Shown: piece by piece, positions 1 through 64,000 of the stretch | Position numbering within the stretch: the first letter of the stretch is position 1 | How the letters are laid out: the number at the start of each line of letters is the position of its first letter | NCBI RefSeq assembly: GCF_026004055.1 | Contig: NZ_BPIJ01000001.1 | Location: 558,001-622,000, forward strand | Direction: 5' to 3' | Source: Meiothermus sp. | Lineage (GTDB): Bacteria; Deinococcota; Deinococci; Deinococcales; Thermaceae | DNA: 64,000 nt | Translations under genes and position numbers: made by a program | Notes under the pieces: generated by a model | Database searches by the model: none | What the model was told of the DNA's origin: nothing | The model's input: only the letters and a program-made list of their open reading frames with translations

Positions 1-1776
1 CATGGTCTGCCGCACCAGATCGTGCCGCAGGGTGTAGCCGCTGGCATCAAGCCGCAAAAATCCGCTCTGGCTCAGACTATCTAACTCGGTGATGGGGGCC
101 CCTAAGTGGTTCATCAGTCCGGCGACCATTTCGGGGGGCAGGGGGAAGTCGGCCAATGCGAAGGCCTGCACAATCAGCAAGGCGCCTTCTCCCAGGCGTT
201 GGAGCCGTTCTAGGAGTGCATCGCGCACGTTGGGGGGCAGGGGCAGCTCGCGGTAGTCGGAGGTGAAGCTATCGAAGGGGGTATGCCAGGCTCCGGCTTC
301 GGCCCGCAACAACCCCTGGTCGAAGAGGTAGCGCAAGGTCTCGAGGACATAGAACATGTTGCCTTCGGTGGCCTGAAACAAGCGCTCGGCAAAACGCTCG
401 CCCCCCTCGCGCTGGCCCGACATCTGGCGCAGTAGCTCGACCAAAGCGGGTTGATCCAAGGGCTCGAGCCGATGTTGGAAAAGTCGGTCTTCTTGGGCAA
501 TTTCTTGCAATATCAGCCGTACTGGCTGATTTTTTTGCAAAGCATCGGGGCGGGCGGTGCCCAGCAGGAAAAAACCCAGACTACCGGCACGGCGCACCAG
601 ATAGGGCAAGAACTCTAGGCTGGCCCAGTCCAGCCAGTGCAGATCGTCCCACAGCACCACCCCCCCAGGGCGAACGGTGGCCTGCAAAGCCCGGCACAGC
701 GCTTCAAAGAACCGGGCTTTGTGAGGGTTGCTGGGCTGGCCCAGCTCGGGGAGCAATTGGGCCAGTTCGTCCCGCCAGCCGGGCTCGAGGCTGTTTAGCT
801 TTTGTGCCTCGAGGGCCTGTCGCAGGGCTTCCAACAGACCGCTAAAGCCAATCCCCTGCCCGCTTTCGCGCTGGCGGATGCGCAGCACCTCGGAGGGCCC
901 CGCGGCCACCTGGCGTCGGGCGTACTCGAGGGCCAGGCGGGTCTTGCCCACCCCCGGTTCGGCCAGTAAAAGCAGCAAGCCGCGCCCCCAGTGGGCCTCG
1001 AGCCAGGACCAGTCCGCACCGCGACCTACCAGCGGGGGCTCGCTCAAGAGCTGGGCTATGCCCTGTTGCCTGGGCAGGGGCTGCCCTTCACGCAGTTGCG
1101 CCCCAAAAGCCTGCATCTGTGGGCTGGGTTCCAGACTCAGTTGGTCGCGCAGCAATACCCGGTACTGCTCGTACTGGCGGAGTGCTGCCGAGCGGTCTCC
1201 TAGTTGCAGATACAAGCGCATTAGGGCTTGCTGTTCGGTTTCCTGCAGGGGGTCTTGGGCGAGCAGCTTTTGGTAGACCTTGAGGGCTTCGGCGAAGTTG
1301 CCCGCAGCTTCCTGGCTGTGGGCCAGGCCCAGCATGGCTTCGCGGTAGAGGCGTTCCCACCGCTCGCGTTCGGGAATCAGCCAGTCCCAGTAGCCCTCCG
1401 AGGCCTTGGGGTCGAGCCCCGCCATAAACCCACCCCGCCACAAGGCCAGTGCCTCCAACCAAGCCCCCCGGGCCATCTGGGCCAGAAAAACCTCGAGGTC
1501 GGTCTCCACCGGCCCCAACCCAATTTGCTGGGGGCTTTGCACAAATACCTGTTCCCAGGCGGTGTTTTTGAGGCGAAACAGCTCCTGGCGCAGGTTTCGC
1601 CGTACCACTTCTTCGTCTCCCTCCCATAGCAAGTCGGCCAGGCGACCGCGCTCCACCGGGCTCCTCACCACCGCCAGGTAGGCCGCCATGGCCACGGCTT
1701 TGCGGGGCAGGCTCGAGACCGGTCTGCCCTCCTGCCAGAGCTGAGGTGGGCCGAGCAAGCTTAGATAGAGGGACAT
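1..1776 (-). CDS. SARP/BTAD-type transcriptional activator with AAA ATPase domain (3' end outside window)
   Basis: The frame is open from the ATG at 1776 to the window edge, so 592 residues are visible and the C-terminus is missing. The first ~90 residues resemble the winged-helix part of SARP regulators (LLGPPQLW start, DLLWEG, NLRQELFRLK). Residues ~95-240 resemble the bacterial transcriptional activation (BTAD) helical repeat domain. A P-loop follows (EPGVGKTRLALEY, codon ~273) and a Walker B strand (VVLWDDLHWLD). The last visible residues, RHDLVRQTM, match the helical region after the ATPase in LuxR/MalT-like STAND proteins. This predicts an ATP-dependent regulator with a sensor C-terminus, probably TPR. 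The target genes and ligand cannot be read from the sequence. Stand-alone on the minus strand. Confidence 0.85.
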   Translation of the reverse strand, partial: MSLYLSLLGPPQLWQEGRPVSSLPRKAVAMAAYLAVVRSPVERGRLADLLWEGDEEVVRRNLRQELFRLKNTAWEQVFVQSPQQIGLGPVETDLEVFLAQMARGAWLEALALWRGGFMAGLDPKASEGYWDWLIPERERWERLYREAMLGLAHSQEAAGNFAEALKVYQKLLAQDPLQETEQQALMRLYLQLGDRSAALRQYEQYRVLLRDQLSLEPSPQMQAFGAQLREGQPLPRQQGIAQLLSEPPLVGRGADWSWLEAHWGRGLLLLLAEPGVGKTRLALEYARRQVAAGPSEVLRIRQRESGQGIGFSGLLEALRQALEAQKLNSLEPGWRDELAQLLPELGQPSNPHKARFFEALCRALQATVRPGGVVLWDDLHWLDWASLEFLPYLVRRAGSLGFFLLGTARPDALQKNQPVRLILQEIAQEDRLFQHRLEPLDQPALVELLRQMSGQREGGERFAERLFQATEGNMFYVLETLRYLFDQGLLRAEAGAWHTPFDSFTSDYRELPLPPNVRDALLERLQRLGEGALLIVQAFALADFPLPPEMVAGLMNHLGAPITELDSLSQSGFLRLDASGYTLRHDLVRQTM

Positions 1777-1891
1777 TCCAACCCTCCCTTTACCTTGGCC
1801 GTGGTTTGCACATGGGTTGCCTGCACCTCGCTTTGTGGGTGGAGCTTTGTATGAAGAGATGACCTCTACCCAGTTTAGCCACCTCTACTGG

Positions 1892-2680
1892 CTAAGTGCG
1901 GGTCATCTGAGACGTGGCGGCCTGCCAGTTGCCGCTGCGGGCCAGGCTGGTTCCAATCAGCACCGCGTCAAAAAGGCCCTCCAGCTCGAGCAGTTGGCCT
2001 GGCTCACTATAGCCCGACTCGGCGACCAACAAGCCGGTAAACCCTGCCTGCCGGGCCATCCGACCCAGCCGCGGTGCCGTCGAGCGGTCAATGCTCAGGT
2101 CAGCCAGGTTGCGGTTGTTGACCCCTATAATCGAGGCCCCTGCAGCCAGGGCGATCTCGAGCTCGGCCTCGTCGTGCACCTCCACGAGCGCATCCAGCCC
2201 CTGCGCCTGGGCCAGCTCTAAGTACGCCTGGGTCAGGGAACCCAGCACCGCCACGATCAGCAGTACCGCCGAAGCGCCAAGCGCCCGTGTCTGTGCAATC
2301 TGCGCAGGATGCACGGTGAAGTCCTTGCGCAGAATAGGCAAATCTACCGCCTGCCTTACCTCGAGCAAATCCTGGTCTGAACCGGCAAAATACTGCGGTT
2401 CCGTGAGCACGCTGATGGCCCGGGCGCCCCCTGCGGCATAGGCACGGGCGACCTGGCCGGCCTCGAGCGCTACCGCGATCTCTCCTTGGGAGGGACTTTT
2501 GCGTTTAACCTCGGCTATCAGCGACAGACCTGGCAAACCCAGAGCCTGGCTGAAGGAGGGCGGGGTATGGGCAGGCACCGTCCCCGGGCTCCGAAGGCCT
2601 TTAACTGCTTCATAGCGCCGCCGGACTATCTCTCCTAAAACGCCGGGTACACTGGACAGGTCTGGAACCATATTTCCCAT
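1892..2680 (-). CDS. trpC: Indole-3-glycerol-phosphate synthase
   Basis: 262 aa, the usual length for a monofunctional IGPS. It closes the indole ring of tryptophan from CdRP in the cytoplasm. Family motifs appear in order: [13 protein letters not shown] (phosphate and catalytic Lys), [21 protein letters not shown] (catalytic Lys), [17 protein letters not shown] and LVAESG, which is the full TIM-barrel signature. The ATG at 2680 has AAAGGG upstream; an in-frame ATG three codons in is equally possible. No other trp gene is adjacent, so the pathway is dispersed here. Confidence 0.95.
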
Positions 2681-2765
2681 GCTACCCTTTTACCCCATCA
2701 ACTGGCATGACATGGCCTTTAGCTAACTTTGGGAAAACCTACCCCACCTAGCAGTCCAGTATCGT

Positions 2766-4004
2766 TTACCTCGACAGCAAGCTAAGTACTTCCACATGGT
2801 GCGTGAAAGGATAAAAGTCGTAGGGCCGGACAAAGTCCAGCCGGTAGCCGGCTTGTACCAGCCGACCCACGTCCCGGGCCCAGGTAGCCGGGTCGCAGGC
2901 CAGGTAGAGGATTTGGGCCGGCCGGCCTTCCAACAAACCCGCCAATACCTCGGGCGAGAGGCCGGCCCTAGGCGGGTCTACCACCACCAGATCGGCCGGC
3001 AGGTGTTTTGCCAGTACCCTGGCGTCGTCTTGTTGGAACACCAGGTTTTGCACCCCCAGCCGATCCCGGTCGGCCTCACCCCGCTTTACCGCGCCGCGGT
3101 TGATTTCGATGGCCACAATTTCTTTGAAAAAGGGGGCGAGGTGCAGGCTTAGCACCCCACTTCCGGCGTAAAGTTCTACGGCCTTGCGACCTGGAGCAAC
3201 CAGCCGGGCAGCCTCCTGGAATAGCATCCCCGCCGCTTTGGGATTGACCTGGGCAAAGCTTTGTACATTGATGCTGGAGAGCACTCCGCCAAAGTCCTCG
3301 AGCAAATCGGTTTCGCCCGCGAGGTGCTGTATGCGACCCCGGAAGCGGCCCTTGGGGCTCACCTCGGCCCAGACCACCCCGGCCAGGCCCTCCTGTACCA
3401 GCGCTTGGGCGGTTTTTTTGAAAAATCGGGCCTGCCCCCCGATGAAGCCCACCTGAACCTTCTGCTCGTACACGGAGCCGCGCAGCACCACCTCCTCGAG
3501 GCTGGACAACGGCCAGTCTGATAGCAGCTCGAAGGCCGGTTGTAGAGGCAGGGCGATGAGCGGGTCGTGGGTAAGACGAATCAGGTCGTTTGACTGCGGC
3601 TGGCGGTAGGCCAGGCCGCCCAACGGGTGCAGGGCATACTGGGCGGCGGTGCGGTAGTAAAGGCCCTCCTGAGGCCCATAGGAAGGGGAGGGTTGGATGG
3701 GGGAGACTGCAAAGCTCAGTTTGGCGATGCGCTCGAGCGACTCCTGCACAAACCCTTGCTTGAGCGGTAGTTGAGCCGGGTACTCCAGCGGAAGGTCTGC
3801 CGAGGGGGGCAAGGGTTTATGGTAACGCGCGGGATGGGGCTCGAGCACCCGGGTCACCTGACCCTCGAGGTGATGCTTGCGCTTTTGCAAATCGGCTTCG
3901 ACCACCTCGCCCGGCATTCCGCCGCGCACCAGGGCGGTTCCGTGGGGGGTTCTTGCCAGGCCTAGCCCACCGGCCACCAGTTTTTCAATTTCTATCCGCA
4001 CCAC
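2766..4004 (-). CDS. TRAM-domain RNA (uracil-5-)-methyltransferase, RumA/TrmA family
   Basis: 412 aa. An N-terminal TRAM domain (residues ~1-60) is followed by an SAM methyltransferase domain with [13 protein letters not shown] (SAM binding), [12 protein letters not shown] and [11 protein letters not shown]; the Cys in the last motif is the expected catalytic nucleophile. The family makes m5U in 23S rRNA or tRNA. The CxxxxxCGxC cluster that binds 4Fe-4S in RumA is absent: the aligned stretch after ARYHKP has no cysteines. The GTG start at 4004 has AAGGTG just upstream. The exact target (23S U747/U1939 or tRNA U54) cannot be decided from sequence. Confidence 0.9.
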
Positions 4005-4111
4005 ACTTCACCTTACCTCACCGAGCCCTGCCCCGCAAAACTGGTTGCAGAAGGTTGACGCAAGGCCCGCCCTGGGAAATAATCGTTGCGGTTCACAAGG
4101 AGGAACTTGGA

Positions 4112-5059
4112 ATGAAAAAAATGCTATTGCTGCTGTCTGCGCTGGCCTTGGCGGGCTTTGCCCTTGCCCAAACCTTTGTGACCATCGGCTCGGGGGGCAC
4201 CACCGGGGTATATTTTCCGGTTGCGACCGGCATTGCGAAGCTGGTCAACGACGCCAACATCGGGGTGCGTGCCAACGCCCGCTCCACCGGCGGCTCGGTT
4301 TTCAACATCAATGCCATCGCCTCGGGTGAGCTGCAGATGGGCCTGGCCCAGAACGATATCGCCTACTATGCCTATAACGGCACGGGCATTGCCGCCTTCG
4401 ACGGTAAACCGGTCAAGAACATCCGGGCTGTGGGCATCTTGTACCCCGAAGTGGTGCACGTAGTCGCCCGTGCCGGCGCCGGCATCAATACCATTGCCGA
4501 CCTTAGGGGCAAGCGGGTGGTAATTGGCGACGTGGGCTCGGGTACCGAGCAGAACGCCCGTCAGGTGCTCGAGGCCTACGGTCTGGGCCTGAGCGATCTG
4601 CGCGAGGCCATTCGGGTCAACCCCAACAACGCCCTGGCCCTGATGCAAGATGGCCGTGCCGATGCGTTCTTCTTTACCGGAGGCCTGGGGGCCTCGGTGA
4701 TCAGCCAGGCTGCTCAGACCATCCGCATCCAGCTTGTGGAGGTGGAGTACCGCCGGGTTCAAGAGCTGGCCAAGAAGTACCCCTTCTACCGTGCCTTCAA
4801 TATTGATGGAGGCATCTACCGGGGTGTGGACGTGACCACCCCCTCGGTAGCCGTGCTCTCGATGTGGCTGGCCGCCGAGAGCCTGAGCGCCGATGTGGTC
4901 TACAACATGCTCAAGGCCACCTTCGATAACCCCGAGTTCAAGAGCATCCACCCCAACCTGCAACGCTTCTTCAACGTCAACTCGGCCGCGCGCAACCTTC
5001 CGATTCCTTTGCACCCCGGCGCCGAACGTTACTACCGCGAGAAGCGCATCATCCGCTAA
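4112..5059 (+). CDS. TAXI-family TRAP transporter solute-binding protein
   Basis: 315 aa with a clear signal peptide (MKKMLLLLSALALAGFALAQ). The mature start, FVTIGSGGTTGVYFPVATGIA, is the hallmark of TAXI receptors, which deliver a carboxylate such as an amino acid or C4 acid to a fused DctQM permease. The ATG at 4112 was chosen because AAGGAGGAA lies 7 nt upstream and the signal peptide starts there. A hairpin with a T-run separates it from the permease gene downstream, which would let the receptor be made in excess. The substrate is unknown. Confidence 0.93.
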   Translation: MKKMLLLLSALALAGFALAQTFVTIGSGGTTGVYFPVATGIAKLVNDANIGVRANARSTGGSVFNINAIASGELQMGLAQNDIAYYAYNGTGIAAFDGKPVKNIRAVGILYPEVVHVVARAGAGINTIADLRGKRVVIGDVGSGTEQNARQVLEAYGLGLSDLREAIRVNPNNALALMQDGRADAFFFTGGLGASVISQAAQTIRIQLVEVEYRRVQELAKKYPFYRAFNIDGGIYRGVDVTTPSVAVLSMWLAAESLSADVVYNMLKATFDNPEFKSIHPNLQRFFNVNSAARNLPIPLHPGAERYYREKRIIR

Positions 5060-5073
5060 GGGCCCTAAGCCTG

Positions 5074-5107
5074 CGGGGCCGACCCTTGGGGTTGGCCCTG
5101 GTTTTTT
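5074..5107 (+). terminator. Intrinsic terminator/attenuator between TRAP receptor and permease
   Basis: CGGGGCCGACCC (5074-5085) pairs with GGGTTGGCCCTG (5089-5100), allowing two G-U pairs, with a 3-nt loop and TTTTTT at 5102-5107. It lies 15 nt after the receptor stop codon. Because the permease follows on the same strand, partial read-through would set receptor:permease stoichiometry. Confidence 0.75.
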
Positions 5108-5326
5108 GAGCTGTCCCAAGGCATAACAGATTTGGTGAGCAGGCTGTCATCTTAAGCAGCGACTCGTCACTAAGAGAAGGCCATTGGCCGTCGAAACGAC
5201 TTTTTTTAGATCCGGGCGTAGGGGAAGTCCGGCCAAAAAATGGACGCAAGGCCGCTTTGGGTGTAAAACTATGCCAGCCGGGTCGCGCAAAAAGTGCAAT
5301 CCCTATCGTTGAGCAGGAGGTTGTGG

Positions 5327-7384
5327 ATGAGTAAGGATATGCCGGAAGCCAGGGCCCAGCAGCTGGTGGAGGAAGTCGAGCTGGGGGGGCGCAAACCCAC
5401 CGACTGGTCGCGCTGGCTGATTCTGGGACTGGCGGTGGGATGGAGTGTGTTTCAGGTTTGGGCTACCTGGGTGGGTTCGCTAGATGCCCTGTTTTTCCGG
5501 GCAGCTCACCTGGGCTTTGCTTTTGCCCTGGTTTTTCTGGTGTATCCCTTCAACCGCAAGAGCCGCCGCGACCGCATACCGCTTTTTGACTGGATTTTAG
5601 GCCTGACCGCCACCCTTTCGGCCGGCTATGTGATGTGGCAGTACAAGGACATGATCGAGGTAAGGGGGGGTCTGGCCAATCAGACCGATTTGGTTGTAGG
5701 AAGCGTGACCATCCTGATGCTCTTGTTGGCCGGTTGGCGTTCCCTAGGGCCGGCCATGCCCATCATCTCCATTCTGTTTATGCTTTTTGCTCTTACTGGG
5801 CCACAGGGCATGTTTCAAGGACAGCTACCGGGGGTGCTGGGCCAGTTGCACGCGGGGGTGCAGTGGCGCTCGCTGGTGAGCCAGTTGTTCATGAATGCCT
5901 CGGACAGCATCTGGGGCACCCCCCTCGGGGTGTCGGCCCGCACGGTTTTTGTGTTTGTGTTGTTTGGAGCCATCCTCGAGCGGGCCGGGGCGGGGAAGTG
6001 GTTTACCGATCTGGCTTTTAGTGTGCTGGGGGGAGTTCGGGGCGGGCCAGCTAAAGCCTCGATTGTTTCATCCGCCCTTACCGGGGTGGTTTCGGGTTCC
6101 TCCATTTCCAACGTGGTCACCAGCGGAACCTTCACCATTCCGGCCATGCGGCGGGCCGGTTATTCGGCTGAGAAAGCCGGTGCAGTAGAGGTAGCGGCCA
6201 GCTCCAACGGGCAGCTCATGCCGCCGGTAATGGGAGCGGCCGCCTTTATCATGGCCGACTTTCTGGGGGTTCCTTATGCGGCCCTGGTGCTGATGGCCGT
6301 GGTGCCGGCCCTGCTGGCATACACCACCCTCTTTATCCTGGTGGACTTGGAAGCGGTCAAGCTGGGCCTAAAAGGTTTGCCCAGGGCCGAGCTACCCAGG
6401 TTTTGGCCTACGCTACGAGCGGGCTTGCACTACGTGTTTCCCCTGGGTTATTTGCTCTATGCGTTGCTGATTATCGAGCTTTCGCCCGAACGGGCTGCAC
6501 TCAACACCATCTTCCTGATGATTGGGGTGGCCTTGCTACAAGAGCTTTACCGTGCGCAGCGTACAGGCCAGGGGCTTGTAAGCGGCCTGCGTTCTTTTGC
6601 TCAAATCCTCATCGAGGGCTTTGCCAACGGGGCCCGCAACATGGTGGGGATTGCCATTGCCACCGGTCTGGCCGGCATCATCATTGCGGTCGTACTCATC
6701 ACCAACATTGGATTCGGCCTCACCGACCTGTTGCAGACCATATCGGGAGGCAATCTGCTAGCAGCTTTGTTCCTGGCTCAGCTTATTAGCCTGGTGCTGG
6801 GCATGGGCCTGCCCACCACCGCCAACTATGTGGTGATGGCCAGCCTGGTGGTGCCGGTGGTCACCAAAATTGCCGAGCAAAGCGGCATAGACTATGGTGC
6901 CCTGACCTTCTCGGGCATCGAAGTGCCCATCCTGAAAATTGTGGCTCACATGTTTGCCTTCTACTTTGGCATCATGGCCGACTCCACCCCACCGGTAGCG
7001 CTGGCGGCCTATGCCGCTTCGGCTATCGCCAAAAGCGACCCCTTCAAGACCGGTGTTCAGGGTTTTATTTATGAGATGCGAACGGCCCTGCTGGCCTATA
7101 TGGTCTTCTTCAATCCTGGCCTGCTATTGATTGGGGTGGATGGGGTTCTCGAGGGTGCTCGTATTGTTGCAACGGCCCTTCTGGGGCTTACGGCTTTTTC
7201 GGCGGCCACGCTGGGGTATTTGTGGGGGAACGCTAACGGGTTGCAGCGCCTGCTGTACCTGGCCGCAGCCTTTATGCTAATGCCCAACAACCCCAGCACC
7301 GAAATCATCGGGTTGTTTGTTTTTGCTACCGCCTGGGGATGGCAGTGGTGGGCCCGTCGAGCGGCCGCGGAACCGCGCACATGA
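5327..7384 (+). CDS. TRAP transporter fused permease (DctQM type)
   Basis: 685 aa, highly hydrophobic. The N-terminal ~200 residues carry about four to five helices matching the DctQ part, and the rest is a DctM-type permease with SGSSISNVVTSGTFTIP and LGMGLPTTANYVV, both DctM-family motifs. The ATG at 5327 was chosen over an earlier GTG because CAGGAGG at 5314-5320 lies 6 nt before it. It pairs with the TAXI receptor upstream for Na+-coupled uptake. The stop overlaps the start of the next gene (ATGA). Confidence 0.93.
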   Translation: MSKDMPEARAQQLVEEVELGGRKPTDWSRWLILGLAVGWSVFQVWATWVGSLDALFFRAAHLGFAFALVFLVYPFNRKSRRDRIPLFDWILGLTATLSAGYVMWQYKDMIEVRGGLANQTDLVVGSVTILMLLLAGWRSLGPAMPIISILFMLFALTGPQGMFQGQLPGVLGQLHAGVQWRSLVSQLFMNASDSIWGTPLGVSARTVFVFVLFGAILERAGAGKWFTDLAFSVLGGVRGGPAKASIVSSALTGVVSGSSISNVVTSGTFTIPAMRRAGYSAEKAGAVEVAASSNGQLMPPVMGAAAFIMADFLGVPYAALVLMAVVPALLAYTTLFILVDLEAVKLGLKGLPRAELPRFWPTLRAGLHYVFPLGYLLYALLIIELSPERAALNTIFLMIGVALLQELYRAQRTGQGLVSGLRSFAQILIEGFANGARNMVGIAIATGLAGIIIAVVLITNIGFGLTDLLQTISGGNLLAALFLAQLISLVLGMGLPTTANYVVMASLVVPVVTKIAEQSGIDYGALTFSGIEVPILKIVAHMFAFYFGIMADSTPPVALAAYAASAIAKSDPFKTGVQGFIYEMRTALLAYMVFFNPGLLLIGVDGVLEGARIVATALLGLTAFSAATLGYLWGNANGLQRLLYLAAAFMLMPNNPSTEIIGLFVFATAWGWQWWARRAAAEPRT

Positions 7385-7791
7385 AGCTTTTTTGGGCCGA
7401 GCTCATAGATGCTGCCTCTCCTCCAGCTTTGCGCCGCAAGGGCTTATTGCAGCTAAGCGCACTCACCTTGGTACTTCAGGGGGTGCATCTGGCTGTGGCC
7501 TGGCTGGCCGTACCCTTCTTGCCGGATTTGCCGCGGTGGGTAGCCTGGGCGGTAAGTGGGTTTTTTGGTCTGATTCTGCTGGTGGTCGGGTTGCATCTAA
7601 GCCGCCTATCCCTCCGCCAACCCGTGCAGCAGATTTTTCTCGCTGCCCTCTGGCTGGGGGTCGCCTGTTTGGCTGCAATTTTTGCGGCGCGGATGGGTCT
7701 AAAGCTAGAGGTGGGGTTGTTTTTGGCTTTTGGGCTGGTGGGCTATGGGATGGCTTTGGGCCGCTTGTGGTTTGGGCTTGACAAAGCGTGA
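7381..7791 (+). CDS. Small four-helix membrane protein coupled to the TRAP permease
   Basis: 136 aa with about four hydrophobic segments after a short amphipathic N-terminus (MKLFWAELIDA). The start overlaps the permease stop as ATGA, so translation is probably coupled and the protein may assemble with or support the transporter. I recognise no family. The last 87 bp overlap the 3' end of the convergent patatin gene. Confidence 0.75.
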   Translation: MKLFWAELIDAASPPALRRKGLLQLSALTLVLQGVHLAVAWLAVPFLPDLPRWVAWAVSGFFGLILLVVGLHLSRLSLRQPVQQIFLAALWLGVACLAAIFAARMGLKLEVGLFLAFGLVGYGMALGRLWFGLDKA

Positions 7792-8628
7792 CCACCAGGG
7801 TTTGCTGGGGATGGGTTTTTCCAACAGGGCCCGAATGCGGGGCAGGGCCTCCTCGGCCCGCTTGCGGCCAAGTTCGTAGGCCAGGTCGGCTTTGGTGTAG
7901 TCGAAGGTCTCGATGGGTGGGTCGGCCTCGAGGGTAATCACCACGTCGGCCTGGGAAAGGGCCATGCTCAAAAGGCGTCGTCTCGAGGCTTCACCGGCCT
8001 GCAAGGCGGCTTCTAGGGCACTTTTGGGTTCGACCGGCACCACCCGGTTGGAGACATCCACGGCCACGATGGGCCCTGCCTGTAAGGCTTTAGCCGCCGT
8101 GACCGGAACCTTTTCCGCCACATCGCCATCGACCAGCAGACGCCCGTGCCACTGCACCGGGGGGAAGATGCTGGGTACGGCGCTGCTAGCTGTGAGTGCC
8201 TCGGCAACCGAACCCGCACGCAGCATCACCAGTTCGCCGGTGATGAAATCACAGGCTTGAATTACCAGCGGAATAGGGCTTTCTTCGATACGGCGCTGGC
8301 CGAACAAAGCCCGGTAGCCCTGGCGAATTTTGCTGCCCTCGGCCAGGTAGGGCCGGCGCACAAAGTCAACCAGACGGGTTACCTGGTGGAGGGCCCCAGT
8401 TTTCTGGAGGCGCTCGAGTTCGGGGTCTTTGAGCCACTCGCTCAGTTCGTGGTGGCTCACGGCGATGCCAAAAGCATACGTTGCGGCGGCCAGGGCACCC
8501 GCCGAGCTGCCCGCCAGACCGGCAATGGGAATCTTAGCCTCGGTCAGTACGTCCAGCACTGCCGTGTGCGCCCTGCCACGTACCCCTCCACCTCCCAGTG
8601 CCAGCACTATGCCTTCCATACTTTTCAT
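7705..8628 (-). CDS. Patatin-like phospholipase, RssA/YchK type
   Basis: 307 aa. The oxyanion motif LGGGGVRGRAH lies near residue 11, the nucleophile elbow GSSAG is at 40-44 (Ser42), and the catalytic Asp sits in LLVDGD. The size and motifs match single-domain bacterial patatins that hydrolyse acyl esters. The start is taken at MKSMEG; an in-frame ATG 15 codons upstream would add residues before the usual family start, and MEG three codons later is also possible. The basic, Pro/Gln-rich C-terminus (~25 residues) is encoded in the overlap with the opposite gene. It has no cNMP domain, unlike the patatin at 40.6 kb. Confidence 0.9.
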   Translation of the reverse strand: MKSMEGIVLALGGGGVRGRAHTAVLDVLTEAKIPIAGLAGSSAGALAAATYAFGIAVSHHELSEWLKDPELERLQKTGALHQVTRLVDFVRRPYLAEGSKIRQGYRALFGQRRIEESPIPLVIQACDFITGELVMLRAGSVAEALTASSAVPSIFPPVQWHGRLLVDGDVAEKVPVTAAKALQAGPIVAVDVSNRVVPVEPKSALEAALQAGEASRRRLLSMALSQADVVITLEADPPIETFDYTKADLAYELGRKRAEEALPRIRALLEKPIPSKPWWSRFVKPKPQAAQSHPIAHQPKSQKQPHL

Positions 8629-8904
8629 GGTAGCAGAAAAATTAGACCGAGTGCAGTGATTTTGATTACCCAAGGTTGTGCCCCGACCCGACGAAGAAAT
8701 AGCTCACACCAATACCCGCTACGGCGGCAGTACCCCGGGGAAGCTACCTGGATTAACTCAACTGCCAAAAACCATAATTCCGCCGAGTCTAGATTTTATA
8801 GGCGCTTCTCCATTAGTCTTAGGATCGGATTGCAGACCCCGCAGTCCTTTGCAATGTTGATCCACGGAATCTGTAAGGTTCCGTAGAGGCTTGGGGAGGT
8901 TTAG

Positions 8905-9684
8905 ATGGAATGCGTCGGCGTGCGATTTGCGCATGGCCCCAAAATCTACGACTACAAGTTTGGCGACCGACCCCCACCGGTAGGTAGTTGGGTGGTGGTG
9001 CGGACTACCCGTGGGTTGGAAATCGCCAAAGTGCGCACCGAACCCCACCCGGGCAACGCTGTGGGTGAAGTGGTGCGGGTTGCAACCGCTGAAGATTTGG
9101 ATAAACAGGCCCGGCTCAAGAACCGGGGCGAAGAAGTGCAGTGGTGGCTCAAGGCCCGCCTGCGCCGCGAAGGCATTCGGGCCAAGGTGCTGGGCTGTGA
9201 GTTTACCCTGGATGGCAACCATATCGCCGTGCATTACGCTGCCGAAGAACGGATTGACCTTAGGCGCTGGGTGGCCGAGCTAAACAAGCTAACCGGGGCT
9301 CGAGTGGAGTTCATTGCCCTGGGCCCCCGCGACCAGACTGCCTACCTGGGCACCCTGGGGGCCTGCGGGATGGAGTCGTGCTGCTCGAGCTGGCTCCAGG
9401 ACTTCGCCCAGGTCTCCATCAAGATGGCCCGTGACCAGCAGCTTCCGCTCTCGCCGGAGAAAATCTCGGGGCCCTGCGGACGCCTGCTGTGTTGCCTGCA
9501 GTACGAGCACGACCTCTACCAGGAGCTTCTGGCTGACCTGCCCCGCAAAAATTCCAAAGCCTGTAGCATCCAGGGCACCTGTGGCAAGGTCGCTAAACTT
9601 AACCCCCTGGCCGGAACCGTGGAGCTGATTACCGAGGAAGGCAGTTGGGTCACGGTTCACAAAAGTGAATTACGGCGGGAGTGA
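8905..9684 (+). CDS. ricT: PSP1-domain protein, RicT/YaaT-like
   Basis: 259 aa. The N-terminal half is typical PSP1 (VGVRFAHGPKIYDY, GLEIAKV). The C-terminal half carries the clustered cysteines of RicT: GACGMESCCSSWL, SGPCGRLLCCLQYE and ACSIQGTCGKV. In Bacillus RicT joins RicA and RicF in an Fe-S complex that acts with RNase Y in mRNA processing; in Thermales the role is not established. A strong GGGGAGG at 8892-8898 precedes the ATG. A 6-bp hairpin (ACGGAA/TTCCGT) lies just upstream of the ribosome binding site. Confidence 0.9.
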   Translation: MECVGVRFAHGPKIYDYKFGDRPPPVGSWVVVRTTRGLEIAKVRTEPHPGNAVGEVVRVATAEDLDKQARLKNRGEEVQWWLKARLRREGIRAKVLGCEFTLDGNHIAVHYAAEERIDLRRWVAELNKLTGARVEFIALGPRDQTAYLGTLGACGMESCCSSWLQDFAQVSIKMARDQQLPLSPEKISGPCGRLLCCLQYEHDLYQELLADLPRKNSKACSIQGTCGKVAKLNPLAGTVELITEEGSWVTVHKSELRRE

Positions 9685-9724
9685 AATACGCTCGTGCTCA
9701 TGGGGTTCAGGCACTATTACATAG

Positions 9725-10192
9725 ATGGAAAGGGTGATGGATACGAAGCACCCAGTCATCCGCTTCAACCTTCGGGTGGGCGGAGTCGTCATCAAGCATC
9801 AGCAGGTATTGGTGTGTCACGAACCCCAAAGTGACTTCTGGTACTTGCCAGGTGGGCGGGTGGAGCTCGGCGAAGAAGCGCAAGCGGCTCTGGCTCGAGA
9901 GATATCCGAGGAGTTGCAGGTCAGGCCTCGAGTGGGTCGAATGCTCTGGGTAGTGGAAAATTTCTTTGAGCTAAGCGGATGCAGTTTCCACGAAGTGGCT
10001 CTGTATTTTGCGCTGGATCTTCCGCTTCAGCCCACCCCAGATCCCCTACTCGGGCAGGAAGACGGGCAAGACCTGTGGTTCCGCTGGATACCCTTGTACA
10101 ACCTACCCCAAGTCAACCTAAAACCCGATTTTCTCAAAAGTGCCCTGCGGGCGCTGCCGGTGCGTACCAAGCACATCGTGCAGCGGGGCTAG
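9725..10192 (+). CDS. Nudix hydrolase
   Basis: 155 aa. The Nudix box is complete (GGRVELGEEAQAALAREI followed by SEEL), giving the metal-binding REXXEE helix that cleaves nucleoside diphosphate-X bonds. The substrate is unknown. The start could be the ATG at 9725 or the one at 9737, which has GGAAAGG a few bases upstream. It is isolated between ricT and a membrane protein gene on the same strand. Confidence 0.9.
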   Translation: MERVMDTKHPVIRFNLRVGGVVIKHQQVLVCHEPQSDFWYLPGGRVELGEEAQAALAREISEELQVRPRVGRMLWVVENFFELSGCSFHEVALYFALDLPLQPTPDPLLGQEDGQDLWFRWIPLYNLPQVNLKPDFLKSALRALPVRTKHIVQRG

Positions 10193-10368
10193 TGGGGTTC
10201 TTGCGCTGGCCAATCTTTACAGCAATATAACGCCGAATCTTGGATCAAGATGTCGTCCATGCCAATGCCATATGGGGCTGCCCTAGCGCTCTGCTACACT
10301 TGGGGCGACCATGCCCTCAAAAGTGTACGGCCGTTGTTTATTCCAAACCTTGTTGCTGGAGGCTCCAG

Positions 10369-10983
10369 GTGCTTAACATTGGACAGGTTCTTTCCCGTAG
10401 CCTTGGACTTTTAGCCCAGCACCCCGTGGGCATTGTCTGGTTACTGGTGCAAGCCCTGCTAGTTAGTGTCTTAACCCTGGGCCTTTTGAGCGGGCCGATG
10501 CAGGTAGGCGTCTACACCGTGCTGATGCGCTACGCCCGCACCGGCGAGTGGAACCCGGAAGCGCTGTGGGGCAATACCACCGGCCACAATATTGTGGCCG
10601 GCATTGTGTTTGGGGCCAGCGCCCTGGCGGCGTTTGTGGTGGGCCTTCCGCTGGCGGTGCCGAACGCCCTGCTGGCCTCTTTGCTGGGTTATGTGAGTTT
10701 GGCCGCCATCAACTTGCTATGGTTTTATACCTTCCAGATCATGGTCGACGACGACCAGACCTGGCCCAGGGCCATCCGCAAGGGCTGGGACTTGATGCAG
10801 CAGGGGGGGATTTTGAACCACCTCCTACTGATTGCCATCCTCGAGTCGTTGGTGCTGGTCTCGACCCTATCTACCTGGATACCCTTCCAAATCGTCATGT
10901 ATCTGCTCTTGCTGGGCTTCTCCACGGTAGCCCGGGCGGTGGCCTATGTGCAGCTAGTGCCCACCCGGGCTTTTGAGCCATAG
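10369..10983 (+). CDS. Multi-pass membrane protein of unknown function
   Basis: 204 aa (GTG start). TGGAGG at 10357-10362 sits 6 nt before the GTG, so this start is preferred to an upstream ATG whose extension is not membrane-like. About five hydrophobic helices; the conserved-looking MVDDDQTWPRAIRKGWDLM loop resembles the DUF975/glycerophosphoryl-permease style of membrane proteins, but I do not assign a function. An extended -10 (TGCTACACT, ~10290-10298) lies upstream. Confidence 0.8.
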   Translation: MLNIGQVLSRSLGLLAQHPVGIVWLLVQALLVSVLTLGLLSGPMQVGVYTVLMRYARTGEWNPEALWGNTTGHNIVAGIVFGASALAAFVVGLPLAVPNALLASLLGYVSLAAINLLWFYTFQIMVDDDQTWPRAIRKGWDLMQQGGILNHLLLIAILESLVLVSTLSTWIPFQIVMYLLLLGFSTVARAVAYVQLVPTRAFEP

Positions 10984-11009
10984 CGCGGTGCTTTGCTGCT
11001 CCCTTTGCC

Positions 11010-11921
11010 CTACTTATCGTAGGGCTTGCCCACCGCTGCTGGCGGGCGACTGCGCCCGATGAAGCCAGCCAGTACCAGCATGGTCAGGATAAAGGGCAGG
11101 GCCTGCACGATGGTGGCGGGCAAAATATCCCCGCCTTGAAGCTGGATGGCCAGGGCCTGGGCAAAGCCAAACAACAAGGTAGCCCCCAGCACGCCAAAGG
11201 GGTGCCATTTGCCAAAAATGAGGGCCGCCAGGGCAATAAATCCGGCGCCTGCGCTCATGGCCCGGATAAACTGGTTGAGGAACCCAATCGAGAGATAAGC
11301 CCCTGCAATCCCGGCCAGCACCCCCGACAAAACCACCGCCGTGTAGCGCATGCGGATCACGTTCACGCCCATGGTCTCGGCGGCTTCGGGGTGCTCGCCC
11401 ACCGCCCGCAAGCGCAGGCCCCAGGGGGTCTTGAAGAGCACCCACCAGACTATAGGTACCAGCAAAAAGGCTATTAGCACCAAGATGGAAACATCTCCGC
11501 TGCCCAGACTTACCAAGGGCAGGCGATTTTTTACCTCCTGGGAGGTGGAGGTGTTGTTGTAGAGCACCTGCAAGACAATCGAGGGTGCCCCCAGGGCCGC
11601 AATGTTAATGGCCGTACCCGAGACAATTTGGTCGGCGCGGTACTTGATGGAGGCGATGGCGTGAACCAGCCCCACCAGGCCGCCTACCATAGCTCCTACC
11701 AGCAGACCCACCCAGGGGATCCAGAAGGCCTCGAGGCCCCCGGTGGCCACCTCGATGCGGTTGACGGTGATGGCTGCCGCCGCCGCACCAAACAGAATCA
11801 TGCCCTCGAGGGCGATATTTACCACCCCGCTACGCTCGGAGAACAACCCCCCCAGCGAGGTCAGCAAGAGCGGTGCTGCTTGCCGTAAGGTTGAAAAAAA
11901 CAAGGCAACGATGATTTCCAT
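11010..11921 (-). CDS. Nucleoside/simple-sugar ABC transporter permease (NupQ-like)
   Basis: 303 aa, about eight helices. The opening GGLFSERSGVVNIALEGMIL is diagnostic for the BmpA-linked nucleoside/ribose permease family (YufQ/NupQ, PnrA systems). It starts 1 nt after the stop of the partner permease, so the two are one operon and should form the membrane heterodimer. The ATPase and BMP lipoprotein genes are not in this window. Confidence 0.9.
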   Translation of the reverse strand: MEIIVALFFSTLRQAAPLLLTSLGGLFSERSGVVNIALEGMILFGAAAAAITVNRIEVATGGLEAFWIPWVGLLVGAMVGGLVGLVHAIASIKYRADQIVSGTAINIAALGAPSIVLQVLYNNTSTSQEVKNRLPLVSLGSGDVSILVLIAFLLVPIVWWVLFKTPWGLRLRAVGEHPEAAETMGVNVIRMRYTAVVLSGVLAGIAGAYLSIGFLNQFIRAMSAGAGFIALAALIFGKWHPFGVLGATLLFGFAQALAIQLQGGDILPATIVQALPFILTMLVLAGFIGRSRPPAAVGKPYDK

Positions 11922-11922
11922 C

Positions 11923-13797
11923 CTAGTCTCCTGCCGCCGCTGCGGACTTGGCCTGCCGGGCTTCCTGTTCGGCCTTGGCCTCGGTCTCGACCTGGGCGGC
12001 CCGTAGTGGATCGGTGAAGTAGCGTGGTAAGAACCCCCCCACCGCTATGAACAAGATGATCAGGGCCTGTAAGACCTGAATGATCTGGTTGCTGATGCCC
12101 AGTTGAGCATTCAGCGAGACACCCCCCGCCAGCAGCACACCAAACAGGGTGGCCGAGAGAAAGATACCCAGCGGCATGTTCTGGCCCATCAGGGCCACCG
12201 CGATGCCGTCAAAGCCCACGCTCGAGGGGATGGCGGTCTTGAGCCGATAGGTGCCGTCCATCCCTGCGCCCAGCACATAGTGGGTTGCGGCCAGGCCGGC
12301 CAGTGCACCCGAGATAACCATGGCCAGAATCATCTTCTGCCGCAGGTTGACCCCCGCATATTCGGCGGCTTTGGGTGCTAAGCCGGTAGCCCGCAGTTCG
12401 TAGCCAGCAGCGGTGCGAAAAAGATAAAAGTTGTAAAACAACAAGGCCAGAATGGCAATCAGGAAAGACCCGTTGAGCAGTTGCGAGGCCAGCGCCGAGC
12501 TTACGGCGAACGGAAAGCCCGGTAAGAAGCCCCCAACCACAAACCCCAGCACCACCGCACCCAGCGAGATCAGCAAGCGCCTCCCCAGATCCAACCGCCT
12601 GAGCCCGTAGTACACCCCCAGACCCGCCAGCACCGCCAGTGGCAAGGCCCAAGAGAAGGTGTTGTTGGGGAAGAGAATATGGATCATCAGGGGGATGCGG
12701 GCCCCTTCCTGAATCTCCTCGCTGCGTCCCTCAAAGCCCTCAGCCTTGAAGGGCAAAACCACTTTTTGTCCAAAAAAGCGGTATTCGTTAGCGGCCAGCA
12801 TAAACAGCAGCACCGAGGCCGCAATGTAGTTCATCATGATGGTATTGATCACCTCGTTGGCGCCGAAGCGGGCTTTGAGCCAGCCCACAATGCCACCCCA
12901 CAAGGCTCCCCCAAGTGCTGCGGCCAGGATCGCCACAGGCAGCAGCAGCCAGCCCGGTAGGGGTAGGTACACCCCGGCCAACATGGCAAACAAGGCCCCA
13001 ATGGTGAGCTGACCGGGAGCCCCGATATTGAACATTCCTGCACGGAATCCGAAAGCCACCGCCAGGCCGGTGAATATGAGCGGGGTGGCAAAGCCCAGGC
13101 TGGTAAAGATGCCGGTCAGATTGAGGATGGGGCTAAACAAAATTTGGAAGGTATAGGTAATCAGGTCGAGTTTGCCTGCAACCAGCTCGCGCAGCCCGAG
13201 CCCTTCGACCCCTTGAGTGCCAAGACCGGGTCGCAGAATGGCCACCACCAACGCCCCCACCACCACCGCCAGCAAGAGCGAAACAACCGGAACCACCACC
13301 CCCCGAAAGCGTACCAAGAAAGCCAGGCCCCCCGGCAGTTGCATGCGGGCCAGCAACAGCAAGCCCAAGGCGTAGAACAGCCCGGTATAGGCCCCGAGCG
13401 AAAGGGCAAAACGCCTTAAAGGGGGGCGACGAGCCCCTGCTGCCAGGGCGCTGTCGTTGACCGCGGCGATAGCCTGGTAAAACCACCAGGCCTCGAGGGC
13501 AAACAGCCCCAGGCCCAAGCCCCCCAGAAGGTAGAGAACCCTAGCGCGGGTCTCGGGGTTGGGCAGAAGTAACGCTGCGCTGGCCGCCAGTACCAGCACC
13601 ACCCACACCCCAAAAACCCACCCTAGCCAGGAAAAGTCAAGCCCCTCCGGTAGCGTAAGGCCTTTGGGGTTCATATTCCCCAGCGGGTTCAAGAGGTAAC
13701 CGGTGCCATCGAACTCCCGCATGGGTATAGCCCAGGGGGACAAGACCATCAGCGCTAGCGCCAAGACCCCCACAATCAAGAACAGATACCGACCCAT
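11923..13797 (-). CDS. Nucleoside/simple-sugar ABC transporter permease, long form (NupP-like)
   Basis: 624 aa, against roughly 350 for typical NupP. The permease core (LIFTGLAVAFGFRAGMFNIG, GANEVINTIMMNYIA, YELRATGLAPKAAEYAGVN) is clear. It is preceded by ~165 residues with about four extra helices and contains an extra hydrophilic/membrane insertion after NEYRFFGQK. The ATG at 13797 has TGAGGAA upstream; an earlier in-frame ATG would add a non-membrane leader. First gene of a two-gene permease operon. Confidence 0.9.
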   Translation of the reverse strand: MGRYLFLIVGVLALALMVLSPWAIPMREFDGTGYLLNPLGNMNPKGLTLPEGLDFSWLGWVFGVWVVLVLAASAALLLPNPETRARVLYLLGGLGLGLFALEAWWFYQAIAAVNDSALAAGARRPPLRRFALSLGAYTGLFYALGLLLLARMQLPGGLAFLVRFRGVVVPVVSLLLAVVVGALVVAILRPGLGTQGVEGLGLRELVAGKLDLITYTFQILFSPILNLTGIFTSLGFATPLIFTGLAVAFGFRAGMFNIGAPGQLTIGALFAMLAGVYLPLPGWLLLPVAILAAALGGALWGGIVGWLKARFGANEVINTIMMNYIAASVLLFMLAANEYRFFGQKVVLPFKAEGFEGRSEEIQEGARIPLMIHILFPNNTFSWALPLAVLAGLGVYYGLRRLDLGRRLLISLGAVVLGFVVGGFLPGFPFAVSSALASQLLNGSFLIAILALLFYNFYLFRTAAGYELRATGLAPKAAEYAGVNLRQKMILAMVISGALAGLAATHYVLGAGMDGTYRLKTAIPSSVGFDGIAVALMGQNMPLGIFLSATLFGVLLAGGVSLNAQLGISNQIIQVLQALIILFIAVGGFLPRYFTDPLRAAQVETEAKAEQEARQAKSAAAAGD

Positions 13798-13934
13798 AGA
13801 TTCCTCAGAGCGGATTCTACACTGTGGGCCGCAAAAGGGTATCTCCAATCCGGCGGTTTATCGGGGCCTGTATGGTGGAAGGGACAGGCTTTGTGAAGAG
13901 TGCTATAGCCCAATCCAACCGGGGCCAGAAGTGC

Positions 13935-13949
13935 TAAACTTTGCGAGTG
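13935..13949 (+). promoter_or_regulatory. -10 box for leaderless ubiE
   Basis: TAAACT at 13935-13940 lies 6 nt before the GTG at 13947 and follows TGC (extended -10). There is no ribosome binding site between box and start codon, so the transcript probably begins at or next to the GTG. Confidence 0.55.
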
Positions 13950-14708
13950 CAAGACCCTACAGAGGCCAAAGCCCAGGCCGTTCAAAAGATGTTTTCGGAA
14001 ATCGCTCCCCGCTACGATCTACTCAACCGGGTGTTGTCGCTTGGGGTCGATCAGGTCTGGCGGGTGGCCGCAGTCAAGGCCGCTTTGCAGAAAAACCCAA
14101 AACGCATCCTCGACCTGGCTACCGGTACCGGCGATATCGCTTTGCTGCTAAAGAAGCTTGCACCTTCCGCCGAGGTAACAGGGGCCGATTTTACCCCCCC
14201 GATGCTCGAGCTGGCCAGGCAAAAAGCCCGAAAGGCGGGGCTAGAGGTGCTTTTTGTCGAAGCCGACGCCTTAAAGCTGCCATTCCCGGATCAGCACTTC
14301 GACGCGGTGACCATCGCTTTTGGCTTCCGCAATTTTGCCGACCATCCTAAGGCTTTGGCCGAGTTGTATCGGGTGATCGCGCCGGGCGGAAGGCTTTGTG
14401 TTTTGGAGTTTCCACCCCCGCCCAAGAGCGGTCTGGGACTCCTGTACCGCTTCTACTTTACCCGCGTTCTCCCCGTAATTGGGGGGCTGGTGTCTGGCCG
14501 TGCCGCGGCCTACCGCTACCTGCCCGAGTCGGTGGAGCGCTTTCCAGACCCCCCCACCCTTGCTACCATGATGGGCCTGGCAGGTTTTAGCACCCGCTAT
14601 GAGCTTTTTACCGGTGGTATTGCTGCACTGCACATAGCGGATAAGCCCATCCTGAAGGTTCCGGCTCTGCCGCTGCGCACGGGTGAATTTCCTCCGGGTG
14701 AAGAATGA
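13947..14708 (+). CDS. ubiE: Demethylmenaquinone methyltransferase
   Basis: 253 aa. Class I SAM methyltransferase with the UbiE/MenG signatures MFSEIAPRYDLLNRVLSLG near the N-terminus, LDLATGTGDIALLLKK (SAM loop) and FGFRNFADHPKAL. It methylates demethylmenaquinone in the last step of menaquinone synthesis, the quinone used by Thermales. The GTG at 13947 is preferred because a -10 box lies 6 nt upstream; a TTG two codons earlier is possible. The stop overlaps the next start (ATGA). Confidence 0.93.
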   Translation: MQDPTEAKAQAVQKMFSEIAPRYDLLNRVLSLGVDQVWRVAAVKAALQKNPKRILDLATGTGDIALLLKKLAPSAEVTGADFTPPMLELARQKARKAGLEVLFVEADALKLPFPDQHFDAVTIAFGFRNFADHPKALAELYRVIAPGGRLCVLEFPPPPKSGLGLLYRFYFTRVLPVIGGLVSGRAAAYRYLPESVERFPDPPTLATMMGLAGFSTRYELFTGGIAALHIADKPILKVPALPLRTGEFPPGEE

Positions 14709-15238
14709 TAGGAATCGAGATAGACCCCCAACGCCTGCTCCTAGAGGGCATGGAGTCCGGTGAGTTTCCCGATCTGAAGCCCCTGGCTTTGGCCCGCGAG
14801 TATGCCCTCGAGCACGCGCAGGGCAATGCTGGCGAAAACGAAATTGTCCGCTGGTGGCACAGCCCCGGTGGCTTCTACTATGAGTTCAAGCAGTTCCCGA
14901 CAGCCTTTTACGGGTTCTTGGGTCTGGTACAGGGTGAGTACCTAAGCCCTGGCCAAGCACAGGAGCTGGTTTGGGAAGGTTTGGCCAAAGCCGACAAAGA
15001 CCAGGCCGACCTGACGCTTTTTTATACCGCCAACCTGATGCAAAGCGACCAGGACTTCTACATGGCTTATACGCTGGGCCATACCCGCATCCAACGGGGT
15101 GAGGCCCGCTACGCCCTGCCCTTGTTTATGCGATTGCAAGGGCCCCGCTCCTTGATGGTTCTACTGCGTTCGCACGAAGAGTATCTGCTTTTCAAACTGC
15201 CGAAAGGCCAGCCGGTTTTGTCGGGGCTTTTGGCATAA
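14705..15238 (+). CDS. Hypothetical protein coupled to ubiE
   Basis: 177 aa, no signal peptide or membrane segment, moderately acidic. The start overlaps the ubiE stop by ATGA, so it is co-translated. I do not recognise a domain. Visible features are an N-terminal MIGIEIDPQRLLLEGMESG stretch, a HSPGGFYYEF motif and an alpha/beta-like C-terminal half. The ATGA overlap suggests a role linked to menaquinone or respiration, but this is only context. Confidence 0.75.
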   Translation: MIGIEIDPQRLLLEGMESGEFPDLKPLALAREYALEHAQGNAGENEIVRWWHSPGGFYYEFKQFPTAFYGFLGLVQGEYLSPGQAQELVWEGLAKADKDQADLTLFYTANLMQSDQDFYMAYTLGHTRIQRGEARYALPLFMRLQGPRSLMVLLRSHEEYLLFKLPKGQPVLSGLLA

Positions 15239-15255
15239 GCCGGTCGGAAGCGGGA

Positions 15256-15777
15256 TCAGTGCGCCTTGGATGGATGGCGAGCTGCCTCTAACGCAAGCTT
15301 GGCCGGTTCGGGCTGAGCCAGCCAGCGCAAAGCCAGAGCTATCTGCCCAAAAAGCGCCAACAAAACCAGGATTCCGATGGCGTCGGTGGGCTCGGGCCCG
15401 CTCATCAGCCAGCCGATGGGACTAGGGGCGGGGAGGCCCACGGTATGGGTCAGCAAGTAGATCAGGGCTGTAAGGGTGCTAAGCCCCAGTCCAACCCGTA
15501 CAAAGGGCCGGGCCTGGGACTTGGGAACCCTGTTGCTGTGCATGAAGGCCAACATCAGGATGAAGAACCCGGTGGCCAGCAGCAACGAGATGCCCCACAG
15601 CATGATCTGGGCGTAGAAGAAAGCTTGGGGCTGCTCGAGCAAAAATCGATCGGGCCCGATGGCTCCACAAGGCCCTCCCCCAAGCGGTGTACCCGCCCAC
15701 CCCACCAACTGAAGGGCAAAAGGGGCAAACATAAATGCTACCAGCACCCCAAGTTGGCGGTCGCGAATCCCCCACAT
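15256..15777 (-). CDS. Hypothetical four-helix membrane protein
   Basis: 173 aa with four hydrophobic segments (residues ~10-30, ~57-80, ~93-112, ~135-155) and a Gly/Pro-rich extracytoplasmic loop with one Cys. It is convergent with the ubiE pair. No family recognised. Confidence 0.7.
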   Translation of the reverse strand: MWGIRDRQLGVLVAFMFAPFALQLVGWAGTPLGGGPCGAIGPDRFLLEQPQAFFYAQIMLWGISLLLATGFFILMLAFMHSNRVPKSQARPFVRVGLGLSTLTALIYLLTHTVGLPAPSPIGWLMSGPEPTDAIGILVLLALFGQIALALRWLAQPEPAKLALEAARHPSKAH

Positions 15778-15851
15778 GGTTCTATGCTGCCATCAAAAAA
15801 GGGGGCTGGATAGGTAAAAATATCCCGGGTGGGTGGTTTTGGCTTGCGAAG

Positions 15852-16670
15852 CTATGGGCCTACGAGCTCTTGGTTGTATTGCAACACGTACTCGATAGCT
15901 TGGGCGAAGCCATGCTCGCGAACGTGTCCGGTGACGTAATCGGCTACCGCGAGGATTTCCTCCACCGCGTTGCCCATAGCAATGCCAAGGCCCGCCTCGC
16001 GGATTGCCTCGAGGTCGTTGTGGCTATCGCCAATCATGGCCATTTCCTCTAGGGAGATGCCATAATATTCGGCCAACCAGCGTAGGCCGGACAGCTTCGT
16101 AACCCCCTTCTTAATCACCCCGGTAATTACCTCGCGCGGGCTCAAATACTCGGCCAGATCCACCTCGGGCAGGGCCAGGTCGGGCTTGACAGCCTCCCAT
16201 AAACCCAGATCGGGCACCACAAACCACAGCCGTACCAGGGTCTCCCGGACTTCCTCAAACCGTGCCGAGCGGGCTTCCACCCCGGTTATCTCGATGTGGG
16301 TGAGGAGTTCGGGGGGCATCAAATCGGCTTCATAATAGCGCCCACCTAGAGCGCCCATCAGGTCGAAGGGCAGCCGATATTTGCGGGCCACAGCCACGAT
16401 TTCCTGTAAGCGGGGTAAGGGCTCGGCGTGCAGCGGGTTTCCCCAGGCATCGCAGATGGAAGCGCCATCGTTGAAAATGTGCGGCCCCTCGGGCTCGAGG
16501 CGCCGGGCATAGGCCAGGCCGTGTCCCCCTTGCGGGCGGCCTGTACAGACTGCAAACTTCAAGCCTGCCGCACGGCCTTTCTCGATAGCAGCCCAGGCCG
16601 AATCCGGGATGCCCAGAGTACGACCGGCGTAAAAGGTTCCGTCGAGGTCTAGGGCAATAAGTTTGATCAT
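15852..16670 (-). CDS. HAD-superfamily (Cof-type) phosphatase
   Basis: 272 aa. HAD motif I is LIALDLDGTF (Asp8 nucleophile, Asp10 acid/base), motif II FAVCTGRP, the Lys of motif III lies in KKGVTKLSGLRW, and motif IV is IGDSHNDLEAI. A cap domain of the Cof type sits between motifs II and III. The ATG at 16670 matches the family start. A 26-bp palindrome (16713-16738) lies 43 bp upstream. It is paralogous to the neighbour at 16750-17562; the substrate is unknown, probably a sugar phosphate. Confidence 0.9.
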   Translation of the reverse strand: MIKLIALDLDGTFYAGRTLGIPDSAWAAIEKGRAAGLKFAVCTGRPQGGHGLAYARRLEPEGPHIFNDGASICDAWGNPLHAEPLPRLQEIVAVARKYRLPFDLMGALGGRYYEADLMPPELLTHIEITGVEARSARFEEVRETLVRLWFVVPDLGLWEAVKPDLALPEVDLAEYLSPREVITGVIKKGVTKLSGLRWLAEYYGISLEEMAMIGDSHNDLEAIREAGLGIAMGNAVEEILAVADYVTGHVREHGFAQAIEYVLQYNQELVGP

Positions 16671-16712
16671 GGGGGCTCCGGGTCTGGGTGGGAAGCGAGC
16701 TATAGGTAAACC

Positions 16713-16738
16713 TTTCACAAACAGATTATATCGTGAAA
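16713..16738. promoter_or_regulatory. TTTCAC palindrome, site A
   Basis: TTTCACAA-N10-TCGTGAAA, with TATAAT on the minus strand inside the spacer. It lies 43 bp upstream of the HAD phosphatase start at 16670. One of four matching sites in the window (others at 20549, 36905 and 60984). Confidence 0.55.
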
Positions 16739-16749
16739 TAAAGTACAAA

Positions 16750-17562
16750 CTAGCTGCTGATCAAATAATCCAAGGCCTCCTCGAGGCCGCACGCATCTAC
16801 TGAGCCAACAACCCGGTCGGCGGCTTTTTTAACGCTCTCCGGTGCGTTCCCCATAGCGATGCCTAGCCGGGCGGCCCGGATTAGCTCGAGGTCGTTTTCC
16901 CCATCACCCACCATGGCGCAGCGGCTCAAATCCAGCCCCAACTGTGTTGCCACCCACTCGGCGGCGGCCCTCTTGGAGACCCCGGCTGCCGTTACCGAGC
17001 TGAAGCCCACGCCTGGCATCCCGGGGCTGGTGGCCTCGTGTAGCTCTACTTCCGGCATCTGCAGAATCCGATGGCGTGCTTGTTGCCAGGCAGGGGAGGG
17101 CCGCCACACGAACTGTACCCGGATCACCCGGTCGGCGAGCTCCATCAGGTCGCATACCTCGGCCCCAAAACCCAGCATGCTTTCGTGGAAGAGCAGATCG
17201 GGGTGCTCGCTTTCGCGAAAGAAGCCCCCGTCGGCGGTGTAGACCTCGAAGGGTACCTGGTACAACCGGCTTTGCTCGAGGAGTTTTGTGTAGGTCAAAC
17301 GGGGCAGCGTCGAAACCTGCACCACCTCCCCGCGCCCCGAGACAATAACCGCCCCCGACTCGAAAATATGCAAACCATCGGGGTCGAGCCGCTGGGCATA
17401 CTCGAGGGCAAATCCGCGCCCAGGACGGCCGGTGCAGATGCTGAGGTGCAACCCCGCTGCTCGAGCCCGTTTAGCGGCCTCCCAGGCACATTGGGGCACC
17501 CCATCAGGGCCGAATAGGGTGCCGTCTACATCTATAAGCACGAGTTGGATGGGTTTATTCAT
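16750..17562 (-). CDS. HAD-superfamily (Cof-type) phosphatase, paralogue
   Basis: 270 aa. Motif I LVLIDVDGTLFG (Asp11/Asp13), motif II LSICTGRPG, motif III Lys in SKRAAAEW and motif IV VGDGENDLELI are intact. Layout and cap position match the gene immediately downstream, so the pair arose by tandem duplication. The two are separated by 79 bp that contain palindrome site A, so the second gene may be separately controlled. Confidence 0.9.
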   Translation of the reverse strand: MNKPIQLVLIDVDGTLFGPDGVPQCAWEAAKRARAAGLHLSICTGRPGRGFALEYAQRLDPDGLHIFESGAVIVSGRGEVVQVSTLPRLTYTKLLEQSRLYQVPFEVYTADGGFFRESEHPDLLFHESMLGFGAEVCDLMELADRVIRVQFVWRPSPAWQQARHRILQMPEVELHEATSPGMPGVGFSSVTAAGVSKRAAAEWVATQLGLDLSRCAMVGDGENDLELIRAARLGIAMGNAPESVKKAADRVVGSVDACGLEEALDYLISS

Positions 17563-17768
17563 ACATTCATTTGGGTTCTAGCATTCGGGGCTTGAGGCCG
17601 AAAAACCTGCAGGCCTTAACTTCCCCCACGCAAAGCTGCTCGTCTTAGGTTGGCGGGCCCCTAATAAACCTTCGGTCATCAGGGCCCCAGATGAGGAACA
17701 ATCAAATGCAGAGCACTTGGGTCGATACCTGGTCGCAGTGGTTTGCGCTCCTGGCCTTTGGCCAACCT

Positions 17769-18680
17769 CTAGTTGAGGCTGCCCCCCAGTTCTACCACGC
17801 CGTTTTCGGCAACTACGGCCGTGCCGCCAATGTACACCCCCAGGATATTCCCGGCCGGGCCGTACTCGACCCGCACATCTACCTGGCCAGGGCCGCCCAT
17901 GCGGTGGCCCTGGGTCACGCTCAGGTTGACCTCCCCCTCCCACCGCGGCACCACGCCCGCCCGGGCCAGCAGCGCCCCCAGGGCTGCATTGGGCGAGCCG
18001 GTGACGGGGTCTTCGGGGATGCCCAGGGCCGGGGCAAAGGTACGGGCGTAAAAGCGGCGGGGGCCATAGGGGGCGTAAACGTGTACGGTGGCAACCTCGA
18101 GTTTTTCCGAGAGCTCGGCCAGTTTTGCCATCTCCGGCTCGAGGGCATCCACCAGCCCCGGCGCCACCACCGGCATAAAGAGCGTCCACAAACCGGTAAA
18201 GGTAATGCCGTAGGGCAAGCCGCGGTGCAGGTAACGTTCGTTGGCCCCCATCACCTCGATAAACTCCTGCAACACCTTCCAGGAAGGCGGGTCGCGGAAA
18301 CGAGGGCTGGGGCTTTGTACCAGGGCGCGTCCGTTTTGCAGTTCTACCCGGAGCGACGCTCCGATGGTGCGTAGGTACAGCTTCTGGGTGCCGGGGGGCA
18401 GCCTTTCGCCTTGGGCCAGCGTAAGGGCCAAGGCTATGGCGGCGTGGCCGCTAAACTCTACCTCCCCGTTGACGGCAAAAAACCGCGCTCCAAACCCCGT
18501 ACCGTCCCAGTCGGTGACAAACGCGGCCTGGGGCTGTCCTAGTTTGGCGGCTACTTGCTGCATCTCCTCGGTGGTCATTCCCCGCGCATCCATTACCAGC
18601 GCCACTCGGTTGCCCCCCCCGGGGATCTCGGTAAAGGCATCCACCAATAGGTAGGGAATACGTCGGGCGAGGTTAGACAT
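17769..18680 (-). CDS. PhzF-family protein (isomerase/epimerase fold)
   Basis: 303 aa, the usual length. The N-terminal LLVDAFTEIPGGGNRVALV, the central FSGHAAIALALTL and the ending PAGNILGVYIGGTAVV follow the PhzF/diaminopimelate-epimerase-like fold. The family's catalytic Glu in NLSETAF aligns with Gln here (GQPQAAF), so classic PhzF isomerase chemistry is doubtful. It lies 60 bp downstream of aspS on the same strand. The reaction is unknown. Confidence 0.85.
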   Translation of the reverse strand: MSNLARRIPYLLVDAFTEIPGGGNRVALVMDARGMTTEEMQQVAAKLGQPQAAFVTDWDGTGFGARFFAVNGEVEFSGHAAIALALTLAQGERLPPGTQKLYLRTIGASLRVELQNGRALVQSPSPRFRDPPSWKVLQEFIEVMGANERYLHRGLPYGITFTGLWTLFMPVVAPGLVDALEPEMAKLAELSEKLEVATVHVYAPYGPRRFYARTFAPALGIPEDPVTGSPNAALGALLARAGVVPRWEGEVNLSVTQGHRMGGPGQVDVRVEYGPAGNILGVYIGGTAVVAENGVVELGGSLN

Positions 18681-18740
18681 AGGTGATCCCCTTGGCCAGG
18701 GTACAGGGGCCTAGTGGAGGCCGAATAGGGCATGGCAGGC

Positions 18741-20483
18741 TCATGGCTGCCTCCGTAAGGCCAGCCCCACTGCGGCCAACTGGGCTTCGTCTACCGGAGC
18801 CGGGGCCCCGGTGAGGGGCTCTTTGCCTTCTTTGTTCTTGGGGAAGGCGATCACTTCGCGGATGGACTCTTCGCCGGCTAAGTGAGCCACGAAGCGATCC
18901 AACCCCCAGGCGATGCCCCCGTGGGGTGGGGCGCCGTAGGAGAGGGCCTCGAGCAAGAACCCAAACTTCTCCTGGGCTTCCTCTGGGCCGATTCCCAGCA
19001 GGGCGAAGACGCGCTCCTGCAAGTCGCGGCGGTGAATGCGGATGGAGCCTCCGCCAATCTCGCTGCCGTTGAGCACGAAGTCGTAGGCGTAGGCCCGCAC
19101 CTTTCCGGGTTGGTTTTCCAGCAGGGGCAGGTCGTCTGGGTTGGGACTGGTAAAAGGGTGGTGCATGTAGGTCCAGCGCCCAGCCTCCTCGTCCCACTCC
19201 AGGAGGGGGAAGTCCACCACCCACAAGAACTTAAAGCCGGGTTCGATCAGGCCAAGTCGCCGGCCCAGCTCGAGCCGCACCACCCCTAAGCTCTCCACCG
19301 CCTTGCGCCAGGGGCCGGCCACGAAGAGCAGGGTCTGGCCCTCCGAGACGGTCAGCCGCTCCAAGAGCACAGGGGGAATAAACTTGGCGATTCCGCCCGA
19401 GAGCGCCCCATTTTCCAGGCGGGCCCAGGCCAGGCCTGCGGCTCCCTTGGCCTTGGCCAGGGCCTCGAGCTCCTCGATCTCCTTGCGCGAAAGGGCCTTG
19501 GGAACCGCCAGGGCCTTGACCGTCTCGGCTTCGGTGAAGGCCCGGAAAGCGCCCCCCTTGAATACCTCGGTTACGTCCTGGAGCTCTAAGCCAAAGCGCA
19601 GGTCGGGCTTGTCCGAGCCAAAGCGGTTCATGGCCTCGGCGTAGGGGAGGCGGGGGAAGGGGAGAGGGAGCTCCACCCCCAGCGCCTCGCGCAGGATGTG
19701 GGCGGCCAGCCGCTCGTTGAGCTCTATGATGTCCTCCTGTTCCACGAAGGACATCTCCATATCAAGCTGGGTGAAGTCGGGCTGCCGGTCGGCCCGCAGG
19801 TCTTCGTCGCGGAAGCAGCGAGCGATCTGGAAGTAGCGGTCGTAGCCGGCCACCATCAGCATCTGCTTGAAAAGCTGGGGCGACTGGGGCAGGGCGTAGA
19901 AGTGGCCCGGCTCGAGCCTCGAGGGCACCAGAAAATCCCGCGCCCCCTCGGGGGTGGAGCGGGTCAGGTAGGGGGTTTCCACGCTGGTAAAGCCCTCGGC
20001 GTCCAGGAAGCGGTAGATGGCGGCGATGACCTTATGGCGCAACCGTAGGTTGTCGTGCAACCGCTTACGCCGCAAGTCCACCACCCGGTGCTTGAGCCGC
20101 ACCTCCTCGGCGACGTTCTGGTCTTCCTCGCCACGCCAGCCCGCGTCGATGGGGAAGGGAGGGGTTCGGGCCTCTGCCAGTACCTCCAAACCCTGGGCCA
20201 GCACTTCCACAGCGCCGGTTGCGATTTTTTTGTTGACCTGTTCGGCTGGCCGTCCCCGCACCACTCCCGTTACCCGCACAACCCACTCCGAGCGCACCCG
20301 GCTGGCCTCGGTGAAGCAGGGCGCGTCGGGACTGATCACCACCTGCACAAGCCCTTCGCGGTCGCGCAGATCTATGAAGATAAGCCCGCCCAGGTCGCGC
20401 CTTCGGTTGACCCAGCCCTCTAGGGTGACCTGCTGACCAATGTGTTGTTCGCGCAAATGACCACAGTAAAGCGTACGACGCAT
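18741..20483 (-). CDS. aspS: Aspartyl-tRNA synthetase
   Basis: 580 aa, the length of the bacterial-type Thermus AspRS with GAD insertion. The N-terminal OB fold carries [18 protein letters not shown]; class II motif 2 is [20 protein letters not shown] and motif 3 [13 protein letters not shown]. The start at 20483 has a -10-like TATTCT 7 nt upstream and no ribosome binding site, suggesting a leaderless mRNA. Palindrome site B and a nearby half-site lie upstream. It follows hisS on the same strand, a common pairing. Confidence 0.95.
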
Positions 20484-20496
20484 GGGCTTTAGAATA
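20484..20496 (-). promoter_or_regulatory. -10 box for leaderless aspS
   Basis: TATTCT (minus strand, 20496-20491) followed by AAAGCCC and ATG. Spacing of 7 nt with no Shine-Dalgarno sequence fits leaderless initiation. Confidence 0.5.
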
Positions 20497-20548
20497 CCGG
20501 TTGTTTGCTTTTCACAAAAGGTAGGAGGGGAGCCGAATCAGATATTTT

Positions 20549-20574
20549 TCTCACAAGCATGTTTTATCGTGAAA
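20549..20574. promoter_or_regulatory. TTTCAC palindrome, site B
   Basis: TCTCACAA-N10-TCGTGAAA between hisS and aspS, 66 bp upstream of the aspS start. A further half-site TTTCACAA lies at 20510-20517, near the expected -35 region. Confidence 0.5.
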
Positions 20575-20714
20575 AAAATAACATACTGGATTCCCTTTCC
20601 GTCTCGCAAAGTCTTGTAATATCGCATTATTCGAATATCGTAAAAGCGCTCGCTCACCCCCGGTTTCAGAAAAAGCGGGCCACTAGGCCCGATTTGTCCT
20701 GTGGTCAAAGCGCT

Positions 20715-21993
20715 TTAGGGCCCTTCGAACAGGCTGTGAAGCTGAAGGGGCTCGAGCGCTTTTTGCTCCCCGCTTTGCAGGTGCTTGAGGGTGACCACTC
20801 CCTTGGCCCGCTCTCCCTCGCCCAGGAAGCCCACGTACTGGGCTCCTTTCTTAAGAGCGTCCTCGAGGGCCTTGCGTGGGCTTTTGGGGGTGTAGCCGAT
20901 CTCCACGTAGACCTTAGGCCGAAGCTGCTCGGCCAATACCAGGGCCTCAATTTTGCCCGCCTCGTCCAGGGGGGCCAGGTAGAGGGTAGGGGAGGGGTCG
21001 GGAGGGATGGGCACCCCTTCTTGCTCCAGGGCAATGGCCACCCGCTCCACCCCGATGCCGAAGCCAACGCCGGGCACCCGGGCCCCCCCTAGCATCTCCG
21101 AGAGGCCGTCGTAGCGGCCCCCGCCCCCCAAGGCCGACTTGGCCCCAATCTGGGCGTGGTGGACTTCCCAGGCGGTGCGCACATAATAGTCCAGACCCCG
21201 TACAATGCTGGGATCTACAACAAAAGGGACACCCAGCCGCTCGAGGTAAGAACAAACCCGCTCGTGGAAAGCCCTCGACTCGTCTCCTAAAAACTCCAGC
21301 ATGGGCTTTACTTGCAACTGAGTTACAAGCTGTTGGTCGGCCTCGCTCTTGGAGTCCAGAATCCGCATTGGGTTGGCCTCCAGCCGCACCCTCGAATCCT
21401 CCGAAAGCCGCTCGGCGTGGGGTCGGAAGAGTTCCCGCAGGTACTCGTTGTAGCGGAGGCGGTCTTCGGGGTCGCCTACCGAGCCCAGCCGAACCTCGAG
21501 GTGCTTCAGGCCCAACGTCTTGTAAATGCGCACCATCAGGGCGATGGCCTCAGCATCTAGGAGGGGGTCGGCCAGGCCCAGGGCCTCGTAGTCTACCTGA
21601 TGAAACTGCTTGTAGCGGCCTTTTTGCTGGCGCTCGGCCCGGAAAATGGGGGCCCCAGGTGAAAAGCCGCACCGGCTGGGGCCAGACCTTCATACCGTGC
21701 TCGTTATAGGCCCGCACGATGGAGGCCGTCGGCTCTGGACGCAACCCCAAGACCCGGCCCCCCCGATCCTCCAGAACGTACATCTCCTTTTTGACCACGA
21801 TATCCGAGGTGAGCCCCACCCCTTTTTGCAGCACTTCCAGGTATTCGAAAATGGGGGTGTGAATCATTTGGGCTCCAGCCCCCCGCAGCACCTCCTCGGC
21901 CGTTCTCACAATGTAGCGAAAGACCGGCTCGCGAAAGGGGTACTCCTTGGCCTGAGGAAAAATGTCGTTGGTTCCGGGGACTGCCTTCAGCAT
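20715..21993 (-). CDS. hisS: Histidyl-tRNA synthetase, reading frame broken by one extra base
   Basis: The N-terminal part (MLKAVPGTNDIFP, LGLRPEPTASIVRAY, PQPVRLFTWGP) and the C-terminal part (RILDSKSEADQ, VRGLDYYVRTAWEVH, SALGGGGRYDGLSE) are both convincing class II HisRS. The frame breaks at a run of five G (21648-21652). Removing one base restores WGPIFRAERQQKGRYKQF, the class II motif 2, and joins the halves without loss. HisRS is essential, so a sequencing or assembly error is the simplest reading. The start is ATG 21993 (TAGAAT 7 nt upstream); ATG 22002 is an alternative. The C-terminal anticodon-binding domain is complete. Confidence 0.85.
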
Positions 21994-22144
21994 GGGCTCC
22001 ATTCTATCGTAGGGAGAATGGCGATTGCTGCCCGGTTGGTCGAACCGAACAAAGCTACGCCGCCGACCGACACGAATGCTTGCAACCGACTTTTATGCCG
22101 CAGAGGTCGCGACCCCTGCCACCCCACGTAGACAAGGCGCTGTA

Positions 22145-24301
22145 CTAGGGCCCTTCCAGAGCACCGCGTTTGTCGACATACATCCGGCTGTCGGCCAGCC
22201 GCAGAAGCGCCTCCGCGTCCGGTGCTTCTAGGGGAAAAGTAGCTTTGCCTATATTAGCCGAGAGGCAAAGGCCCCCTACACAAATCTGCGCAATGATACC
22301 CAGTAGCCGCCCGGCAACGGCCTGGGCTCCCTCGGCATTGGTTTGGGGCAAAAGCATCGCAAACTCGTCGCCGCCCCAGCGGAAGACCATATCCCCGGCT
22401 CGAGCCTCCTTCACCAGCACCCGGGCCACTTCCTGCAAGGCCCGGTCGCCCGCGGCGTGACCGAGTTGGTCGTTGATGGGCTTGAAGTTTTTGAGGTCCA
22501 TCACCAGAAGGGAAAGGGGATAGTTGTAGCGATGAGCCCGCTCCACCTCCTCCGCTAACCTGAGGTCGAAGGCTCGGCGGTTGTAGAGCCCGGTGAGCCC
22601 GTCGGTCAGGGCTGCATTTTCCAGCGCCGTGCGGTTTTGTAGCTCGTGCACCAAGGTCGCAATGGGGGTGGCAAACAGCCGGGCGGCGGCCAGGGAGTCC
22701 TCGGCGAAGGCGGCGGGGTCTTGGCTATCCAGGTTTAGGTAGGCCAGCACCCGGCCCTGGTGAGCTACCGGCAGACAAAGGTTGGCCCCAACGCCAGCCC
22801 GCCCGGTAGCCCCCGTGCGGATGCGGGGCGCACCCTCCAGCGCCCGGGCTTTACTCTCGGCGTACCACTCGAGCATCTCCCCTTCGCTCATTCGGGCCTC
22901 GCAGTCCCAGCCCCCCCCTACCGCTGCGCGACAGGTGTAGGCCCCTTCCTCCCAGATCCAGAGGCTTCCCGTCTCGCTGCCCGGCACCAGCTCCACTGCA
23001 GCCTCGAGGATACGCTGGTAGACCTCTTGTGAGGGATACGACCAGGCCTCGGTGAGCAGTCGGTTGATTCGTTGGTGTAGCTCGTCCTGCAAAGCCCGCT
23101 CCAAAGCCGAGCTGAAAATCCGTTCCACCCCCAGCAGAATCTCCTTTTTGCCCCGCGTCCAGGCCAGGCGACCCCGCTGCCCCAGCACCAACACCACCCG
23201 GCCTTTCATGGCGTCGCGGGTGTGCACCGGGTAGGCCACCAGGGTCTCAAAGCCGAGCTGCTTGAGCTCCGGCAGGGCCTCGGGATGCTCGCCGTAGTTT
23301 TCGGTGAAGAAGGGCATGCCGCTGTGGTAGGCCTGCCAGGCCAGACCTTGCTGCCGGTTGAGCTGGCGGGCCAGAGGAACCAGGGTAGGGCGTAGTTCTT
23401 TGGGGATTTTCCAGGCGATGCCCCTTAGCGAGCCCTGGCGGTGCTGCAAAACTACCCCGGCCTCCATTCCCAGGGCAGGCATCAGGTTGTGTAGGGCTTC
23501 TTCGGCCACCCTGCGCTTATCGTGTGCGGCGGCCAAGCGATCGGCTATCTGGAACAAAAGCCGGCGCAACTCGAGGTCGTGCAGGTGCTCGAGCTGCCGC
23601 CCGATGGTCTGGGCCAGCCGCTGGAAAAGGTCGATCTCTTCCGGTCGCCAGGCCTCTGCTCGCACTATTTGCAAAACCGCCGCCGGCTCCCCGCGGGCAA
23701 ACAGGGGCAGCGCCAGCTCATAAGACCCGCCCCCGCCGGGCAGCCAGACCCTCCCCGGGGTTCGCTCGAGCCAGACCAGGCGGCGCTCCCGCAAGGCCCG
23801 GTTGACAAGTTCGCTGGGTAAGGCCGCTTCCCCCTCTAGTAGCTCCAGCCGGTCGGCCCCGCTGGGAACCCAGATGTATAGCCGACTATCCCGCAGAAGC
23901 CGGGAGAGTAGGGTGGGCAACTCGAGCAGGAGCTGATTGCGCTCAAAAAAGCGAGGCACCACCTCCAGGCCCTGCAAAAAGACGTCCTGAATTTGGGCCA
24001 ACTGCTTGGCCCGGCGGTGGGCCCGGCGCAGGCTTTCCCCCACCTGGTGGGCCAGGTAAGCCGAGAGGAAGAGGATAAAGCCCATGACCAGGTAGTCCTG
24101 GGGGCTCGCGCGAAAAAAGTGCAGGGCAACTATCGAGGCCGCTGCTGCAAGGAGGCCCAAGCCCAGCCCGTAGACGCTGGCGGTAGTGGCCGTCAAGAAC
24201 ATCATCCAGGGCAGGGCATAGATGCCCTCCATTCCCAAACCGTACACCAGCGCGGTGGCCACCAACGACAAGGCCAGGATGGCAGGGTAGGGTAGGGTCA
24301 T
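22145..24301 (-). CDS. Membrane-anchored GAF-GGDEF diguanylate cyclase
   Basis: 718 aa. About four N-terminal helices (residues 1-90) are followed by a short coiled coil, two or three GAF-like sensor regions, and a GGDEF domain (LTDGLTGLYNRRAFDLRL; FRWGGDEFAML near residue 643). The catalytic GGDEF is intact, and RAGD five residues before it matches the RxxD inhibitory site, so product feedback by c-di-GMP is expected. There is no EAL domain. The start is taken at MTLPYPA; the longer open frame upstream is unrelated sequence. Divergent from the SLH gene. Confidence 0.9.
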   Translation of the reverse strand: MTLPYPAILALSLVATALVYGLGMEGIYALPWMMFLTATTASVYGLGLGLLAAAASIVALHFFRASPQDYLVMGFILFLSAYLAHQVGESLRRAHRRAKQLAQIQDVFLQGLEVVPRFFERNQLLLELPTLLSRLLRDSRLYIWVPSGADRLELLEGEAALPSELVNRALRERRLVWLERTPGRVWLPGGGGSYELALPLFARGEPAAVLQIVRAEAWRPEEIDLFQRLAQTIGRQLEHLHDLELRRLLFQIADRLAAAHDKRRVAEEALHNLMPALGMEAGVVLQHRQGSLRGIAWKIPKELRPTLVPLARQLNRQQGLAWQAYHSGMPFFTENYGEHPEALPELKQLGFETLVAYPVHTRDAMKGRVVLVLGQRGRLAWTRGKKEILLGVERIFSSALERALQDELHQRINRLLTEAWSYPSQEVYQRILEAAVELVPGSETGSLWIWEEGAYTCRAAVGGGWDCEARMSEGEMLEWYAESKARALEGAPRIRTGATGRAGVGANLCLPVAHQGRVLAYLNLDSQDPAAFAEDSLAAARLFATPIATLVHELQNRTALENAALTDGLTGLYNRRAFDLRLAEEVERAHRYNYPLSLLVMDLKNFKPINDQLGHAAGDRALQEVARVLVKEARAGDMVFRWGGDEFAMLLPQTNAEGAQAVAGRLLGIIAQICVGGLCLSANIGKATFPLEAPDAEALLRLADSRMYVDKRGALEGP

Positions 24302-24444
24302 AAATAAAGTCCTGGATTCCCCAATTGGGGATAGATTATCAAATAGGGCCAAACCCCACCAGTGGATTTGGGTCCGTGGGCTGTACTCGAGTCTACGTAA
24401 CGTTTGATGGTGATGAATAAACAGAAAAGATTTTTTCCTGAGCT

Positions 24445-24460
24445 TAATCTGCGCTTCATG
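24445..24460 (+). promoter_or_regulatory. -10 box for leaderless SLH-protein gene
   Basis: TAATCT at 24445-24450, then 7 nt, then ATG 24458. No Shine-Dalgarno sequence. Confidence 0.45.
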
Positions 24461-26077
24461 AGGATTTTCATTTTTGTAACGTTTCTCGTAACGGTTTGCA
24501 GTTTTGCTTTGCCCAACGATGTACCCGCCGATCACTGGGCCGCTGTGGCGGTGGCCGATGTGGTTCAACGCGGCTGGTTGCAGGGATATCCGGGTGGGGC
24601 CTTTAGGGGACAGGTGTCTTTGGATCGGTACCAGCTGGCCACCACCCTGGCGCGGGTGCTGGCCGATAGCCCCTTGCCAGCACGGGAGGCCGAGGTTCGC
24701 TTCAAGGATGTCAAGCCCAACCACTGGGCCTTGCCGGGCATCCGTCGGATGGTAGGGGAGGGGCTCGTGCAGGGCTTTCCCGACCAGACCTACCGGGGCG
24801 AGTCGGTGCTGACGCGCTACCAACTGGCCCTTGTGCTGGACAAGCTCACGCAAAACCTGGGGGTTGTGGTGCCGGCCAAAGCCCTGCGCCCCGAAGACCT
24901 CCCCGCAGGGCACTGGGCGGAGACGGCAGTATTGCGGGTGGTGGCACTGGAAATTCTCCCGCTGGGGTCGGAAGGCCTCTTCCGGGGTACAGAGCCGGTC
25001 AACCGGTATCAGATGGCACGGGCTTTGTGGCGCATCGGCCAGCTTACCTCCGGCCCTACCGCTTCGAACAGCCCTGCTCCGGCCTCTTTGACGCCAACCC
25101 CTAGGGGCGCGGTTCAGGCCACGCCCGCAGCATCCCAACTCGTAACTTCTGGAGCACCCCAACCGACTGCCGGCCAAGCCCAAGAACCCGCAGTCAAAGT
25201 GGGCGGTCTGCAAAGCGTATCAGCGCCGGAGGGTACGGTGCTGGGTCAGATTAGCCGCGTGCCCCTGCCGGAGGGCTGGTTCGAGGCCACCCTCGAGCAA
25301 AGCCTGGTGCACCTGGGTCAGGCGCAGAAAAGCGGGCAGGTCTGGGCCACCCTCCAGCACCAGGGCCGACAGGCCATTGCCCTGCTGCGGCTGGCCGAGA
25401 CCCCCAGCCTGGAGGCTTTTTTCCCAATGGATGAGGCCGTGATGGCAGCCAGCGAGGGCTGGGCCTGGCTCGAGGGCGGTCAAAAGCTCTTGTACCTCGA
25501 CCCCAAGACCCAAAAAACCCGGCTTTATGGGCCCATCGGCCAAGGTCAGACCAAAGAAGCCCTGCCGCCGGTCTTTGCGGCTGGCGTAGCCCAGCGGGCC
25601 CTGGGCGGGGTAGCCTTAGACGAAAGCCGCAACTACCTGGCCCTTATCAGCGGGCGGCCTCTGTGTCTGCCGGACTGTGGCCAGGCTGCCCGGTCGCCGG
25701 TGCTGCGCCTGGTGCTTTTGGGCCTGAACCCCGACGGGCTCTTTGCCGAGTATGCCTACCTACTGGACAGCCCCGGAAACCAGGTGGTGGGCCTGGCCTG
25801 GCCCAAGCCCCGGCTACTCCTGGTTCACGAGCACGATGGCGTCAAAAGCCGCATCTACAGCGTAGACCTCAACCAGGCCGACGACCTGGCCTTCACCGAG
25901 TGGGATAGCCCCGAGGCGGGGCTCGAGCTGCGCCCCCAGGTACGGCCTCTGCCCAAAAAGCTGGTGCTCGAGGCGGCTTTGGAAAACCCAAGGGGCCTGG
26001 CCATTACCAGTCCTAGCGAGGCGGTTATTGCTCAGAAAGGACTGCTGCGGCTTAGCCTCGATAAACCTCTTTGGTAG
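24458..26077 (+). CDS. SLH-domain envelope protein
   Basis: 539 aa. A signal peptide (MRIFIFVTFLVTVCSFA) is followed by three SLH repeats: PADHWAAVAVADVV..GYPGG, KPNHWALPGIRRMV..GFPDQ and PAGHWAETAVLRVV, the third more degenerate. SLH repeats bind the pyruvylated cell-wall polymer and anchor the outer envelope in Thermales. A Pro/Thr/Ala-rich linker (~200-265) leads to a ~270-residue C-terminal domain with a beta-propeller-like feel (LLYLDPKTQKTRLYG, SRIYSVDLNQADDLAF), which I do not assign. The start at 24458 gives the clean signal peptide. Confidence 0.88.
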   Translation: MRIFIFVTFLVTVCSFALPNDVPADHWAAVAVADVVQRGWLQGYPGGAFRGQVSLDRYQLATTLARVLADSPLPAREAEVRFKDVKPNHWALPGIRRMVGEGLVQGFPDQTYRGESVLTRYQLALVLDKLTQNLGVVVPAKALRPEDLPAGHWAETAVLRVVALEILPLGSEGLFRGTEPVNRYQMARALWRIGQLTSGPTASNSPAPASLTPTPRGAVQATPAASQLVTSGAPQPTAGQAQEPAVKVGGLQSVSAPEGTVLGQISRVPLPEGWFEATLEQSLVHLGQAQKSGQVWATLQHQGRQAIALLRLAETPSLEAFFPMDEAVMAASEGWAWLEGGQKLLYLDPKTQKTRLYGPIGQGQTKEALPPVFAAGVAQRALGGVALDESRNYLALISGRPLCLPDCGQAARSPVLRLVLLGLNPDGLFAEYAYLLDSPGNQVVGLAWPKPRLLLVHEHDGVKSRIYSVDLNQADDLAFTEWDSPEAGLELRPQVRPLPKKLVLEAALENPRGLAITSPSEAVIAQKGLLRLSLDKPLW

Positions 26078-26094
26078 GGATATATCCGTACGCC

Positions 26095-26442
26095 TTAGCT
26101 CGGTATAGTCAGCCGGGTAGGGTTTGGGGCCTGCAGCGACTCTTCTTGCTCTGCCCGGCGCACTATCTGTTCGCTGCCCAGTAGGCTTACAAGCCGTTCC
26201 CGGCTGACGAACCGGCCCCCATACATGTACACCAAGCCCCGCCGTTGGTGGGTTACTACAAAGGGTGTGCCGTTATGGTAGCGCACCAGGGAGTTATGCC
26301 GCCGGGCATGGCGCGACATGCGGGCCAGGGCGCGCACGCTTTGGTCAACTTTGTGATTCTGGGCTTGTGGGTACCAGGCTGAAAAGAGAATTAGGAACAA
26401 CAAGCCGGCCATCAACAACGCCGTCACAAAATTGATTTCCAT
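26095..26442 (-). CDS. Small membrane-anchored protein with FVSRxRL motif, copy 1
   Basis: 115 aa. One N-terminal transmembrane helix (MEINFVTALLMAGLLFLIL) is followed by a basic segment and the block RHNSLVRYHNG..GGRFVSRERLVSLLG. The same block occurs in the gene at 38092-38448 (KHNTFVRNHQG..RGQFVSRDRLLKELG), so they are paralogues. The function is unknown; I know no named family. The start at ATG 26442 has TATACT 8 nt upstream, again leaderless-like. Confidence 0.75.
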   Translation of the reverse strand: MEINFVTALLMAGLLFLILFSAWYPQAQNHKVDQSVRALARMSRHARRHNSLVRYHNGTPFVVTHQRRGLVYMYGGRFVSRERLVSLLGSEQIVRRAEQEESLQAPNPTRLTIPS

Positions 26443-26553
26443 ACCCCTCGAGTATAGAAAGCTCATTTTTGTATTCCAGCGTTAACTCAAGGTCGGCTTA
26501 ATTTAAGATGAGGGTGCTAAAATTTCCCTTTAGGGATATAAACGAACTTTTGC

Positions 26554-26569
26554 TATAGTATCCCATATG
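26554..26569 (+). promoter_or_regulatory. Extended -10 for leaderless recombinase gene
   Basis: TGCTATAGT (26551-26559), 7 nt, then ATG 26567. No ribosome binding site. Confidence 0.55.
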
Positions 26570-27598
26570 GCTATGCTGGTGCCACTGACCAACTGGCAAA
26601 ACCCTGCCAAACGCCGGCTCGAGGCTATCCGGGCAGCACACGAGCGCGACGAGGAAAAACTGCTCGAGCTGCACCAGGCCTATCTGGTGCTCAAGGGGCG
26701 CAAACGGGCCTCACTAAGCCCCAAGACGCTCGAGCTCTACCGGGTGGGGGTGCGCGACTTCCTGGCCTGGTCCTGGCCGCCCGCGTCGCCGGGGCCTAGG
26801 GTCGAAATCCTCAAAGCCACCTCCGACGATCTCGACCACTGGATTACCGAACTCCAGACCCAAGGCAGCCACCTGAACACCCAGCGAACCCCGCTCAAAC
26901 CCGGCAGCATCGCGACCTATCTGGCCGCGGTGCGCTCGTTTTACCGGGCTTTGTCCTGGGCTGGCGCCACCGAACTGCCGGAGGTTAGCGCCCCGCGCGA
27001 CCCCACGCCAGCCCATGAGCGGCGCCCCGCCCTGCCGCTCGAGCTGTACCGCAAACTTCTGGCCCACCTCGAGGCCTCCCCCGAGCCGGCGCACCGACGC
27101 GACCACCTGGCGGTGCGGCTGATGGGCGAGGCTGGGCTGCGCATAAGTGAAGTAGTTCACTTGAAGGTTTCCGATCTACAGCTAGAAGAGCGGCTCCTTC
27201 AGGTGCAGGGCAAGGGCGGCAAGCGCCGCAGCGTACCGCTCTCCCGCTCGCTGGCGCTCGAACTAGACCGCTGGCTCAAACAGCGCCTGGCCTACGCCAA
27301 GGCGGGCGAGGCTCGAGTGCTCCTGAACCTGGGGGGGCGCAAGGGTCATGGGCGGGGCATGAGCGAAAAAGCCCTGCGTGAGGCCCTGGGTCGCCACTAC
27401 CGCGACCTGGGCTTTCCTCCGCGTTACCACGGCGCCCACATGCTGCGCCACACCGCCGGCACCCGCTTCTACAAAACCAGCCGCGACCTTCACGCTACTG
27501 CCAGGCTCCTGGGCCACGCCAACATCAACACCAGCGCCATCTACGCCAAGATGGATCTGGAAGGGCTGTTTGAAGTGGTGGATAGGCTCGAGGAATAA
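26567..27598 (+). CDS. Tyrosine recombinase (XerC/D-like integrase)
   Basis: 343 aa. The N-terminal core-binding domain (SAM-like, ~50-170) precedes the catalytic domain with Arg in GEAGLRISEVVHLKV, Lys in GKGGKRRSVPLS, HMLRHTAGTRFY (HxxR), GHANINTSAIY and the nucleophile Tyr in IYAKMD. All catalytic residues are present. It is longer than Escherichia XerC/XerD (~298 aa) because of an N-terminal extension of ~45 residues. It could be the chromosome-dimer resolvase or a phage-type integrase; no flanking att repeats or phage genes were seen. Confidence 0.9.
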   Translation: MAMLVPLTNWQNPAKRRLEAIRAAHERDEEKLLELHQAYLVLKGRKRASLSPKTLELYRVGVRDFLAWSWPPASPGPRVEILKATSDDLDHWITELQTQGSHLNTQRTPLKPGSIATYLAAVRSFYRALSWAGATELPEVSAPRDPTPAHERRPALPLELYRKLLAHLEASPEPAHRRDHLAVRLMGEAGLRISEVVHLKVSDLQLEERLLQVQGKGGKRRSVPLSRSLALELDRWLKQRLAYAKAGEARVLLNLGGRKGHGRGMSEKALREALGRHYRDLGFPPRYHGAHMLRHTAGTRFYKTSRDLHATARLLGHANINTSAIYAKMDLEGLFEVVDRLEE

Positions 27599-27614
27599 CC
27601 GTACAAAATCCCCT

Positions 27615-27630
27615 TAGACTGAAACCCATG
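27615..27630 (+). promoter_or_regulatory. -10 box for leaderless psiE-like gene
   Basis: TAGACT at 27615-27620, then 7 nt, then ATG 27628, with no Shine-Dalgarno sequence. Confidence 0.5.
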
Positions 27631-28062
27631 ATCACCCAACAAGGTCTACTAACTGTTTTTCGGGTTACCACTCGGGTCATTTTCAATCTGGCGCTGGTTG
27701 CCCTACTCATCGGGCTTTTGATCAGCGTCGGGCGAACCCTGCTGGAACTGGGCTTAGCCGTCAGCCAGCCTACGGTGCGGCTGGGTCTGAAGGATCTGGT
27801 AACCAACATTTTGTCGCTGGTGGTGGTGCTCGAGCTGGTCAGGGCTTTTGTAGACTACTTTGAGTTCGAACGGATCCGTGCCGAAATTCTAGTAGAGGTG
27901 GCGGTGGTTTTTGTGCTGCGTGAGATGATGCTGGGGCTTTTTGCCGGCGAGATCAAGGGCCTGGACGTACTGGTCTGGAGTGCGGGAATTCTGGCCCTGG
28001 TTGGCGCACGGGCTCTGGCCATCGCCTTTCCCTATGGTAAGGAGAGAAAAAATGCGGGTTGA
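27628..28062 (+). CDS. PsiE-like membrane protein
   Basis: 144 aa with four hydrophobic helices and the pattern VVVLELVRAFVDYFEF..AEILVEVAVVFVLREMML seen in the PsiE/DUF family. Its 3' end overlaps khtT by 11 bp, so it belongs to the antiporter operon and could be an accessory subunit. Phosphate-starvation control is known only for E. coli PsiE and is not implied. Confidence 0.75.
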   Translation: MITQQGLLTVFRVTTRVIFNLALVALLIGLLISVGRTLLELGLAVSQPTVRLGLKDLVTNILSLVVVLELVRAFVDYFEFERIRAEILVEVAVVFVLREMMLGLFAGEIKGLDVLVWSAGILALVGARALAIAFPYGKERKNAG

Positions 28063-28528
28063 AGAGAGTGTGCTGCCCGGCGTAGGGCGTAAGTTTTCCG
28101 TCAGCGTGCAATCCGGCGACCGCCTGGTAATTGTGATTCACCACTCGGGCTCGAGGGAGCTCCAGTATTTCGAAAAGAGCAGCCCCGATGAGCCCACGGC
28201 AGTGCTCGATCTAACCGATGAAGAAGCCCGGGAGCTCGGGGCCATCCTGGCCGGGGTGCTCTTTACCCCCGAGGCCATCGGGGATACCCAGACCAAGCTG
28301 GCCCAAGACACCATCGAATGGGTCAAGCTGGGCCCTGGTGCCCCTTGTGTGGGCCGTTCGGTGCAGGAGGTGCAAGAGCAGGGGGCCCACATACTGGCGG
28401 TTTTGCGCGAGGGCCAGGCCCTGATTCCCAACCCACCCCCCAGCCTGACCTTAAGCGTGGGGGATACGCTGGTTCTGGCCGGGCCGCGGGGGGCTGTGGA
28501 GCGCTTACGCAAGCAGATAACCGGATAA
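28052..28528 (+). CDS. khtT: TrkA-C/RCK-type regulatory subunit of a cation/proton antiporter (KhtT-like)
   Basis: 158 aa. An N-terminal domain of ~75 residues (VEESVLPGVGRKFSV, with LQYFEK) precedes a TrkA-C (RCK-C) fold ending SVGDTLVLAGPRGAVERLR. This matches KhtT, which gates the KhtU K+/H+ antiporter and in Bacillus binds c-di-AMP. AAGGAG upstream sets the ATG at 28052, inside the end of the preceding gene. khtU follows after one base. Confidence 0.85.
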   Translation: MRVEESVLPGVGRKFSVSVQSGDRLVIVIHHSGSRELQYFEKSSPDEPTAVLDLTDEEARELGAILAGVLFTPEAIGDTQTKLAQDTIEWVKLGPGAPCVGRSVQEVQEQGAHILAVLREGQALIPNPPPSLTLSVGDTLVLAGPRGAVERLRKQITG

Positions 28529-28529
28529 C

Positions 28530-29627
28530 ATGCACGAGTCCGTTGCCGCTTTTGCTATCGCCACCTTGCTGCTGGGTTTAGGGGCTTTGCTGGTGCACCG
28601 CTGGCACTTCCCGCCCCTGGCAGCCTACCTTTTGCTAGGACTTTTGCTGGGTGGGCTATTAGACGTCGAGAGCCTCGAGCCCCTCCCCTCCTTGGGTCTG
28701 CTGTTGCTTTTATTCTCGGTAGGGCTCGAGTTCGGCCCCGACCGCTTGCAGCAAATGTCGGGCCGGGTTTTGCGGGCCGGGGGCTGGGATGCGCTGGCTC
28801 TCCCCATCGGGGCTTTGCTGGGGCTTGCGCTAGGGCTGGACTGGAAAGGCGCCTTGCTTTTGGGCGGGGTGATGTACGTCTCCTCGAGCGCGGTGATCGT
28901 CAAGCTGATTCTGGATCTGCGCCGGGCCGCCAACCCCGAGAGCGAGGTGGTGCTAGGGGTTCTGGTCTTTGAAGACCTCCTGATTACGCTGGTGCTGGTT
29001 GCAGTACAAGGGGGCACGGGTTCTAGCTATCTAGCGGTAGCGGCTTTGGTAGGGGTTTTCTGGTTGTTGTTGCGTCTGGGAGGCACCTGGCTTAGCCAAC
29101 AGACCCAACGCCTCTCCGACGAGCTGGTACTGCTGCTCGGCGCTGCATTGGTTAGCGGCACTGCGGTCATGCTGCATGCCGTGGGGGCCTCGGAAGCGGT
29201 AGCGGCCTTTATGTGCGGTGTGCTGGCAGCAGGGTTGGGCTTGCGCGAGCGCTTGGAGCACCTGTTTGGCTCGGTGCGCGATCTGGGAGTGGCGCTATTT
29301 TTCCTTACCGTAGGCGCCAAGGCGCTGGGGCTGCTAGGTGCGCTGGGCCCTGTGGCAGTAGGACTTAGCACCCTGGCTTTACTGATCAAACTACCGCTTA
29401 ACTTCAAAGGGGGCCAGGTGGCCGGGCTCTCGGTACGACGAAGCTACTTTGCGGCGGCCTATCTGGTACCTCGAGGGGAGTTCAACCTGATTCTGGGAGC
29501 CCTGGCCATGCAACAGGGCTATCCCCTGGTGGGGCAGGTTGCGGTACTTTTGGTGCTTGTTTCCATTCCGCTGGGCAGCGTGCTGATGCGTTTCGCGCCT
29601 TCCTGGTACGATAGGCGCAGAAGATGA
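28530..29627 (+). CDS. khtU: Monovalent cation/proton antiporter membrane subunit (KhtU/KefB-like, CPA2)
   Basis: 365 aa with about 11-12 helices. CPA2 features include HFPPLAAYLLLGLLLGGLL, YVSSSAVIVKLILDL and the region VFEDLLITLVL that contains the conserved ion-binding Asp. It lacks the C-terminal RCK domain of KefB, which is supplied by the separate KhtT protein encoded just upstream. The stop overlaps the rhomboid start (ATGA). Likely K+ or Na+ efflux for pH and turgor control. Confidence 0.88.
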   Translation: MHESVAAFAIATLLLGLGALLVHRWHFPPLAAYLLLGLLLGGLLDVESLEPLPSLGLLLLLFSVGLEFGPDRLQQMSGRVLRAGGWDALALPIGALLGLALGLDWKGALLLGGVMYVSSSAVIVKLILDLRRAANPESEVVLGVLVFEDLLITLVLVAVQGGTGSSYLAVAALVGVFWLLLRLGGTWLSQQTQRLSDELVLLLGAALVSGTAVMLHAVGASEAVAAFMCGVLAAGLGLRERLEHLFGSVRDLGVALFFLTVGAKALGLLGALGPVAVGLSTLALLIKLPLNFKGGQVAGLSVRRSYFAAAYLVPRGEFNLILGALAMQQGYPLVGQVAVLLVLVSIPLGSVLMRFAPSWYDRRRR

Positions 29628-30283
29628 TTCCTATACGCGACTCGCTTTTGTTCCACGGGCCGGCTCCGGTTACCAAGGCCATTATTCTTCTCTGTGGTCT
29701 GGCCTTTTATTTTCAGTTTTTAGAGGGGTTTGAGGACAGCTTTGCCCGCTATGGCTTTATTCCGACCCTCTTCTTTGAAGACCCCCTAGGGCAGGGCTAC
29801 CGGCTGCTGAGCAGCATGTTTGTGCATGGGTCGTTGGGGCACTTGCTGGGCAACCTGTGGTTTTTGTGGGTGTTTGGGCCATCTTTAGAAGCCCGCCTGG
29901 GTAGTGGGCGTTACGTGGGATTGTACCTGCTTTCAGGTATAGCAGCCGCCCTTGTCCAAGCCTTCCTCACCCCTGACCCCGCGGTGCCTATGGTGGGTGC
30001 TTCAGGGGCCATCTCGGGGGTCACCGGAGGGTATGTGCTCTTGTTCCCTAGGGCCTATGTACTGACCTGGCTCTTTCCGTTTTTCTGGGCCTGGCTACCG
30101 GCCGTGCTCTATTTGGGCTACTGGGCTGCCTTGCAGCTCTTCAACGCCCTCTTAGGCATGCCCGGGGTGGCCTGGTGGGCCCACCTGGGAGGTTTTGCGA
30201 CCGGTATGCTGCTGGCTTGGCGGATGCAGCCGCGGCGAAACTACCGGGCTGCCCCCTTTTGGGAACACTGGTACTACCCCTAA
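29624..30283 (+). CDS. Rhomboid-family intramembrane serine protease
   Basis: 219 aa, six predicted helices. The catalytic Ser lies in VGASGAISG (Ser127) and the His in AWWAHLGGFATG (His187). HGSLGHLLGNLWFLWVFG in helix 2 carries the conserved His and Asn that form the oxyanion hole. It overlaps khtU by ATGA. The substrate is unknown. A 134-bp inverted-repeat element begins at its stop codon. Confidence 0.92.
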   Translation: MIPIRDSLLFHGPAPVTKAIILLCGLAFYFQFLEGFEDSFARYGFIPTLFFEDPLGQGYRLLSSMFVHGSLGHLLGNLWFLWVFGPSLEARLGSGRYVGLYLLSGIAAALVQAFLTPDPAVPMVGASGAISGVTGGYVLLFPRAYVLTWLFPFFWAWLPAVLYLGYWAALQLFNALLGMPGVAWWAHLGGFATGMLLAWRMQPRRNYRAAPFWEHWYYP

Positions 30284-30416
30284 TACCAGATTCGGGTAGT
30301 TCGTCACCGAAGGGAGACGTTTTTTTCGCCGACCGTCAGAGAGTGGTGTGCTCTAGGATTCAAAAAGATAGCCTCTGGGTTTTTGGTTTTGAAGAGTATC
30401 TTTTTGAATCCGGTAT
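30283..30416. mobile_element. MITE-like element with internal 15-bp perfect inverted repeat
   Basis: The ends ATACCAGATTC (30283-30293) and GAATCCGGTAT (30406-30416) are inverted with one mismatch. Inside, GGATTCAAAAAGATA (30357-30371) and TATCTTTTTGAATCC (30397-30411) pair perfectly around a 25-nt loop. Part of the left end recurs at 63844-63875. Its origin as a mobile element is inferred. Confidence 0.5.
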
Positions 30417-30429
30417 AACAAGGAGGCTT

Positions 30430-31269
30430 ATGGAAATCTTTTTTCAGTTGTTTTGGTTGTTTTTTATCCTCTCGAGCCTGAGCCCTTACTTCAACCAGCA
30501 GATGCTGCTGGCGGCCCGTGCGCGCCGGATTACCGACCTCGAGCGCAAACGCAAAAGCCGGGTAATCACCCTCATCCACCGACAGGAGGGGTTTTCTTTT
30601 CTGGGTATTCCCTTTGCCCGCTACATCGACATCGACGATTCGGAACAGGTTTTGCGGGCTATTCGCATGACCGATCAGAGTGTACCAATAGACCTTATCC
30701 TGCATACCCCGGGCGGGCTGGTGCTGGCCGCCGAGCAGATTGCCGAGGCCCTTTTGAAGCATCCGGCCAGGGTCACGGTGTTTGTGCCGCATTACGCCAT
30801 GTCCGGCGGCACCTTGATTGCACTGGCTGCCGACGAGATCGTGATGGATCCCAACGCGGTGCTGGGGCCGGTAGACCCCCAGCTAGGACAGTACCCTGCG
30901 GCCTCTATTTTGCGGGTGCTGGAGCAGAAGCCCATAGCCGAGATCGACGACCAAACCCTCATAATGGCCGATGTGGCCCAAAAAGCCTTGAGCCAGGTCA
31001 AGCGCACCGTAAGCGGCTTGTTGGCCAAACACTTCGACGAGCAAAAACGCGAGGAACTAGCCCAACTCCTATCCCAGGGCACCTGGACGCACGACTACCC
31101 CATCAGCGTGGAGGAGGCCCGCAGCATGGGTCTTCGGGTGAGCACCGAGATGCCCCTCGAGGTCTACGAGCTTATGGGCATGTACCCCCAGCCACGGGGA
31201 GGCAAACCCAGCGTCCAGTACGTACCGTTGCCCTACGGGCGGGAGGTGCCGGGCGCAGGGCGACGCTAA
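30430..31269 (+). CDS. SDH-type (ClpP/SppA-fold) membrane serine proteinase
   Basis: 279 aa. One N-terminal helix (residues 1-20) anchors a ClpP/crotonase-fold domain: LILHTPGGLVLAAEQIA, then VFVPHYAMSGGTLIALAAD with the nucleophile Ser125, then DPNAVLGPVDPQLG. This is the serine dehydrogenase proteinase family (formerly DUF114). Such proteins are thought to cleave membrane or secreted proteins. AGGAGG 3 nt before the ATG fixes the start. It is convergent with smc and overlaps its stop by 4 bp. Confidence 0.88.
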   Translation: MEIFFQLFWLFFILSSLSPYFNQQMLLAARARRITDLERKRKSRVITLIHRQEGFSFLGIPFARYIDIDDSEQVLRAIRMTDQSVPIDLILHTPGGLVLAAEQIAEALLKHPARVTVFVPHYAMSGGTLIALAADEIVMDPNAVLGPVDPQLGQYPAASILRVLEQKPIAEIDDQTLIMADVAQKALSQVKRTVSGLLAKHFDEQKREELAQLLSQGTWTHDYPISVEEARSMGLRVSTEMPLEVYELMGMYPQPRGGKPSVQYVPLPYGREVPGAGRR

Positions 31270-34200
31270 GCCGGGACTTCGGCCTGCTTGATGCTGTAGA
31301 CCCGGCTCAAGCCCCGCTCGGTGGTGACGCCGTACAGCGCGTCGCAGGCTTCCATGGTGCGCTTTTGGTGGGTGACCAGGATAAACTGGGTTTGGCCCTT
31401 GAAATGCCGCAAAAAGCGGCAGAAGCGCTGGATGTTGGCTTCGTCCAGCGGGGCATCTACCTCGTCCAACACAGCAATGGGCAGGCCGCCGCTGCCCTCC
31501 CCCACTTCCGAGAGGGCAAACAAAAAGGCCAGGGCACCCATGGTACGCTCGCCCATGGAGAGCAGGTTCAGGTTCACCGTGCGCTTGCCGGCGGGCCTGA
31601 GCACGAGCTCGAGGCCATGGTTCGAGCGGGCTAGCTCTACCTCGGCATCTAGCAAAGCGCTGGCGTAGTGGGCAAATTTTTCCTTGAATATATCGTATAC
31701 CTGGTGCATGCGCTCGCGGTACTCGGACTGTACCAGCTGGAGTTCGGCCTCGAGTTTCCGCACCACCGCTTCGGCCTCTTGTAAGGCCACCTCGAGCTTC
31801 TGGATGTCCTCGGCCAGCAGGGCATACTCTTGTTCGGCCAGGTGGTTGATGGGGCCCAGGGCTTCCAGGGCTGCCTCGGTTTCCGAAAGGGCCCGGGCCA
31901 GGCTGCGGGAGGAACCCTCCTCCACCGGCCCCGGGGGTAGCTCGGCCAGCTCCTGCTGGAGGGTCTCGATGGTGGCCTCGCGGCGGGCCTGGATTAGGTG
32001 TAGGGCCTCGAGGTCGGACAAGAGCGCATTGGTGCGCCCGATCAGCCGGGTTTCTTCCTCTGACAAGGCCCGGGTACGGCCCCGGGCCGTTTGTAAGGCC
32101 CCTTCCAGGTGACGCAGGTTCAGGCTCTGCCGGGCTTGCTCGAGTTCAGCTTTGCGGGCCTGGAGCGCGGTCAATTTGTGCTCCAGTTCGCCTTGCTCGG
32201 TGCGTAAGCGATGCAGACGGATCTCGAGCGCCTCTATTTCCTGCTGGGCCTGCTTGTAGCGCTCCAGGTCTTCGCGGTAGCGCCGCCACTGGGCCGCTGC
32301 CTCGCGTGCCTGCGCTACCTGGGCGTTCAGGGTCTCGCGCTCGTTGCGCAGGGTTTGCAGGCCTTCGGGTTGGGGAGGGGCTACCGGCGCCGGGGCTTGC
32401 GGTGCAGGGCTTTGCGAAAGGCGGGATAGGCTAGCCTGCACCGCTTTGAGTTCGGAGCCAAGCTCGGTCTGGCGGCGCAAGAGGTCAGGAACCTCCAGCC
32501 CTGCCAACTCGACCCGGAGCTGTTCGGTCTGGGCGGCCAAGGCCTGGGCTTCGGCTTCCAGCCGGGCTGCTTCGGCCTGGGTCTCCTGGTAGCGGCGACG
32601 CAAGGCCAGCATCTGCCCTCCTTTTTGCAGCCGCCCCCCAGTGATGGCTCCACTGGTTTCCAATAGCTCGCCTTCCAGGGTCACCAAGCGGGGAGGGTTG
32701 GGGTGCTTACGCACCAGGTTCAGGGCGGCCTCGAGGGTCTCTACCACCAGGGTCTGTCCCAGCAGGGTGGGTAGGGCCTCGGGACAGGCCGGTAGTTGCA
32801 CCAGTTGGCGCGCGACCCCTACCACGCCCGGTTCCCTGCTCCAGTCACGTTCCCCTTCTCGAACGGTTCGCAATAGGGTGCGCGGCAGAAAAGTAGCCCG
32901 CCCCCCCTGCTGCTTGAGGTATTGGACGGCGGCCTGGGCAGCCTGCTCGTGCTCGGTCAGCACCCACTGCATCCGCCCACCCATCGCCACTTCAATGGCC
33001 AGCTCGAGACCGGTTGGCACCTGTAACAAGTCCGCTACCACCCCGATCAGGCCCGGAATACCCGCCTCACGGGCCCGCTTGGGGCCTTCGGCCAGGTCGG
33101 AGCCGGAACGCAGCATAGCCTCCAGACGGCGGGCCTCGGAAAGGGCGGCGCGGGCTTCGCTGTGAATCTGGCCTTCTTGCTTGACCAGCGCATTCAGGCG
33201 GGCCCGCAGCTCGCTTTCGCGGGCCTGAGCCGCCGTCAGCTGCTGCTGTAGATGGGCTAGCTCCCCCTCGAGCCTGGCTTGCTCGGCCTCTAGGGCCGCT
33301 TGTTGGGCCCGCATCTGCTCGTAGGCCAGTTTCTGGGCCTCGTAAGTAGCCTGGGCTTGCAGATAGCGCTCGAAGGCTTGCTGCTGGGCCTTGAGCTGGT
33401 GTTCCTCGGTCTGAATCTGGGCTTGTAGTGCCTGCAAGCGTTGCTGGTAGCCCTGGACGACCTCGGGGTTGGGTTCGGGCTCGCTGGGCAGCACCGGCTC
33501 GGGCAGCGCGCGCAGCCGGGTCAGGCGGGCCTCGCTTTCGCCCAAGTCTTGGCCTAGACGGCGCAAGAGCCCCTCGAGCGAGGCCCGCTCCTGCTCCACT
33601 AGCCTCACCTCACCGCTCAGGGCCTCGGCCTGCCGAAGGGCTTCGCTATGGGCATTCTGGGCCGCTTCCAGGGCTTCCAGGGCCTGGCTTTTCTCGATCT
33701 CCAGTTCATGCAAACGCCGGCTGGCCTCGCTGCGCTCCTGTTCCAGAGCCTGGGCCTTATGCCGGGCAGTTTTGACTTCCTGATCGGCTTCGCGAATGCG
33801 GGCTGCCAGTACGCTACGGCGCAGCACCAGGCTACGGGCGGCCAGGGTAGCCGCCTTGCGGGCGGTCTCGGCCTGCTGGGCTTTCTCCAGCACCGAGGCT
33901 TTGCGCTCAGAAAGTTCCTGGGTGCGGGCTTGCAGCTCGAGGGTGGCGCTCTCGAGGCGTTCGTGTGCGGTCTTGCTGGCCTGGGTGACGGCCCGCAGAC
34001 CGGCTGCTTCCTCCAGGTACGAAAGCAGCACCTCGGGCCCGGCCTGCAATATCTGCCCTACCTCGCCCTGCCCCACAATGGCATAGCCGGTACGGGAAAG
34101 CCCGGTACCCATCAGGGCTTGCTCGACCTGCCGCAGGGTGCTGCGTGCACCGTTGAGCCGTACTTCGCTATTGCCGTCGCGCTCGAGGCGACGGCTCAGG

Positions 34201-34472
34201 CTCACCCGCTTTCCATTGCCCCCCAGCTCTAGCCCTACCTCGGCAAACCCCAGGGGGGCTTTGCCCTCCGAGCCATGAAACAAGAGCGAGAGGGCCTCCT
34301 CCCCCCGCAGCTCCCGCGCCCGGGCCCCTACCACCCAGCGCAGGGCCTCTACCAGGTTGCTCTTGCCGGAGCCGTTGGGGCCCACAATGCCGTAGATGCC
34401 CGGGCCAAACTCGAGGCTGGTGCGTTCGCCAAACGATTTAAAACCTTGTAGGATCAGTCGTTCGATATTCAT
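31266..34472 (-). CDS. smc: Chromosome segregation ATPase SMC
   Basis: 1068 aa, somewhat shorter than the ~1180 of Bacillus. Walker A GPNGSGKSNLVEALRW (31-46) is followed by a long coiled coil (~170-480), a hinge (~480-610, IPGLIGVVADLL), a second coiled coil and the C-terminal head with LPIAVLDEVDAPLDEAN (Walker B/D-loop). The ABC signature reads LSMGERTMGALAF rather than the usual LSGGEK; the Ser and second Gly are kept. The protein condenses and aligns chromosomes with ScpA/B, which are not encoded here. Confidence 0.95.
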   Translation of the reverse strand: MNIERLILQGFKSFGERTSLEFGPGIYGIVGPNGSGKSNLVEALRWVVGARARELRGEEALSLLFHGSEGKAPLGFAEVGLELGGNGKRVSLSRRLERDGNSEVRLNGARSTLRQVEQALMGTGLSRTGYAIVGQGEVGQILQAGPEVLLSYLEEAAGLRAVTQASKTAHERLESATLELQARTQELSERKASVLEKAQQAETARKAATLAARSLVLRRSVLAARIREADQEVKTARHKAQALEQERSEASRRLHELEIEKSQALEALEAAQNAHSEALRQAEALSGEVRLVEQERASLEGLLRRLGQDLGESEARLTRLRALPEPVLPSEPEPNPEVVQGYQQRLQALQAQIQTEEHQLKAQQQAFERYLQAQATYEAQKLAYEQMRAQQAALEAEQARLEGELAHLQQQLTAAQARESELRARLNALVKQEGQIHSEARAALSEARRLEAMLRSGSDLAEGPKRAREAGIPGLIGVVADLLQVPTGLELAIEVAMGGRMQWVLTEHEQAAQAAVQYLKQQGGRATFLPRTLLRTVREGERDWSREPGVVGVARQLVQLPACPEALPTLLGQTLVVETLEAALNLVRKHPNPPRLVTLEGELLETSGAITGGRLQKGGQMLALRRRYQETQAEAARLEAEAQALAAQTEQLRVELAGLEVPDLLRRQTELGSELKAVQASLSRLSQSPAPQAPAPVAPPQPEGLQTLRNERETLNAQVAQAREAAAQWRRYREDLERYKQAQQEIEALEIRLHRLRTEQGELEHKLTALQARKAELEQARQSLNLRHLEGALQTARGRTRALSEEETRLIGRTNALLSDLEALHLIQARREATIETLQQELAELPPGPVEEGSSRSLARALSETEAALEALGPINHLAEQEYALLAEDIQKLEVALQEAEAVVRKLEAELQLVQSEYRERMHQVYDIFKEKFAHYASALLDAEVELARSNHGLELVLRPAGKRTVNLNLLSMGERTMGALAFLFALSEVGEGSGGLPIAVLDEVDAPLDEANIQRFCRFLRHFKGQTQFILVTHQKRTMEACDALYGVTTERGLSRVYSIKQAEVPA

Positions 34473-34544
34473 AGGGGTACGGTTGCCTGAACATGTCGCC
34501 GGTCAAAATCTGTTGAAATTCAGGCAGTTGCCACAGACTATCTA

Positions 34545-35090
34545 CTATCGACCATCCATCGTCGCCGGTCGCCTAAACGGATCCAGCAGCGATAGGTGCC
34601 CCAGGCTTAGGGCCTCCTGGCCCTCCAGCAAAAACTTGACCTGCTGCACCTCCTTGAACTCCAGCAGGGTATTGGCGAGGCCGTAAATCAAGGCCATCTC
34701 CCCTGCCGTGCCGTAGCCCAGTCGTCCATAGGCTGCCGGTAAGTCTACCAAAGCGGTATTGTCGCGCAAGAAAACCGTGGGAGCTGGGGTACCCGCCGGC
34801 ACCAGGGGCGCCGCCCCTGGAATCTGGGGCCCCCGCACCAGCTCCTCCAGCACCCGCCCCAGGACATACTCACCCTCGGCAATCTGAACCGTGCGTTCTT
34901 CTACCACCAGACCGTCCTGGGTGTCCTTGGCAAAGTGCAGCCTGAGGACGCGGGGCCCCTGGTTTTCCAGGTCGGAAGGCAGATTGAGCGACCTCGAGCC
35001 GGTATCCCCCCGTAGCGCCCACAAAGCCCAGACCCCTAGCAGAAGTACTGCCAGCCCCAGCAGGTTGGTAAAGCTCAGCATCCGTCTCAT
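34545..35090 (-). CDS. GerMN-domain protein, membrane-anchored
   Basis: 181 aa. An N-terminal membrane anchor (residues ~8-26) precedes a GerMN domain with VQIAEGEYVLGRVLEELVRG and MALIYGLANTLLEF. GerMN proteins bind cell-wall material and accompany amidases and sporulation-type envelope proteins. The start overlaps the amidase stop as ATGA, so the two are made together and probably act together on peptidoglycan. Confidence 0.85.
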   Translation of the reverse strand: MRRMLSFTNLLGLAVLLLGVWALWALRGDTGSRSLNLPSDLENQGPRVLRLHFAKDTQDGLVVEERTVQIAEGEYVLGRVLEELVRGPQIPGAAPLVPAGTPAPTVFLRDNTALVDLPAAYGRLGYGTAGEMALIYGLANTLLEFKEVQQVKFLLEGQEALSLGHLSLLDPFRRPATMDGR

Positions 35091-36328
35091 GGCCTAGTCC
35101 CTTCGCTCAGACCCAGATAGGAAAAAATGGCCTTTGCCAATACCTCGGCCACCCGATCGCGTCCCTGGGGGGTGCGAAGCTGCTCGAAGCCCGCTTCTAC
35201 CAAAATGGCTGCCCCGCCGGCCATCGAGAGCACGTACATGGCGTCCTGGCTGGTGGTGGCCACAATCCCGGCAGCGGCAAAGCCCTCCGACACCTTTTGG
35301 GCAAACCGTGCCGCCGAGCCGGGCGCGGCCACATAGCGCTCGAGCACCGCCCGCTGGCTGGCGGGGGTACGAGCCCAGAGTTCACGGCCTTTTTCCAACA
35401 AGCGCAAGGTCTGAATCTCGGGGTGGCTAAAGACCGTGACCCGGCTGCCCGGTGCAGCGTGCAGACTAATAAACACCTGGGCCGAGGTGGCATACTGGGC
35501 CCTGCCCAGAAGCGGCACGGCCCGGTCGGCGTTGCGGGTCAGGACAACCTCGAGCCTACCCTGGAGCAACTTCTGCAAGCGCTGGCCCACGCTCAATACC
35601 AGGTCTTTTTCCCGCAGGCCGCCCACCACCACCCCGGTATCGGCGCCCCCATGACCGGCATCCAAAACCACCCGCGGCAGCCGGCTGCGCCCCCCCCGCT
35701 CTACAACGACCTGCTGGGGCAAAAACAACAGGCGCGGAGGGTCGCCGCCTTGGGGCAGGTAGATTTCGCTGCCCCAGGCTTCCTGGCTAAAGCTGATGGC
35801 CGAGTTGGGTGGCGTATCTGGCACCTCGCGCACCCCGATCAGGGCCAGGCGGGGGGGGTTGTTGGCCAGCAGCCGTACCTGCACGTCGCGGTCGAAGCGC
35901 AGTACGTAGCGTTCGCTCGAGCCCGCCATGGCCCGCTCTACTTCCAGTAGTCGGGCCGGACGCAGGGCCAGCACCGGCGCGCCGTAGTCGTTGCGGTAGT
36001 ACAGGTCGAGGTTTCGGGCCAGCTCGCGTACCGGTACCCAGAGGCTGTCTTGGTAGCGGTAGGCATTCAAGAAACGAACCGCATCGGCGCCCTGGCTGCT
36101 AATGCTAAAAGCCGCCACCCGGCTACCCAAGCTCAAATACAGCTTGCCGGAGGCCTCGAGGTAGCCCAATCCTAGAGCTTCGGCGATGAACTTGGCCGGC
36201 CCAAAGGCCACCGTGCCCCCGCCGGGATAAATGGCCTGGCTTTCTTGAAAGCCCACCAGCAAGCGGTTCTCGTACTGGGCCCAACCAAGGCCAAGCAATG
36301 CCAAAAAAACCGTCAATATGCGCCGCAT
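35087..36328 (-). CDS. N-acetylmuramoyl-L-alanine amidase (Amidase_3)
   Basis: 413 aa. A signal peptide (MRRILTVFLALLGLGWA) is followed by an N-terminal ~170-residue region resembling a copper-amine-oxidase-like/AMIN wall-binding domain, then Amidase_3 with Zn ligands His in VVLDAGHGGADTG, Glu in LREKDLVLSVG and His in VFISLHAAPG, and the catalytic Glu in ILVEAGFEQ. It cleaves the glycan-peptide amide bond during cell separation. First gene of an operon with the GerMN protein. Confidence 0.92.
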   Translation of the reverse strand: MRRILTVFLALLGLGWAQYENRLLVGFQESQAIYPGGGTVAFGPAKFIAEALGLGYLEASGKLYLSLGSRVAAFSISSQGADAVRFLNAYRYQDSLWVPVRELARNLDLYYRNDYGAPVLALRPARLLEVERAMAGSSERYVLRFDRDVQVRLLANNPPRLALIGVREVPDTPPNSAISFSQEAWGSEIYLPQGGDPPRLLFLPQQVVVERGGRSRLPRVVLDAGHGGADTGVVVGGLREKDLVLSVGQRLQKLLQGRLEVVLTRNADRAVPLLGRAQYATSAQVFISLHAAPGSRVTVFSHPEIQTLRLLEKGRELWARTPASQRAVLERYVAAPGSAARFAQKVSEGFAAAGIVATTSQDAMYVLSMAGGAAILVEAGFEQLRTPQGRDRVAEVLAKAIFSYLGLSEGTRP

Positions 36329-36407
36329 CCCAAGTCCAATCGCTACTGTTTTACCGGGCCCAGATTAGAAGCGCAAGCCCACCTTGTTCGTTCGGTTCCA
36401 CAAAAAC

Positions 36408-36839
36408 CTACCAGTTTTGCAGTTCGCGCCGAATGGCCTGTTTCTTATCGTCGGCTTTCTTTTGATAGTCACGCTTACCACGAGCCAGAGCCAGCAACAG
36501 CTTGGCCTTGCCCCGTTCGTTGAAATAAATTTTCAGCGGCACCAGGGTGAGGCCCTTCTGCTCTACCCGCGCTTTAAGTTTATTTAGCTCGTGGCGGTGA
36601 AGCAAAAGCTTGCGTAGCCGGCGGGGATCGTGGTTGGTGTAGCCGCCTTTTTCGTAGGGAGCGATGTAGAGGTTTTCCAAATACAATTCGCCATTTTCAA
36701 ACCGGGCAAAGCTGCCGGTAAAGTCTACCTGGGCCGCTCGGATAGACTTAACCTCGGTACCTTTGAGTACCAAGCCAGCCTCGAAAGTCTCCAGGATTTC
36801 GTAGTCGTGGCGGGCTTTACGGTTCTCGAGTCCGGCCAT
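36408..36839 (-). CDS. smpB: SsrA-binding protein SmpB
   Basis: 143 aa. The sequence follows SmpB throughout: LENRKARHDYEILETF, GTEVKSIRAAQVDFTGSF, LYIAPYEKGGY, RKLLLHRHEL and GLTLVPLKIYFN, with a basic C-terminal tail. It brings tmRNA to stalled ribosomes. The start MAGLENRK matches my recollection of the Thermus homologue; an ATG four codons upstream (36851) is possible. TAGAAT lies 10 nt before 36839. No tmRNA gene was found nearby. Palindrome site C lies upstream. Confidence 0.93.
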   Translation of the reverse strand: MAGLENRKARHDYEILETFEAGLVLKGTEVKSIRAAQVDFTGSFARFENGELYLENLYIAPYEKGGYTNHDPRRLRKLLLHRHELNKLKARVEQKGLTLVPLKIYFNERGKAKLLLALARGKRDYQKKADDKKQAIRRELQNW

Positions 36840-36904
36840 AGGGTTTCCCATTCTACTGCAGCGCTTATTCAGAACGGATTGGCAGATGGCCAACTAGTGA
36901 TTTT

Positions 36905-36929
36905 TATCACGATAAAACAGTTCGTGAAA
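36905..36929. promoter_or_regulatory. TTTCAC palindrome, site C
   Basis: TATCACGA-N9-TCGTGAAA between pdxT and smpB, 65 bp upstream of the smpB start. The spacer is one base shorter than in the other three sites. On the minus strand it shares TGTTTTATCGTGA with the plus strand of site B. Confidence 0.45.
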
Positions 36930-36932
36930 AAG

Positions 36933-37505
36933 TTATTCATTTGCCAGGGCCACAAACAATTCATGCACCCGGGTATCCTGGCTAAGCTCTGGATGAAAAG
37001 TACTGGCCCACAACTTGCCAGACTGTACAAATACAACTTCTTCTTTATAACGGGCCAATGTTTTCACACCCTCGCCTACATGTAAAATGCGTGGGGCTCG
37101 GATAAAAAAAGCATGAAAAGGTTGATCTAGACCCAATATCTGAAGATCCTCTTCAAAGCTCTCCACCTGCCGCCCGTAGGCATTGCGCTGCACCGCGATG
37201 TTTAAAACCCCCAGGCGGGGCTGATCGGGATATTCTGGAATTTCCTTAGCCAGCCAGATAGCCCCTGCGCATGTACCCCATACCGCCAATGAACCCTCTT
37301 CTACACGCTCCCGTACCGCACGCTCGAGGCCATACTCTCGAGCCAGCATTCCTATGGTAGTAGACTCACCTCCCGGTACAATCAGCCCCTTGAGGTTTTC
37401 CAAGTCCTTGGGTAGACGCACCTCCAGAGCCTCCACCCCCAAGGATTCGAGCATCTGCTTGTGTTCACGAAAATCCCCTTGAATCGCCATCACACCGATT
37501 TTCAC
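36933..37505 (-). CDS. pdxT: Pyridoxal 5'-phosphate synthase glutaminase subunit PdxT
   Basis: 190 aa. Glutamine amidotransferase with GVMAIQGDFREH, LIVPGGESTTIG, the nucleophile Cys79 in WGTCAGAIWLA, and His-Glu of the triad in FHPELSQD. It supplies ammonia to PdxS for PLP synthesis. The GTG at 37505 is preferred: TAGGAT lies 7 nt upstream and MKIGVMAIQG is the family start. pdxS is ~1 kb upstream on the same strand, separated by a MITE and a small gene. Confidence 0.94.
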   Translation of the reverse strand: MKIGVMAIQGDFREHKQMLESLGVEALEVRLPKDLENLKGLIVPGGESTTIGMLAREYGLERAVRERVEEGSLAVWGTCAGAIWLAKEIPEYPDQPRLGVLNIAVQRNAYGRQVESFEEDLQILGLDQPFHAFFIRAPRILHVGEGVKTLARYKEEVVFVQSGKLWASTFHPELSQDTRVHELFVALANE

Positions 37506-37606
37506 ATCCACAATCCTAAAGCATAACGTGCCCAATTTCTGCCCAAAAATTTGGGATAAACTCGGGCAAAGCGTACCGGATTCCTAGTGCGAGCATCCGC
37601 AGGATG

Positions 37607-37665
37607 CGAAGCAATCCTGAATCTCTGCCCCGGCCAGCCTATACAAGGCTATCTGGATTGCTTCG
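37607..37665. repeat. Inverted repeat CGAAGCAATCC
   Basis: CGAAGCAATCC (37607-37617) and GGATTGCTTCG (37655-37665) are perfect 11-bp arms. Inside them AGCC and GGCT (37636-37650) form a smaller stem. The following GGCCTCCTCGCAATGAC and the segment GTCAATGCGAGAAGGCC near 39529-39545 belong to the same dispersed, non-coding repeat type. Confidence 0.6.
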
Positions 37666-37752
37666 TCGGCGGGGGCCTCCTCGCAATGACAAGGGGCTCA
37701 CATTTGGATTTGTAAAGGCAAAGTGACGTAAATCAGCTTACCAGACCACTTA

Positions 37753-38092
37753 GTGGTCTGGTAACAAAATACGCAGTATGGGGTTTAGCCTTCAGAACGC
37801 GCCGTGTCTCGTAAACCTGGGCCTTCGGTGCCTTGCCTGTACGGTCATGCAAAAAGCACCCCACCCCGCTTCGCCCTTTCCCTCCCCTACTGCGTAGGGG
37901 AGGCCAGGTGGGGTGGCTGACCTGGCCCTTCACGCAGCGGATTGGGGGCCTTGCCTGATACCCTCCCCCACCCTCCCTACGCGGTAGGGAGGGCGTTTTT
38001 AGGCCATCTCGGGGGCCGAAGTGGGATGGAATCTCTACAACGATGTATTCGGTGTGCGGTACATAACTTCGGAAATTTAGTTACCAGACAAC
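37753..38092. mobile_element. MITE copy 1 (340 bp, TA-flanked)
   Basis: Terminal inverted repeats GTGGTCTGGTAAC (37753-37765) and GTTACCAGACAAC (38080-38092) differ at one position. TA flanks both ends (37751-37752 and 38093-38094), as for IS630/Tc1-type target duplications. The interior has two GC-rich hairpins and no credible gene. It is nearly identical over most of its length to the copy at 63492-63814. The right end regenerates the TAG stop of the gene at 38092-38448. A second inverted end, TTACCAGACCAC, abuts the left side. Confidence 0.8.
37971..38000. terminator. Hairpin with T-run inside MITE copy 1
   Basis: CCCTCCCTAC, loop GCG, GTAGGGAGGG, then CG and TTTTT on the plus strand. The same structure is in MITE copy 2 at 63693-63722. 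The geometry is that of an intrinsic terminator. Confidence 0.55.
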
Positions 38093-38448
38093 TAAGCAGG
38101 CGCTGTTACCAGGGTTACCGCGGGGCCGTGCTGGCTCTCTTCGCTCTCTGCTTTGAGGAGTTGCTTCTCGTACTCTTCACCCAGCTCTTTCAGTAGCCGG
38201 TCGCGCGAGACAAACTGCCCCCGCAACATGTAATAAAAGCCTTGCTTACCCAGCACCACCACGTAGCGCACCCCCTGATGGTTTCGCACAAACGTGTTGT
38301 GCTTGAGAGCGAACCGGTGCATCTTATGCAGGGCCCGTAGCTCTTGTTCCTGACGACGGCGCTTGAGCACCGGCAGCAACCAGAGCGGAATCAAAACCAT
38401 TAAGGCCATAACCACAAAAAAGATTGCCCCAAAAAGCTCAGCTTTCAT
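38092..38448 (-). CDS. Small membrane-anchored protein with FVSRxRL motif, copy 2
   Basis: 118 aa. One N-terminal helix (~8-28) is followed by KRRRQEQELRALHKMH and the block KHNTFVRNHQG..RGQFVSRDRLLKELG, shared with the gene at 26095-26442. The function is unknown. The TAG stop shares its TA and G with the inserted MITE, so the original last codons may have been altered. TATAAT lies 9 nt before the start. It sits between pdxS and pdxT. Confidence 0.75.
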   Translation of the reverse strand: MKAELFGAIFFVVMALMVLIPLWLLPVLKRRRQEQELRALHKMHRFALKHNTFVRNHQGVRYVVVLGKQGFYYMLRGQFVSRDRLLKELGEEYEKQLLKAESEESQHGPAVTLVTAPA

Positions 38449-38562
38449 GGCGTTACTATTATATCTTTTTCGATAACGTTTTGTGTAACGCTGCGATGAT
38501 CTATACCAAGTACAAATCCCCCACTTGCCAGGTGGGGGATCGCATCCTAGGGATACCCTAGA

Positions 38563-39444
38563 CTACCAACCGCGCTTGGCCAGCTTTTCTTCTTCAGACA
38601 AGAAGTCGAGGTTGATGCCCACCATGGCTTCGCCGAGGTCTTCCGAGACTTCAGCCAGCACCTCGGGGTTGTTGTAATGGGTCACCGCCCGCACGATAGC
38701 CTTGGCCCGCTTGCGGGGGTCGCCAGACTTAAAGATACCCGAGCCTACAAAGACCCCGTCCATTCCCAGTTGCATCATTAATGCAGCGTCGGCCGGGGTG
38801 GCCACACCTCCGGCGGCAAAATTGACCACCGGTAGCCTGCCGTTTTCGTGCACCCAGAGCACCAGCTCGTAGGGCGCCCCGTGGTTTTTGGCGTAGGTCA
38901 TGAGCTCTTCGCGGGGTAGGGCCTGAATCTGGCGAACCGAGCCCAAGACACTGCGGGCGTGCCGCACCGCCTCCACCACATTACCGGTTCCGGCCTCACC
39001 CTTGGTGCGAATCATGGCCGCCCCTTCCCCAATGCGCCGCAAGGCCTCGCCAATATCGGTAGCCCCGCAAACAAACGGCACCTTGAAGGCGTGCTTGTCG
39101 ATGTGGTAGGACTCGTCTGCGGGGGTCAGTACCTCGGACTCGTCGATAAAATCTACCCCCAAAGCCTGAAGAATCTGGGCTTCTACGACGTGTCCGATGC
39201 GACACTTGGCCATCACCGGAATCGAGACCGCCGACATGATCTCTTTGATCAGCTTGGGGTCGGACATACGGGCCACCCCACCTTGAGCACGTATATCGGC
39301 GGGTACGCGCTCGAGGGCCATTACCGCTACCGCCCCAGCCTCCTGGGCAATTTCGGCTTGCTGGGCGTTGACCACGTCCATGATCACACCGCCCTTGAAC
39401 ATTTCTGCAAACCCGGTTTTGACCCGCAAGGTTCCTTTTTCCAT
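38563..39444 (-). CDS. pdxS: Pyridoxal 5'-phosphate synthase lyase subunit PdxS
   Basis: 293 aa. Highly conserved TIM barrel: [48 protein letters not shown] (Schiff-base Lys), [26 protein letters not shown] (second Lys) and [20 protein letters not shown]. It makes PLP from ribose 5-phosphate, glyceraldehyde 3-phosphate and ammonia as a dodecamer with PdxT. The ATG at 39444 has GGAGGG upstream. Confidence 0.96.
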
Positions 39445-39614
39445 TACACCCTCCAACGCTGTAGCATAAGGCTTTTGGCCCCGGTCTCCTAGGGGGTTGG
39501 CTCACAGCTTTAGATATAAGAGAAGCTTGTCAATGCGAGAAGGCCGCGAGCCGAAGCAAGCCAGCAAGTTTTCCGCCGATACCGCTTGCAATCACCTTAT
39601 TCTGTAGACCATAT

Positions 39615-40058
39615 TCAGAGGCTGACCCCAAGCAGAATCAGCCCCCCCAGCAAGAAATCGGTTGCATAAGCAATGAACAGGTACTTTCTCCTGGCGATTC
39701 GCGCCATCTCGTAGGCTTGCCGGGCAACCTCCTCGAGGGCGTCGCTTTGCTCGAGGGCCTGCTTGTACGTGGCGAAATCCCCGTGGGCAGCGATGTGACC
39801 CCAGAATAGGGTGCCCCCAAAGGTGCGGGCAGCTCGAGGCCGCACGCACAGAATCGAGGCAACGATCGCGCCCGAAAATAAAAGCCCGGCCACGGCTACC
39901 AGAGCGCTTTTCCAGGGGGGCGGGCTCGGGGGCAACTCACCTAGAAGGGCAACCCCCAAAAGCGCCAGCCCAATGATGAATCCCGCCTTGGTGTCGGCGA
40001 ACTGGATGTCGCCGTCGACGGCATCCCTGATCTGCCAAGTATGATCGGTTTTATCCAT
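39615..40058 (-). CDS. DUF5706 (PycTM-like) membrane protein, copy 1
   Basis: 147 aa. An N-terminal helix region with DIQFADTKAGFIIGL (TM1), TM2 near residues 50-72, LCVRPR, then FWGHIAAHGDFATYKQAL, a helical pair, and a third TM at the C-terminus (KYLFIAYATDFLLGG). This is the pattern of DUF5706, the effector family named PycTM in the Pycsar anti-phage system, where cCMP or cUMP triggers membrane damage. It is a close paralogue of the neighbour at 40122-40586 and 63 bp after it. The activating ligand is not known. Confidence 0.8.
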   Translation of the reverse strand: MDKTDHTWQIRDAVDGDIQFADTKAGFIIGLALLGVALLGELPPSPPPWKSALVAVAGLLFSGAIVASILCVRPRAARTFGGTLFWGHIAAHGDFATYKQALEQSDALEEVARQAYEMARIARRKYLFIAYATDFLLGGLILLGVSL

Positions 40059-40121
40059 AGCACCACTGCCCTACCGTCACCTCGAGCCAACCCGCCTGAG
40101 GTGGGCATCGACCCCCGACGG

Positions 40122-40586
40122 CTACTTCACGAGCTTGGAGACCACCAGGCTGAGCCACAAGACGATCAGCCCGCAAACCAAAAAATTCGTAGCCCAGGCA
40201 ATCAGAGCGTGCTTCTTCTTGCTGATGCGGGAGAGTTCGAAGGCTTGCTGGGCTACCTCGTCGAAGCTATCGCTTTGCTCGAGGGCGCGCTTGTAGGTGG
40301 CGAAGTCCTTGAAGGCGGCGATATGGCCCCAGAAGATCGTGCCGTCGGGGTCGCTCGTCGAGCGAGGGCGCACGCTCAGCACCGCAGAGATGATGGCGGC
40401 CAGCAGCAGCAGGCCAGAGAGGATGATCAGGCCGATTTTCCACAGCGGAAGGTCCGGGGAAGTGTCCCGCAGCAGCGCGATGCCTAAAGTGGCTAACCCG
40501 GTGATGAACCCCGCTTTGGTATCGGCGAGCTGGATATTGCTGTACCCGCTATCCCGAATCTTCCAGGCGTGCTCGAGTTTGTCCAT
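40122..40586 (-). CDS. DUF5706 (PycTM-like) membrane protein, copy 2
   Basis: 154 aa. Same layout as copy 1: NIQLADTKAGFITGL in TM1, TM2, LSVRPR, FWGHIAAFKDFATYKRAL and a C-terminal TM. The start at 40586 aligns with copy 1 (MDKLEH against MDKTDH). It begins 19 bp after the stop of the cNMP-binding patatin gene, which suggests one transcript: patatin, copy 2, copy 1. Pycsar membrane effectors work with a cyclase, and one is encoded 3.0 kb upstream. Confidence 0.8.
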   Translation of the reverse strand: MDKLEHAWKIRDSGYSNIQLADTKAGFITGLATLGIALLRDTSPDLPLWKIGLIILSGLLLLAAIISAVLSVRPRSTSDPDGTIFWGHIAAFKDFATYKRALEQSDSFDEVAQQAFELSRISKKKHALIAWATNFLVCGLIVLWLSLVVSKLVK

Positions 40587-40605
40587 CATCTCCCCCTGTC
40601 TCCTT

Positions 40606-42813
40606 TCAAGCCAACTTTTGCCAGGTCGTTTTCCAGGCTTGGATGTGGGGCCGTGCGCTCTCGTATCCGGCCTGGGCGATCTGCTCATAGTTTTCGAAAT
40701 CGAGAATTCCAAAGCGCCCCACCGATGGCTGGATGAACACGTCGGCCATCTCCTGCACGGCCTTGATGTGGTGGGCACTGTTGATCGCGGTGGCCCGCAT
40801 CAGCGTGCCCACCAGCGAAGGCGCCCGGATGGGGCGGGCAAAGGGGAAAAAGCGGCTGAAGAAGACCTGCCAGCCCGAGAGGCTGGGCCCAAAGGCGTAT
40901 TCGACGGCCTTTTCGCTGAGGGGGCTCACACTCACCCCGATCACCACACCGTGGCCGCAGGCCTGGCGCATGAGGTCTACCGGGCAATTGTTCATCACCC
41001 CGCCATCCACCAGCACGTCGCCCTGGTACAGGATGGGCGAGAACACCCCAGGTATCGCCGTGCTGGCCCGCACCGCCTCCCACAACGGCCCCTGGCGGTG
41101 AAGCACCGGCTGGGCGCGGGAGAGATTGGTGGAGACGCAAAAATAAGGCCGCCATAGGTCTTCGATGCGGGTGTCGGCGAAAAGCGAGCGGAGCAGTGCG
41201 GTAAGCTTCCCGCTGGCAAACAGGGAAGTCACCGGAAGGGTGTAGTCGAGCAGGCGCCGCCTCGAGGCAAAGGCGAGAGCCTGCTCGAGCATCTGCTGTG
41301 GGGTGTGACCTAGGGCATAGCCGGCCCCGATCAAGGCCCCCATGCTGGTACCCCCAATGAGGTCTATGGGGATGCCGGCTTCCTCCAGCGCCCGGATGAC
41401 CCCGATGTGGGCAAAGCCCCGCGCCCCTCCTCCTCCCAAAACCAAACCCACCGCGTGGCCGCTCACCCGACGGGCCAAACGCCGCACGCCCTGGGAGTCA
41501 CCCAGGCGAAGATGGTGGTGGTCGTCCACCTGGCGCGCGGCCAGCCAGGCCTGGGTTCCGACAGGGCGCGGGGTGCTTGCCGGGTGCAGCAAGAGCAGTT
41601 CCACTCGCGCCTGTAATCTCAGGCCCCTCAACGCCCTATCGACTTCGCCTGGGGTCGGGTCGGCCTCCGCCAGGCCGACCAGCAAGATCCGATCCGCCTG
41701 CCGCAGGCAACGCTGGGTCCAGCTCGAGGGGGTGGGGTCGGCCTGGTACAAGACATAGCGGTGACGGGTCTCCTGCTCGTTCAGCCAGGCCAGGATCGCG
41801 GTGGAGGCGGGGTCATCCAGGCTCGACTGCGCCGCGCCAGCCTTGCCATACGCCCGTTCGAAGCGCTCGCTGTCGAGGTAGAGGGTGGGGCCCAATTCCT
41901 CCAGGGCTTCCACCAGGCTTTCGATCCAGCCGGTGGGCACCTCGGGCCGGAGGGGCAGCAGCGTGAGGGTCGGGGTGGGGAGCAGGCGTGAGCTCGAGCG
42001 GCGGCTGCTTCGCTGGGCCCGCCGGGCGCTCATCTCGGCCAGTCGGAGGATGGCCCCGGGATAGCGCTCCAGCAACTCGCCCAGGCGGCTGCGGGAGAGT
42101 TCTAGCACCTCGCTGTCCCGCATGGCGTAGACCGTGGCCGAGCGGGGGTCTCCCGAGAGCAGGCCCCATTCGCCCACGCTCTCCCCCCGGCCAACCTCTC
42201 CGACTACCCGCACCGATCCGTCTTCCTCGCGCACCACAATCCTCAGGCGACCGTAGACAACGAGGTACATGGCCTGGCTGGCTTCACCTTGCTCGAAAAG
42301 CATCTCGCCGCCAGAAAGGCGCTTCCATTGGAAGAATTCCTGCAATTCACGCAGTTTTTGAGCGTCCAACTCTCCGAAAAGCTCTTCCAGCACGTCCACC
42401 CAGTGGGCACGTTGCAGGCGCGGGCGCATGGCCTCGATGAGGGCTTGGAGGGTTTGGGGGCGCTTGCGAACCAGGCGGTCAAACCCCGCCTTCGAGAGCT
42501 CGAGCAGCTGGGTGTCCTCGAGGGCCGACACCGTGGCGGCGCGAGGCTGTCCGGTCAGCAGGGCCATCTCGCCCACACTGGCTCCGGGCTCGAGCACGTC
42601 CACCTGGGTCTCGCTTGCGTCTTCCGCGCTAACGCGCACCTCCAGCCGGCCCCGCAACACCCAGTAAAGGCTATCCCCGGCCTCGCCCTGGCTAAAGAGG
42701 ATGGCCCCCGCCGGCAAGTGAACGAGCCTTAGCTCGCCCCACAACTCACGTAGCTCGGCTTCGTCCAGGTTACGAAAGGGCTCGAGCCGGGTGAGCTCGG
42801 CCAAATCGTCCAT
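40606..42813 (-). CDS. Dual cyclic-nucleotide-binding patatin phospholipase (NTE-like)
   Basis: 735 aa. cNMP-binding domain 1 (~10-130) has GEMALLTGQPRAATV, and domain 2 (~150-265) has GEWGLLSGDPRSATV. Both keep the ribose-binding Glu (82, 215) and phosphate-binding Arg (91, 224), so both should bind ligand. A linker region (~290-450) leads to a patatin domain with GGGGARG (460-466), nucleophile Ser490 in GTSMG and Asp603 in VDGG. The predicted role is a phospholipase or lysophospholipase gated by cAMP-like ligands. The ATG at 42813 has GGGAG upstream. Likely first gene of an operon with two PycTM-like proteins. Confidence 0.92.
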   Translation of the reverse strand: MDDLAELTRLEPFRNLDEAELRELWGELRLVHLPAGAILFSQGEAGDSLYWVLRGRLEVRVSAEDASETQVDVLEPGASVGEMALLTGQPRAATVSALEDTQLLELSKAGFDRLVRKRPQTLQALIEAMRPRLQRAHWVDVLEELFGELDAQKLRELQEFFQWKRLSGGEMLFEQGEASQAMYLVVYGRLRIVVREEDGSVRVVGEVGRGESVGEWGLLSGDPRSATVYAMRDSEVLELSRSRLGELLERYPGAILRLAEMSARRAQRSSRRSSSRLLPTPTLTLLPLRPEVPTGWIESLVEALEELGPTLYLDSERFERAYGKAGAAQSSLDDPASTAILAWLNEQETRHRYVLYQADPTPSSWTQRCLRQADRILLVGLAEADPTPGEVDRALRGLRLQARVELLLLHPASTPRPVGTQAWLAARQVDDHHHLRLGDSQGVRRLARRVSGHAVGLVLGGGGARGFAHIGVIRALEEAGIPIDLIGGTSMGALIGAGYALGHTPQQMLEQALAFASRRRLLDYTLPVTSLFASGKLTALLRSLFADTRIEDLWRPYFCVSTNLSRAQPVLHRQGPLWEAVRASTAIPGVFSPILYQGDVLVDGGVMNNCPVDLMRQACGHGVVIGVSVSPLSEKAVEYAFGPSLSGWQVFFSRFFPFARPIRAPSLVGTLMRATAINSAHHIKAVQEMADVFIQPSVGRFGILDFENYEQIAQAGYESARPHIQAWKTTWQKLA

Positions 42814-43008
42814 GTCGCTCCCTAAACGATGCCCCACAAGAATCTACACTCCCATTCCAGCTGTGCCCATCCCCAACTGCGAAGTGCGCTAGCGCCGGCT
42901 CGAGGAAAATTTACGACTTCGAGAACAGTATAGTCCGGGTTTGCCGGGCGCAGCAGGGCTAAAGTATTCTCAGCATCCGGCTTCTTCCCTAGAGTGCCGA
43001 TCGCGGTG

Positions 43009-43030
43009 TATACTTTGATATCGACATCAA
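43009..43030 (+). promoter_or_regulatory. -10 box and palindromic operator before the lipoprotein gene
   Basis: TATACT (43009-43014) is a good -10. It is followed directly by TTGATATCGACATCAA (43015-43030), palindromic at 14 of 16 positions, which would cover the transcription start and so suit a repressor. No matching copy was noticed elsewhere. Confidence 0.5.
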
Positions 43031-43082
43031 TTGTAGCCCATAGCCAACTTGCTTATCAACACAGATTTTTCAGAGGAGGCTT

Positions 43083-43637
43083 ATGTTTGAGAAATTCGGC
43101 ATGTTGCGCAATGCTTTGGCTATTGGCCTGATGGCAGTTCTAGCCGGCTGTGCCTCGAGTGAGTCCAGCCGGGCCGAGGGGATCACCTCCCAGGGCAACG
43201 GCCAGATTCTTGGCTCTATCCGTTTCAGTCTGGGCTCGCTGATCGCTCAAGGGAACGTGGTCTTGGGCAACATCGACGCGGTGGTGTCCCTTTCGGCCAG
43301 CGGGATCCCACTGGTCACCTGCACCAGCCCCGGTGGCAACCTAGCCCCCGGCCAGAACCCACCCAGAGTCTCCGGCTCGGCCAGCCAGTACATCGAACGC
43401 TCCTTCACCCAAAATGGCCGGAGCCCCTTCGCACTCGAAGCCGATGCCCAAACCTCCCTGAGCGCCCGACGCCTGGGATGCCCCAACAACAACTGGACTG
43501 CCAGCATCGACTTCGTGTTCTGGGATCGGGCCGTCGTCACCCTCACCAACAGCGCCACGGGTGCCCTCCTGGAGAAGCGGGTGTTTAGCTGCCTCACCCA
43601 GCGCAACCCCGACAGCGTCAGCTGCACCGAGCTTTAA
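43083..43637 (+). CDS. Lipoprotein of unknown function
   Basis: 184 aa. The lipobox LAGC follows a hydrophobic signal region (residues ~8-22), so the mature protein starts at a lipidated Cys. The mature part is Ser/Asn/Gly-rich with four further cysteines that could form two disulfides. No family recognised. AGAGGAGG lies just upstream of the ATG. Its 3' end overlaps the convergent cyclase stop by 4 bp, and its promoter region is shared with the divergent patatin gene. Confidence 0.8.
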   Translation: MFEKFGMLRNALAIGLMAVLAGCASSESSRAEGITSQGNGQILGSIRFSLGSLIAQGNVVLGNIDAVVSLSASGIPLVTCTSPGGNLAPGQNPPRVSGSASQYIERSFTQNGRSPFALEADAQTSLSARRLGCPNNNWTASIDFVFWDRAVVTLTNSATGALLEKRVFSCLTQRNPDSVSCTEL

Positions 43638-46600
43638 GCCCGCCCTTTTACCTGAGCGTGAGGGACTGACCCTTCACGCTCATGTGTCCACTGTCGCAAC
43701 ACCCCCTCCAGGGTCATCCCCTTCCCCCGCGCCATGGATGCCTCGAGTTGCTCAGGGGAAAGGGTCATGCGCAAGTCCGAAAGCACCGGTTCGGCCTGCT
43801 GTCGCATCTCCACATCGCTGGCGGGATGGCTCAAAGCCAGTCCTAGCAATTCGGCTGCACGAAGGTGCAGACCGTTTCTGGCCAGCACCTTGGCCATCCC
43901 ACGCAGGGTGCCCAGCGCAATGGGCAGCGCGCTCAGACTCAGCGCCTCCGCCAGGGCTTCGTGGTAATACTGCTCGGCCTTGGCGTCATCGCCTTGAGCC
44001 GTGGCCACGTCCCCCAGGTTCAGCACGTTGAGGAGCGCCGCATGGCGAGCGCCGATTTCCCGCAGGATGGATAGGCTTTCCTCGTAGCGTTGGATGGCCA
44101 GCGGATAGTTGCCTTGCTTCTCGGCAACCAGCCCCAGATTACCCAGGAATTTGCCAATAGCATCCCGGTTGCCCAGCTCCCGTCCTATGGTCAGAGCCTC
44201 CTCAAAACAGCGCGTAGCCTCCGTGTAACTCCCTTGATAAAGGGCTACCAACCCCAGGGTGTTCAGGCTGCCGGCGACCCCATAACGGTCACCCAGTTCC
44301 TGGGACATCGCCAGGCTCTCCTCAAAGCGCCGAGCAGCCAACGGGTAGTCCCCTTGGTAAAAAGCCACGATCCCCAGCCGATAGCCCGCCTTGGCGTTAG
44401 CGAGTTTGTCTCCCACTTGCGTGGCTAGCTCGAGGGCCTGTTCGCCCAATTGTTCGGCCTGGACATACTCGCCTTTGCGCACGGCAATCCAGCTCAACTC
44501 GGAGAGGGCCTGGCTTTGGAGCCTGGCGTCGGATACGGAGCGGGCGAGCTCGAGGGCCTCCTCCAAGGCCACGATGGCGGGCGCGTAGTCGGCCATTTTC
44601 TCGTGGACGATCCCAATAAGGATGATCAGCTCTGCCCGCTCGGCAATACCCTCGGAGCCCAAGGGGATCGAGGATAGGGCCCAATGCAGGAAGCTCAGGG
44701 CCTCGGGGTAAGCGCAAAGCCGCAGGGCCTGGGTTCCCGCCTTGACCAGATAGTCCCTGGCCTTGCGGGTGAGGGCGGCGTCGTCACCGCCTTCGGCGGC
44801 GTGCATCCAGTGATGGGCCAGGAGGGGGTAGGCTGCCTCGAGGTTGGAGGTGTAGAACTGCTCGTACCACTCGGCCAGGATGCGATGGATCTGCCGCCGC
44901 TGGGCAAACAGCAGGCTGTGGTAGGTCACCTCGTAGGTGATGGCGTGCTTGAAGGCGTACAGCGGCTCGGGGGCAGGGGCTTCGAGCATAATCAGGCTGC
45001 GGCGGATGAGTTCTTGCAGATGCTGGTGCAGGAGCGCTTCATTCAGGGTGCCGAGCCGCATCACACTGTCGCGCAGGGGAAGGTAGGGGTAGTTGCGCCC
45101 GATCACCGAGGCGACCTTGAGGGTGAGCTGACGATCGGGCAGCAGCCGGTCGATGCGCGAGAGAACCAGGCCTTGTAGGGTGTCGGGTAACAGCGAGCGG
45201 GTCTGGAAGAGCTCCGGGCTGACCACCAGTTGGGGATCGACCTTGATCAAGCCCTGCTCGCGCAGGGCGTAGGTGAGTTCTTCGGCAAAGAAGGGGTTTC
45301 CTCCCGAGCGCTCGTGTACGAAGCGGGCCACTTTGGGCGGCAGTTGCTCCACCGGCAGGCCCAGTCGGTCCGCTATCAGGGCAGCGGTTTCCTCCACATC
45401 GAGTGCGCCGACCTCGAGGGTCTGGCTTCCCGGCATGTTGCGCAAAGCAGTCGCCGCGTGCGCACCCAGGCTCTGTTCGCCGATGGGGCGGGTGACGACG
45501 ACCAGCAACAGGGGTTCACCCGCGCCCAGCAGGGCTCTGGCCACCTTCACCGCCAGGTCCCAGGAGAGGCTATCGAGCCAGTAGGCATCCTCCAGGATCA
45601 CGGTCAGCGGGCGCTCCTGGGCCCAGGAGCGCAAGAGCTGGATCAGCAGATTCACCAAGCTCTCCTGCCGCAGCGCCGGGTCGAGGGCGGCGGTGAGGGG
45701 AGTATCGGGCAGGCCGAGGTTGAGCAGGTCGTTCAAAAGCGGCAGGCGCTGGGCCAGCTTGGGGGCGACTTCCTGCACCACCCGCCTGACCTGCTCCTGT
45801 CGCTCGAGGGCATCGCCAAGGCCCTCGAGGGCAAAGTAGGAAGCGAAGATGTCGCGCCAGGCGCGGTAGGGGGTTTGCTGCTCGATGCTGTGACCCGCGC
45901 CAAGGAGCCCGCTAAGCCCCAGTTCACGCAGGTGGCGGATGAGCTCCTGCACCAAGCGGCTCTTGCCGATGCCCGCCTCGCCTTCGATGAACAAGACTCG
46001 GCCCTGCCCTGCTTTGAGGGCCTCGAGGGCAGTCCGCAAGCGGGCCACAACCTCCTTGCGGCCTACCAGGGCTTTTCCAGCAGTGGGTGCCGCCTTGGTT
46101 CCGGCAGTCTGCCCGGTAGGGGTGTACACCCGAACCTTGCCGGCCTTGCCCTTGACCCGCACCGAGGGGAGGGCCTCGAAAGCCCAGCGCCGCTGAGCCT
46201 GCTGGTACACCTCCTCGTCGCAGAGGATCTGACCGGGCATAGCCTGCTGCATCAGCCGCGCGGCCAGATTGGTCTTGTCCCCCAACGCCCCGTAGGTGCG
46301 GCGCAGGGCGCTGCCGTAAGCCCCGGTATACATCTGGCCCTGGGTAAGGCCAATGCGAATGGAGTGGACGAAGCTCAAGTTGGCCGGTGGCTTGAGCAAT
46401 TCCAAAGCCGCCGTGACCGCGTTGGTGGCATCGTCATCGTGGGCGACGGGCGCGCCAAAGGCCGCGTAGAGGTAAGAGCCTTTGTCCCCAAAAGTCAGTT
46501 GGATCAGGCTGCCCTCGTAGCGGGCGATGGTGGCCTGAACCCGGCGAATATAGGCATCGAGCAGGATCCCGGCGTCGTCATCGTCGTCGTAGTTGACCCC

Positions 46601-47389
46601 CTCGAAGGCCAGGAAGAGCGCCGTCACCGGGCGCAGGTCGGCCATGAACTGACCCTGGCCGCTGCGCAGGCGCTCGTAGACCGCCGGGAGTATCCACGGG
46701 CGCAACTCGGCCTCGCTCAGGGCCTCCGGGGGCAGCGCCGCCCAAGGGCTGGGCGGGATCGGCTGGCTGAGACCGCTCACCAGGGCCACCTTCAGACCGC
46801 CTAGGGGATCGCTGCGCCAGCTCGAGACCCGGATGCCCTCATCCAGGCCCTCGGCCCCTTCGGCTACCACCACCTCGCCGGGCTCGGCCAGGTGGTCGGC
46901 GGCGGCCAGGAGATCTAGGGTACGGCCCGCTACCGCATCGATGCGCTGGATGTGAGGATCGCCCAACACGAAGCGTCGGATTAGGCCGGTGGCCACCGCT
47001 GCCCGGATGGCCAGCACAGCCGTGTCCCCACCCAGCGGCACCGTCGCCACGGCGGGCATGGCCTCCTGCATGGCCACAGCCGCCGCGACAGCCCGCAAGC
47101 CGGTGTCCTGGTCGAACCAGGAGGTAAAAGCATCGCCGCTGAAGCCGATCACGCTGCCGCCATAGCGGTGGACTTCGGCGATGAGGGCATCGTAGATGGC
47201 GTTGAGGCGATGGGTGAGTTCCTCGGCCCCCCGCTGGGGGCCCAGGGTCTGGGCGAGCTTTTCGGTCAGGCTGGTAAAACCGGAAATATCCACCGACAGG
47301 GCCGCACCCCGACTTCGATCCGGTAGGCTTCGGCCCTGGATCAGCGCCTGCTGCCGATCCATCGGTAAATAAACGCTCAGAGCTTCCAT
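43634..47389 (-). CDS. Soluble-adenylyl-cyclase-like protein: C1-C2 cyclase, AAA ATPase, TPR
   Basis: 1251 aa. Domain C1 has both metal-binding Asp residues (VDISGFTSL Asp34; GFSGDAF Asp86). C2 (~255-390) has FGDKGSYLYAAFG (Lys303) and GDKTNLAARLM (Asn374, Arg378). A STAND-type ATPase follows: Walker A EGEAGIGKSRLV (469-480) and Walker B VILEDAYWLD (~597-606). The C-terminal ~350 residues are tetratricopeptide repeats (LGLVALYQGSYTEATRCFEE type). The order C1-C2-ATPase-TPR is that of mammalian soluble adenylyl cyclase. C1 lacks the Asn-Arg pair and C2 lacks the metal Asps, implying one composite active site. Likely partner of the nearby cNMP effectors. Confidence 0.9.
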   Translation of the reverse strand: MEALSVYLPMDRQQALIQGRSLPDRSRGAALSVDISGFTSLTEKLAQTLGPQRGAEELTHRLNAIYDALIAEVHRYGGSVIGFSGDAFTSWFDQDTGLRAVAAAVAMQEAMPAVATVPLGGDTAVLAIRAAVATGLIRRFVLGDPHIQRIDAVAGRTLDLLAAADHLAEPGEVVVAEGAEGLDEGIRVSSWRSDPLGGLKVALVSGLSQPIPPSPWAALPPEALSEAELRPWILPAVYERLRSGQGQFMADLRPVTALFLAFEGVNYDDDDDAGILLDAYIRRVQATIARYEGSLIQLTFGDKGSYLYAAFGAPVAHDDDATNAVTAALELLKPPANLSFVHSIRIGLTQGQMYTGAYGSALRRTYGALGDKTNLAARLMQQAMPGQILCDEEVYQQAQRRWAFEALPSVRVKGKAGKVRVYTPTGQTAGTKAAPTAGKALVGRKEVVARLRTALEALKAGQGRVLFIEGEAGIGKSRLVQELIRHLRELGLSGLLGAGHSIEQQTPYRAWRDIFASYFALEGLGDALERQEQVRRVVQEVAPKLAQRLPLLNDLLNLGLPDTPLTAALDPALRQESLVNLLIQLLRSWAQERPLTVILEDAYWLDSLSWDLAVKVARALLGAGEPLLLVVVTRPIGEQSLGAHAATALRNMPGSQTLEVGALDVEETAALIADRLGLPVEQLPPKVARFVHERSGGNPFFAEELTYALREQGLIKVDPQLVVSPELFQTRSLLPDTLQGLVLSRIDRLLPDRQLTLKVASVIGRNYPYLPLRDSVMRLGTLNEALLHQHLQELIRRSLIMLEAPAPEPLYAFKHAITYEVTYHSLLFAQRRQIHRILAEWYEQFYTSNLEAAYPLLAHHWMHAAEGGDDAALTRKARDYLVKAGTQALRLCAYPEALSFLHWALSSIPLGSEGIAERAELIILIGIVHEKMADYAPAIVALEEALELARSVSDARLQSQALSELSWIAVRKGEYVQAEQLGEQALELATQVGDKLANAKAGYRLGIVAFYQGDYPLAARRFEESLAMSQELGDRYGVAGSLNTLGLVALYQGSYTEATRCFEEALTIGRELGNRDAIGKFLGNLGLVAEKQGNYPLAIQRYEESLSILREIGARHAALLNVLNLGDVATAQGDDAKAEQYYHEALAEALSLSALPIALGTLRGMAKVLARNGLHLRAAELLGLALSHPASDVEMRQQAEPVLSDLRMTLSPEQLEASMARGKGMTLEGVLRQWTHEREGSVPHAQVKGRA

Positions 47390-47540
47390 AGCCCTTGACC
47401 TAATACACGCGAGCTATCCACACTTCTGTCTTCACCGAGAGGTCGGTTCGTTTAGTTTACATCTATCGCATCGCCGTAAATACTGTGTCGTATAAAAGCC
47501 CATACAGCCATTCCCGCACGGTCAACGAAGTGAATCAATC

Positions 47541-47615
47541 CCCACCTGGCCCTTCACACGACCAGAGGTTTCCTTGCCTGATACCCTTCCCAGCCCTACG
47601 CGGTAGGGAGGGGCT
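47541..47615. mobile_element. MITE remnant
   Basis: CACCTGGCCCTTCAC, CCTTGCCTGATACCCT and CTACGCGGTAGGGAGG match the interior of the MITE at 37753-38092, with deletions between them. The terminal inverted repeats are missing. Confidence 0.55.
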
Positions 47616-47956
47616 CGAGGGCTATCACTCTTTAGAAACGGTGGAAGCGTAGAGGCATCATTACGACGCCAGCAAAGCTGCTCTTACAGTTATGTGTAAT
47701 TCAAAATTACACTCCAGGACTGCCCTGGGTGGTAGGGTTTGCTGTCTCCTTGGAAATAAGCCTAAAATACTGATAACCGCACGGCGAAGGGCACAAAAAA
47801 TCAACCCATAAAACCGTTGTCATTCTGAGCGTAGCGAAAAATCTTTCTCTGTGGGTTTATTTAGTTGCTTGAGGCTAGGCAAAAAACTATCACTGTGAGC
47901 GGAAAGTAAACGGGTATGGGGCAAAGATTCTTCGTCGGGAAAAACGCACTCCTCAG

Positions 47957-48045
47957 GGTGGTTCCCACGAAGAGTCCCTATAGCGGTTTTTGCTGTAGGG
48001 ACTACAATACGAGCCATCGCGTGGGCCCTCTTGGTGGGAACCGCC
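47957..48045. repeat. Nested inverted repeat (GCGGTTCCCAC family)
   Basis: GGTGGTTCCCACGAAGAG (47957-47974) pairs with CTCTTGGTGGGAACCGCC (48028-48045) at 16 of 18 positions. Inside, CCCTATAGC and GCTGTAGGG form a second hairpin (47976-48000). A related arm, GCGGTTCCCACG, occurs at 56726-56737. Confidence 0.6.
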
Positions 48046-48420
48046 ATCAGAATGACGGTATTTTCTTTCTCAGATATTACGACTTTTGTGCCCTTGGCTT
48101 CGCCGTTCTCAGCAGTATGGGATTCTTTACTATCCCACATTCAGAGCTCGCTGTTTCATGCTTCGCCTTGCCACATTGGCCGCCGTCTATTCGGTAAATG
48201 CCTTACTCCGAACCGTGAATTATGAGAGCGCTTTCGGGAAGCATACCTGGAGCAGCATAGGCTCGCTATCGACCTCGCCGGCACCGCCCTACAAACCATC
48301 GCATGCGCTGGTGCCAAACCTTCTTCACCCGCACAGGTTATTTGTTACCCCCAAATATTTACTGTAAGCAGCCCAAGTCCGGAGACAGCTCAAACCTTGT
48401 AAAGCGTAGCAATGCCAAGC

Positions 48421-49626
48421 TCAAGGAAGGTAGGCCATGGGGTTGCGGGCCGCTCCCCCTACCCGCACCTCAAAGTGCAGGTGCGGGCCGGTGCTCCAGC
48501 CGGTTGAGCCCACGTAGCCGATTAACTCACCTCTGGCCACCCACTGGCCCGGACGCACCGCAATGCGCGACATGTGCCCGTAGAGGGTCTCTTGGGCCCC
48601 GCCGTGGTCGAGGATGACATGCAGTCCATAGCCAAAACGGCTCCAGCCGGCAGTATCAACCTGACCCGCCCGAGCGGCGTAGATAGGGGTGCCGGTTGGG
48701 GCAGCGAGGTCTATACCGGTGTGGAAGCGCTGAAAAACACCCCGGCGGCCAAAGTAGGTGGTGATGGTAAAGCTCGACATCGGCCAGCGGTAGCCCGCTG
48801 CAGCTACCACTGCATTGGCCCGGCGAAGGCGAGGCTGGGTTTGGACTTGTTGTTGCTGGCGCAAGCGGGCCTGCTGCAGACGGCGCTGTTCTTCAAGCTG
48901 CTTTTGGCGGGCTTCCTCGCGCTTGCGCCGCTCTTCGGCCAGACGACGCTGCTCTTCTTCACGTGCCTTGCGCTCGGCTTCGCGGATTTGCAAGAGGCGC
49001 TCGTAGGTAGCCTTGGCCTGAACTCCCGGCAAGAGCACTAAATCGCCTACCTGGACATCGGTGGGTAGGTTGAGTGCGTTGGCTTTAGCCACTGCGGACA
49101 ACGAGAGTCCAAAGCGGTTGGCCAAGTCCTGGATGTTTTCGCCGGGCTTGAGCCGAACCAGAAGGCCCGGCTCCCCGGTGGGAATGTAAAGCGTAGAACC
49201 CACCTCGAGCCGATCCAGGCTGGGCAGTCCGGGGTTAGCCGAGACCAATCCCAAGACTGTCAGGTCGAAGCGACGGGCCACCGACTCCACCGTATCGCCC
49301 CGGCGCACAACATAGGTGCGCACTCCAGGCGGAAGGCGAATTTCAGCGCCGGACTCCTCAGCCAAGGGGATTCGCAACTCCTGCCCCGGCCGCAACGCAA
49401 CCCCCTCGAGGCCACTGCTGTACATGATGGCCTTGGCATCTACCCGGTAGCGGCGCGCGATCTGGCTCAGGGTATCGCCAGGCTTCACGGTGTAGATTAC
49501 CCATCCCTTGCGGGGGGGTGAGCTTACCTTGATTTCGGTTCCCGGCAGGTTGGCTTGGGTCACTCCTAGGGGCAGTCCGAGGACACCCGTTGCCAGCACA
49601 CTGCCCAAGAGTTCACTGATGGCCAA
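48421..49626 (-). CDS. LysM and M23-peptidase cell-wall hydrolase
   Basis: 401 aa. A short hydrophobic leader is followed by three LysM domains (YTVKPGDTLSQIARRYRV; YVVRRGDTVESVARRFDL; LKPGENIQDLANRFGL), a charged coiled coil (~210-270, EEEQRRLAEERRKREEA) and an M23 domain with FHTGIDLAAPTG and GPHLHFEVR carrying the Zn ligands. This is the EnvC/NlpD type of peptidoglycan endopeptidase or amidase activator; as HxxxD and HxH are intact, activity is likely. The TTG start has GGAGGT five bases upstream. Confidence 0.9.
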   Translation of the reverse strand: MAISELLGSVLATGVLGLPLGVTQANLPGTEIKVSSPPRKGWVIYTVKPGDTLSQIARRYRVDAKAIMYSSGLEGVALRPGQELRIPLAEESGAEIRLPPGVRTYVVRRGDTVESVARRFDLTVLGLVSANPGLPSLDRLEVGSTLYIPTGEPGLLVRLKPGENIQDLANRFGLSLSAVAKANALNLPTDVQVGDLVLLPGVQAKATYERLLQIREAERKAREEEQRRLAEERRKREEARQKQLEEQRRLQQARLRQQQQVQTQPRLRRANAVVAAAGYRWPMSSFTITTYFGRRGVFQRFHTGIDLAAPTGTPIYAARAGQVDTAGWSRFGYGLHVILDHGGAQETLYGHMSRIAVRPGQWVARGELIGYVGSTGWSTGPHLHFEVRVGGAARNPMAYLP

Positions 49627-49740
49627 AGTCTACCTCCAAGGCTGGACTTACCGCAAAGGAGTAAGCCTTAGCAACTCCTCTAATGGGTACGCAGTTCGAG
49701 CAACCGCCCTACGTTCCCACGACTTCCGTTGGGAGTATAC

Positions 49741-51087
49741 CTACTTTCCCCCCAAAGTTGCAAGGAACTCTTTGTTGGTCTTGGTACGGGACAAGCGCCC
49801 GAGCAGCATTTCCATGGCCTCGGCGGGATCCATATCGGCCAGCACCTTGCGCAATAACCACATTTTTTGAATCACTTCCTGGCCCAGCAGGAGCTCCTCG
49901 CGCCGGGTGCCCGACTTAAGGATGTCGATGGCCGGGAAGATGCGGCGTTCCTCCAGACGACGAGAAAGGTGCAGCTCCATGTTGCCGGTACCTTTGAACT
50001 CTTCGAAGATTACATCGTCCATGCGGCTACCGGTCTCGACCAGGGCCGTCGCCAAAATGGTGAGGGAACCGCCGCCCCGAATGTTGCGGGCCGCGCCCAA
50101 GAAGCGCTTGGGAAAATGTAGGGCCGCCGAGTCCAGACCGCCCGAGAGCGTCCGACCCGTGGGCGGGGTGACCAGGTTGTTGGCTCGAGCCAGACGGGTG
50201 ATGGAGTCCAGCAGGATGAGCACATGCCCGCCTTCTTCCACAATCCGGCGGCTGCGCTCATGCACAAACTCGGCCACCCGGATGTGGTTTTGCGGGGGCT
50301 CGTCGAAGGTCGAGGCAATGACATCGGCCCCCTCCACCGACTCGCGGAAGTCGGTGACCTCCTCGGGGCGCTCGTCGATCAGGAGCACGATGACCTTAAT
50401 ATCGGGCTCGTTTCTGAGCACAGCTTTGGCAATTTTCTTCAATAGGGTGGTCTTGCCGGCCTTGGGCGGGGCTACGATCAGGCCGCGCTGGCCGCGCCCG
50501 ATGGGGGCCAGCAGATCTATAACCCGGTTGGAGGACTCCTCGCCGGTGGTCTCGAGGATAATCTGTCGGTCGGGGAACTGCGGTATCAGGTCGTCGAACT
50601 TGGGACGCTTGGCGGCGGTCTCCGGGTCGAGGTTGTTGACCGCCTCCACCTTCATCAGGGTGCCGTAGCGCTCGTTCTCACGTGCTGGACGGGCCTTGCC
50701 CACCACATAGTCGCCGGTGCGGAGCTGGTACTGCTTGATCAGGCCCGCCGAAACGATAACCGTGCGAGAGTCCATGGTGTAGAGGCTCTCCTGCAAGAAG
50801 CCGTAGCCATCTTGGCTAATCTCCAAGTAGCCCTGGGCAATGACCAGGCCTTCTTCAGTGGCCTCCTGCGAGAGCAAGAGCATAACCAGTTCGTCTTTGG
50901 AGAGCTTTTTGTAGTTGGGTATGCCGGCTTCGGCGGCCAAAAGGTGCAGCTCGGGCAGGATGCGGCTCGAGAGCTCCTGATAGCTGAGGGGCACGTTGCT
51001 CTGAACCTTGCGCCGCACTTTCTTGCCGGTGCGGGTTAAGGCGACCTGGGTTTCGGGGTTGGGTTCGGTGGTACTGTTTTTTGGCAT
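49741..51087 (-). CDS. rho: Transcription termination factor Rho
   Basis: 448 aa. The N-terminal basic tail and Rho-N helix region precede the RNA-binding OB fold ([14 protein letters not shown]) and the ATPase with Walker [49 protein letters not shown] and the Q/R-loop region [20 protein letters not shown]. It is a hexameric RNA translocase that ends unstructured transcripts. It lies 32 bp after the transaldolase start region on the same strand, so the two may be co-transcribed. Confidence 0.96.
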
Positions 51088-51119
51088 TGCTCAGGCTCCA
51101 GTTCTAAGGGGGGTTTGCG

Positions 51120-51770
51120 CTAAACCTGGGCGCTGGCCTTGGCCCAGTCTTCCAGGAAGGCCTTCAGGCCTAGGTCGGTGAGGGGATGCTTGATGAGCTG
51201 CTGAAACACCTTGGCCGGCATAGTAGCGATGTCGGCTCCCAAGAGGGCGGCCTGGGTGACATGCCGGGGGTGGCGGATGGAGGCGGCCAGGATGCGGGTG
51301 CCGAGGTTTTGTATCCGAAAGAGATCGCTAATCTCGCGGATCAAGTCCATGCCTTCCCAGGAAATGTCGTCTATGCGGCCCAAAAAGGGCGAAACACACC
51401 AGGCCCCGGCTTTGGCGCATAAAAGCGCCTGGTTGGCCGAAAACACCAGGGTCATGTTGATGCGGATGCCCTCTGCAGAGAGGGTTTTGCAGGCTTTGAG
51501 CCCGTCGATGGTGGTGGGCAGCTTGACCACCACGTGTTCATCAATGGCGGCCAGACGGCGCCCCTCGGCTACCATCTCGGCAGCAGTGGTAGAGACCACT
51601 TCCGCCGAAACCGGCCCCTGCACGATCCCGCATATTTCCTTGATGGTGGGCTCGAGCGGACGCCCCGCCTTGGCGATTAAAGAAGGGTTGGTGGTGACGC
51701 CCGCCAGCACGCCCCAGGCCGCAATCTCCCTGATTTCGCTCACTTCGGCAGTATCGAGGTACAAGTCCAT
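51120..51770 (-). CDS. tal: Transaldolase, small type (TalC/FSA family)
   Basis: 216 aa, the short subfamily shared by TalC transaldolase and fructose-6-phosphate aldolase. MDLYLDTAEVSEIREI, GVTTNPSLIAKAGR, VVKLPTTIDGLKA (Schiff-base Lys) and NMTLVFSANQALLCAKAGA are diagnostic. It acts in the non-oxidative pentose phosphate pathway. The ATG at 51770 has GGAGTGA upstream; an earlier in-frame start adds a non-family leader. Transaldolase and F6P aldolase activity cannot be separated by eye. Confidence 0.9.
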   Translation of the reverse strand: MDLYLDTAEVSEIREIAAWGVLAGVTTNPSLIAKAGRPLEPTIKEICGIVQGPVSAEVVSTTAAEMVAEGRRLAAIDEHVVVKLPTTIDGLKACKTLSAEGIRINMTLVFSANQALLCAKAGAWCVSPFLGRIDDISWEGMDLIREISDLFRIQNLGTRILAASIRHPRHVTQAALLGADIATMPAKVFQQLIKHPLTDLGLKAFLEDWAKASAQV

Positions 51771-51866
51771 ACCACATTCACTCCTTCCCGCGCCTGCTCC
51801 CATTTGTGCAGATTTTCCAGTCGAGTATATCGCCGGGCTGGGATGAGAAGCAAGGGATTTGGATTG

Positions 51867-51895
51867 TTGACGCGGGGTTAGCAGCTTGCTACCAT
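51867..51895 (+). promoter_or_regulatory. Promoter of the ileS T-box transcript
   Basis: -35 TTGACG (51867-51872), 17-bp spacer, extended -10 TGCTACCAT (-10 hexamer TACCAT, 51890-51895). The spacing is ideal and the start would lie near 51902, about 390 nt before the ileS codon. Confidence 0.75.
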
Positions 51896-51901
51896 GCAGG
51901 T

Positions 51902-52264
51902 TAGCCGGTTGCCAGCAGTGGAGTTTAGCACACGCTGCACCCGGTGTAAAGAGCCGGGGACGAGTAGGCTTTCAGCGACCATGAAGCGAGCCTGGGAGGG
52001 TGCAAGCCAGGCGGCAACCTGAAAGTTGAAAATCACCCCAGGCAAACTTGGGAAGAACAGGCGCAGCCTTAGTAGACCCCAACGGGTGCGCCCGAAATAG
52101 CGCGTTAGAGTGCCTGAATATGAGTTCAAAGTCCAACGGCCTGTAGCTATCAGCCTTGGGCCTCGAGCCAGATTTCAGGAAGTGCGGTGGTAACGCGGGA
52201 ACACTCGAGCCGAGCTTCTCGTCCGCACCTGAGCAAACCGGATGGTTCAGGTCGGACGTTTTTC
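51902..52264 (+). promoter_or_regulatory. T-box riboswitch, isoleucine specifier
   Basis: Stem I has the S-turn strands AGTA (51963-51966) and GTTGAA, helix CTTTCAG/CTGAAAG, the distal motif GCGAGCCTGGGAGGG..TGCAAGCC and the specifier ATC (52032-52034) before ACCCC, which pairs with GGGG at the stem base. The T-box bulge TGGT (52188-52191) lies in GTGCGGTGGTAACGCGG, matching the tRNA NCCA end with discriminator A. A terminator hairpin follows. Uncharged tRNA-Ile would favour the antiterminator and turn on ileS. Codon ATC and the next gene agree. Confidence 0.9.
52221..52263 (+). terminator. T-box-controlled intrinsic terminator before ileS
   Basis: GTCCGCACCTGAGC (52221-52234) pairs with GGTTCAGGTCGGAC (52244-52257, small mismatches) and is followed by TTTTT. 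The left arm also completes the antiterminator with GTGCGG upstream, so the two structures exclude each other. Confidence 0.85.
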
Positions 52265-52294
52265 TTGACCATCGGGCTCAGAAAGGAACCAACC

Positions 52295-55200
52295 ATGGTA
52301 GAGGAAAAAAAGCTATTTCAAGAGGTCGCCGAGCCCAACTTCCCCAAGCTCGAGGAGGCGGTACTGGCCTTCTGGCGCGAGAATGATATTTTTGCCAAAT
52401 CCGACCAGAAGCCCGCACCCAAAGGTGAGTTTGTCTTTTATGAAGGCCCCCCCACGGCCAACGGCAAACCCGCCATGCACCACGTGCTGGCCCGCAGCTT
52501 CAAGGACATCTTTCCCCGTTACAAAACCATGCAGGGCTTCCACGTGACCCGCAAGGGGGGCTGGGATACCCACGGCCTGCCCGTAGAAATTGCGGTGGAG
52601 AAAAAACTGGGCGTGCTGGGCCGCAAAGCCCTGAGCCCCGAGCAGATTGCCGAATTCACCCAACAGTGCCGCGAGTGGGTGTTTGCCAACATTGAGGACT
52701 GGAACTACTTCACCGAGCGGATGGGCATGTGGGTCGACCTCGAGAACGCCTACGTAACCTATCACAACAGCTATATCGAGTCGGTGTGGAACCTCCTGAA
52801 GCGCATGTGGGATAAGGGTATGGTGGTGCAGGACTACAAGGTGGTGCCGCTATCGCCCCGCATCTCCACCACCTTATCGCAAAACGAGATCGCCGACGGC
52901 TACCGCGAAGTAGACGACCCCAGTGTGTACGTGCGCTTCCCGCTGAAGCTGGAAACCACGCCCCTGGCGGTGCGGTCAAAGCTCCTGGCCCAGGGTGTAC
53001 GGCTGGAAGAGCTGAAGAACCTGGCCATTCTGGTCTGGACTACCACACCCTGGACACTGCCCTCCAACACCATGGCGGCAGTGAACCCCCAGATGGACTA
53101 TGCGGTGGTGCGCTCGCCCTCAGTGGGGCACCTGATTCTGGCTACTGAGGCGGTAGAGCGGCTAAAGGAGCTGCACCAAGAAGAGCTCGAGGTGGTCGCA
53201 CACCTGAAGGGCTCGGACATGGAGTGGTGGGAGTACACCCCCCCCTTCCCCGAAGTATGCGTGGAGCTCGGGGTGGTGAAGGAGCAGGGTGAAAAGCGCC
53301 CGGACGGCAGGCCGGTCATGCACTTTGTGGCCCTGGCCGACTTCGTGAGCGCCGACGACGGCTCGGGGGTAGCCCACGAAGCCCCGGTTTACGGCGCCGA
53401 AGACCTGGAACTTGCCCGCCAATACGGCACCCCGCTGCTCTTTGGCACCAACGAGTATGGGGTGATGCAAGTCACCGACGAGCGGGGCAAGTTTTTCAAG
53501 GAAGCTGACAAGGGCCTCATTCGCATCATGAAGGAGCGGGGCGTCTTGTACCATGCGGGCCAGATTCGTCACCGCTACCCCTTCCATGACCGCACCGGCG
53601 ACCCCATTCTGTACTTCGCCAAGCCAAGCTGGTACATCAAAACCTCTAACTTCCGCCAAGAGCTCTACGAGAACAACGAGCAGATCAACTGGATTCCCGA
53701 GCACATCAAGCACGGGCGCTTCGGCAACTGGCTCAAGGACAACGTGGACTGGGCCATCAGCCGGGAGCGCTACTGGGGTACCCCGCTGCCCTTCTGGGTT
53801 TCGGAGGATGGGTCGGAGAAAATCTGTGTGGGTAGCGTGCAGGAGCTTTCTGAGCTGGCCGGCCGCGATTTATCGCACCTCGACCTGCACCGACCTTACG
53901 TGGACGAAATCACTTTTGTAAAGAATGGCAAGACCTTCCGCCGGGTTCCAGAGGTGCTGGACGTATGGTTCGACTCCGGGGCCATGCCCTATGCCCAGTG
54001 GCACCTGATGGTAGATGCGGAAGGCCGACCACTGCCGGGCTATGAGTCCAACTTTGAGCAGTGGCGTAAGCACTTTCCCGCCGACTATATCTGCGAGGCC
54101 ATCGACCAGACCCGCGGCTGGTTCTACTCGCTGCACGCCATCTCCACCCTGTTGTACAACCAGCCCTGCTTCAAAAACGTGATCTGCTTGGGGCATTTGG
54201 TCGACGAAAAGGGCCACAAGATGTCGAAGAGCAAGGGCAACGTGGTGGAGCCACTGCCCATGTTCGACAAGTACGGGGCCGATGCGGTGCGCTGGTATCT
54301 GTTTACGGGCTCTGAACCCGGCGAGCAAAAGCGCTTCTCCGAGCGGCTGGTACAGGAGGCCCAGCGGGGCTTTTTGGGTACCCTCTGGAATGTCTATAGC
54401 TTTTTTGTGCTGTACGCCAACCTGGATAAGCCCGACCTGCAAAACCGCCCCCCGGTGGAGGCCCGCCCGGAGATGGATCGGTGGCTGGTGGCACGCCAAC
54501 AACAGATGATTGAGCGGGTGACGGCTGCGCTCGAGGCCTACGACGCCCGGGGAGCCGGAAAGGAGCTCGAGCAGTTCGTCGAGGAGCTCTCCAACTGGTA
54601 TGTGCGGCGCAACCGCCGCCGTTTCTGGAAAAACGACGACCCCACCGACCGTGAAGCTGCCTATGCCACCCTCTGGGAGGCTTTGGTGGGGGTGGTGCAG
54701 CTAGCCTCCCCTTTCACCCCCTTTGTGGCCGAGGCCCTGTGGCAGAACTTGGTGCGCTCGATAGTGCCCGAGGCTGCCGAGTCGGTGCACCTATCCGACT
54801 GGCCTAAAGCCGACCCCAAGCTGATAGACCAAACCCTGCTCACCCAGATGGGGGCCGTGGTAAAGGTGGTGGGGCTGGCCCGCAGTGCTAGAGCCATCAG
54901 CGGCATCAAAACCCGTATACCGCTGCCAAAAGTCTTGGTGACCGCACCTACCGAGGCCGAGTTGGCCGGCCTGCGTCACTTTGCGGGTGAAATCGCCGAG
55001 GAATTGAACGTCAAGCAGGTCGAGGTACTGGGGCTGGGTGAGGAGCTGCTGACCTACCGGGTGCTGCCCAACCTGCCGGTGTTGGGTAAAAAATATGGTA
55101 AGCGGGTTCCCGCCATCCGGGCTGCCCTGGCCGAGCTAGATAGCCAGATGGTGGCCAAAACCCTCAAGGCGGGCCGCAGCCTGAGCCTCGAGATTGAGGG

Positions 55201-55576
55201 CGAGCGTATTATGCTGGCGCCCGAGGAGGTGCTGCTCGAGGCCCTCTCGCCCGAAGGCTACTCGGCCCAAGAAGAGGGGGGTTATATGGCGGCGCTCGAG
55301 GTTAAGCTGGACGAACAGTTGTTGCTGGAAGGCCTCAGCCGCGACCTGATCCGGCTGGTGCAGCAGGCCCGTAAGGAGATGGGCCTGAACGTTTCCGATC
55401 GCATTCATCTGACCTATGCCGCCGAGGGCAAATATGCCACATCGCTGGCCCAGTTTGGCCCCAGGATTCAGGAGGAGACCCTGGCCCTGTCGCTTGTTCA
55501 GGGTGAGCCGGTGGGTTTTGTGGTCGAGCTTTCCGACGAAGAGGGTACCGTCAAGTTTGGGCTGAGCAAGGCCTGA
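52295..55576 (+). CDS. ileS: Isoleucyl-tRNA synthetase, type 2, with altered HIGH motif
   Basis: 1093 aa. Class I synthetase with CP1 editing domain (WTTTPWTLPSNTMAAVNP; VSADDGSGVAHEAP), KMSKS at residues 642-646 and a C-terminal anticodon-binding region of the eukaryote-like/IleRS2 type (GYSAQEEGGYMAALE). The ATP-binding HxGH motif is replaced by AMHH (60-63) in PPTANGKPAMHHVLARS, resembling the GxHH variant of some bacterial IleRS2. It charges tRNA-Ile; type 2 enzymes are generally mupirocin-insensitive. AAAGGA precedes the ATG at 52295. Expression is under the T-box leader. Confidence 0.94.
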   Translation: MVEEKKLFQEVAEPNFPKLEEAVLAFWRENDIFAKSDQKPAPKGEFVFYEGPPTANGKPAMHHVLARSFKDIFPRYKTMQGFHVTRKGGWDTHGLPVEIAVEKKLGVLGRKALSPEQIAEFTQQCREWVFANIEDWNYFTERMGMWVDLENAYVTYHNSYIESVWNLLKRMWDKGMVVQDYKVVPLSPRISTTLSQNEIADGYREVDDPSVYVRFPLKLETTPLAVRSKLLAQGVRLEELKNLAILVWTTTPWTLPSNTMAAVNPQMDYAVVRSPSVGHLILATEAVERLKELHQEELEVVAHLKGSDMEWWEYTPPFPEVCVELGVVKEQGEKRPDGRPVMHFVALADFVSADDGSGVAHEAPVYGAEDLELARQYGTPLLFGTNEYGVMQVTDERGKFFKEADKGLIRIMKERGVLYHAGQIRHRYPFHDRTGDPILYFAKPSWYIKTSNFRQELYENNEQINWIPEHIKHGRFGNWLKDNVDWAISRERYWGTPLPFWVSEDGSEKICVGSVQELSELAGRDLSHLDLHRPYVDEITFVKNGKTFRRVPEVLDVWFDSGAMPYAQWHLMVDAEGRPLPGYESNFEQWRKHFPADYICEAIDQTRGWFYSLHAISTLLYNQPCFKNVICLGHLVDEKGHKMSKSKGNVVEPLPMFDKYGADAVRWYLFTGSEPGEQKRFSERLVQEAQRGFLGTLWNVYSFFVLYANLDKPDLQNRPPVEARPEMDRWLVARQQQMIERVTAALEAYDARGAGKELEQFVEELSNWYVRRNRRRFWKNDDPTDREAAYATLWEALVGVVQLASPFTPFVAEALWQNLVRSIVPEAAESVHLSDWPKADPKLIDQTLLTQMGAVVKVVGLARSARAISGIKTRIPLPKVLVTAPTEAELAGLRHFAGEIAEELNVKQVEVLGLGEELLTYRVLPNLPVLGKKYGKRVPAIRAALAELDSQMVAKTLKAGRSLSLEIEGERIMLAPEEVLLEALSPEGYSAQEEGGYMAALEVKLDEQLLLEGLSRDLIRLVQQARKEMGLNVSDRIHLTYAAEGKYATSLAQFGPRIQEETLALSLVQGEPVGFVVELSDEEGTVKFGLSKA

Positions 55577-55799
55577 GCCCCAAAAACCAGGATTGCCTCA
55601 TTGAGCGGTGGGTTTGAAGACGCCCGTTATCTACCCTTAACTCAAATTGCTCGGTACGGCTTGTGGCACAAGCAGACCGGATGGGGTATCTACTCGCTGT
55701 TGATTCCAGTTTTGCTGGAATACGTAGTGCTAATTGCCCAACCCAAATCTGGCAGTATCTGGCTCTCTACGATAAAATCAGAAAAGAGGTCTGCTGCTT

Positions 55800-56213
55800 G
55801 TGAGCATGTACCGCATCGGCGAGCTTGCCAGGGAAGCCGGGGTCAGCACCGACACCCTGCGCTTCTACGAACGCGAGGGCTTGTTGCGCCCAGAAGAGCG
55901 CAGCGAGGGGGGCTACCGCCTCTACGAGGCCGAGGCCCTGCAGCGTCTGCGCTTCATCAAACAGGCCCAGGCTCTGGGTCTGACGCTGGAGGAGATCCGG
56001 GCGGTGCTCGAGGTCATGGAGGGAGGCCGCCCTCCCTGCGCCGACGTGCGCCGGGTGCTGCGCCAGAAGGTGACCCTGCTGGAGCAGCGCATCGCCGAAC
56101 TCACCGCCCTGCGCGATACCTTGGCCTCTCGGCTAGAGTGGGCCGAGGCGCACCCCGACCCCGCCTGCGACGGCAAGGATCACTGCGTCTACCTCGACCC
56201 CACCCCAGCCTGA
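55800..56213 (+). CDS. MerR-family metal-responsive regulator
   Basis: 137 aa. An N-terminal winged helix (YRIGELAREAGVSTDTLRFY, GYRLYEAEALQRLRFI) precedes a dimerisation coiled coil. Metal-site candidates are Cys in PPCADVRR and the C-terminal CDGKDHC. The layout resembles MerR/CadR/ZntR regulators that distort the 19-20 bp spacer of their promoters. Such a promoter lies at 56868 before merP-like/merA. The GTG at 55800 or the ATG at 55806 is the start. The metal cannot be fixed; context favours Hg(II). Confidence 0.88.
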   Translation: MSMYRIGELAREAGVSTDTLRFYEREGLLRPEERSEGGYRLYEAEALQRLRFIKQAQALGLTLEEIRAVLEVMEGGRPPCADVRRVLRQKVTLLEQRIAELTALRDTLASRLEWAEAHPDPACDGKDHCVYLDPTPA

Positions 56214-56257
56214 CTTGGAGTGGGGTCGCTCATTTCCCCTGTTGCGCCTTACCTTAC

Positions 56258-56614
56258 CTAGAAGGTAACGACGGTATAGCCCTCTTCCAGCATGCGCCTA
56301 ATGCTGGGGTGATCCTTATACTCGCTGAGGAAGGGAAAGCCCGCTGCCTCGAGGGTCTCTTTCACACCAAAAGCCCGCGAGCAATAGGCGCAAGCACCTA
56401 GAATCTGATCCTTGACCGAAAGAAGCAGTGTATGGGCTTTGTGGTTGGCATTGGCGAGCGCAGCAAGCCCTTGTGTGCCCGCACCATCAAAGATGAGACG
56501 TGCCTCGTCCCCGGATTGTTTGAGCTCCTGGGCTAGCATGAGGGCGTTGACAAGCCGACCCAGGCCTTCATGGGTTTCCGTGCCTGCTAAAACCAAAACG
56601 GCTATTTTCTGCAT
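56258..56614 (-). CDS. DsrE/DsrF-like protein
   Basis: 118 aa. VLVLAGTETHEGLGRLVNALMLAQEL, LIFDGAGTQGL and a CAYCSRAFGV motif with two cysteines match the DsrE-like alpha/beta fold used in sulfur relay or as a small thiol protein. It sits between the MerR gene and merP-like/merA on the opposite strand. GGAGGT precedes the ATG. A link to thiol handling during metal stress is possible but only contextual. Confidence 0.85.
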   Translation of the reverse strand: MQKIAVLVLAGTETHEGLGRLVNALMLAQELKQSGDEARLIFDGAGTQGLAALANANHKAHTLLLSVKDQILGACAYCSRAFGVKETLEAAGFPFLSEYKDHPSIRRMLEEGYTVVTF

Positions 56615-56721
56615 CTTTTACCTCCAGCAAAATGCTAGCGCGTAGGATGTAGCCCCGATGTATCGGCCTTTACCTGTATTCTTCGAGAAATGGTCGCTCA
56701 AAAATCACCCCAGAGCGGCTT

Positions 56722-56852
56722 TAGAGCGGTTCCCACGGATACCCCACACAGCATCCTTTGGATGCTATTGCGTGTAGCGTAAATGTGGAAACGCGATAAT
56801 AAATAGTTCCCACAGCAAACACGTGGGCAAACTAACTGCCTGAACCGCCATC
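56722..56852. repeat. Degenerate inverted-repeat element (GCGGTTCCCAC family)
   Basis: GCGGTTCCCACG at 56726-56737 and GAACCGCC near 56842-56849 are inverted. AGCATCC-TTT-GGATGCT forms an internal hairpin. It resembles the nested repeat at 47957-48045 and contains no gene. Confidence 0.45.
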
Positions 56853-56867
56853 TACGCTGCGGAGGGC

Positions 56868-56905
56868 TTGACCTTAGACCTAACTTCAGGGTTTAAGGTA
56901 GCGGC
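56868..56905 (+). promoter_or_regulatory. MerR-type promoter/operator for merP-like and merA
   Basis: -35 TTGACC (56868-56873), 20-bp spacer, -10 TAAGGT (56894-56899). The dyad ACCTTA..TAAGGT (56871-56899), with further matches inside, lies between the boxes, as in MerR-family promoters with long spacers. The ATG at 56906 is 6 nt after the -10, so the mRNA is probably leaderless. Confidence 0.8.
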
Positions 56906-57133
56906 ATGGAAAACACACGCCAGTACAGGCTCAAGGTTCCGGGGATGCACTGCTCAGGCTGCATCCGTACGGTAGAAGCCGCCCTCAAGCGCGTGCCCGG
57001 CACGGTGCGGGTACGGGTGGACTACCTGCGCAAGGAGGCCACGGTGGAGGGTGAAGCTTCATTGGAAACCTGGCTCGCCGAATTGCAAGCCGTGGGCTAT
57101 CCCGCCCAGGTGATCCCTGAGAGGGCGCGATGA
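56906..57133 (+). CDS. Heavy-metal-associated domain protein (MerP/CopZ-like)
   Basis: 75 aa, a single HMA fold. VPGMHCSGCIRTVEAAL carries the metal-binding CxxC (Cys16, Cys19). There is no signal peptide, so unlike periplasmic MerP it would act in the cytoplasm, like CopZ or the N-terminal domain of MerA. Its stop overlaps the merA start (ATGA), so it may replace the missing NmerA domain and hand Hg(II) to MerA. Confidence 0.88.
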   Translation: MENTRQYRLKVPGMHCSGCIRTVEAALKRVPGTVRVRVDYLRKEATVEGEASLETWLAELQAVGYPAQVIPERAR

Positions 57134-58503
57134 GCTACGACCTGCTGATCGTGGGCAGCGGCTCAGCGGGGGTGGCAGCCGCTTTGGAAGCGGCCTCGAG
57201 AGGGGCCAAAGCCGCGGTCGTTGAGGGTGGGGTTCTGGGCGGAACCTGCGTCAACGTGGGCTGCGTGCCTTCCAAGGCTTTGCTGCGAGCTGCCGAAGCC
57301 TTCCACAAGGCAGGGCATCACCCCTTCCAGGGTATCCAGACCCAAGCTGGGAGGGTCGAGCTGGAGCGGGTTATCCGGCAAAAGGATGACCTGGTGGGCA
57401 GCCTGCGCCAGGAGAAGTACGCAGAGGTGCTAAAGGCCGCCGGTGTCTCCCTGATCCAGGGCCAGGCCCGTTTTCTCGACGGGGAGACCCTGGAGGTGAA
57501 CGGGCAAGCCTACAAGGCCAGGCGCTACCTGCTCGCCACCGGTGCAGTGCCAACCCTGCCCCCGATCCCCGGTCTGGCCGAAAGTCAACCCTGGACCTAC
57601 CTCGAGGCCCTCTCCCCAGATACCCAGCCCAAGAGCCTGCTGGTAATCGGCGGGGGACCCATCGGGCTGGAGATCGCCCAGGCCTATGCCCGGCTGGGAA
57701 CCAGAGTGACGGTGCTCGAGGCCACTCCCTACCTGCTCCCCGCCGAAGACCCCGAGCTCTCCACCCTGCTGCGGGGCTACCTCGAGGCCGAAGGACTTTC
57801 GGTTCACAGCGGGGTCAGGGTGCAGCAGGTAGAGCGCGACGGCGAATTTCGGATACACACCCACGGTGGGGTCTACCGTGCCGAACGACTGCTGGTAGCA
57901 ACAGGACGCAAAGCCCGCACCGAGGGGCTGAACCTGGAGGCCGCCGGAGTCGGGCTGGGCCCACGGGGGGAGATCCAAGTGGACGAATACCTCAGGAGCA
58001 GCAACCCCCGCATCTTCGCGGCGGGTGATGCCGCGGGTTTACTGCAGTTCGTCTACGTGGCCGCCCAATCCGGGCGCATCGCGGCCCGGAATGCCCTGGG
58101 GGAAGTGGAAGCGCTCGAGCTGCAGGCGGTGCCCCGCGTGACCTTCACCGACCCCGCCCTGGCCACGGTGGGGCTTACCGAGGAGGAAGCCCGCGGGCGG
58201 TACGGTTCAGCCATCCGGGTGTCCCGGCTTCCCTTGGGGCAGCTTCCCAAATCCATGGCGCAGCATGACCACCGGGGGCTGTTCAAGCTGGTGGTGAACG
58301 CTGAGGGTGTGGTGCTGGGGCTGTCCATCCTGGCTCCCGAAGCCGGGGATGCCCTGCAAGAAGCGGTGCTGGCGGTCAAGTTCGGCCTCCATTACCGTGA
58401 CCTGATCGACACCTTCCATCCCTATCTCACGTTGGCCGAGGGCATCCGACTCGTAGCTCAGGCCCTCGATACCGAGGTGGGGATGCTCTCGTGCTGTGCG
58501 TGA
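57130..58503 (+). CDS. merA: Mercuric reductase
   Basis: 457 aa. FAD loop DLLIVGSGSAGVAAALEAA, redox pair GGTCVNVGCVPSK (Cys40, Cys45), NAD(P)H motif IGGGPIGLEIAQAYARLG, DTFHPYLTLAEG and the C-terminal vicinal cysteines SCCA (455-456) that bind Hg(II) at the partner's active site. There is no NmerA domain; the separate HMA protein upstream likely serves. It reduces Hg(II) to Hg(0) with NADPH. A strong GGAGGAAG follows at the stop, but no ATG is placed for it. Confidence 0.93.
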   Translation: MSYDLLIVGSGSAGVAAALEAASRGAKAAVVEGGVLGGTCVNVGCVPSKALLRAAEAFHKAGHHPFQGIQTQAGRVELERVIRQKDDLVGSLRQEKYAEVLKAAGVSLIQGQARFLDGETLEVNGQAYKARRYLLATGAVPTLPPIPGLAESQPWTYLEALSPDTQPKSLLVIGGGPIGLEIAQAYARLGTRVTVLEATPYLLPAEDPELSTLLRGYLEAEGLSVHSGVRVQQVERDGEFRIHTHGGVYRAERLLVATGRKARTEGLNLEAAGVGLGPRGEIQVDEYLRSSNPRIFAAGDAAGLLQFVYVAAQSGRIAARNALGEVEALELQAVPRVTFTDPALATVGLTEEEARGRYGSAIRVSRLPLGQLPKSMAQHDHRGLFKLVVNAEGVVLGLSILAPEAGDALQEAVLAVKFGLHYRDLIDTFHPYLTLAEGIRLVAQALDTEVGMLSCCA

Positions 58504-58716
58504 AGGAGGAAGAAACATACAAGTCGAGTTTTCTGAAAAGCACGATTTCCCCAAAGTAGGCTGACTTATCCATCGTGCCGCGAAGCTCCACAGCGTAATC
58601 CGTGGTGCCCGATCGAGGGAAAGGTGAGTGAGACCATCGCAAAATCGGCCCCGATGTAAAGTTCACTACCCCGCCATCCGGAGCCCATCGCCTATAGTGT
58701 CCGCGGAGGGCTTCAA

Positions 58717-60111
58717 ATGAAACGATTCGATGCGGTTATTATCGGTGCGGGGCAAGCCGGGCCTGCACTGGCGGGCCAGTTGGTCAAGCATGGGCGTAAA
58801 GTGGCGATTGCCGAGGGCTATCGTTTTGGTGGTTCCTGCGTCAATTATGGCTGCCGTCCTACCAAAACCCTGATTGCCAGCGCCCGGGCGGTACATATGG
58901 CTCGACGTGGACTCGACTTTGGGTTCTCTACCGGGTTCGTAGAAGTTAACTGGGATCGGGTTCGAGAGCGTGTAATTCAGATTGTAGAAAGCACTAGTGC
59001 CGGCATTGAAAAGGGTTTGCGCTCCATGGAGGGCCTCGAGGTCTATTCTGCCTACGCGGCCTTCGAGGGACAACACAATGGCCTTTACCGAGTGCGGGTA
59101 GGTGATGAAGTCGTCGAAGCCCCACAGGTTTTTCTCAACACCGGAACCCGCGCCCTGGTACCACCCATTGAGGGCATTGACCAGGTACCCTGGCTGGACA
59201 GCGAGGGCTTGTTGCACCTCGAGGTCTTGCCACGGCACTTGATTATTTTGGGGGGCAGTTATATCGGCCTCGAGATGGGCCAGGCCTTCAGGCGTTTGGG
59301 TAGCCAGGTAACCATTATCGAAACCAGCGAGTGCTTAATTAATCGTGAAGATGAAGATATCAAAAAAGAAGTTCATCGAGTGTTTCAGCGCGAGGGCATC
59401 GCTATCCATACCTTTAGCAAGGTCTACAAGGTCGAGCCAAGCAGCCATGGGGGCGTGCTAGTCTATCTGCGCAACGAGCAAGACGGCAGTGAACATGTGC
59501 TTACTGGATCTCACTGGCTCATCGCCATTGGCCGGGTACCCAACAGCGATAAGCTTAATCTGGACTCTGTCGGTATCGAGACCGATGGGCGGGGCTACAT
59601 CAAGGTAAACGAACACCTGCAGACCACTGCCCCGGGGGTCTATGCGCTCGGTGATGTAAATGGCAAGGGGGCCTTCACCCACACCAGCTACCAGGACTAC
59701 GAAATCGTACGGGACAACCTGCTCTATGGGGCGAACCGTAAGCACACCGACCGCACCATGACCTACGCGCTCTTTACCGACCCCCCCCTGGGGGGGGTAG
59801 GGATGTCCGAACAGGAGGCCAGGGACTCAGGCCGCCGGGTACTCATGGCAGTGAAACCGATGAAGCGAATCGGGCGAGCCGTCGAACAAGATGAGACCGA
59901 CGGACTTATCAAACTTTTGGTAGATGCCGACAGCGAGCAATTTTTGGGCGCGTCGGTTTTGGGACTACACGGTGACGAGGTAGTCCAGGCCATTAGCTAC
60001 TTTATGGCTACGGGCTCGAGCTACCGGGTCATGATGAACACCCTGCCCATTCATCCCACGGTGGCCGAATTTTTACCTACTCTCCTCGGCGAGTTAAAGC
60101 CTTTGGATTAG
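58717..60111 (+). CDS. FAD-dependent pyridine nucleotide-disulfide oxidoreductase (MerA-related)
   Basis: 464 aa. FAD loop AVIIGAGQAGPALAGQL, disulfide GGSCVNYGCRPTKT (Cys41, Cys46), NAD(P)H loop ILGGSYIGLEMGQAF, and PIHPTVAEFLPTLLG with the active-site His-Glu pair. It lacks the C-terminal Cys pair and any HMA domain, so it should not be a true mercuric reductase despite its position. GGAGGG and TATAGT lie upstream. The substrate disulfide is unknown. Confidence 0.88.
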   Translation: MKRFDAVIIGAGQAGPALAGQLVKHGRKVAIAEGYRFGGSCVNYGCRPTKTLIASARAVHMARRGLDFGFSTGFVEVNWDRVRERVIQIVESTSAGIEKGLRSMEGLEVYSAYAAFEGQHNGLYRVRVGDEVVEAPQVFLNTGTRALVPPIEGIDQVPWLDSEGLLHLEVLPRHLIILGGSYIGLEMGQAFRRLGSQVTIIETSECLINREDEDIKKEVHRVFQREGIAIHTFSKVYKVEPSSHGGVLVYLRNEQDGSEHVLTGSHWLIAIGRVPNSDKLNLDSVGIETDGRGYIKVNEHLQTTAPGVYALGDVNGKGAFTHTSYQDYEIVRDNLLYGANRKHTDRTMTYALFTDPPLGGVGMSEQEARDSGRRVLMAVKPMKRIGRAVEQDETDGLIKLLVDADSEQFLGASVLGLHGDEVVQAISYFMATGSSYRVMMNTLPIHPTVAEFLPTLLGELKPLD

Positions 60112-60170
60112 CCATAGAGTTGATCAAATAAAGTTACCCTCACAGTCTCCATAAACCATCAATCAAAATA

Positions 60171-60920
60171 TTAGGGGCTGGTTGCAGGGCGAAACCAGTC
60201 GGCTTCGGTAAAGATGGGGTTGATTTCGACTTCCAAAAGCTCGCCCCGGGCGGCCAACACCCCGCCCACATAGTTTTCCCACTTTTGCGGAAGGCGCACC
60301 CCTTGTACGGTCTGGTAGTTGGAAAAGAAGGTGATGCTCTCCCCTACGCCCGGAATCTGCAGCCGCTCCCCCAGCAGCAGCCCATCGGGGCCAAAGAGAT
60401 AGGTACTGACCCAGCCCTGGGTGCTGACCGTCAGCAGACGGCCCGACTGGTTGCGCAGGCTCCCTTGCGTAAGGGTGGCCCGTTCGCGGTTGCTGCTGCC
60501 GTATTTGAGGCCCAGCCAGCCGGTATAGAGGCTCGAGCGCAGCAGCTCCCGTTCGCGGGCGGGTAGGGGCCGCAAGGAAGTTTCGCGGCTCCAAAAAAAG
60601 CTTTCCTGCGGGCTGTACTGTTGCAAGGCCAGCGGGATGGGGCTTGGGCTGCTTAGGCTTTCGGGGTCGTAGATTTCCAATCGCACCCGGTTGTTGGAAA
60701 AATCTACCAGCAACAAGGTTACGATGCGGCTCTCCTCCTTGCCATCGGGCGTGTAGTAGATGTTGGTGGTTACTTCGCGGTAGGTTTTCAGGTTCGCCAG
60801 GGCCGGCCCACCTAGGGCGTTACGACCGCGCTCGAGCCACTGGGCCGCCTCGGACGAGACCTGGGCCAACGCCAAGGTGTGACTCACAAACAAAAGGCAG
60901 ATGAGAGCAGCAGGGTGCAT
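60171..60920 (-). CDS. LolA-like exported protein
   Basis: 249 aa with a signal peptide (MHPAALICLLFVSHTLALAQ). The mature part (QWLERGRNALGG, YREVTTNIYYTPDG, RLLTVSTQGWVSTYLFG, VQGVRLPQKWENY) reads as a LolA/outer-membrane-lipoprotein-sorting beta fold often found in Thermales. GAGGA lies before the ATG. It is divergent from pepP with palindrome site D between them. Confidence 0.75.
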   Translation of the reverse strand: MHPAALICLLFVSHTLALAQVSSEAAQWLERGRNALGGPALANLKTYREVTTNIYYTPDGKEESRIVTLLLVDFSNNRVRLEIYDPESLSSPSPIPLALQQYSPQESFFWSRETSLRPLPARERELLRSSLYTGWLGLKYGSSNRERATLTQGSLRNQSGRLLTVSTQGWVSTYLFGPDGLLLGERLQIPGVGESITFFSNYQTVQGVRLPQKWENYVGGVLAARGELLEVEINPIFTEADWFRPATSP

Positions 60921-60983
60921 GTATGTCCTCGAGATTCAACCTAGCATGGCAGCCTCTCGGTTCTATGAGATTTTTGTACTATT

Positions 60984-61009
60984 TTTCACGATATTGCTAG
61001 CTTGTGAAA
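60984..61009. promoter_or_regulatory. TTTCAC palindrome, site D
   Basis: TTTCACGA-N10-TTGTGAAA between the divergent LolA-like and pepP genes, 43 bp before the pepP start and 63 bp before the other. Its minus strand reads TTTCACAA-N10-TCGTGAAA, the same consensus as site A. Confidence 0.55.
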
Positions 61010-61052
61010 AAAATATTGGCCAGATTGTAGCGTAGTAAGGTAAAGTTCGGAC

Positions 61053-62096
61053 GTGGACTTCAACAGCCTACTAGATAAACACGAACTCGACGTACTTTTT
61101 GTTTCCAGTCCCCACAATGTTCGCTACCTGTCGGGGTTTGTGGAGGGTAAGGATGCCAAAGTCGTAATTACCCGCGCCGGCGCTACCCTCATCACCGATG
61201 GACGCTACATCATAGAAGCAGCCCAACAACGCTTTCCCCATCGTATTTTGCTAAAGCGTACAGAGATGAACCGGCTGCTCTCCGAGTTTTTTACCGGGCG
61301 GGTAGGTATCGAGGCCGAGCACCTGAGTGTGGCTGTGCTGGAAGGTTTTAAGCGGGATTTCCCAAACCTGGAGTTTGTTTCCACTAGCGGGATTTTCGAA
61401 AAACTGCGCCAGCGCAAAACCTCCGAGGAAATAACCCACATTCGTAGGGCCGCGGCACTGGCCGACCAGGGTTTCGAGCACATCCTGCCTTACATTAAGC
61501 CTGGGGTGCGGGAGATCGAGGTGGCACTGGAGCTCGAGTTCTTTCTGCGCAAAAACGGCTCCGAAGGACTGGCCTTTGGAACCACCGTGGCCTCGGGGGA
61601 ACGCAGCGCCAGGCCCCACGGGGGAGCCAGCGAACGCAAAATTCAGTCGGGGGATCTGGTCACGCTGGATTTTGGCTGTGTGGTGGGGGGCTACTGCTCC
61701 GACATGACCCGAACGGTGGCGGTGGGCAAGGTATCCGCTGAGCTTGGCGCTCTGTACCAGGCTGTGCTGGAGGCCCAAACCCTGGCTTTAGAGGCCGTGA
61801 GACCCGGTGTAAAAGGCCAAGAGCTGGACTCGCTGGCCCGCAACCACCTGGAAAACCGCGGCTACGGCCCGTACTTCACCCATGGACTGGGGCACGGGGT
61901 AGGGCTATTCATCCACGAGGGGCCCAGTTTGGGCCAGACCTCCGAGGATACCCTCGAGGCTTCGAATGTAGTGACCATCGAGCCGGGCGTCTACATCCCC
62001 AACCTGGGAGGCTGCCGCATCGAAGACCTGGTGTTGGTTACGGAAAATGGGCACGAGGTTCTTTCCAAAAGCCCTAAACATCTGATTGAGTTATGA
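61053..62096 (+). CDS. pepP: Xaa-Pro aminopeptidase, M24 family
   Basis: 347 aa. N-terminal creatinase-like domain (residues 1-125), then the pita-bread fold with dimetal ligands Asp in VTLDFGC and [10 protein letters not shown], His in [15 protein letters not shown], Glu in [11 protein letters not shown] and Glu in CRIEDLVLV. It removes N-terminal residues before proline in the cytoplasm. The GTG start has TAAAGT 6 nt upstream, again leaderless-like. It overlaps rlpA by ATGA. Confidence 0.93.
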
Positions 62097-62695
62097 AGCG
62101 CTGGGCACCGCTGTTGCTGTTTTTTGGGCTGGCCTGGGGCCAGGGCTATGTGGTACAGCCCGGCGATACCTTAGAGCGCATTGCCCGCTTGTTTCAGGTG
62201 AAAGTAGCCGACCTGATGATGCTCAACGGCCTGCTGGAAGACCCTTTGCCGGTTGGAGTGGAGCTGGAGATTCCCGCTTCGGACTGGGATTCCATGAACT
62301 TAGAGGTGTTGCCCCTGCTCGAGCCGGAAGAAGCACCCCCGTGGGTTTTTATCCCCCTGCCGCCGGCCCCTACCGCCCCCGCTCAGAACCCTCCCCCTGC
62401 CCTGGCGACCGAGCAGGGCTGGGCTTCCTGGTATGGGCCCCGGTTTCATGGGCGACGAACGGCCAACGGGGAGCGGTTCAACAAGTTTCACCTCACCGCC
62501 GCCCATCGCACCCTGCCCTTCCATACCCGGGTTCGCGTGACCAACCTGCACAATGGCCGGAGTGTGGTGGTTCGGATCAACGACCGGGGCCCTTATATCC
62601 GAGGCCGGATTCTAGACCTGTCGTACGCCGCTGCACGGGCGTTGGGGATGTATTCACAAGGGGTGGTGCAGGTCAAGGTAGAGGTCTTGAGATGA
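62093..62695 (+). CDS. RlpA-family septal protein with LysM domain
   Basis: 200 aa. A signal peptide ([17 protein letters not shown]) is followed by a LysM domain ([18 protein letters not shown]), a Pro-rich linker and a C-terminal double-psi beta-barrel of the RlpA type: [32 protein letters not shown] and [19 protein letters not shown]. The Asp in NDRGP is conserved in lytic transglycosylase RlpA. It probably acts at the septum on peptidoglycan. ATGA overlaps on both sides couple it to pepP and nfo. Confidence 0.92.
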
Positions 62696-63492
62696 AATAC
62701 GGCTTTCATCTGTCCATTGCGGGTAAGCATGGTGTGGCCGGAGCGCTCGAGGAGGCTGAGCTACTCGGGCTAAGCGCCCTGCAGATTTTTGCCAAGAGCC
62801 CCCGTAGCTGGAAAACCCGCAACCTTAAGCCCGGTGAAGTGGAGGATTTTCGAAGTCGGAAAGAGAACCTGGGAGGCCTGCCCACAGTGATTCATGCCTC
62901 CTACCTGGTGAACCTGGCCGCCGAAGGCGAGCTATGGGAGAAAAGCGTTTTCAGTCTGGCCGACGACCTAGCCAAGGCCCAGATACTGGGCATCGAGTAC
63001 GTGGTGGTGCATCCAGGTTCGGGGCCTGCCGCTAAAGCCCGCAAAGGCGCCATGCGGGCTTTGGCTTTGGCCGGGCTGGGGAAAAATGGCCCCAGGTTGC
63101 TCTTAGAAAATACGGCGGGCGGTGGCGAAAAGCTCGGGGCCAGCCTGCACACCCTGGCCGAGTTGGTGGAGGGCACGGCGCTGGGGATCTGCTTCGATAC
63201 CTGTCATGCTTTTGCCGCCGGCTATGAACTGGAAAAAGCCCTGGATGAGCTCGAGCAGATCGTTGGCCTACACCGGGTACCGGTCATCCACCTCAACGAC
63301 TCCGTAGGCGAACGGGGCTCGCAGATTGACCACCACGCCAACCTACTGGAGGGCCAAATCGGGACAGAACTCAAAGACTTCGTGCTCGACCCCCGCCTTC
63401 AGGACAAAGTCTTCATCATGGAAACGCCCCGCAGCACCCTCGAGGATGCCCACAACCTACGGGTTTTACGCGGCTGGCTGGGCTTGAGCTAG
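62692..63492 (+). CDS. nfo: Endonuclease IV (AP endonuclease)
   Basis: 266 aa. TIM barrel with [74 protein letters not shown] and IMETPR, which supply the trinuclear Zn site. It cleaves 5' to abasic sites in base-excision repair. The start overlaps the rlpA stop (ATGA). The TAG stop is formed by TA plus the first base of MITE copy 2. Confidence 0.94.
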
Positions 63493-63814
63493 CGGTCTGT
63501 TAAGCAGTATGCGGTATAGCTTTCAGAACGCGCCGTGTCTCGTAAACCTGGGCCTTCGGTGTCTTGCCTGTACGGTCATGCCAAAAGCACCCCACCTCGC
63601 TTCGCCCCTTCCCTCCCCTACTGCGTAGGGGAGGCCAGGTGGGGTGGCTGACCTAGCAGCGGATTGGGGGCCTTGCCTGATACCCTCCCCCACCCTCCCT
63701 ACGCGGTAGGGAGGGCGTTTTTAGGCCATCTCGGGGGCCGAAGTGGGATGGAATCTCTACAACGATGTATTCGGTGTGCGGTACAAAACTTCGGAAATTT
63801 AGTTACCAGACCAC
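63492..63814. mobile_element. MITE copy 2 (323 bp, TA-flanked)
   Basis: The left end GCGGTCTGTTAA and the right end GTTACCAGACCAC are inverted repeats, flanked by TA at 63490-63491 and 63815-63816. From TTCAGAACGCG to the right end it matches copy 1 almost base for base, including both GC-rich hairpins and the TTTTT run. The left TA belongs to the nfo stop codon. The short open frame inside both copies is not a credible gene. Confidence 0.8.
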
Positions 63815-63843
63815 TAGCGTGGTTTGCTCAGAGGATTTGTGTC

Positions 63844-63875
63844 CAATCCGGGTAGCTCGTCACCGAGTCTGGTAT
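63844..63875. repeat. Copy of the 30.3-kb element end
   Basis: AATCCGGGTAGCTCGTCACC followed by GAGTCTGGTAT shares the core CGGGTAG(C/T)TCGTCACCGA with 30293-30310. Its minus strand begins ATACCAGACTC, matching ATACCAGATTC. Probably a short or deleted form of the same repeat. Confidence 0.45.
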
Positions 63876-64000
63876 CAGGCGGGCTGGTCGGGGAAATCGC
63901 TCTTGGCTTCTTCTTCAAGCGTCCGCACCTCGAGCTGCCCATCGCTTTGGCGCTCAACCTTGAGTTTGAACTGAGCCACCAGACCACCGATGGCCCCAAT
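63875..64000 (-). CDS. 3' end of an unidentified protein gene
   Basis: The frame is open from the window edge to a TGA at 63877-63875, giving the last 41 residues: a hydrophobic IGAIGGLVAQFKLKVE start and an acidic ending EEEAKSDFPDQPA. Typical CTCGAG codon pairing supports coding. Too little remains to name a family. Confidence 0.5.
   Translation of the reverse strand: MGAIGGLVAQFKLKVERQSDGQLEVRTLEEEAKSDFPDQPA

Follow-up and report, generated by a model that had tools for sequence, protein, structure and literature searches.

An isoleucine T-box leader in front of a probably mosaic isoleucyl-tRNA synthetase gene in Meiothermus

The ileS gene of this Meiothermus genome (3.18 Mb in three contigs) stands behind a complete T-box leader, and its product is very probably a mosaic protein, the catalytic and editing core of which was replaced in place under the native T-box. 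The analysis covered the window, i.e., the whole 64 kb stretch of DNA, and 111 genomes of the phylum, an identical set of which was obtained by the order-level and the phylum-level searches. We hold the joint account, a vertically inherited class I T-box and a recombined core resembling that of family f3, with high confidence; switching, direction of transfer, resistance and selective reason are the parts of it that we infer.

The elements upstream of ileS are listed below. The start of the leader RNA was placed from the position of the promoter.

51867–51895, plus strand: promoter, −35 TTGACG (51867–51872), 17 nt, −10 TACCAT (51890–51895), by sequence pattern
51902–52264, plus strand: ileS leader RNA (T-box), RF00230 at 51947–52229, extent as in the initial annotation
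51953–52043, plus strand: Stem I with lower helix, AGTA loop strand (51963–51966) and a distal part with the apical GGTGCAAG loop, by model match and covariation
52032–52034, plus strand: specifier codon ATC (Ile), pairing with anticodon GAU, by sequence, leader alignment and the genome's tRNA-Ile GAU
52048–52082, plus strand: Stem II (TTGGG / CCCAA), covarying, alignment columns 135–139 with 204–208
52083–52103, plus strand: Stem IIA/B, CGGG/CCCG hairpin with loop GCGC, by model match and leader alignment
52113–52179, plus strand: Stem III (CCTGAA / TTTCAGG) with an inserted hairpin, by sequence
52182–52228, plus strand: antiterminator, GTGCGG/CCGCAC and GCGGGA/TCTCGT around the bulge TGGTAAC (52188–52194), by folding and alignment
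52220–52263, plus strand: terminator, CGTCCG-C-ACCTGA / TCAGGTCGGACG followed by TTTTT, by folding and alignment
52283–52287, plus strand: Shine-Dalgarno-like AAGGA for ileS, by sequence

The initial annotation had described a complete T-box, with visible promoter, S-turn, ATC specifier, TGGT bulge, antiterminator and terminator, in front of ileS of a Thermales-like genome, and this description was confirmed: 51902–52264 is a real isoleucine T-box. The full RF00230 model (1–219 of 219) matches 51947–52229 on the plus strand with 66.3 bits and an E-value of 5.8 × 10−14 in a 1001-base search (4.3 × 10−14 in the whole-genome search). This score is below the Rfam gathering score of 93, and the default RF00230 scan of the window at that cut-off therefore reported no match. 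We treat the cut-off as a curator's threshold and not as a defining property of a T-box, since just 14 of the 111 phylum genomes exceed it. The T-box core GGTGGTANCRCG is present once in the 64 kb window. The AUC specifier is an isoleucine codon, in agreement with the ileS gene downstream, and the genome's tRNA-Ile(GAU) ends in A-CCA, which fits the UGGU bulge. Both ATC and TGGT are invariant in 22/22 aligned leaders (family f1, genera g1–g3), where specifier positions were taken from the alignment since the loop varies. Of 22 related leaders, 21 follow a promoter pattern of the same kind, and the remaining one is truncated by the limit of its locus. Stem III differs in length between leaders, and the GCGC loop of Stem IIA/B could pair with GCGC at 52100–52103 as a candidate pseudoknot.

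The alignment of Stem I comprised 20 of the 22 leaders, two ultrashort ones having been dropped. In it, two-sided changes affect 11 of 23 pairs, against 6.3 after shuffling; just 1 shuffle in 500 was as high, and the result is well above both the shuffles and slid controls. The antiterminator pairs in 100% of the cells and barely varies; it shows no both-side changes, and covariation is uninformative here because the sequence is too conserved. The terminator pairs in 78.6% of the cells, with zero both-side changes. In the minimum-energy fold of the whole leader Stem I was not cleanly seen (z −1.72), and a consensus terminator scan did not detect the leader's terminator. When the folds were constrained, antiterminator and terminator reached −29.8 and −35.0 kcal/mol, respectively; the 5' arm of the terminator overlaps the 3' arm of the antiterminator, and the two structures are mutually exclusive. 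This arrangement bears on whether the T-box could act on translation (class II, Actinobacteria-like) rather than on termination. Translational T-boxes, many with a short Stem I, are known in Actinobacteria (PMC7583486, PMC7778990), but here the antiterminator is overlapped by a hairpin with a TTTTT tail, the Shine-Dalgarno-like AAGGA lies outside the hairpin, and we consider a translational mode of action highly unlikely.

The leader thus reads best as a class I T-box of the RF00230 kind, as known from Bacillus subtilis and from the ile T-box of Deinococcus radiodurans (Wels 2008). It shares with these Stem I with specifier and distal loops, Stems II, IIA/B and III, the UGGU-bulge antiterminator with overlapping terminator, and an aminoacyl-tRNA synthetase gene downstream, while it differs in being G+C-rich, in its score below the cut-off and in the variable hairpin inserted in Stem III. 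In a class I (transcriptional) T-box, the anticodon of uncharged tRNA-Ile(GAU) would pair with AUC in Stem I and the ACCA end of the tRNA with UGGU of the antiterminator, which would block the overlapping terminator. As a consequence, ileS would be transcribed when isoleucine or its charging is short.

The initial annotation had also assumed that T-boxes are rare in this phylum, which did not hold. An RF00230 match at an E-value of 10−3 or better was found in 103 of the 111 genomes, so that annotation at the gathering cut-off, exceeded in the 14 genomes mentioned above, misses most T-boxes of the phylum. IleS matches at 10−200 were obtained in 101/111 genomes. By coordinates, a T-box lies within 600 nt upstream of ileS in at least 49 of the 50 ileS-bearing genomes of family f1, and the fiftieth (G034) has one before ileS at a weaker score (L053), i.e., the leader stands on ileS in 50/50 members and throughout the family. 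T-boxes on ileS throughout Thermales were what the initial annotation had named as counter-evidence to its reading, and this pattern is the one observed. By the same coordinates, the other families gave at least 1/3 (f2), 1/4 (f3), 6/12 (f4) and 12/32 (f5). Three more f3 genomes (G005, G006 and G008) have a T-box 1.3–4.3 kb upstream of ileS and the f5 genome G096 has one at 1.6 kb, distances that imply other sequence or genes between leader and synthetase. Among 40 fetched ileS upstream stretches, 38 contain the T-box core at most 450 nt upstream, the two exceptions being a contig without the gene start and G096. Ile and gly T-boxes have already been reported in D. radiodurans (Wels 2008, PMC2494555), and a 2013 regulon survey lists T-boxes for the Thermus/Deinococcus group (PMC3766115). 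The ileS leader is unremarkable as a T-box, and T-boxes are common in this phylum.

Two further T-boxes were found in the genome of the window, one before a Nudix-valS pair and one before glyS. The former (L001:1501–1750, contig C3) has a GTC (Val) specifier and is followed by a Nudix hydrolase gene and then valS; at another locus (L016), valS directly follows the T-box. The latter (L003:1501–1695, minus strand, contig C1) is short. As a separate observation, the ileS leaders of G024 and G023, both of genus g2 (L050:1233–1383, plus strand; L051:4892–5059, minus strand), lack the distal Stem I and are apparently ultrashort (...AAGGGGCCATCACCCT...), with AUC, the UGGU antiterminator and the U-tract terminator kept. 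According to a review, transcriptional T-boxes generally require a long Stem I (PMC7583486), and these leaders would be a notable exception. Open-access literature searches on T-boxes with Meiothermus, IleRS2 with T-boxes, ultrashort Stem I, mosaic IleRS and intragenic recombination with synthetases retrieved nothing relevant, by which absence from print is not established.

The descent of the leader was assessed from its distribution, its genomic neighbourhood and a tree. Two genes next to ileS served for comparison:

51120–51770, minus strand: talA, transaldolase family, divergent neighbour of ileS, by PF00923 and synteny
49741–51087, minus strand: rho, transcription terminator, next neighbour and control gene

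The divergent talA-ileS arrangement is seen in members of all five families f1–f5; in 40 of 95 stretches talA is not at ileS, and these include the five distant records, short contigs and the majority of those from f5. The gene rho was found in 102/111 genomes. Its full-length matches are 80–84% identical to genera g4/g5 (Thermus group) and 73–79% to f3/f5, as kinship predicts, and it does not display the anomaly of the ileS core described below. The leader tree (69 rows, 205 columns) places the Meiothermus group, the Thermus group and f4 together with a support of 99.9, and the leaders of f5, f2 and the single f3 leader fall apart from them. Left out of this tree were L050, L051, L056, L059 and L070, which lack a Stem I anchor, L087, which filled too little of the alignment, and three duplicate loci. 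A tree uniting Meiothermus with f3 and G109, a genome of family f5, was not firmly rejected (ΔlnL 40.7, p-AU 0.057), with one f3 leader only in the comparison. Taken together, its distribution, its location beside talA and rho, and its tree indicate that the leader was inherited vertically and has long been part of this locus in the phylum.

A horizontal origin of leader and synthetase together, i.e., a T-box and a whole ileS that entered Thermales jointly from Firmicutes or Actinobacteria, had seemed plausible in the initial annotation. T-boxes are indeed most frequent in Firmicutes (PMC2494555), and enzymes of this IleRS type are also present in Actinomycetota and Bacillota. However, the T-box stands on ileS across the phylum, talA is its neighbour in members of five families, and the IleS rows of the phylum separate from nine outgroup rows, with a low support of 39 in the core tree and a higher one of 95 in that of the C-terminal part. 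On the distribution of ileS T-boxes, synteny and the leader tree we reject such a joint import and give it next to no weight. What did prove defensible in the suggestion is a foreign origin of the synthetase core, with a different lineage within the phylum as its source. The features of the gene are as follows:

52295–55576, plus strand: ileS, isoleucyl-tRNA synthetase type 2, 1093 aa, by TIGR00392 (960.8 bits, cut-off 621.4), PF00133, PF08264 and PF19302
52400–54595, plus strand: putative exchanged core, outer limits residues 36–767 (well supported 50–716), by site pattern, trees, AU tests and alignment to 1ile
52472–52483, plus strand: AMHH at the site of the class I HIGH motif, residues 60–63, by alignment
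54218–54232, plus strand: KMSKS motif, residues 642–646, by alignment
54476–55573, plus strand: C-terminal anticodon-binding and DUF5915 part, of probable native lineage, residues 728–1093, by Pfam, trees and identities

The window IleS is a type 2 rather than a type 1 IleRS: MupA/MupB are next best after TIGR00392, and among structures it scores 956 bits with 1ile, 804–815 bits with the chains 8c8u–8c8w and 8c9d, and 306 bits with 1ffy, where the assignment of these chains to type 1 or type 2 is presumed. Its identity to records named as Meiothermus or Calidithermus is 80–91%. In the whole-IleS tree family f1 is split, the Meiothermus group falling with f3 and G109 and the Thermus group with f4 and f2. 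We call genus g4 of the latter group Thermus on its match (1761.6 bits, 821 residues) to 1ile, which we take to be the Thermus thermophilus IleRS structure. A sliding comparison located the split within the protein: the first ~40 residues and everything past ~720–760 are nearer to Thermus and f4, while the middle is nearer to f3 and G109. Accordingly, over core residues 50–716 the Meiothermus sequences have mean identities of 51% to Thermus, 51% to f4, 70% to f3 and 72% to G109, as opposed to 63, 60, 49, and 48%, respectively, over residues 728–1093. Likewise, in an alignment to 1ile the identity is high at either end and drops in the middle. Informative sites support the foreign versus the native grouping at 140:26 within residues 36–767 and at 4:42 outside (Fisher p 8 × 10−22, with limits picked by best fit). 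The core starts near residue 36 and ends between about 690 and 767; its right edge is untidy, as sites 751–767 look foreign and sites 712–735 native. The Pfam anticodon-binding domain begins at residue 728.

The trees of the two parts conflict, and each part rejects the tree of the other in AU tests. These were quick trees, for which 43 of 50 in-phylum IleS rows were kept and seven near-copies or interrupted rows dropped. The AU tests, for which the groups were named after the trees had been inspected, rejected for the core a clade of Meiothermus, Thermus and f4 (ΔlnL 271, p 9 × 10−52) and f5 with G109 (ΔlnL 108, p 6 × 10−11), and for the C-terminal part Meiothermus with f3 (ΔlnL 70, p 2 × 10−4) and Meiothermus with f3 and G109 (ΔlnL 288, p 1 × 10−29). 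The monophyly of f1 itself was left without resolution by the C-terminal tree. Nine outgroup sequences left the conflict unchanged; two of the five distant rows (Bacteroidota) were dropped from these trees. The five came from a whole-protein scan of genome contigs, which returned 15 loci, these five (35–42% identity), used as outgroups, and ten named Meiothermus/Calidithermus records. All ten of the latter show the same identity pattern and AMHH. Two other loci, L054 (G038) and L058 (G041), carry an in-frame insert of ~26–29 residues that interrupts the IleS match at query residue 337/338, in the region of the editing domain.

Some rows of the IleS trees are long or of odd composition, which, together with the quick trees, leaves room for the idea that uneven rates, convergence or a long-branch artefact, and not recombination, produced the conflict between the halves. 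Against this, the identity itself crosses (51/63% versus 70/49%), sharply at both edges, and G109 crosses over in the same way as an independent case, its identity to its genus-mate G108 (f5) being 54% for the core and 76% for the C-terminal part. An artefact is therefore hardly credible as the source of the conflict. Recombination in the reverse direction, in which the core of Thermus, f4 and f2 was imported and that of Meiothermus and f3 is the old one, could draw on the difficulty of rooting the core tree, given the low outgroup support noted above. However, Thermus and f4 are close in both parts (75% in the core and 63% in the C-terminal part), so several lineages would have to have been replaced together, and G109 is plainly a recipient. 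We regard this direction as unlikely. Replacement of the Meiothermus core is the direction suggested by the native ends and by the agreement of Thermus and f4 in both parts, and its donor would probably be another lineage of Deinococcota. The IleS comparison set is without sequences of Deinococcus, which would be the likeliest donor group, and the donor is therefore named only 'f3-like'; the G109 and f3 genomes are draft assemblies. A plasmid donor was also sought, but the 257 of 72,556 plasmid records with a match were all below 60% identity (best 45%).

The exchanged core extends from just before the HIGH site to past KMSKS and includes the editing domain, which sits between these two motifs. 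AMHH is found in 22/22 Meiothermus-group rows and 4/4 f3 rows, and ALHH in G109; the Thermus group has HVGH (5/5 rows), and f2, f4 and the other f5 rows have G(V/I)HH, i.e., GVHH or GIHH. A G/AXHH motif confers mupirocin hyper-resistance on IleRS2, and the Ki of mupirocin is 6.6 mM for D. radiodurans IleRS2 (ALHH) versus 0.20 µM for T. thermophilus IleRS (HVGH) (Brkic et al. 2023, PMC10485003). By analogy, the Meiothermus IleRS with AMHH should be hyper-resistant to mupirocin; selection by mupirocin-like compounds would be a guess. Like the D. radiodurans enzyme of that study, the window IleS is of type 2, has a KMSKS and carries a non-canonical motif, here AMHH, for HXGH, but it differs in being a likely mosaic, in which a native N-terminus and a native C-terminal tRNA-binding part flank a foreign core. 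To the T. thermophilus enzyme (1ile) it is closely similar in the N-terminal stretch and the C-terminal half, while its core is just about half identical and carries AMHH, not HVGH.

In the favoured scenario, homologous recombination in an ancestor of the Meiothermus/Calidithermus group would have swapped the IleRS core (from residue ~36–50 to residue ~690–767), bringing in AMHH instead of HXGH, while the leader, the first ~35–45 residues and the C-terminal tRNA-binding part would have remained native. A broader reading, towards which we lean only slightly, is that a drug-resistant IleRS core spread in Deinococcota as a recombining unit, at least twice (in the Meiothermus group and in G109), each time behind the recipient's own T-box and ahead of its own tRNA-binding domain; tRNA recognition and tRNA-sensing control would thereby stay matched while the drug target changes. 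The distribution of the leader corrects the idea that T-boxes are rare in this phylum, and the mosaic suggests that the active-site and editing domains of an essential synthetase can be exchanged with its leader and anticodon-reading part staying native. Meiothermus versus Thermus as well as G109 versus G108 would be testable pairs in which recombination may uncouple tRNA recognition, editing and drug resistance.

Follow-up and report, generated by a model that had tools for sequence, protein, structure and literature searches.

The isoleucyl-tRNA synthetase (IleRS) encoded in a 64,000-nucleotide stretch of Meiothermus sp. DNA (contig NZ_BPIJ01000001.1, positions 558,001 to 622,000; hereafter the window) reads AMHH at residues 60-63, where class I synthetases carry HxGH. 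Is this departure real, and what kind of enzyme does it mark? Three features bear directly on the question:

52295-55576, forward strand: ileS, type 2 isoleucyl-tRNA synthetase (TIGR00392, PF00133, PF08264, PF19302)
52472-52483, forward strand: AMHH, swapped class I signature motif, residues 60-63 (codons read; aligned with 1ile and 8c8w)
54218-54232, forward strand: KMSKS, canonical signature motif, residues 642-646 (translation and alignment)

The codons for A60, M61, H62 and H63 are GCC ATG CAC CAC. The program phmmer places KPAMHH of the window enzyme over LPHVGH of Thermus thermophilus IleRS (1ile) and over LPGVHH of the hyper-resistant Priestia megaterium mutant 8c8w, so that the replacement of HxGH at these residues, as first described, is upheld. 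Brkic et al. 2023 defined the swapped motif as G/AXHH, where X is Ile, Val, Leu, Met or Tyr; their IleRS2 tree counts 86 G/AXHH and 77 HXGH, with Ala only 'rarely' at the first position (PMC10485003). The window enzyme falls within this definition: Ala, a hydrophobic X (Met), His and His stand at the aligned columns. The motif is real but not new, and belongs to an already described kind of enzyme. The preliminary description had taken Ala60 for a further variant; this view has to be given up, as the published motif admits both Ala and Met and a natural ALHH enzyme has been assayed. Our additions are modest: the distribution of the motif across the phylum, the loss of zinc sites, a probable replacement of ileS at its own locus and a putative T-box leader.

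The assayed enzyme is the IleRS2 of Deinococcus radiodurans, with a kcat of 45.5 per s and a mupirocin Ki of 6600 µM (6.6 mM); changing its ALHH to HVGH lowers the Ki 823-fold, to 8.1 µM (PMC10485003). Like the window IleRS it is a type 2 enzyme of the same phylum with Ala at position 1 and His at positions 3 and 4; the variable position is Leu in one and Met in the other. For comparison, the mupirocin Ki is 0.20 µM for the HVGH enzyme of T. thermophilus and 460 µM for the hyper-resistant GVHH mutant of P. megaterium IleRS2, in whose structure the third His occupies the place of the first; Brkic et al. ascribe hyper-resistance to a clash of this third His with mupirocin (PMC10485003). The mutant (8c8w) has its swapped motif at the same columns as the window enzyme, but it is a laboratory construct with Gly at position 1, has kept the cysteine pairs that are lost in the window enzyme, and is 38% identical to it.

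By extension from the P. megaterium structures and the D. radiodurans kinetics, His62, in the third motif position and with room left by the small Ala60, would replace the missing first His and stabilise the transition state of isoleucyl-adenylate formation. The bulky His62 would also clash with mupirocin and render the enzyme hyper-resistant, with a Ki in the millimolar range, as measured for natural enzymes of this kind, and at little catalytic cost. Details could differ from the P. megaterium enzyme, given the low identity and the absence of the Thermus zinc cysteines. The window very probably encodes the organism's only, and essential, IleRS, a type 2 enzyme that belongs to the published G/AXHH subclass and for which His-swap catalysis and mupirocin hyper-resistance are to be expected; the link between swapped IleRS2 motifs and strong resistance, suggested from the start, agrees with published work (PMC10485003). 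In an AF2 model of the window IleRS (12 sequences; mean pLDDT 79) helix alpha1 begins at residue 61, which fits a signature motif at this place. Among solved structures the P. megaterium IleRS2 entries match best, and 1ile is also one of the top matches; residues 51-60 have a mean pLDDT of 58, too weak at the active site for side-chain arguments.

The search covered 111 genomes of the phylum, nearly all of which yielded the gene; after duplicates had been removed by hand, the motif was readable in 104. AMHH occurs in 26 of these: all 18 Meiothermus genomes and eight outside the genus, namely four from two sister genera (including Calidithermus) and four from a family labelled f3. ALHH is found once (G109), GXHH in 48 genomes, HVGH in 28, limited to Thermus and one sister genus, and HYGH once, in an unrelated IleRS lineage (G110). 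With 75 of 104 genomes carrying it, the swapped signature is the rule, the usual condition of most Deinococcota sampled, and it is the well-known Thermus enzyme that departs from it; the Thermus genomes, like the alignment with 1ile, show this enzyme to be canonical HVGH, as the preliminary description had it. Marinithermaceae and Trueperaceae IleRS also have natural swapped motifs (GVHH or GIHH; L037, L038, L096 and others), with Gly at position 1 in contrast to Ala in the window. Among AMHH genomes the motif codons differ synonymously (GCC, GCG or GCT; CAC or CAT). This variation across 26 genomes, together with a dN/dS of about 0.07, shows that AMHH is not an effect of sequencing or chance.

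The IleRS of G110 (L122) combines HYGH with KMSKR and is 38% identical to the window enzyme; it has FATGxPHxGH and KMSKR in common with the IleRS (L164, HHGH) of Pseudoalteromonas plasmid pTML1, which we take to be the thiomarinol plasmid.

In the gene tree, one clade holds every sequence with Ala at position 1, a change from Gly that takes a single base (GGN to GCN). Thermus IleRS is nested inside the GVHH enzymes of Marinithermaceae, in agreement with the reversion to HVGH inferred by Brkic et al. at their node 744 (PMC10485003). No strict coupling was seen between the motif and the adenine-facing residue before KMSKS (LGH versus HGL): HVGH pairs with HGL in Thermus, and GVHH is found with both.

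This distribution bears on what the motif is for. AMHH may simply be inherited from a GXHH ancestor, within a co-adapted active site, resistance being an unselected by-product; we give this reading slightly less than an even chance. Swapped motifs prevail throughout the phylum, hot-spring genera included, for which we know of no exposure to pseudomonic acids, and Thermus went back to HVGH without evident harm. On the other hand, the motif is invariant through its clade although reversion is possible, and introducing the swap artificially lowers kcat by up to tenfold (PMC10485003), so something seems to keep it in place.

Class I synthetases without the first His are normally impaired about 1000-fold (PMC10485003). 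This could mean that the gene is a degraded or non-canonical paralogue that serves some other function, and that the housekeeping IleRS is encoded at another place. The gene itself makes this very unlikely. Its reading frame starts with ATG and encodes 1093 amino acids before the stop; the product scores 960.8 bits with the TIGR00392 equivalog (cut-off 621.4). By phmmer it is closer to solved type 2 enzymes (1ile, 956 bits; 8c8w, 815 bits) than to the type 1 enzyme 8c9f (309 bits), its nearest solved structures being 1ile and 8c8u/8c8v/8c8w, and residues 900-1072 match PF19302, which we infer to be a marker of the type 2 C-terminal domain. Judged from these sequence comparisons the enzyme is of type 2, as initially proposed. 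It is full length, with a KMSKS loop at residues 642-646 that would complete a class I catalytic site and with the editing-site motifs WTTTPWTLPSN and GSGVAHEAP intact. A TIGR00392 search of the Meiothermus assembly (3.18 Mb, 99.65% completeness) returned this single IleRS; the remaining matches score far under the cut-off and, by their length, are probably ValRS, LeuRS and MetRS. Comparison with close relatives gives the dN/dS of about 0.07 quoted above, indicating purifying selection. The assignment to the genus agrees with named Meiothermus loci that are up to 91% identical. A sole copy under such strong selection is a working housekeeping enzyme, and a putative T-box with a probable Ile specifier lies upstream. 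A pseudogene was likewise considered and rejected on the dN/dS value. Least credible of all is a misalignment hiding a canonical HxGH: the TANGxP-motif-VLAR stretch shows no gap when aligned with over 100 homologues or with 1ile and 8c8u/8c8w, and no HxGH was found elsewhere in the protein in alignments with solved enzymes and homologues.

Neither is the enzyme an acquired MupA or MupB, as its scores with the NCBIfam exception models, 730 and 710 bits, fall short of the cut-off of 1900. A plasmid search returned no match to it above 60% identity, and a contig scan for ileS relatives got no further than Meiothermus and Calidithermus, apart from distant relatives in archaea or bacteria. Among the papers searched, none names both Meiothermus and IleRS.

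The T. thermophilus enzyme (1ile, 1jzq, 1jzs) comes from the same family of organisms and shares with the window IleRS its type, overall fold and KMSKS. It differs in its HVGH motif, in its sequence (about 51-55% identity) and in eight cysteines, arranged in four pairs, which we take to be the ligands of two zinc ions. All eight are kept in Thermus and Marinithermaceae, while the window enzyme and the whole AXHH clade have none of them, and hence no Thermus-type zinc site. Trueperaceae IleRS have lost the second set and mostly the first; those of family f2 have lost the second. As Marinithermaceae combine GVHH with all eight cysteines, the loss tracks lineage and is not tied to the motif in every case. 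For enzymology, a good natural pair within one family would be Thermus, with HVGH and the full set of zinc cysteines, and Meiothermus, with AMHH and none of them.

How two such different enzymes came to occupy one family can be addressed with the genes next to ileS:

49741-51087, reverse strand: rho, used as species-tree control (TIGR00767, 575.7 bits)
51120-51803, reverse strand: tal/fsa-type transaldolase, divergent neighbour of ileS (TIGR00875, 291.5 bits)

In the IleRS tree, Meiothermus groups with f3 and G109 (62-63% identity), as sister to Trueperaceae; Thermus, although of the same family, groups with Marinithermaceae (about 55% identity to the window enzyme). Constraining Meiothermus and Thermus together was rejected (log-likelihood 501 lower, AU p 1.9e-8), in a tree without Deinococcus sequences and for groups chosen after the IleRS tree had been seen. 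The species-tree control, a single gene, disagrees: rho places Meiothermus with Thermus and Marinithermaceae (support 99/97) and G109 with Truepera (95/88), and rejects Meiothermus plus f3 (p 0.0075). Nevertheless, the divergent arrangement of rho-tal and ileS is common to Meiothermus, Thermus and Marinithermaceae, and rho adjoins ileS in G109 too.

The simplest reading of conflicting trees at a conserved locus is that ileS was replaced in situ. We lean towards the following scenario: the common ancestor of Thermus, Marinithermaceae and Meiothermus had a zinc-binding IleRS that was inherited vertically; in the Meiothermus/Calidithermus lineage, and a second time in G109, a Truepera relative, a zinc-free AXHH enzyme took over in place, coming from a donor similar to Deinococcus or to f3, with neighbours and T-box regulation retained. 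The direction is one that we infer from the trees. Old paralogy with differential loss could also account for the conflict. Should replacement hold, the locus would be a natural case in which a target enzyme, drug-proof by its own make-up, passed from one family to another within conserved surroundings.

On one contig, G109 (L032, placed in Trueperaceae) has a rho of Truepera type next to its ALHH, zinc-free IleRS of Meiothermus/f3 type, which suggests a second in-place replacement. In many Thermus genomes (G050, G054, G058 and others) the rho match contains one in-frame stop, mostly TAA; this may fall where the match ends, Thermus rho stopping earlier than that of the window.

Finally, the region between tal and ileS contains a putative regulatory leader:

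51947-52229, forward strand: putative T-box leader of ileS (RF00230, 66.3 bits, E 6.4e-14, full length)
52220-52263, forward strand: intrinsic terminator, a hairpin at 52220-52258 followed by T5 (fold and sequence)

The RF00230 score is under the gathering score of 93; the match is full length and in place, with antiterminator and terminator present. The probable specifier codon, read by eye from the alignment, is AUC (Ile) at 52032-52034, and the terminator hairpin and the antiterminator have CGTCC in common. The hairpin appears in both the minimum-energy and the centroid fold, while the stretch as a whole folds no better than shuffled sequences (z -0.81). Uncharged tRNA-Ile, or blocked charging, would be predicted to induce ileS through this element. 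A T-box also precedes ileS in Thermus, Marinithermaceae, one f3 genome and G109. On the other side of the gene, downstream of ileS, lie a MerR-family regulator (55800-56213) and, still at a short distance, a mercuric reductase MerA (57130-58503; 508 bits against a cut-off of 454).
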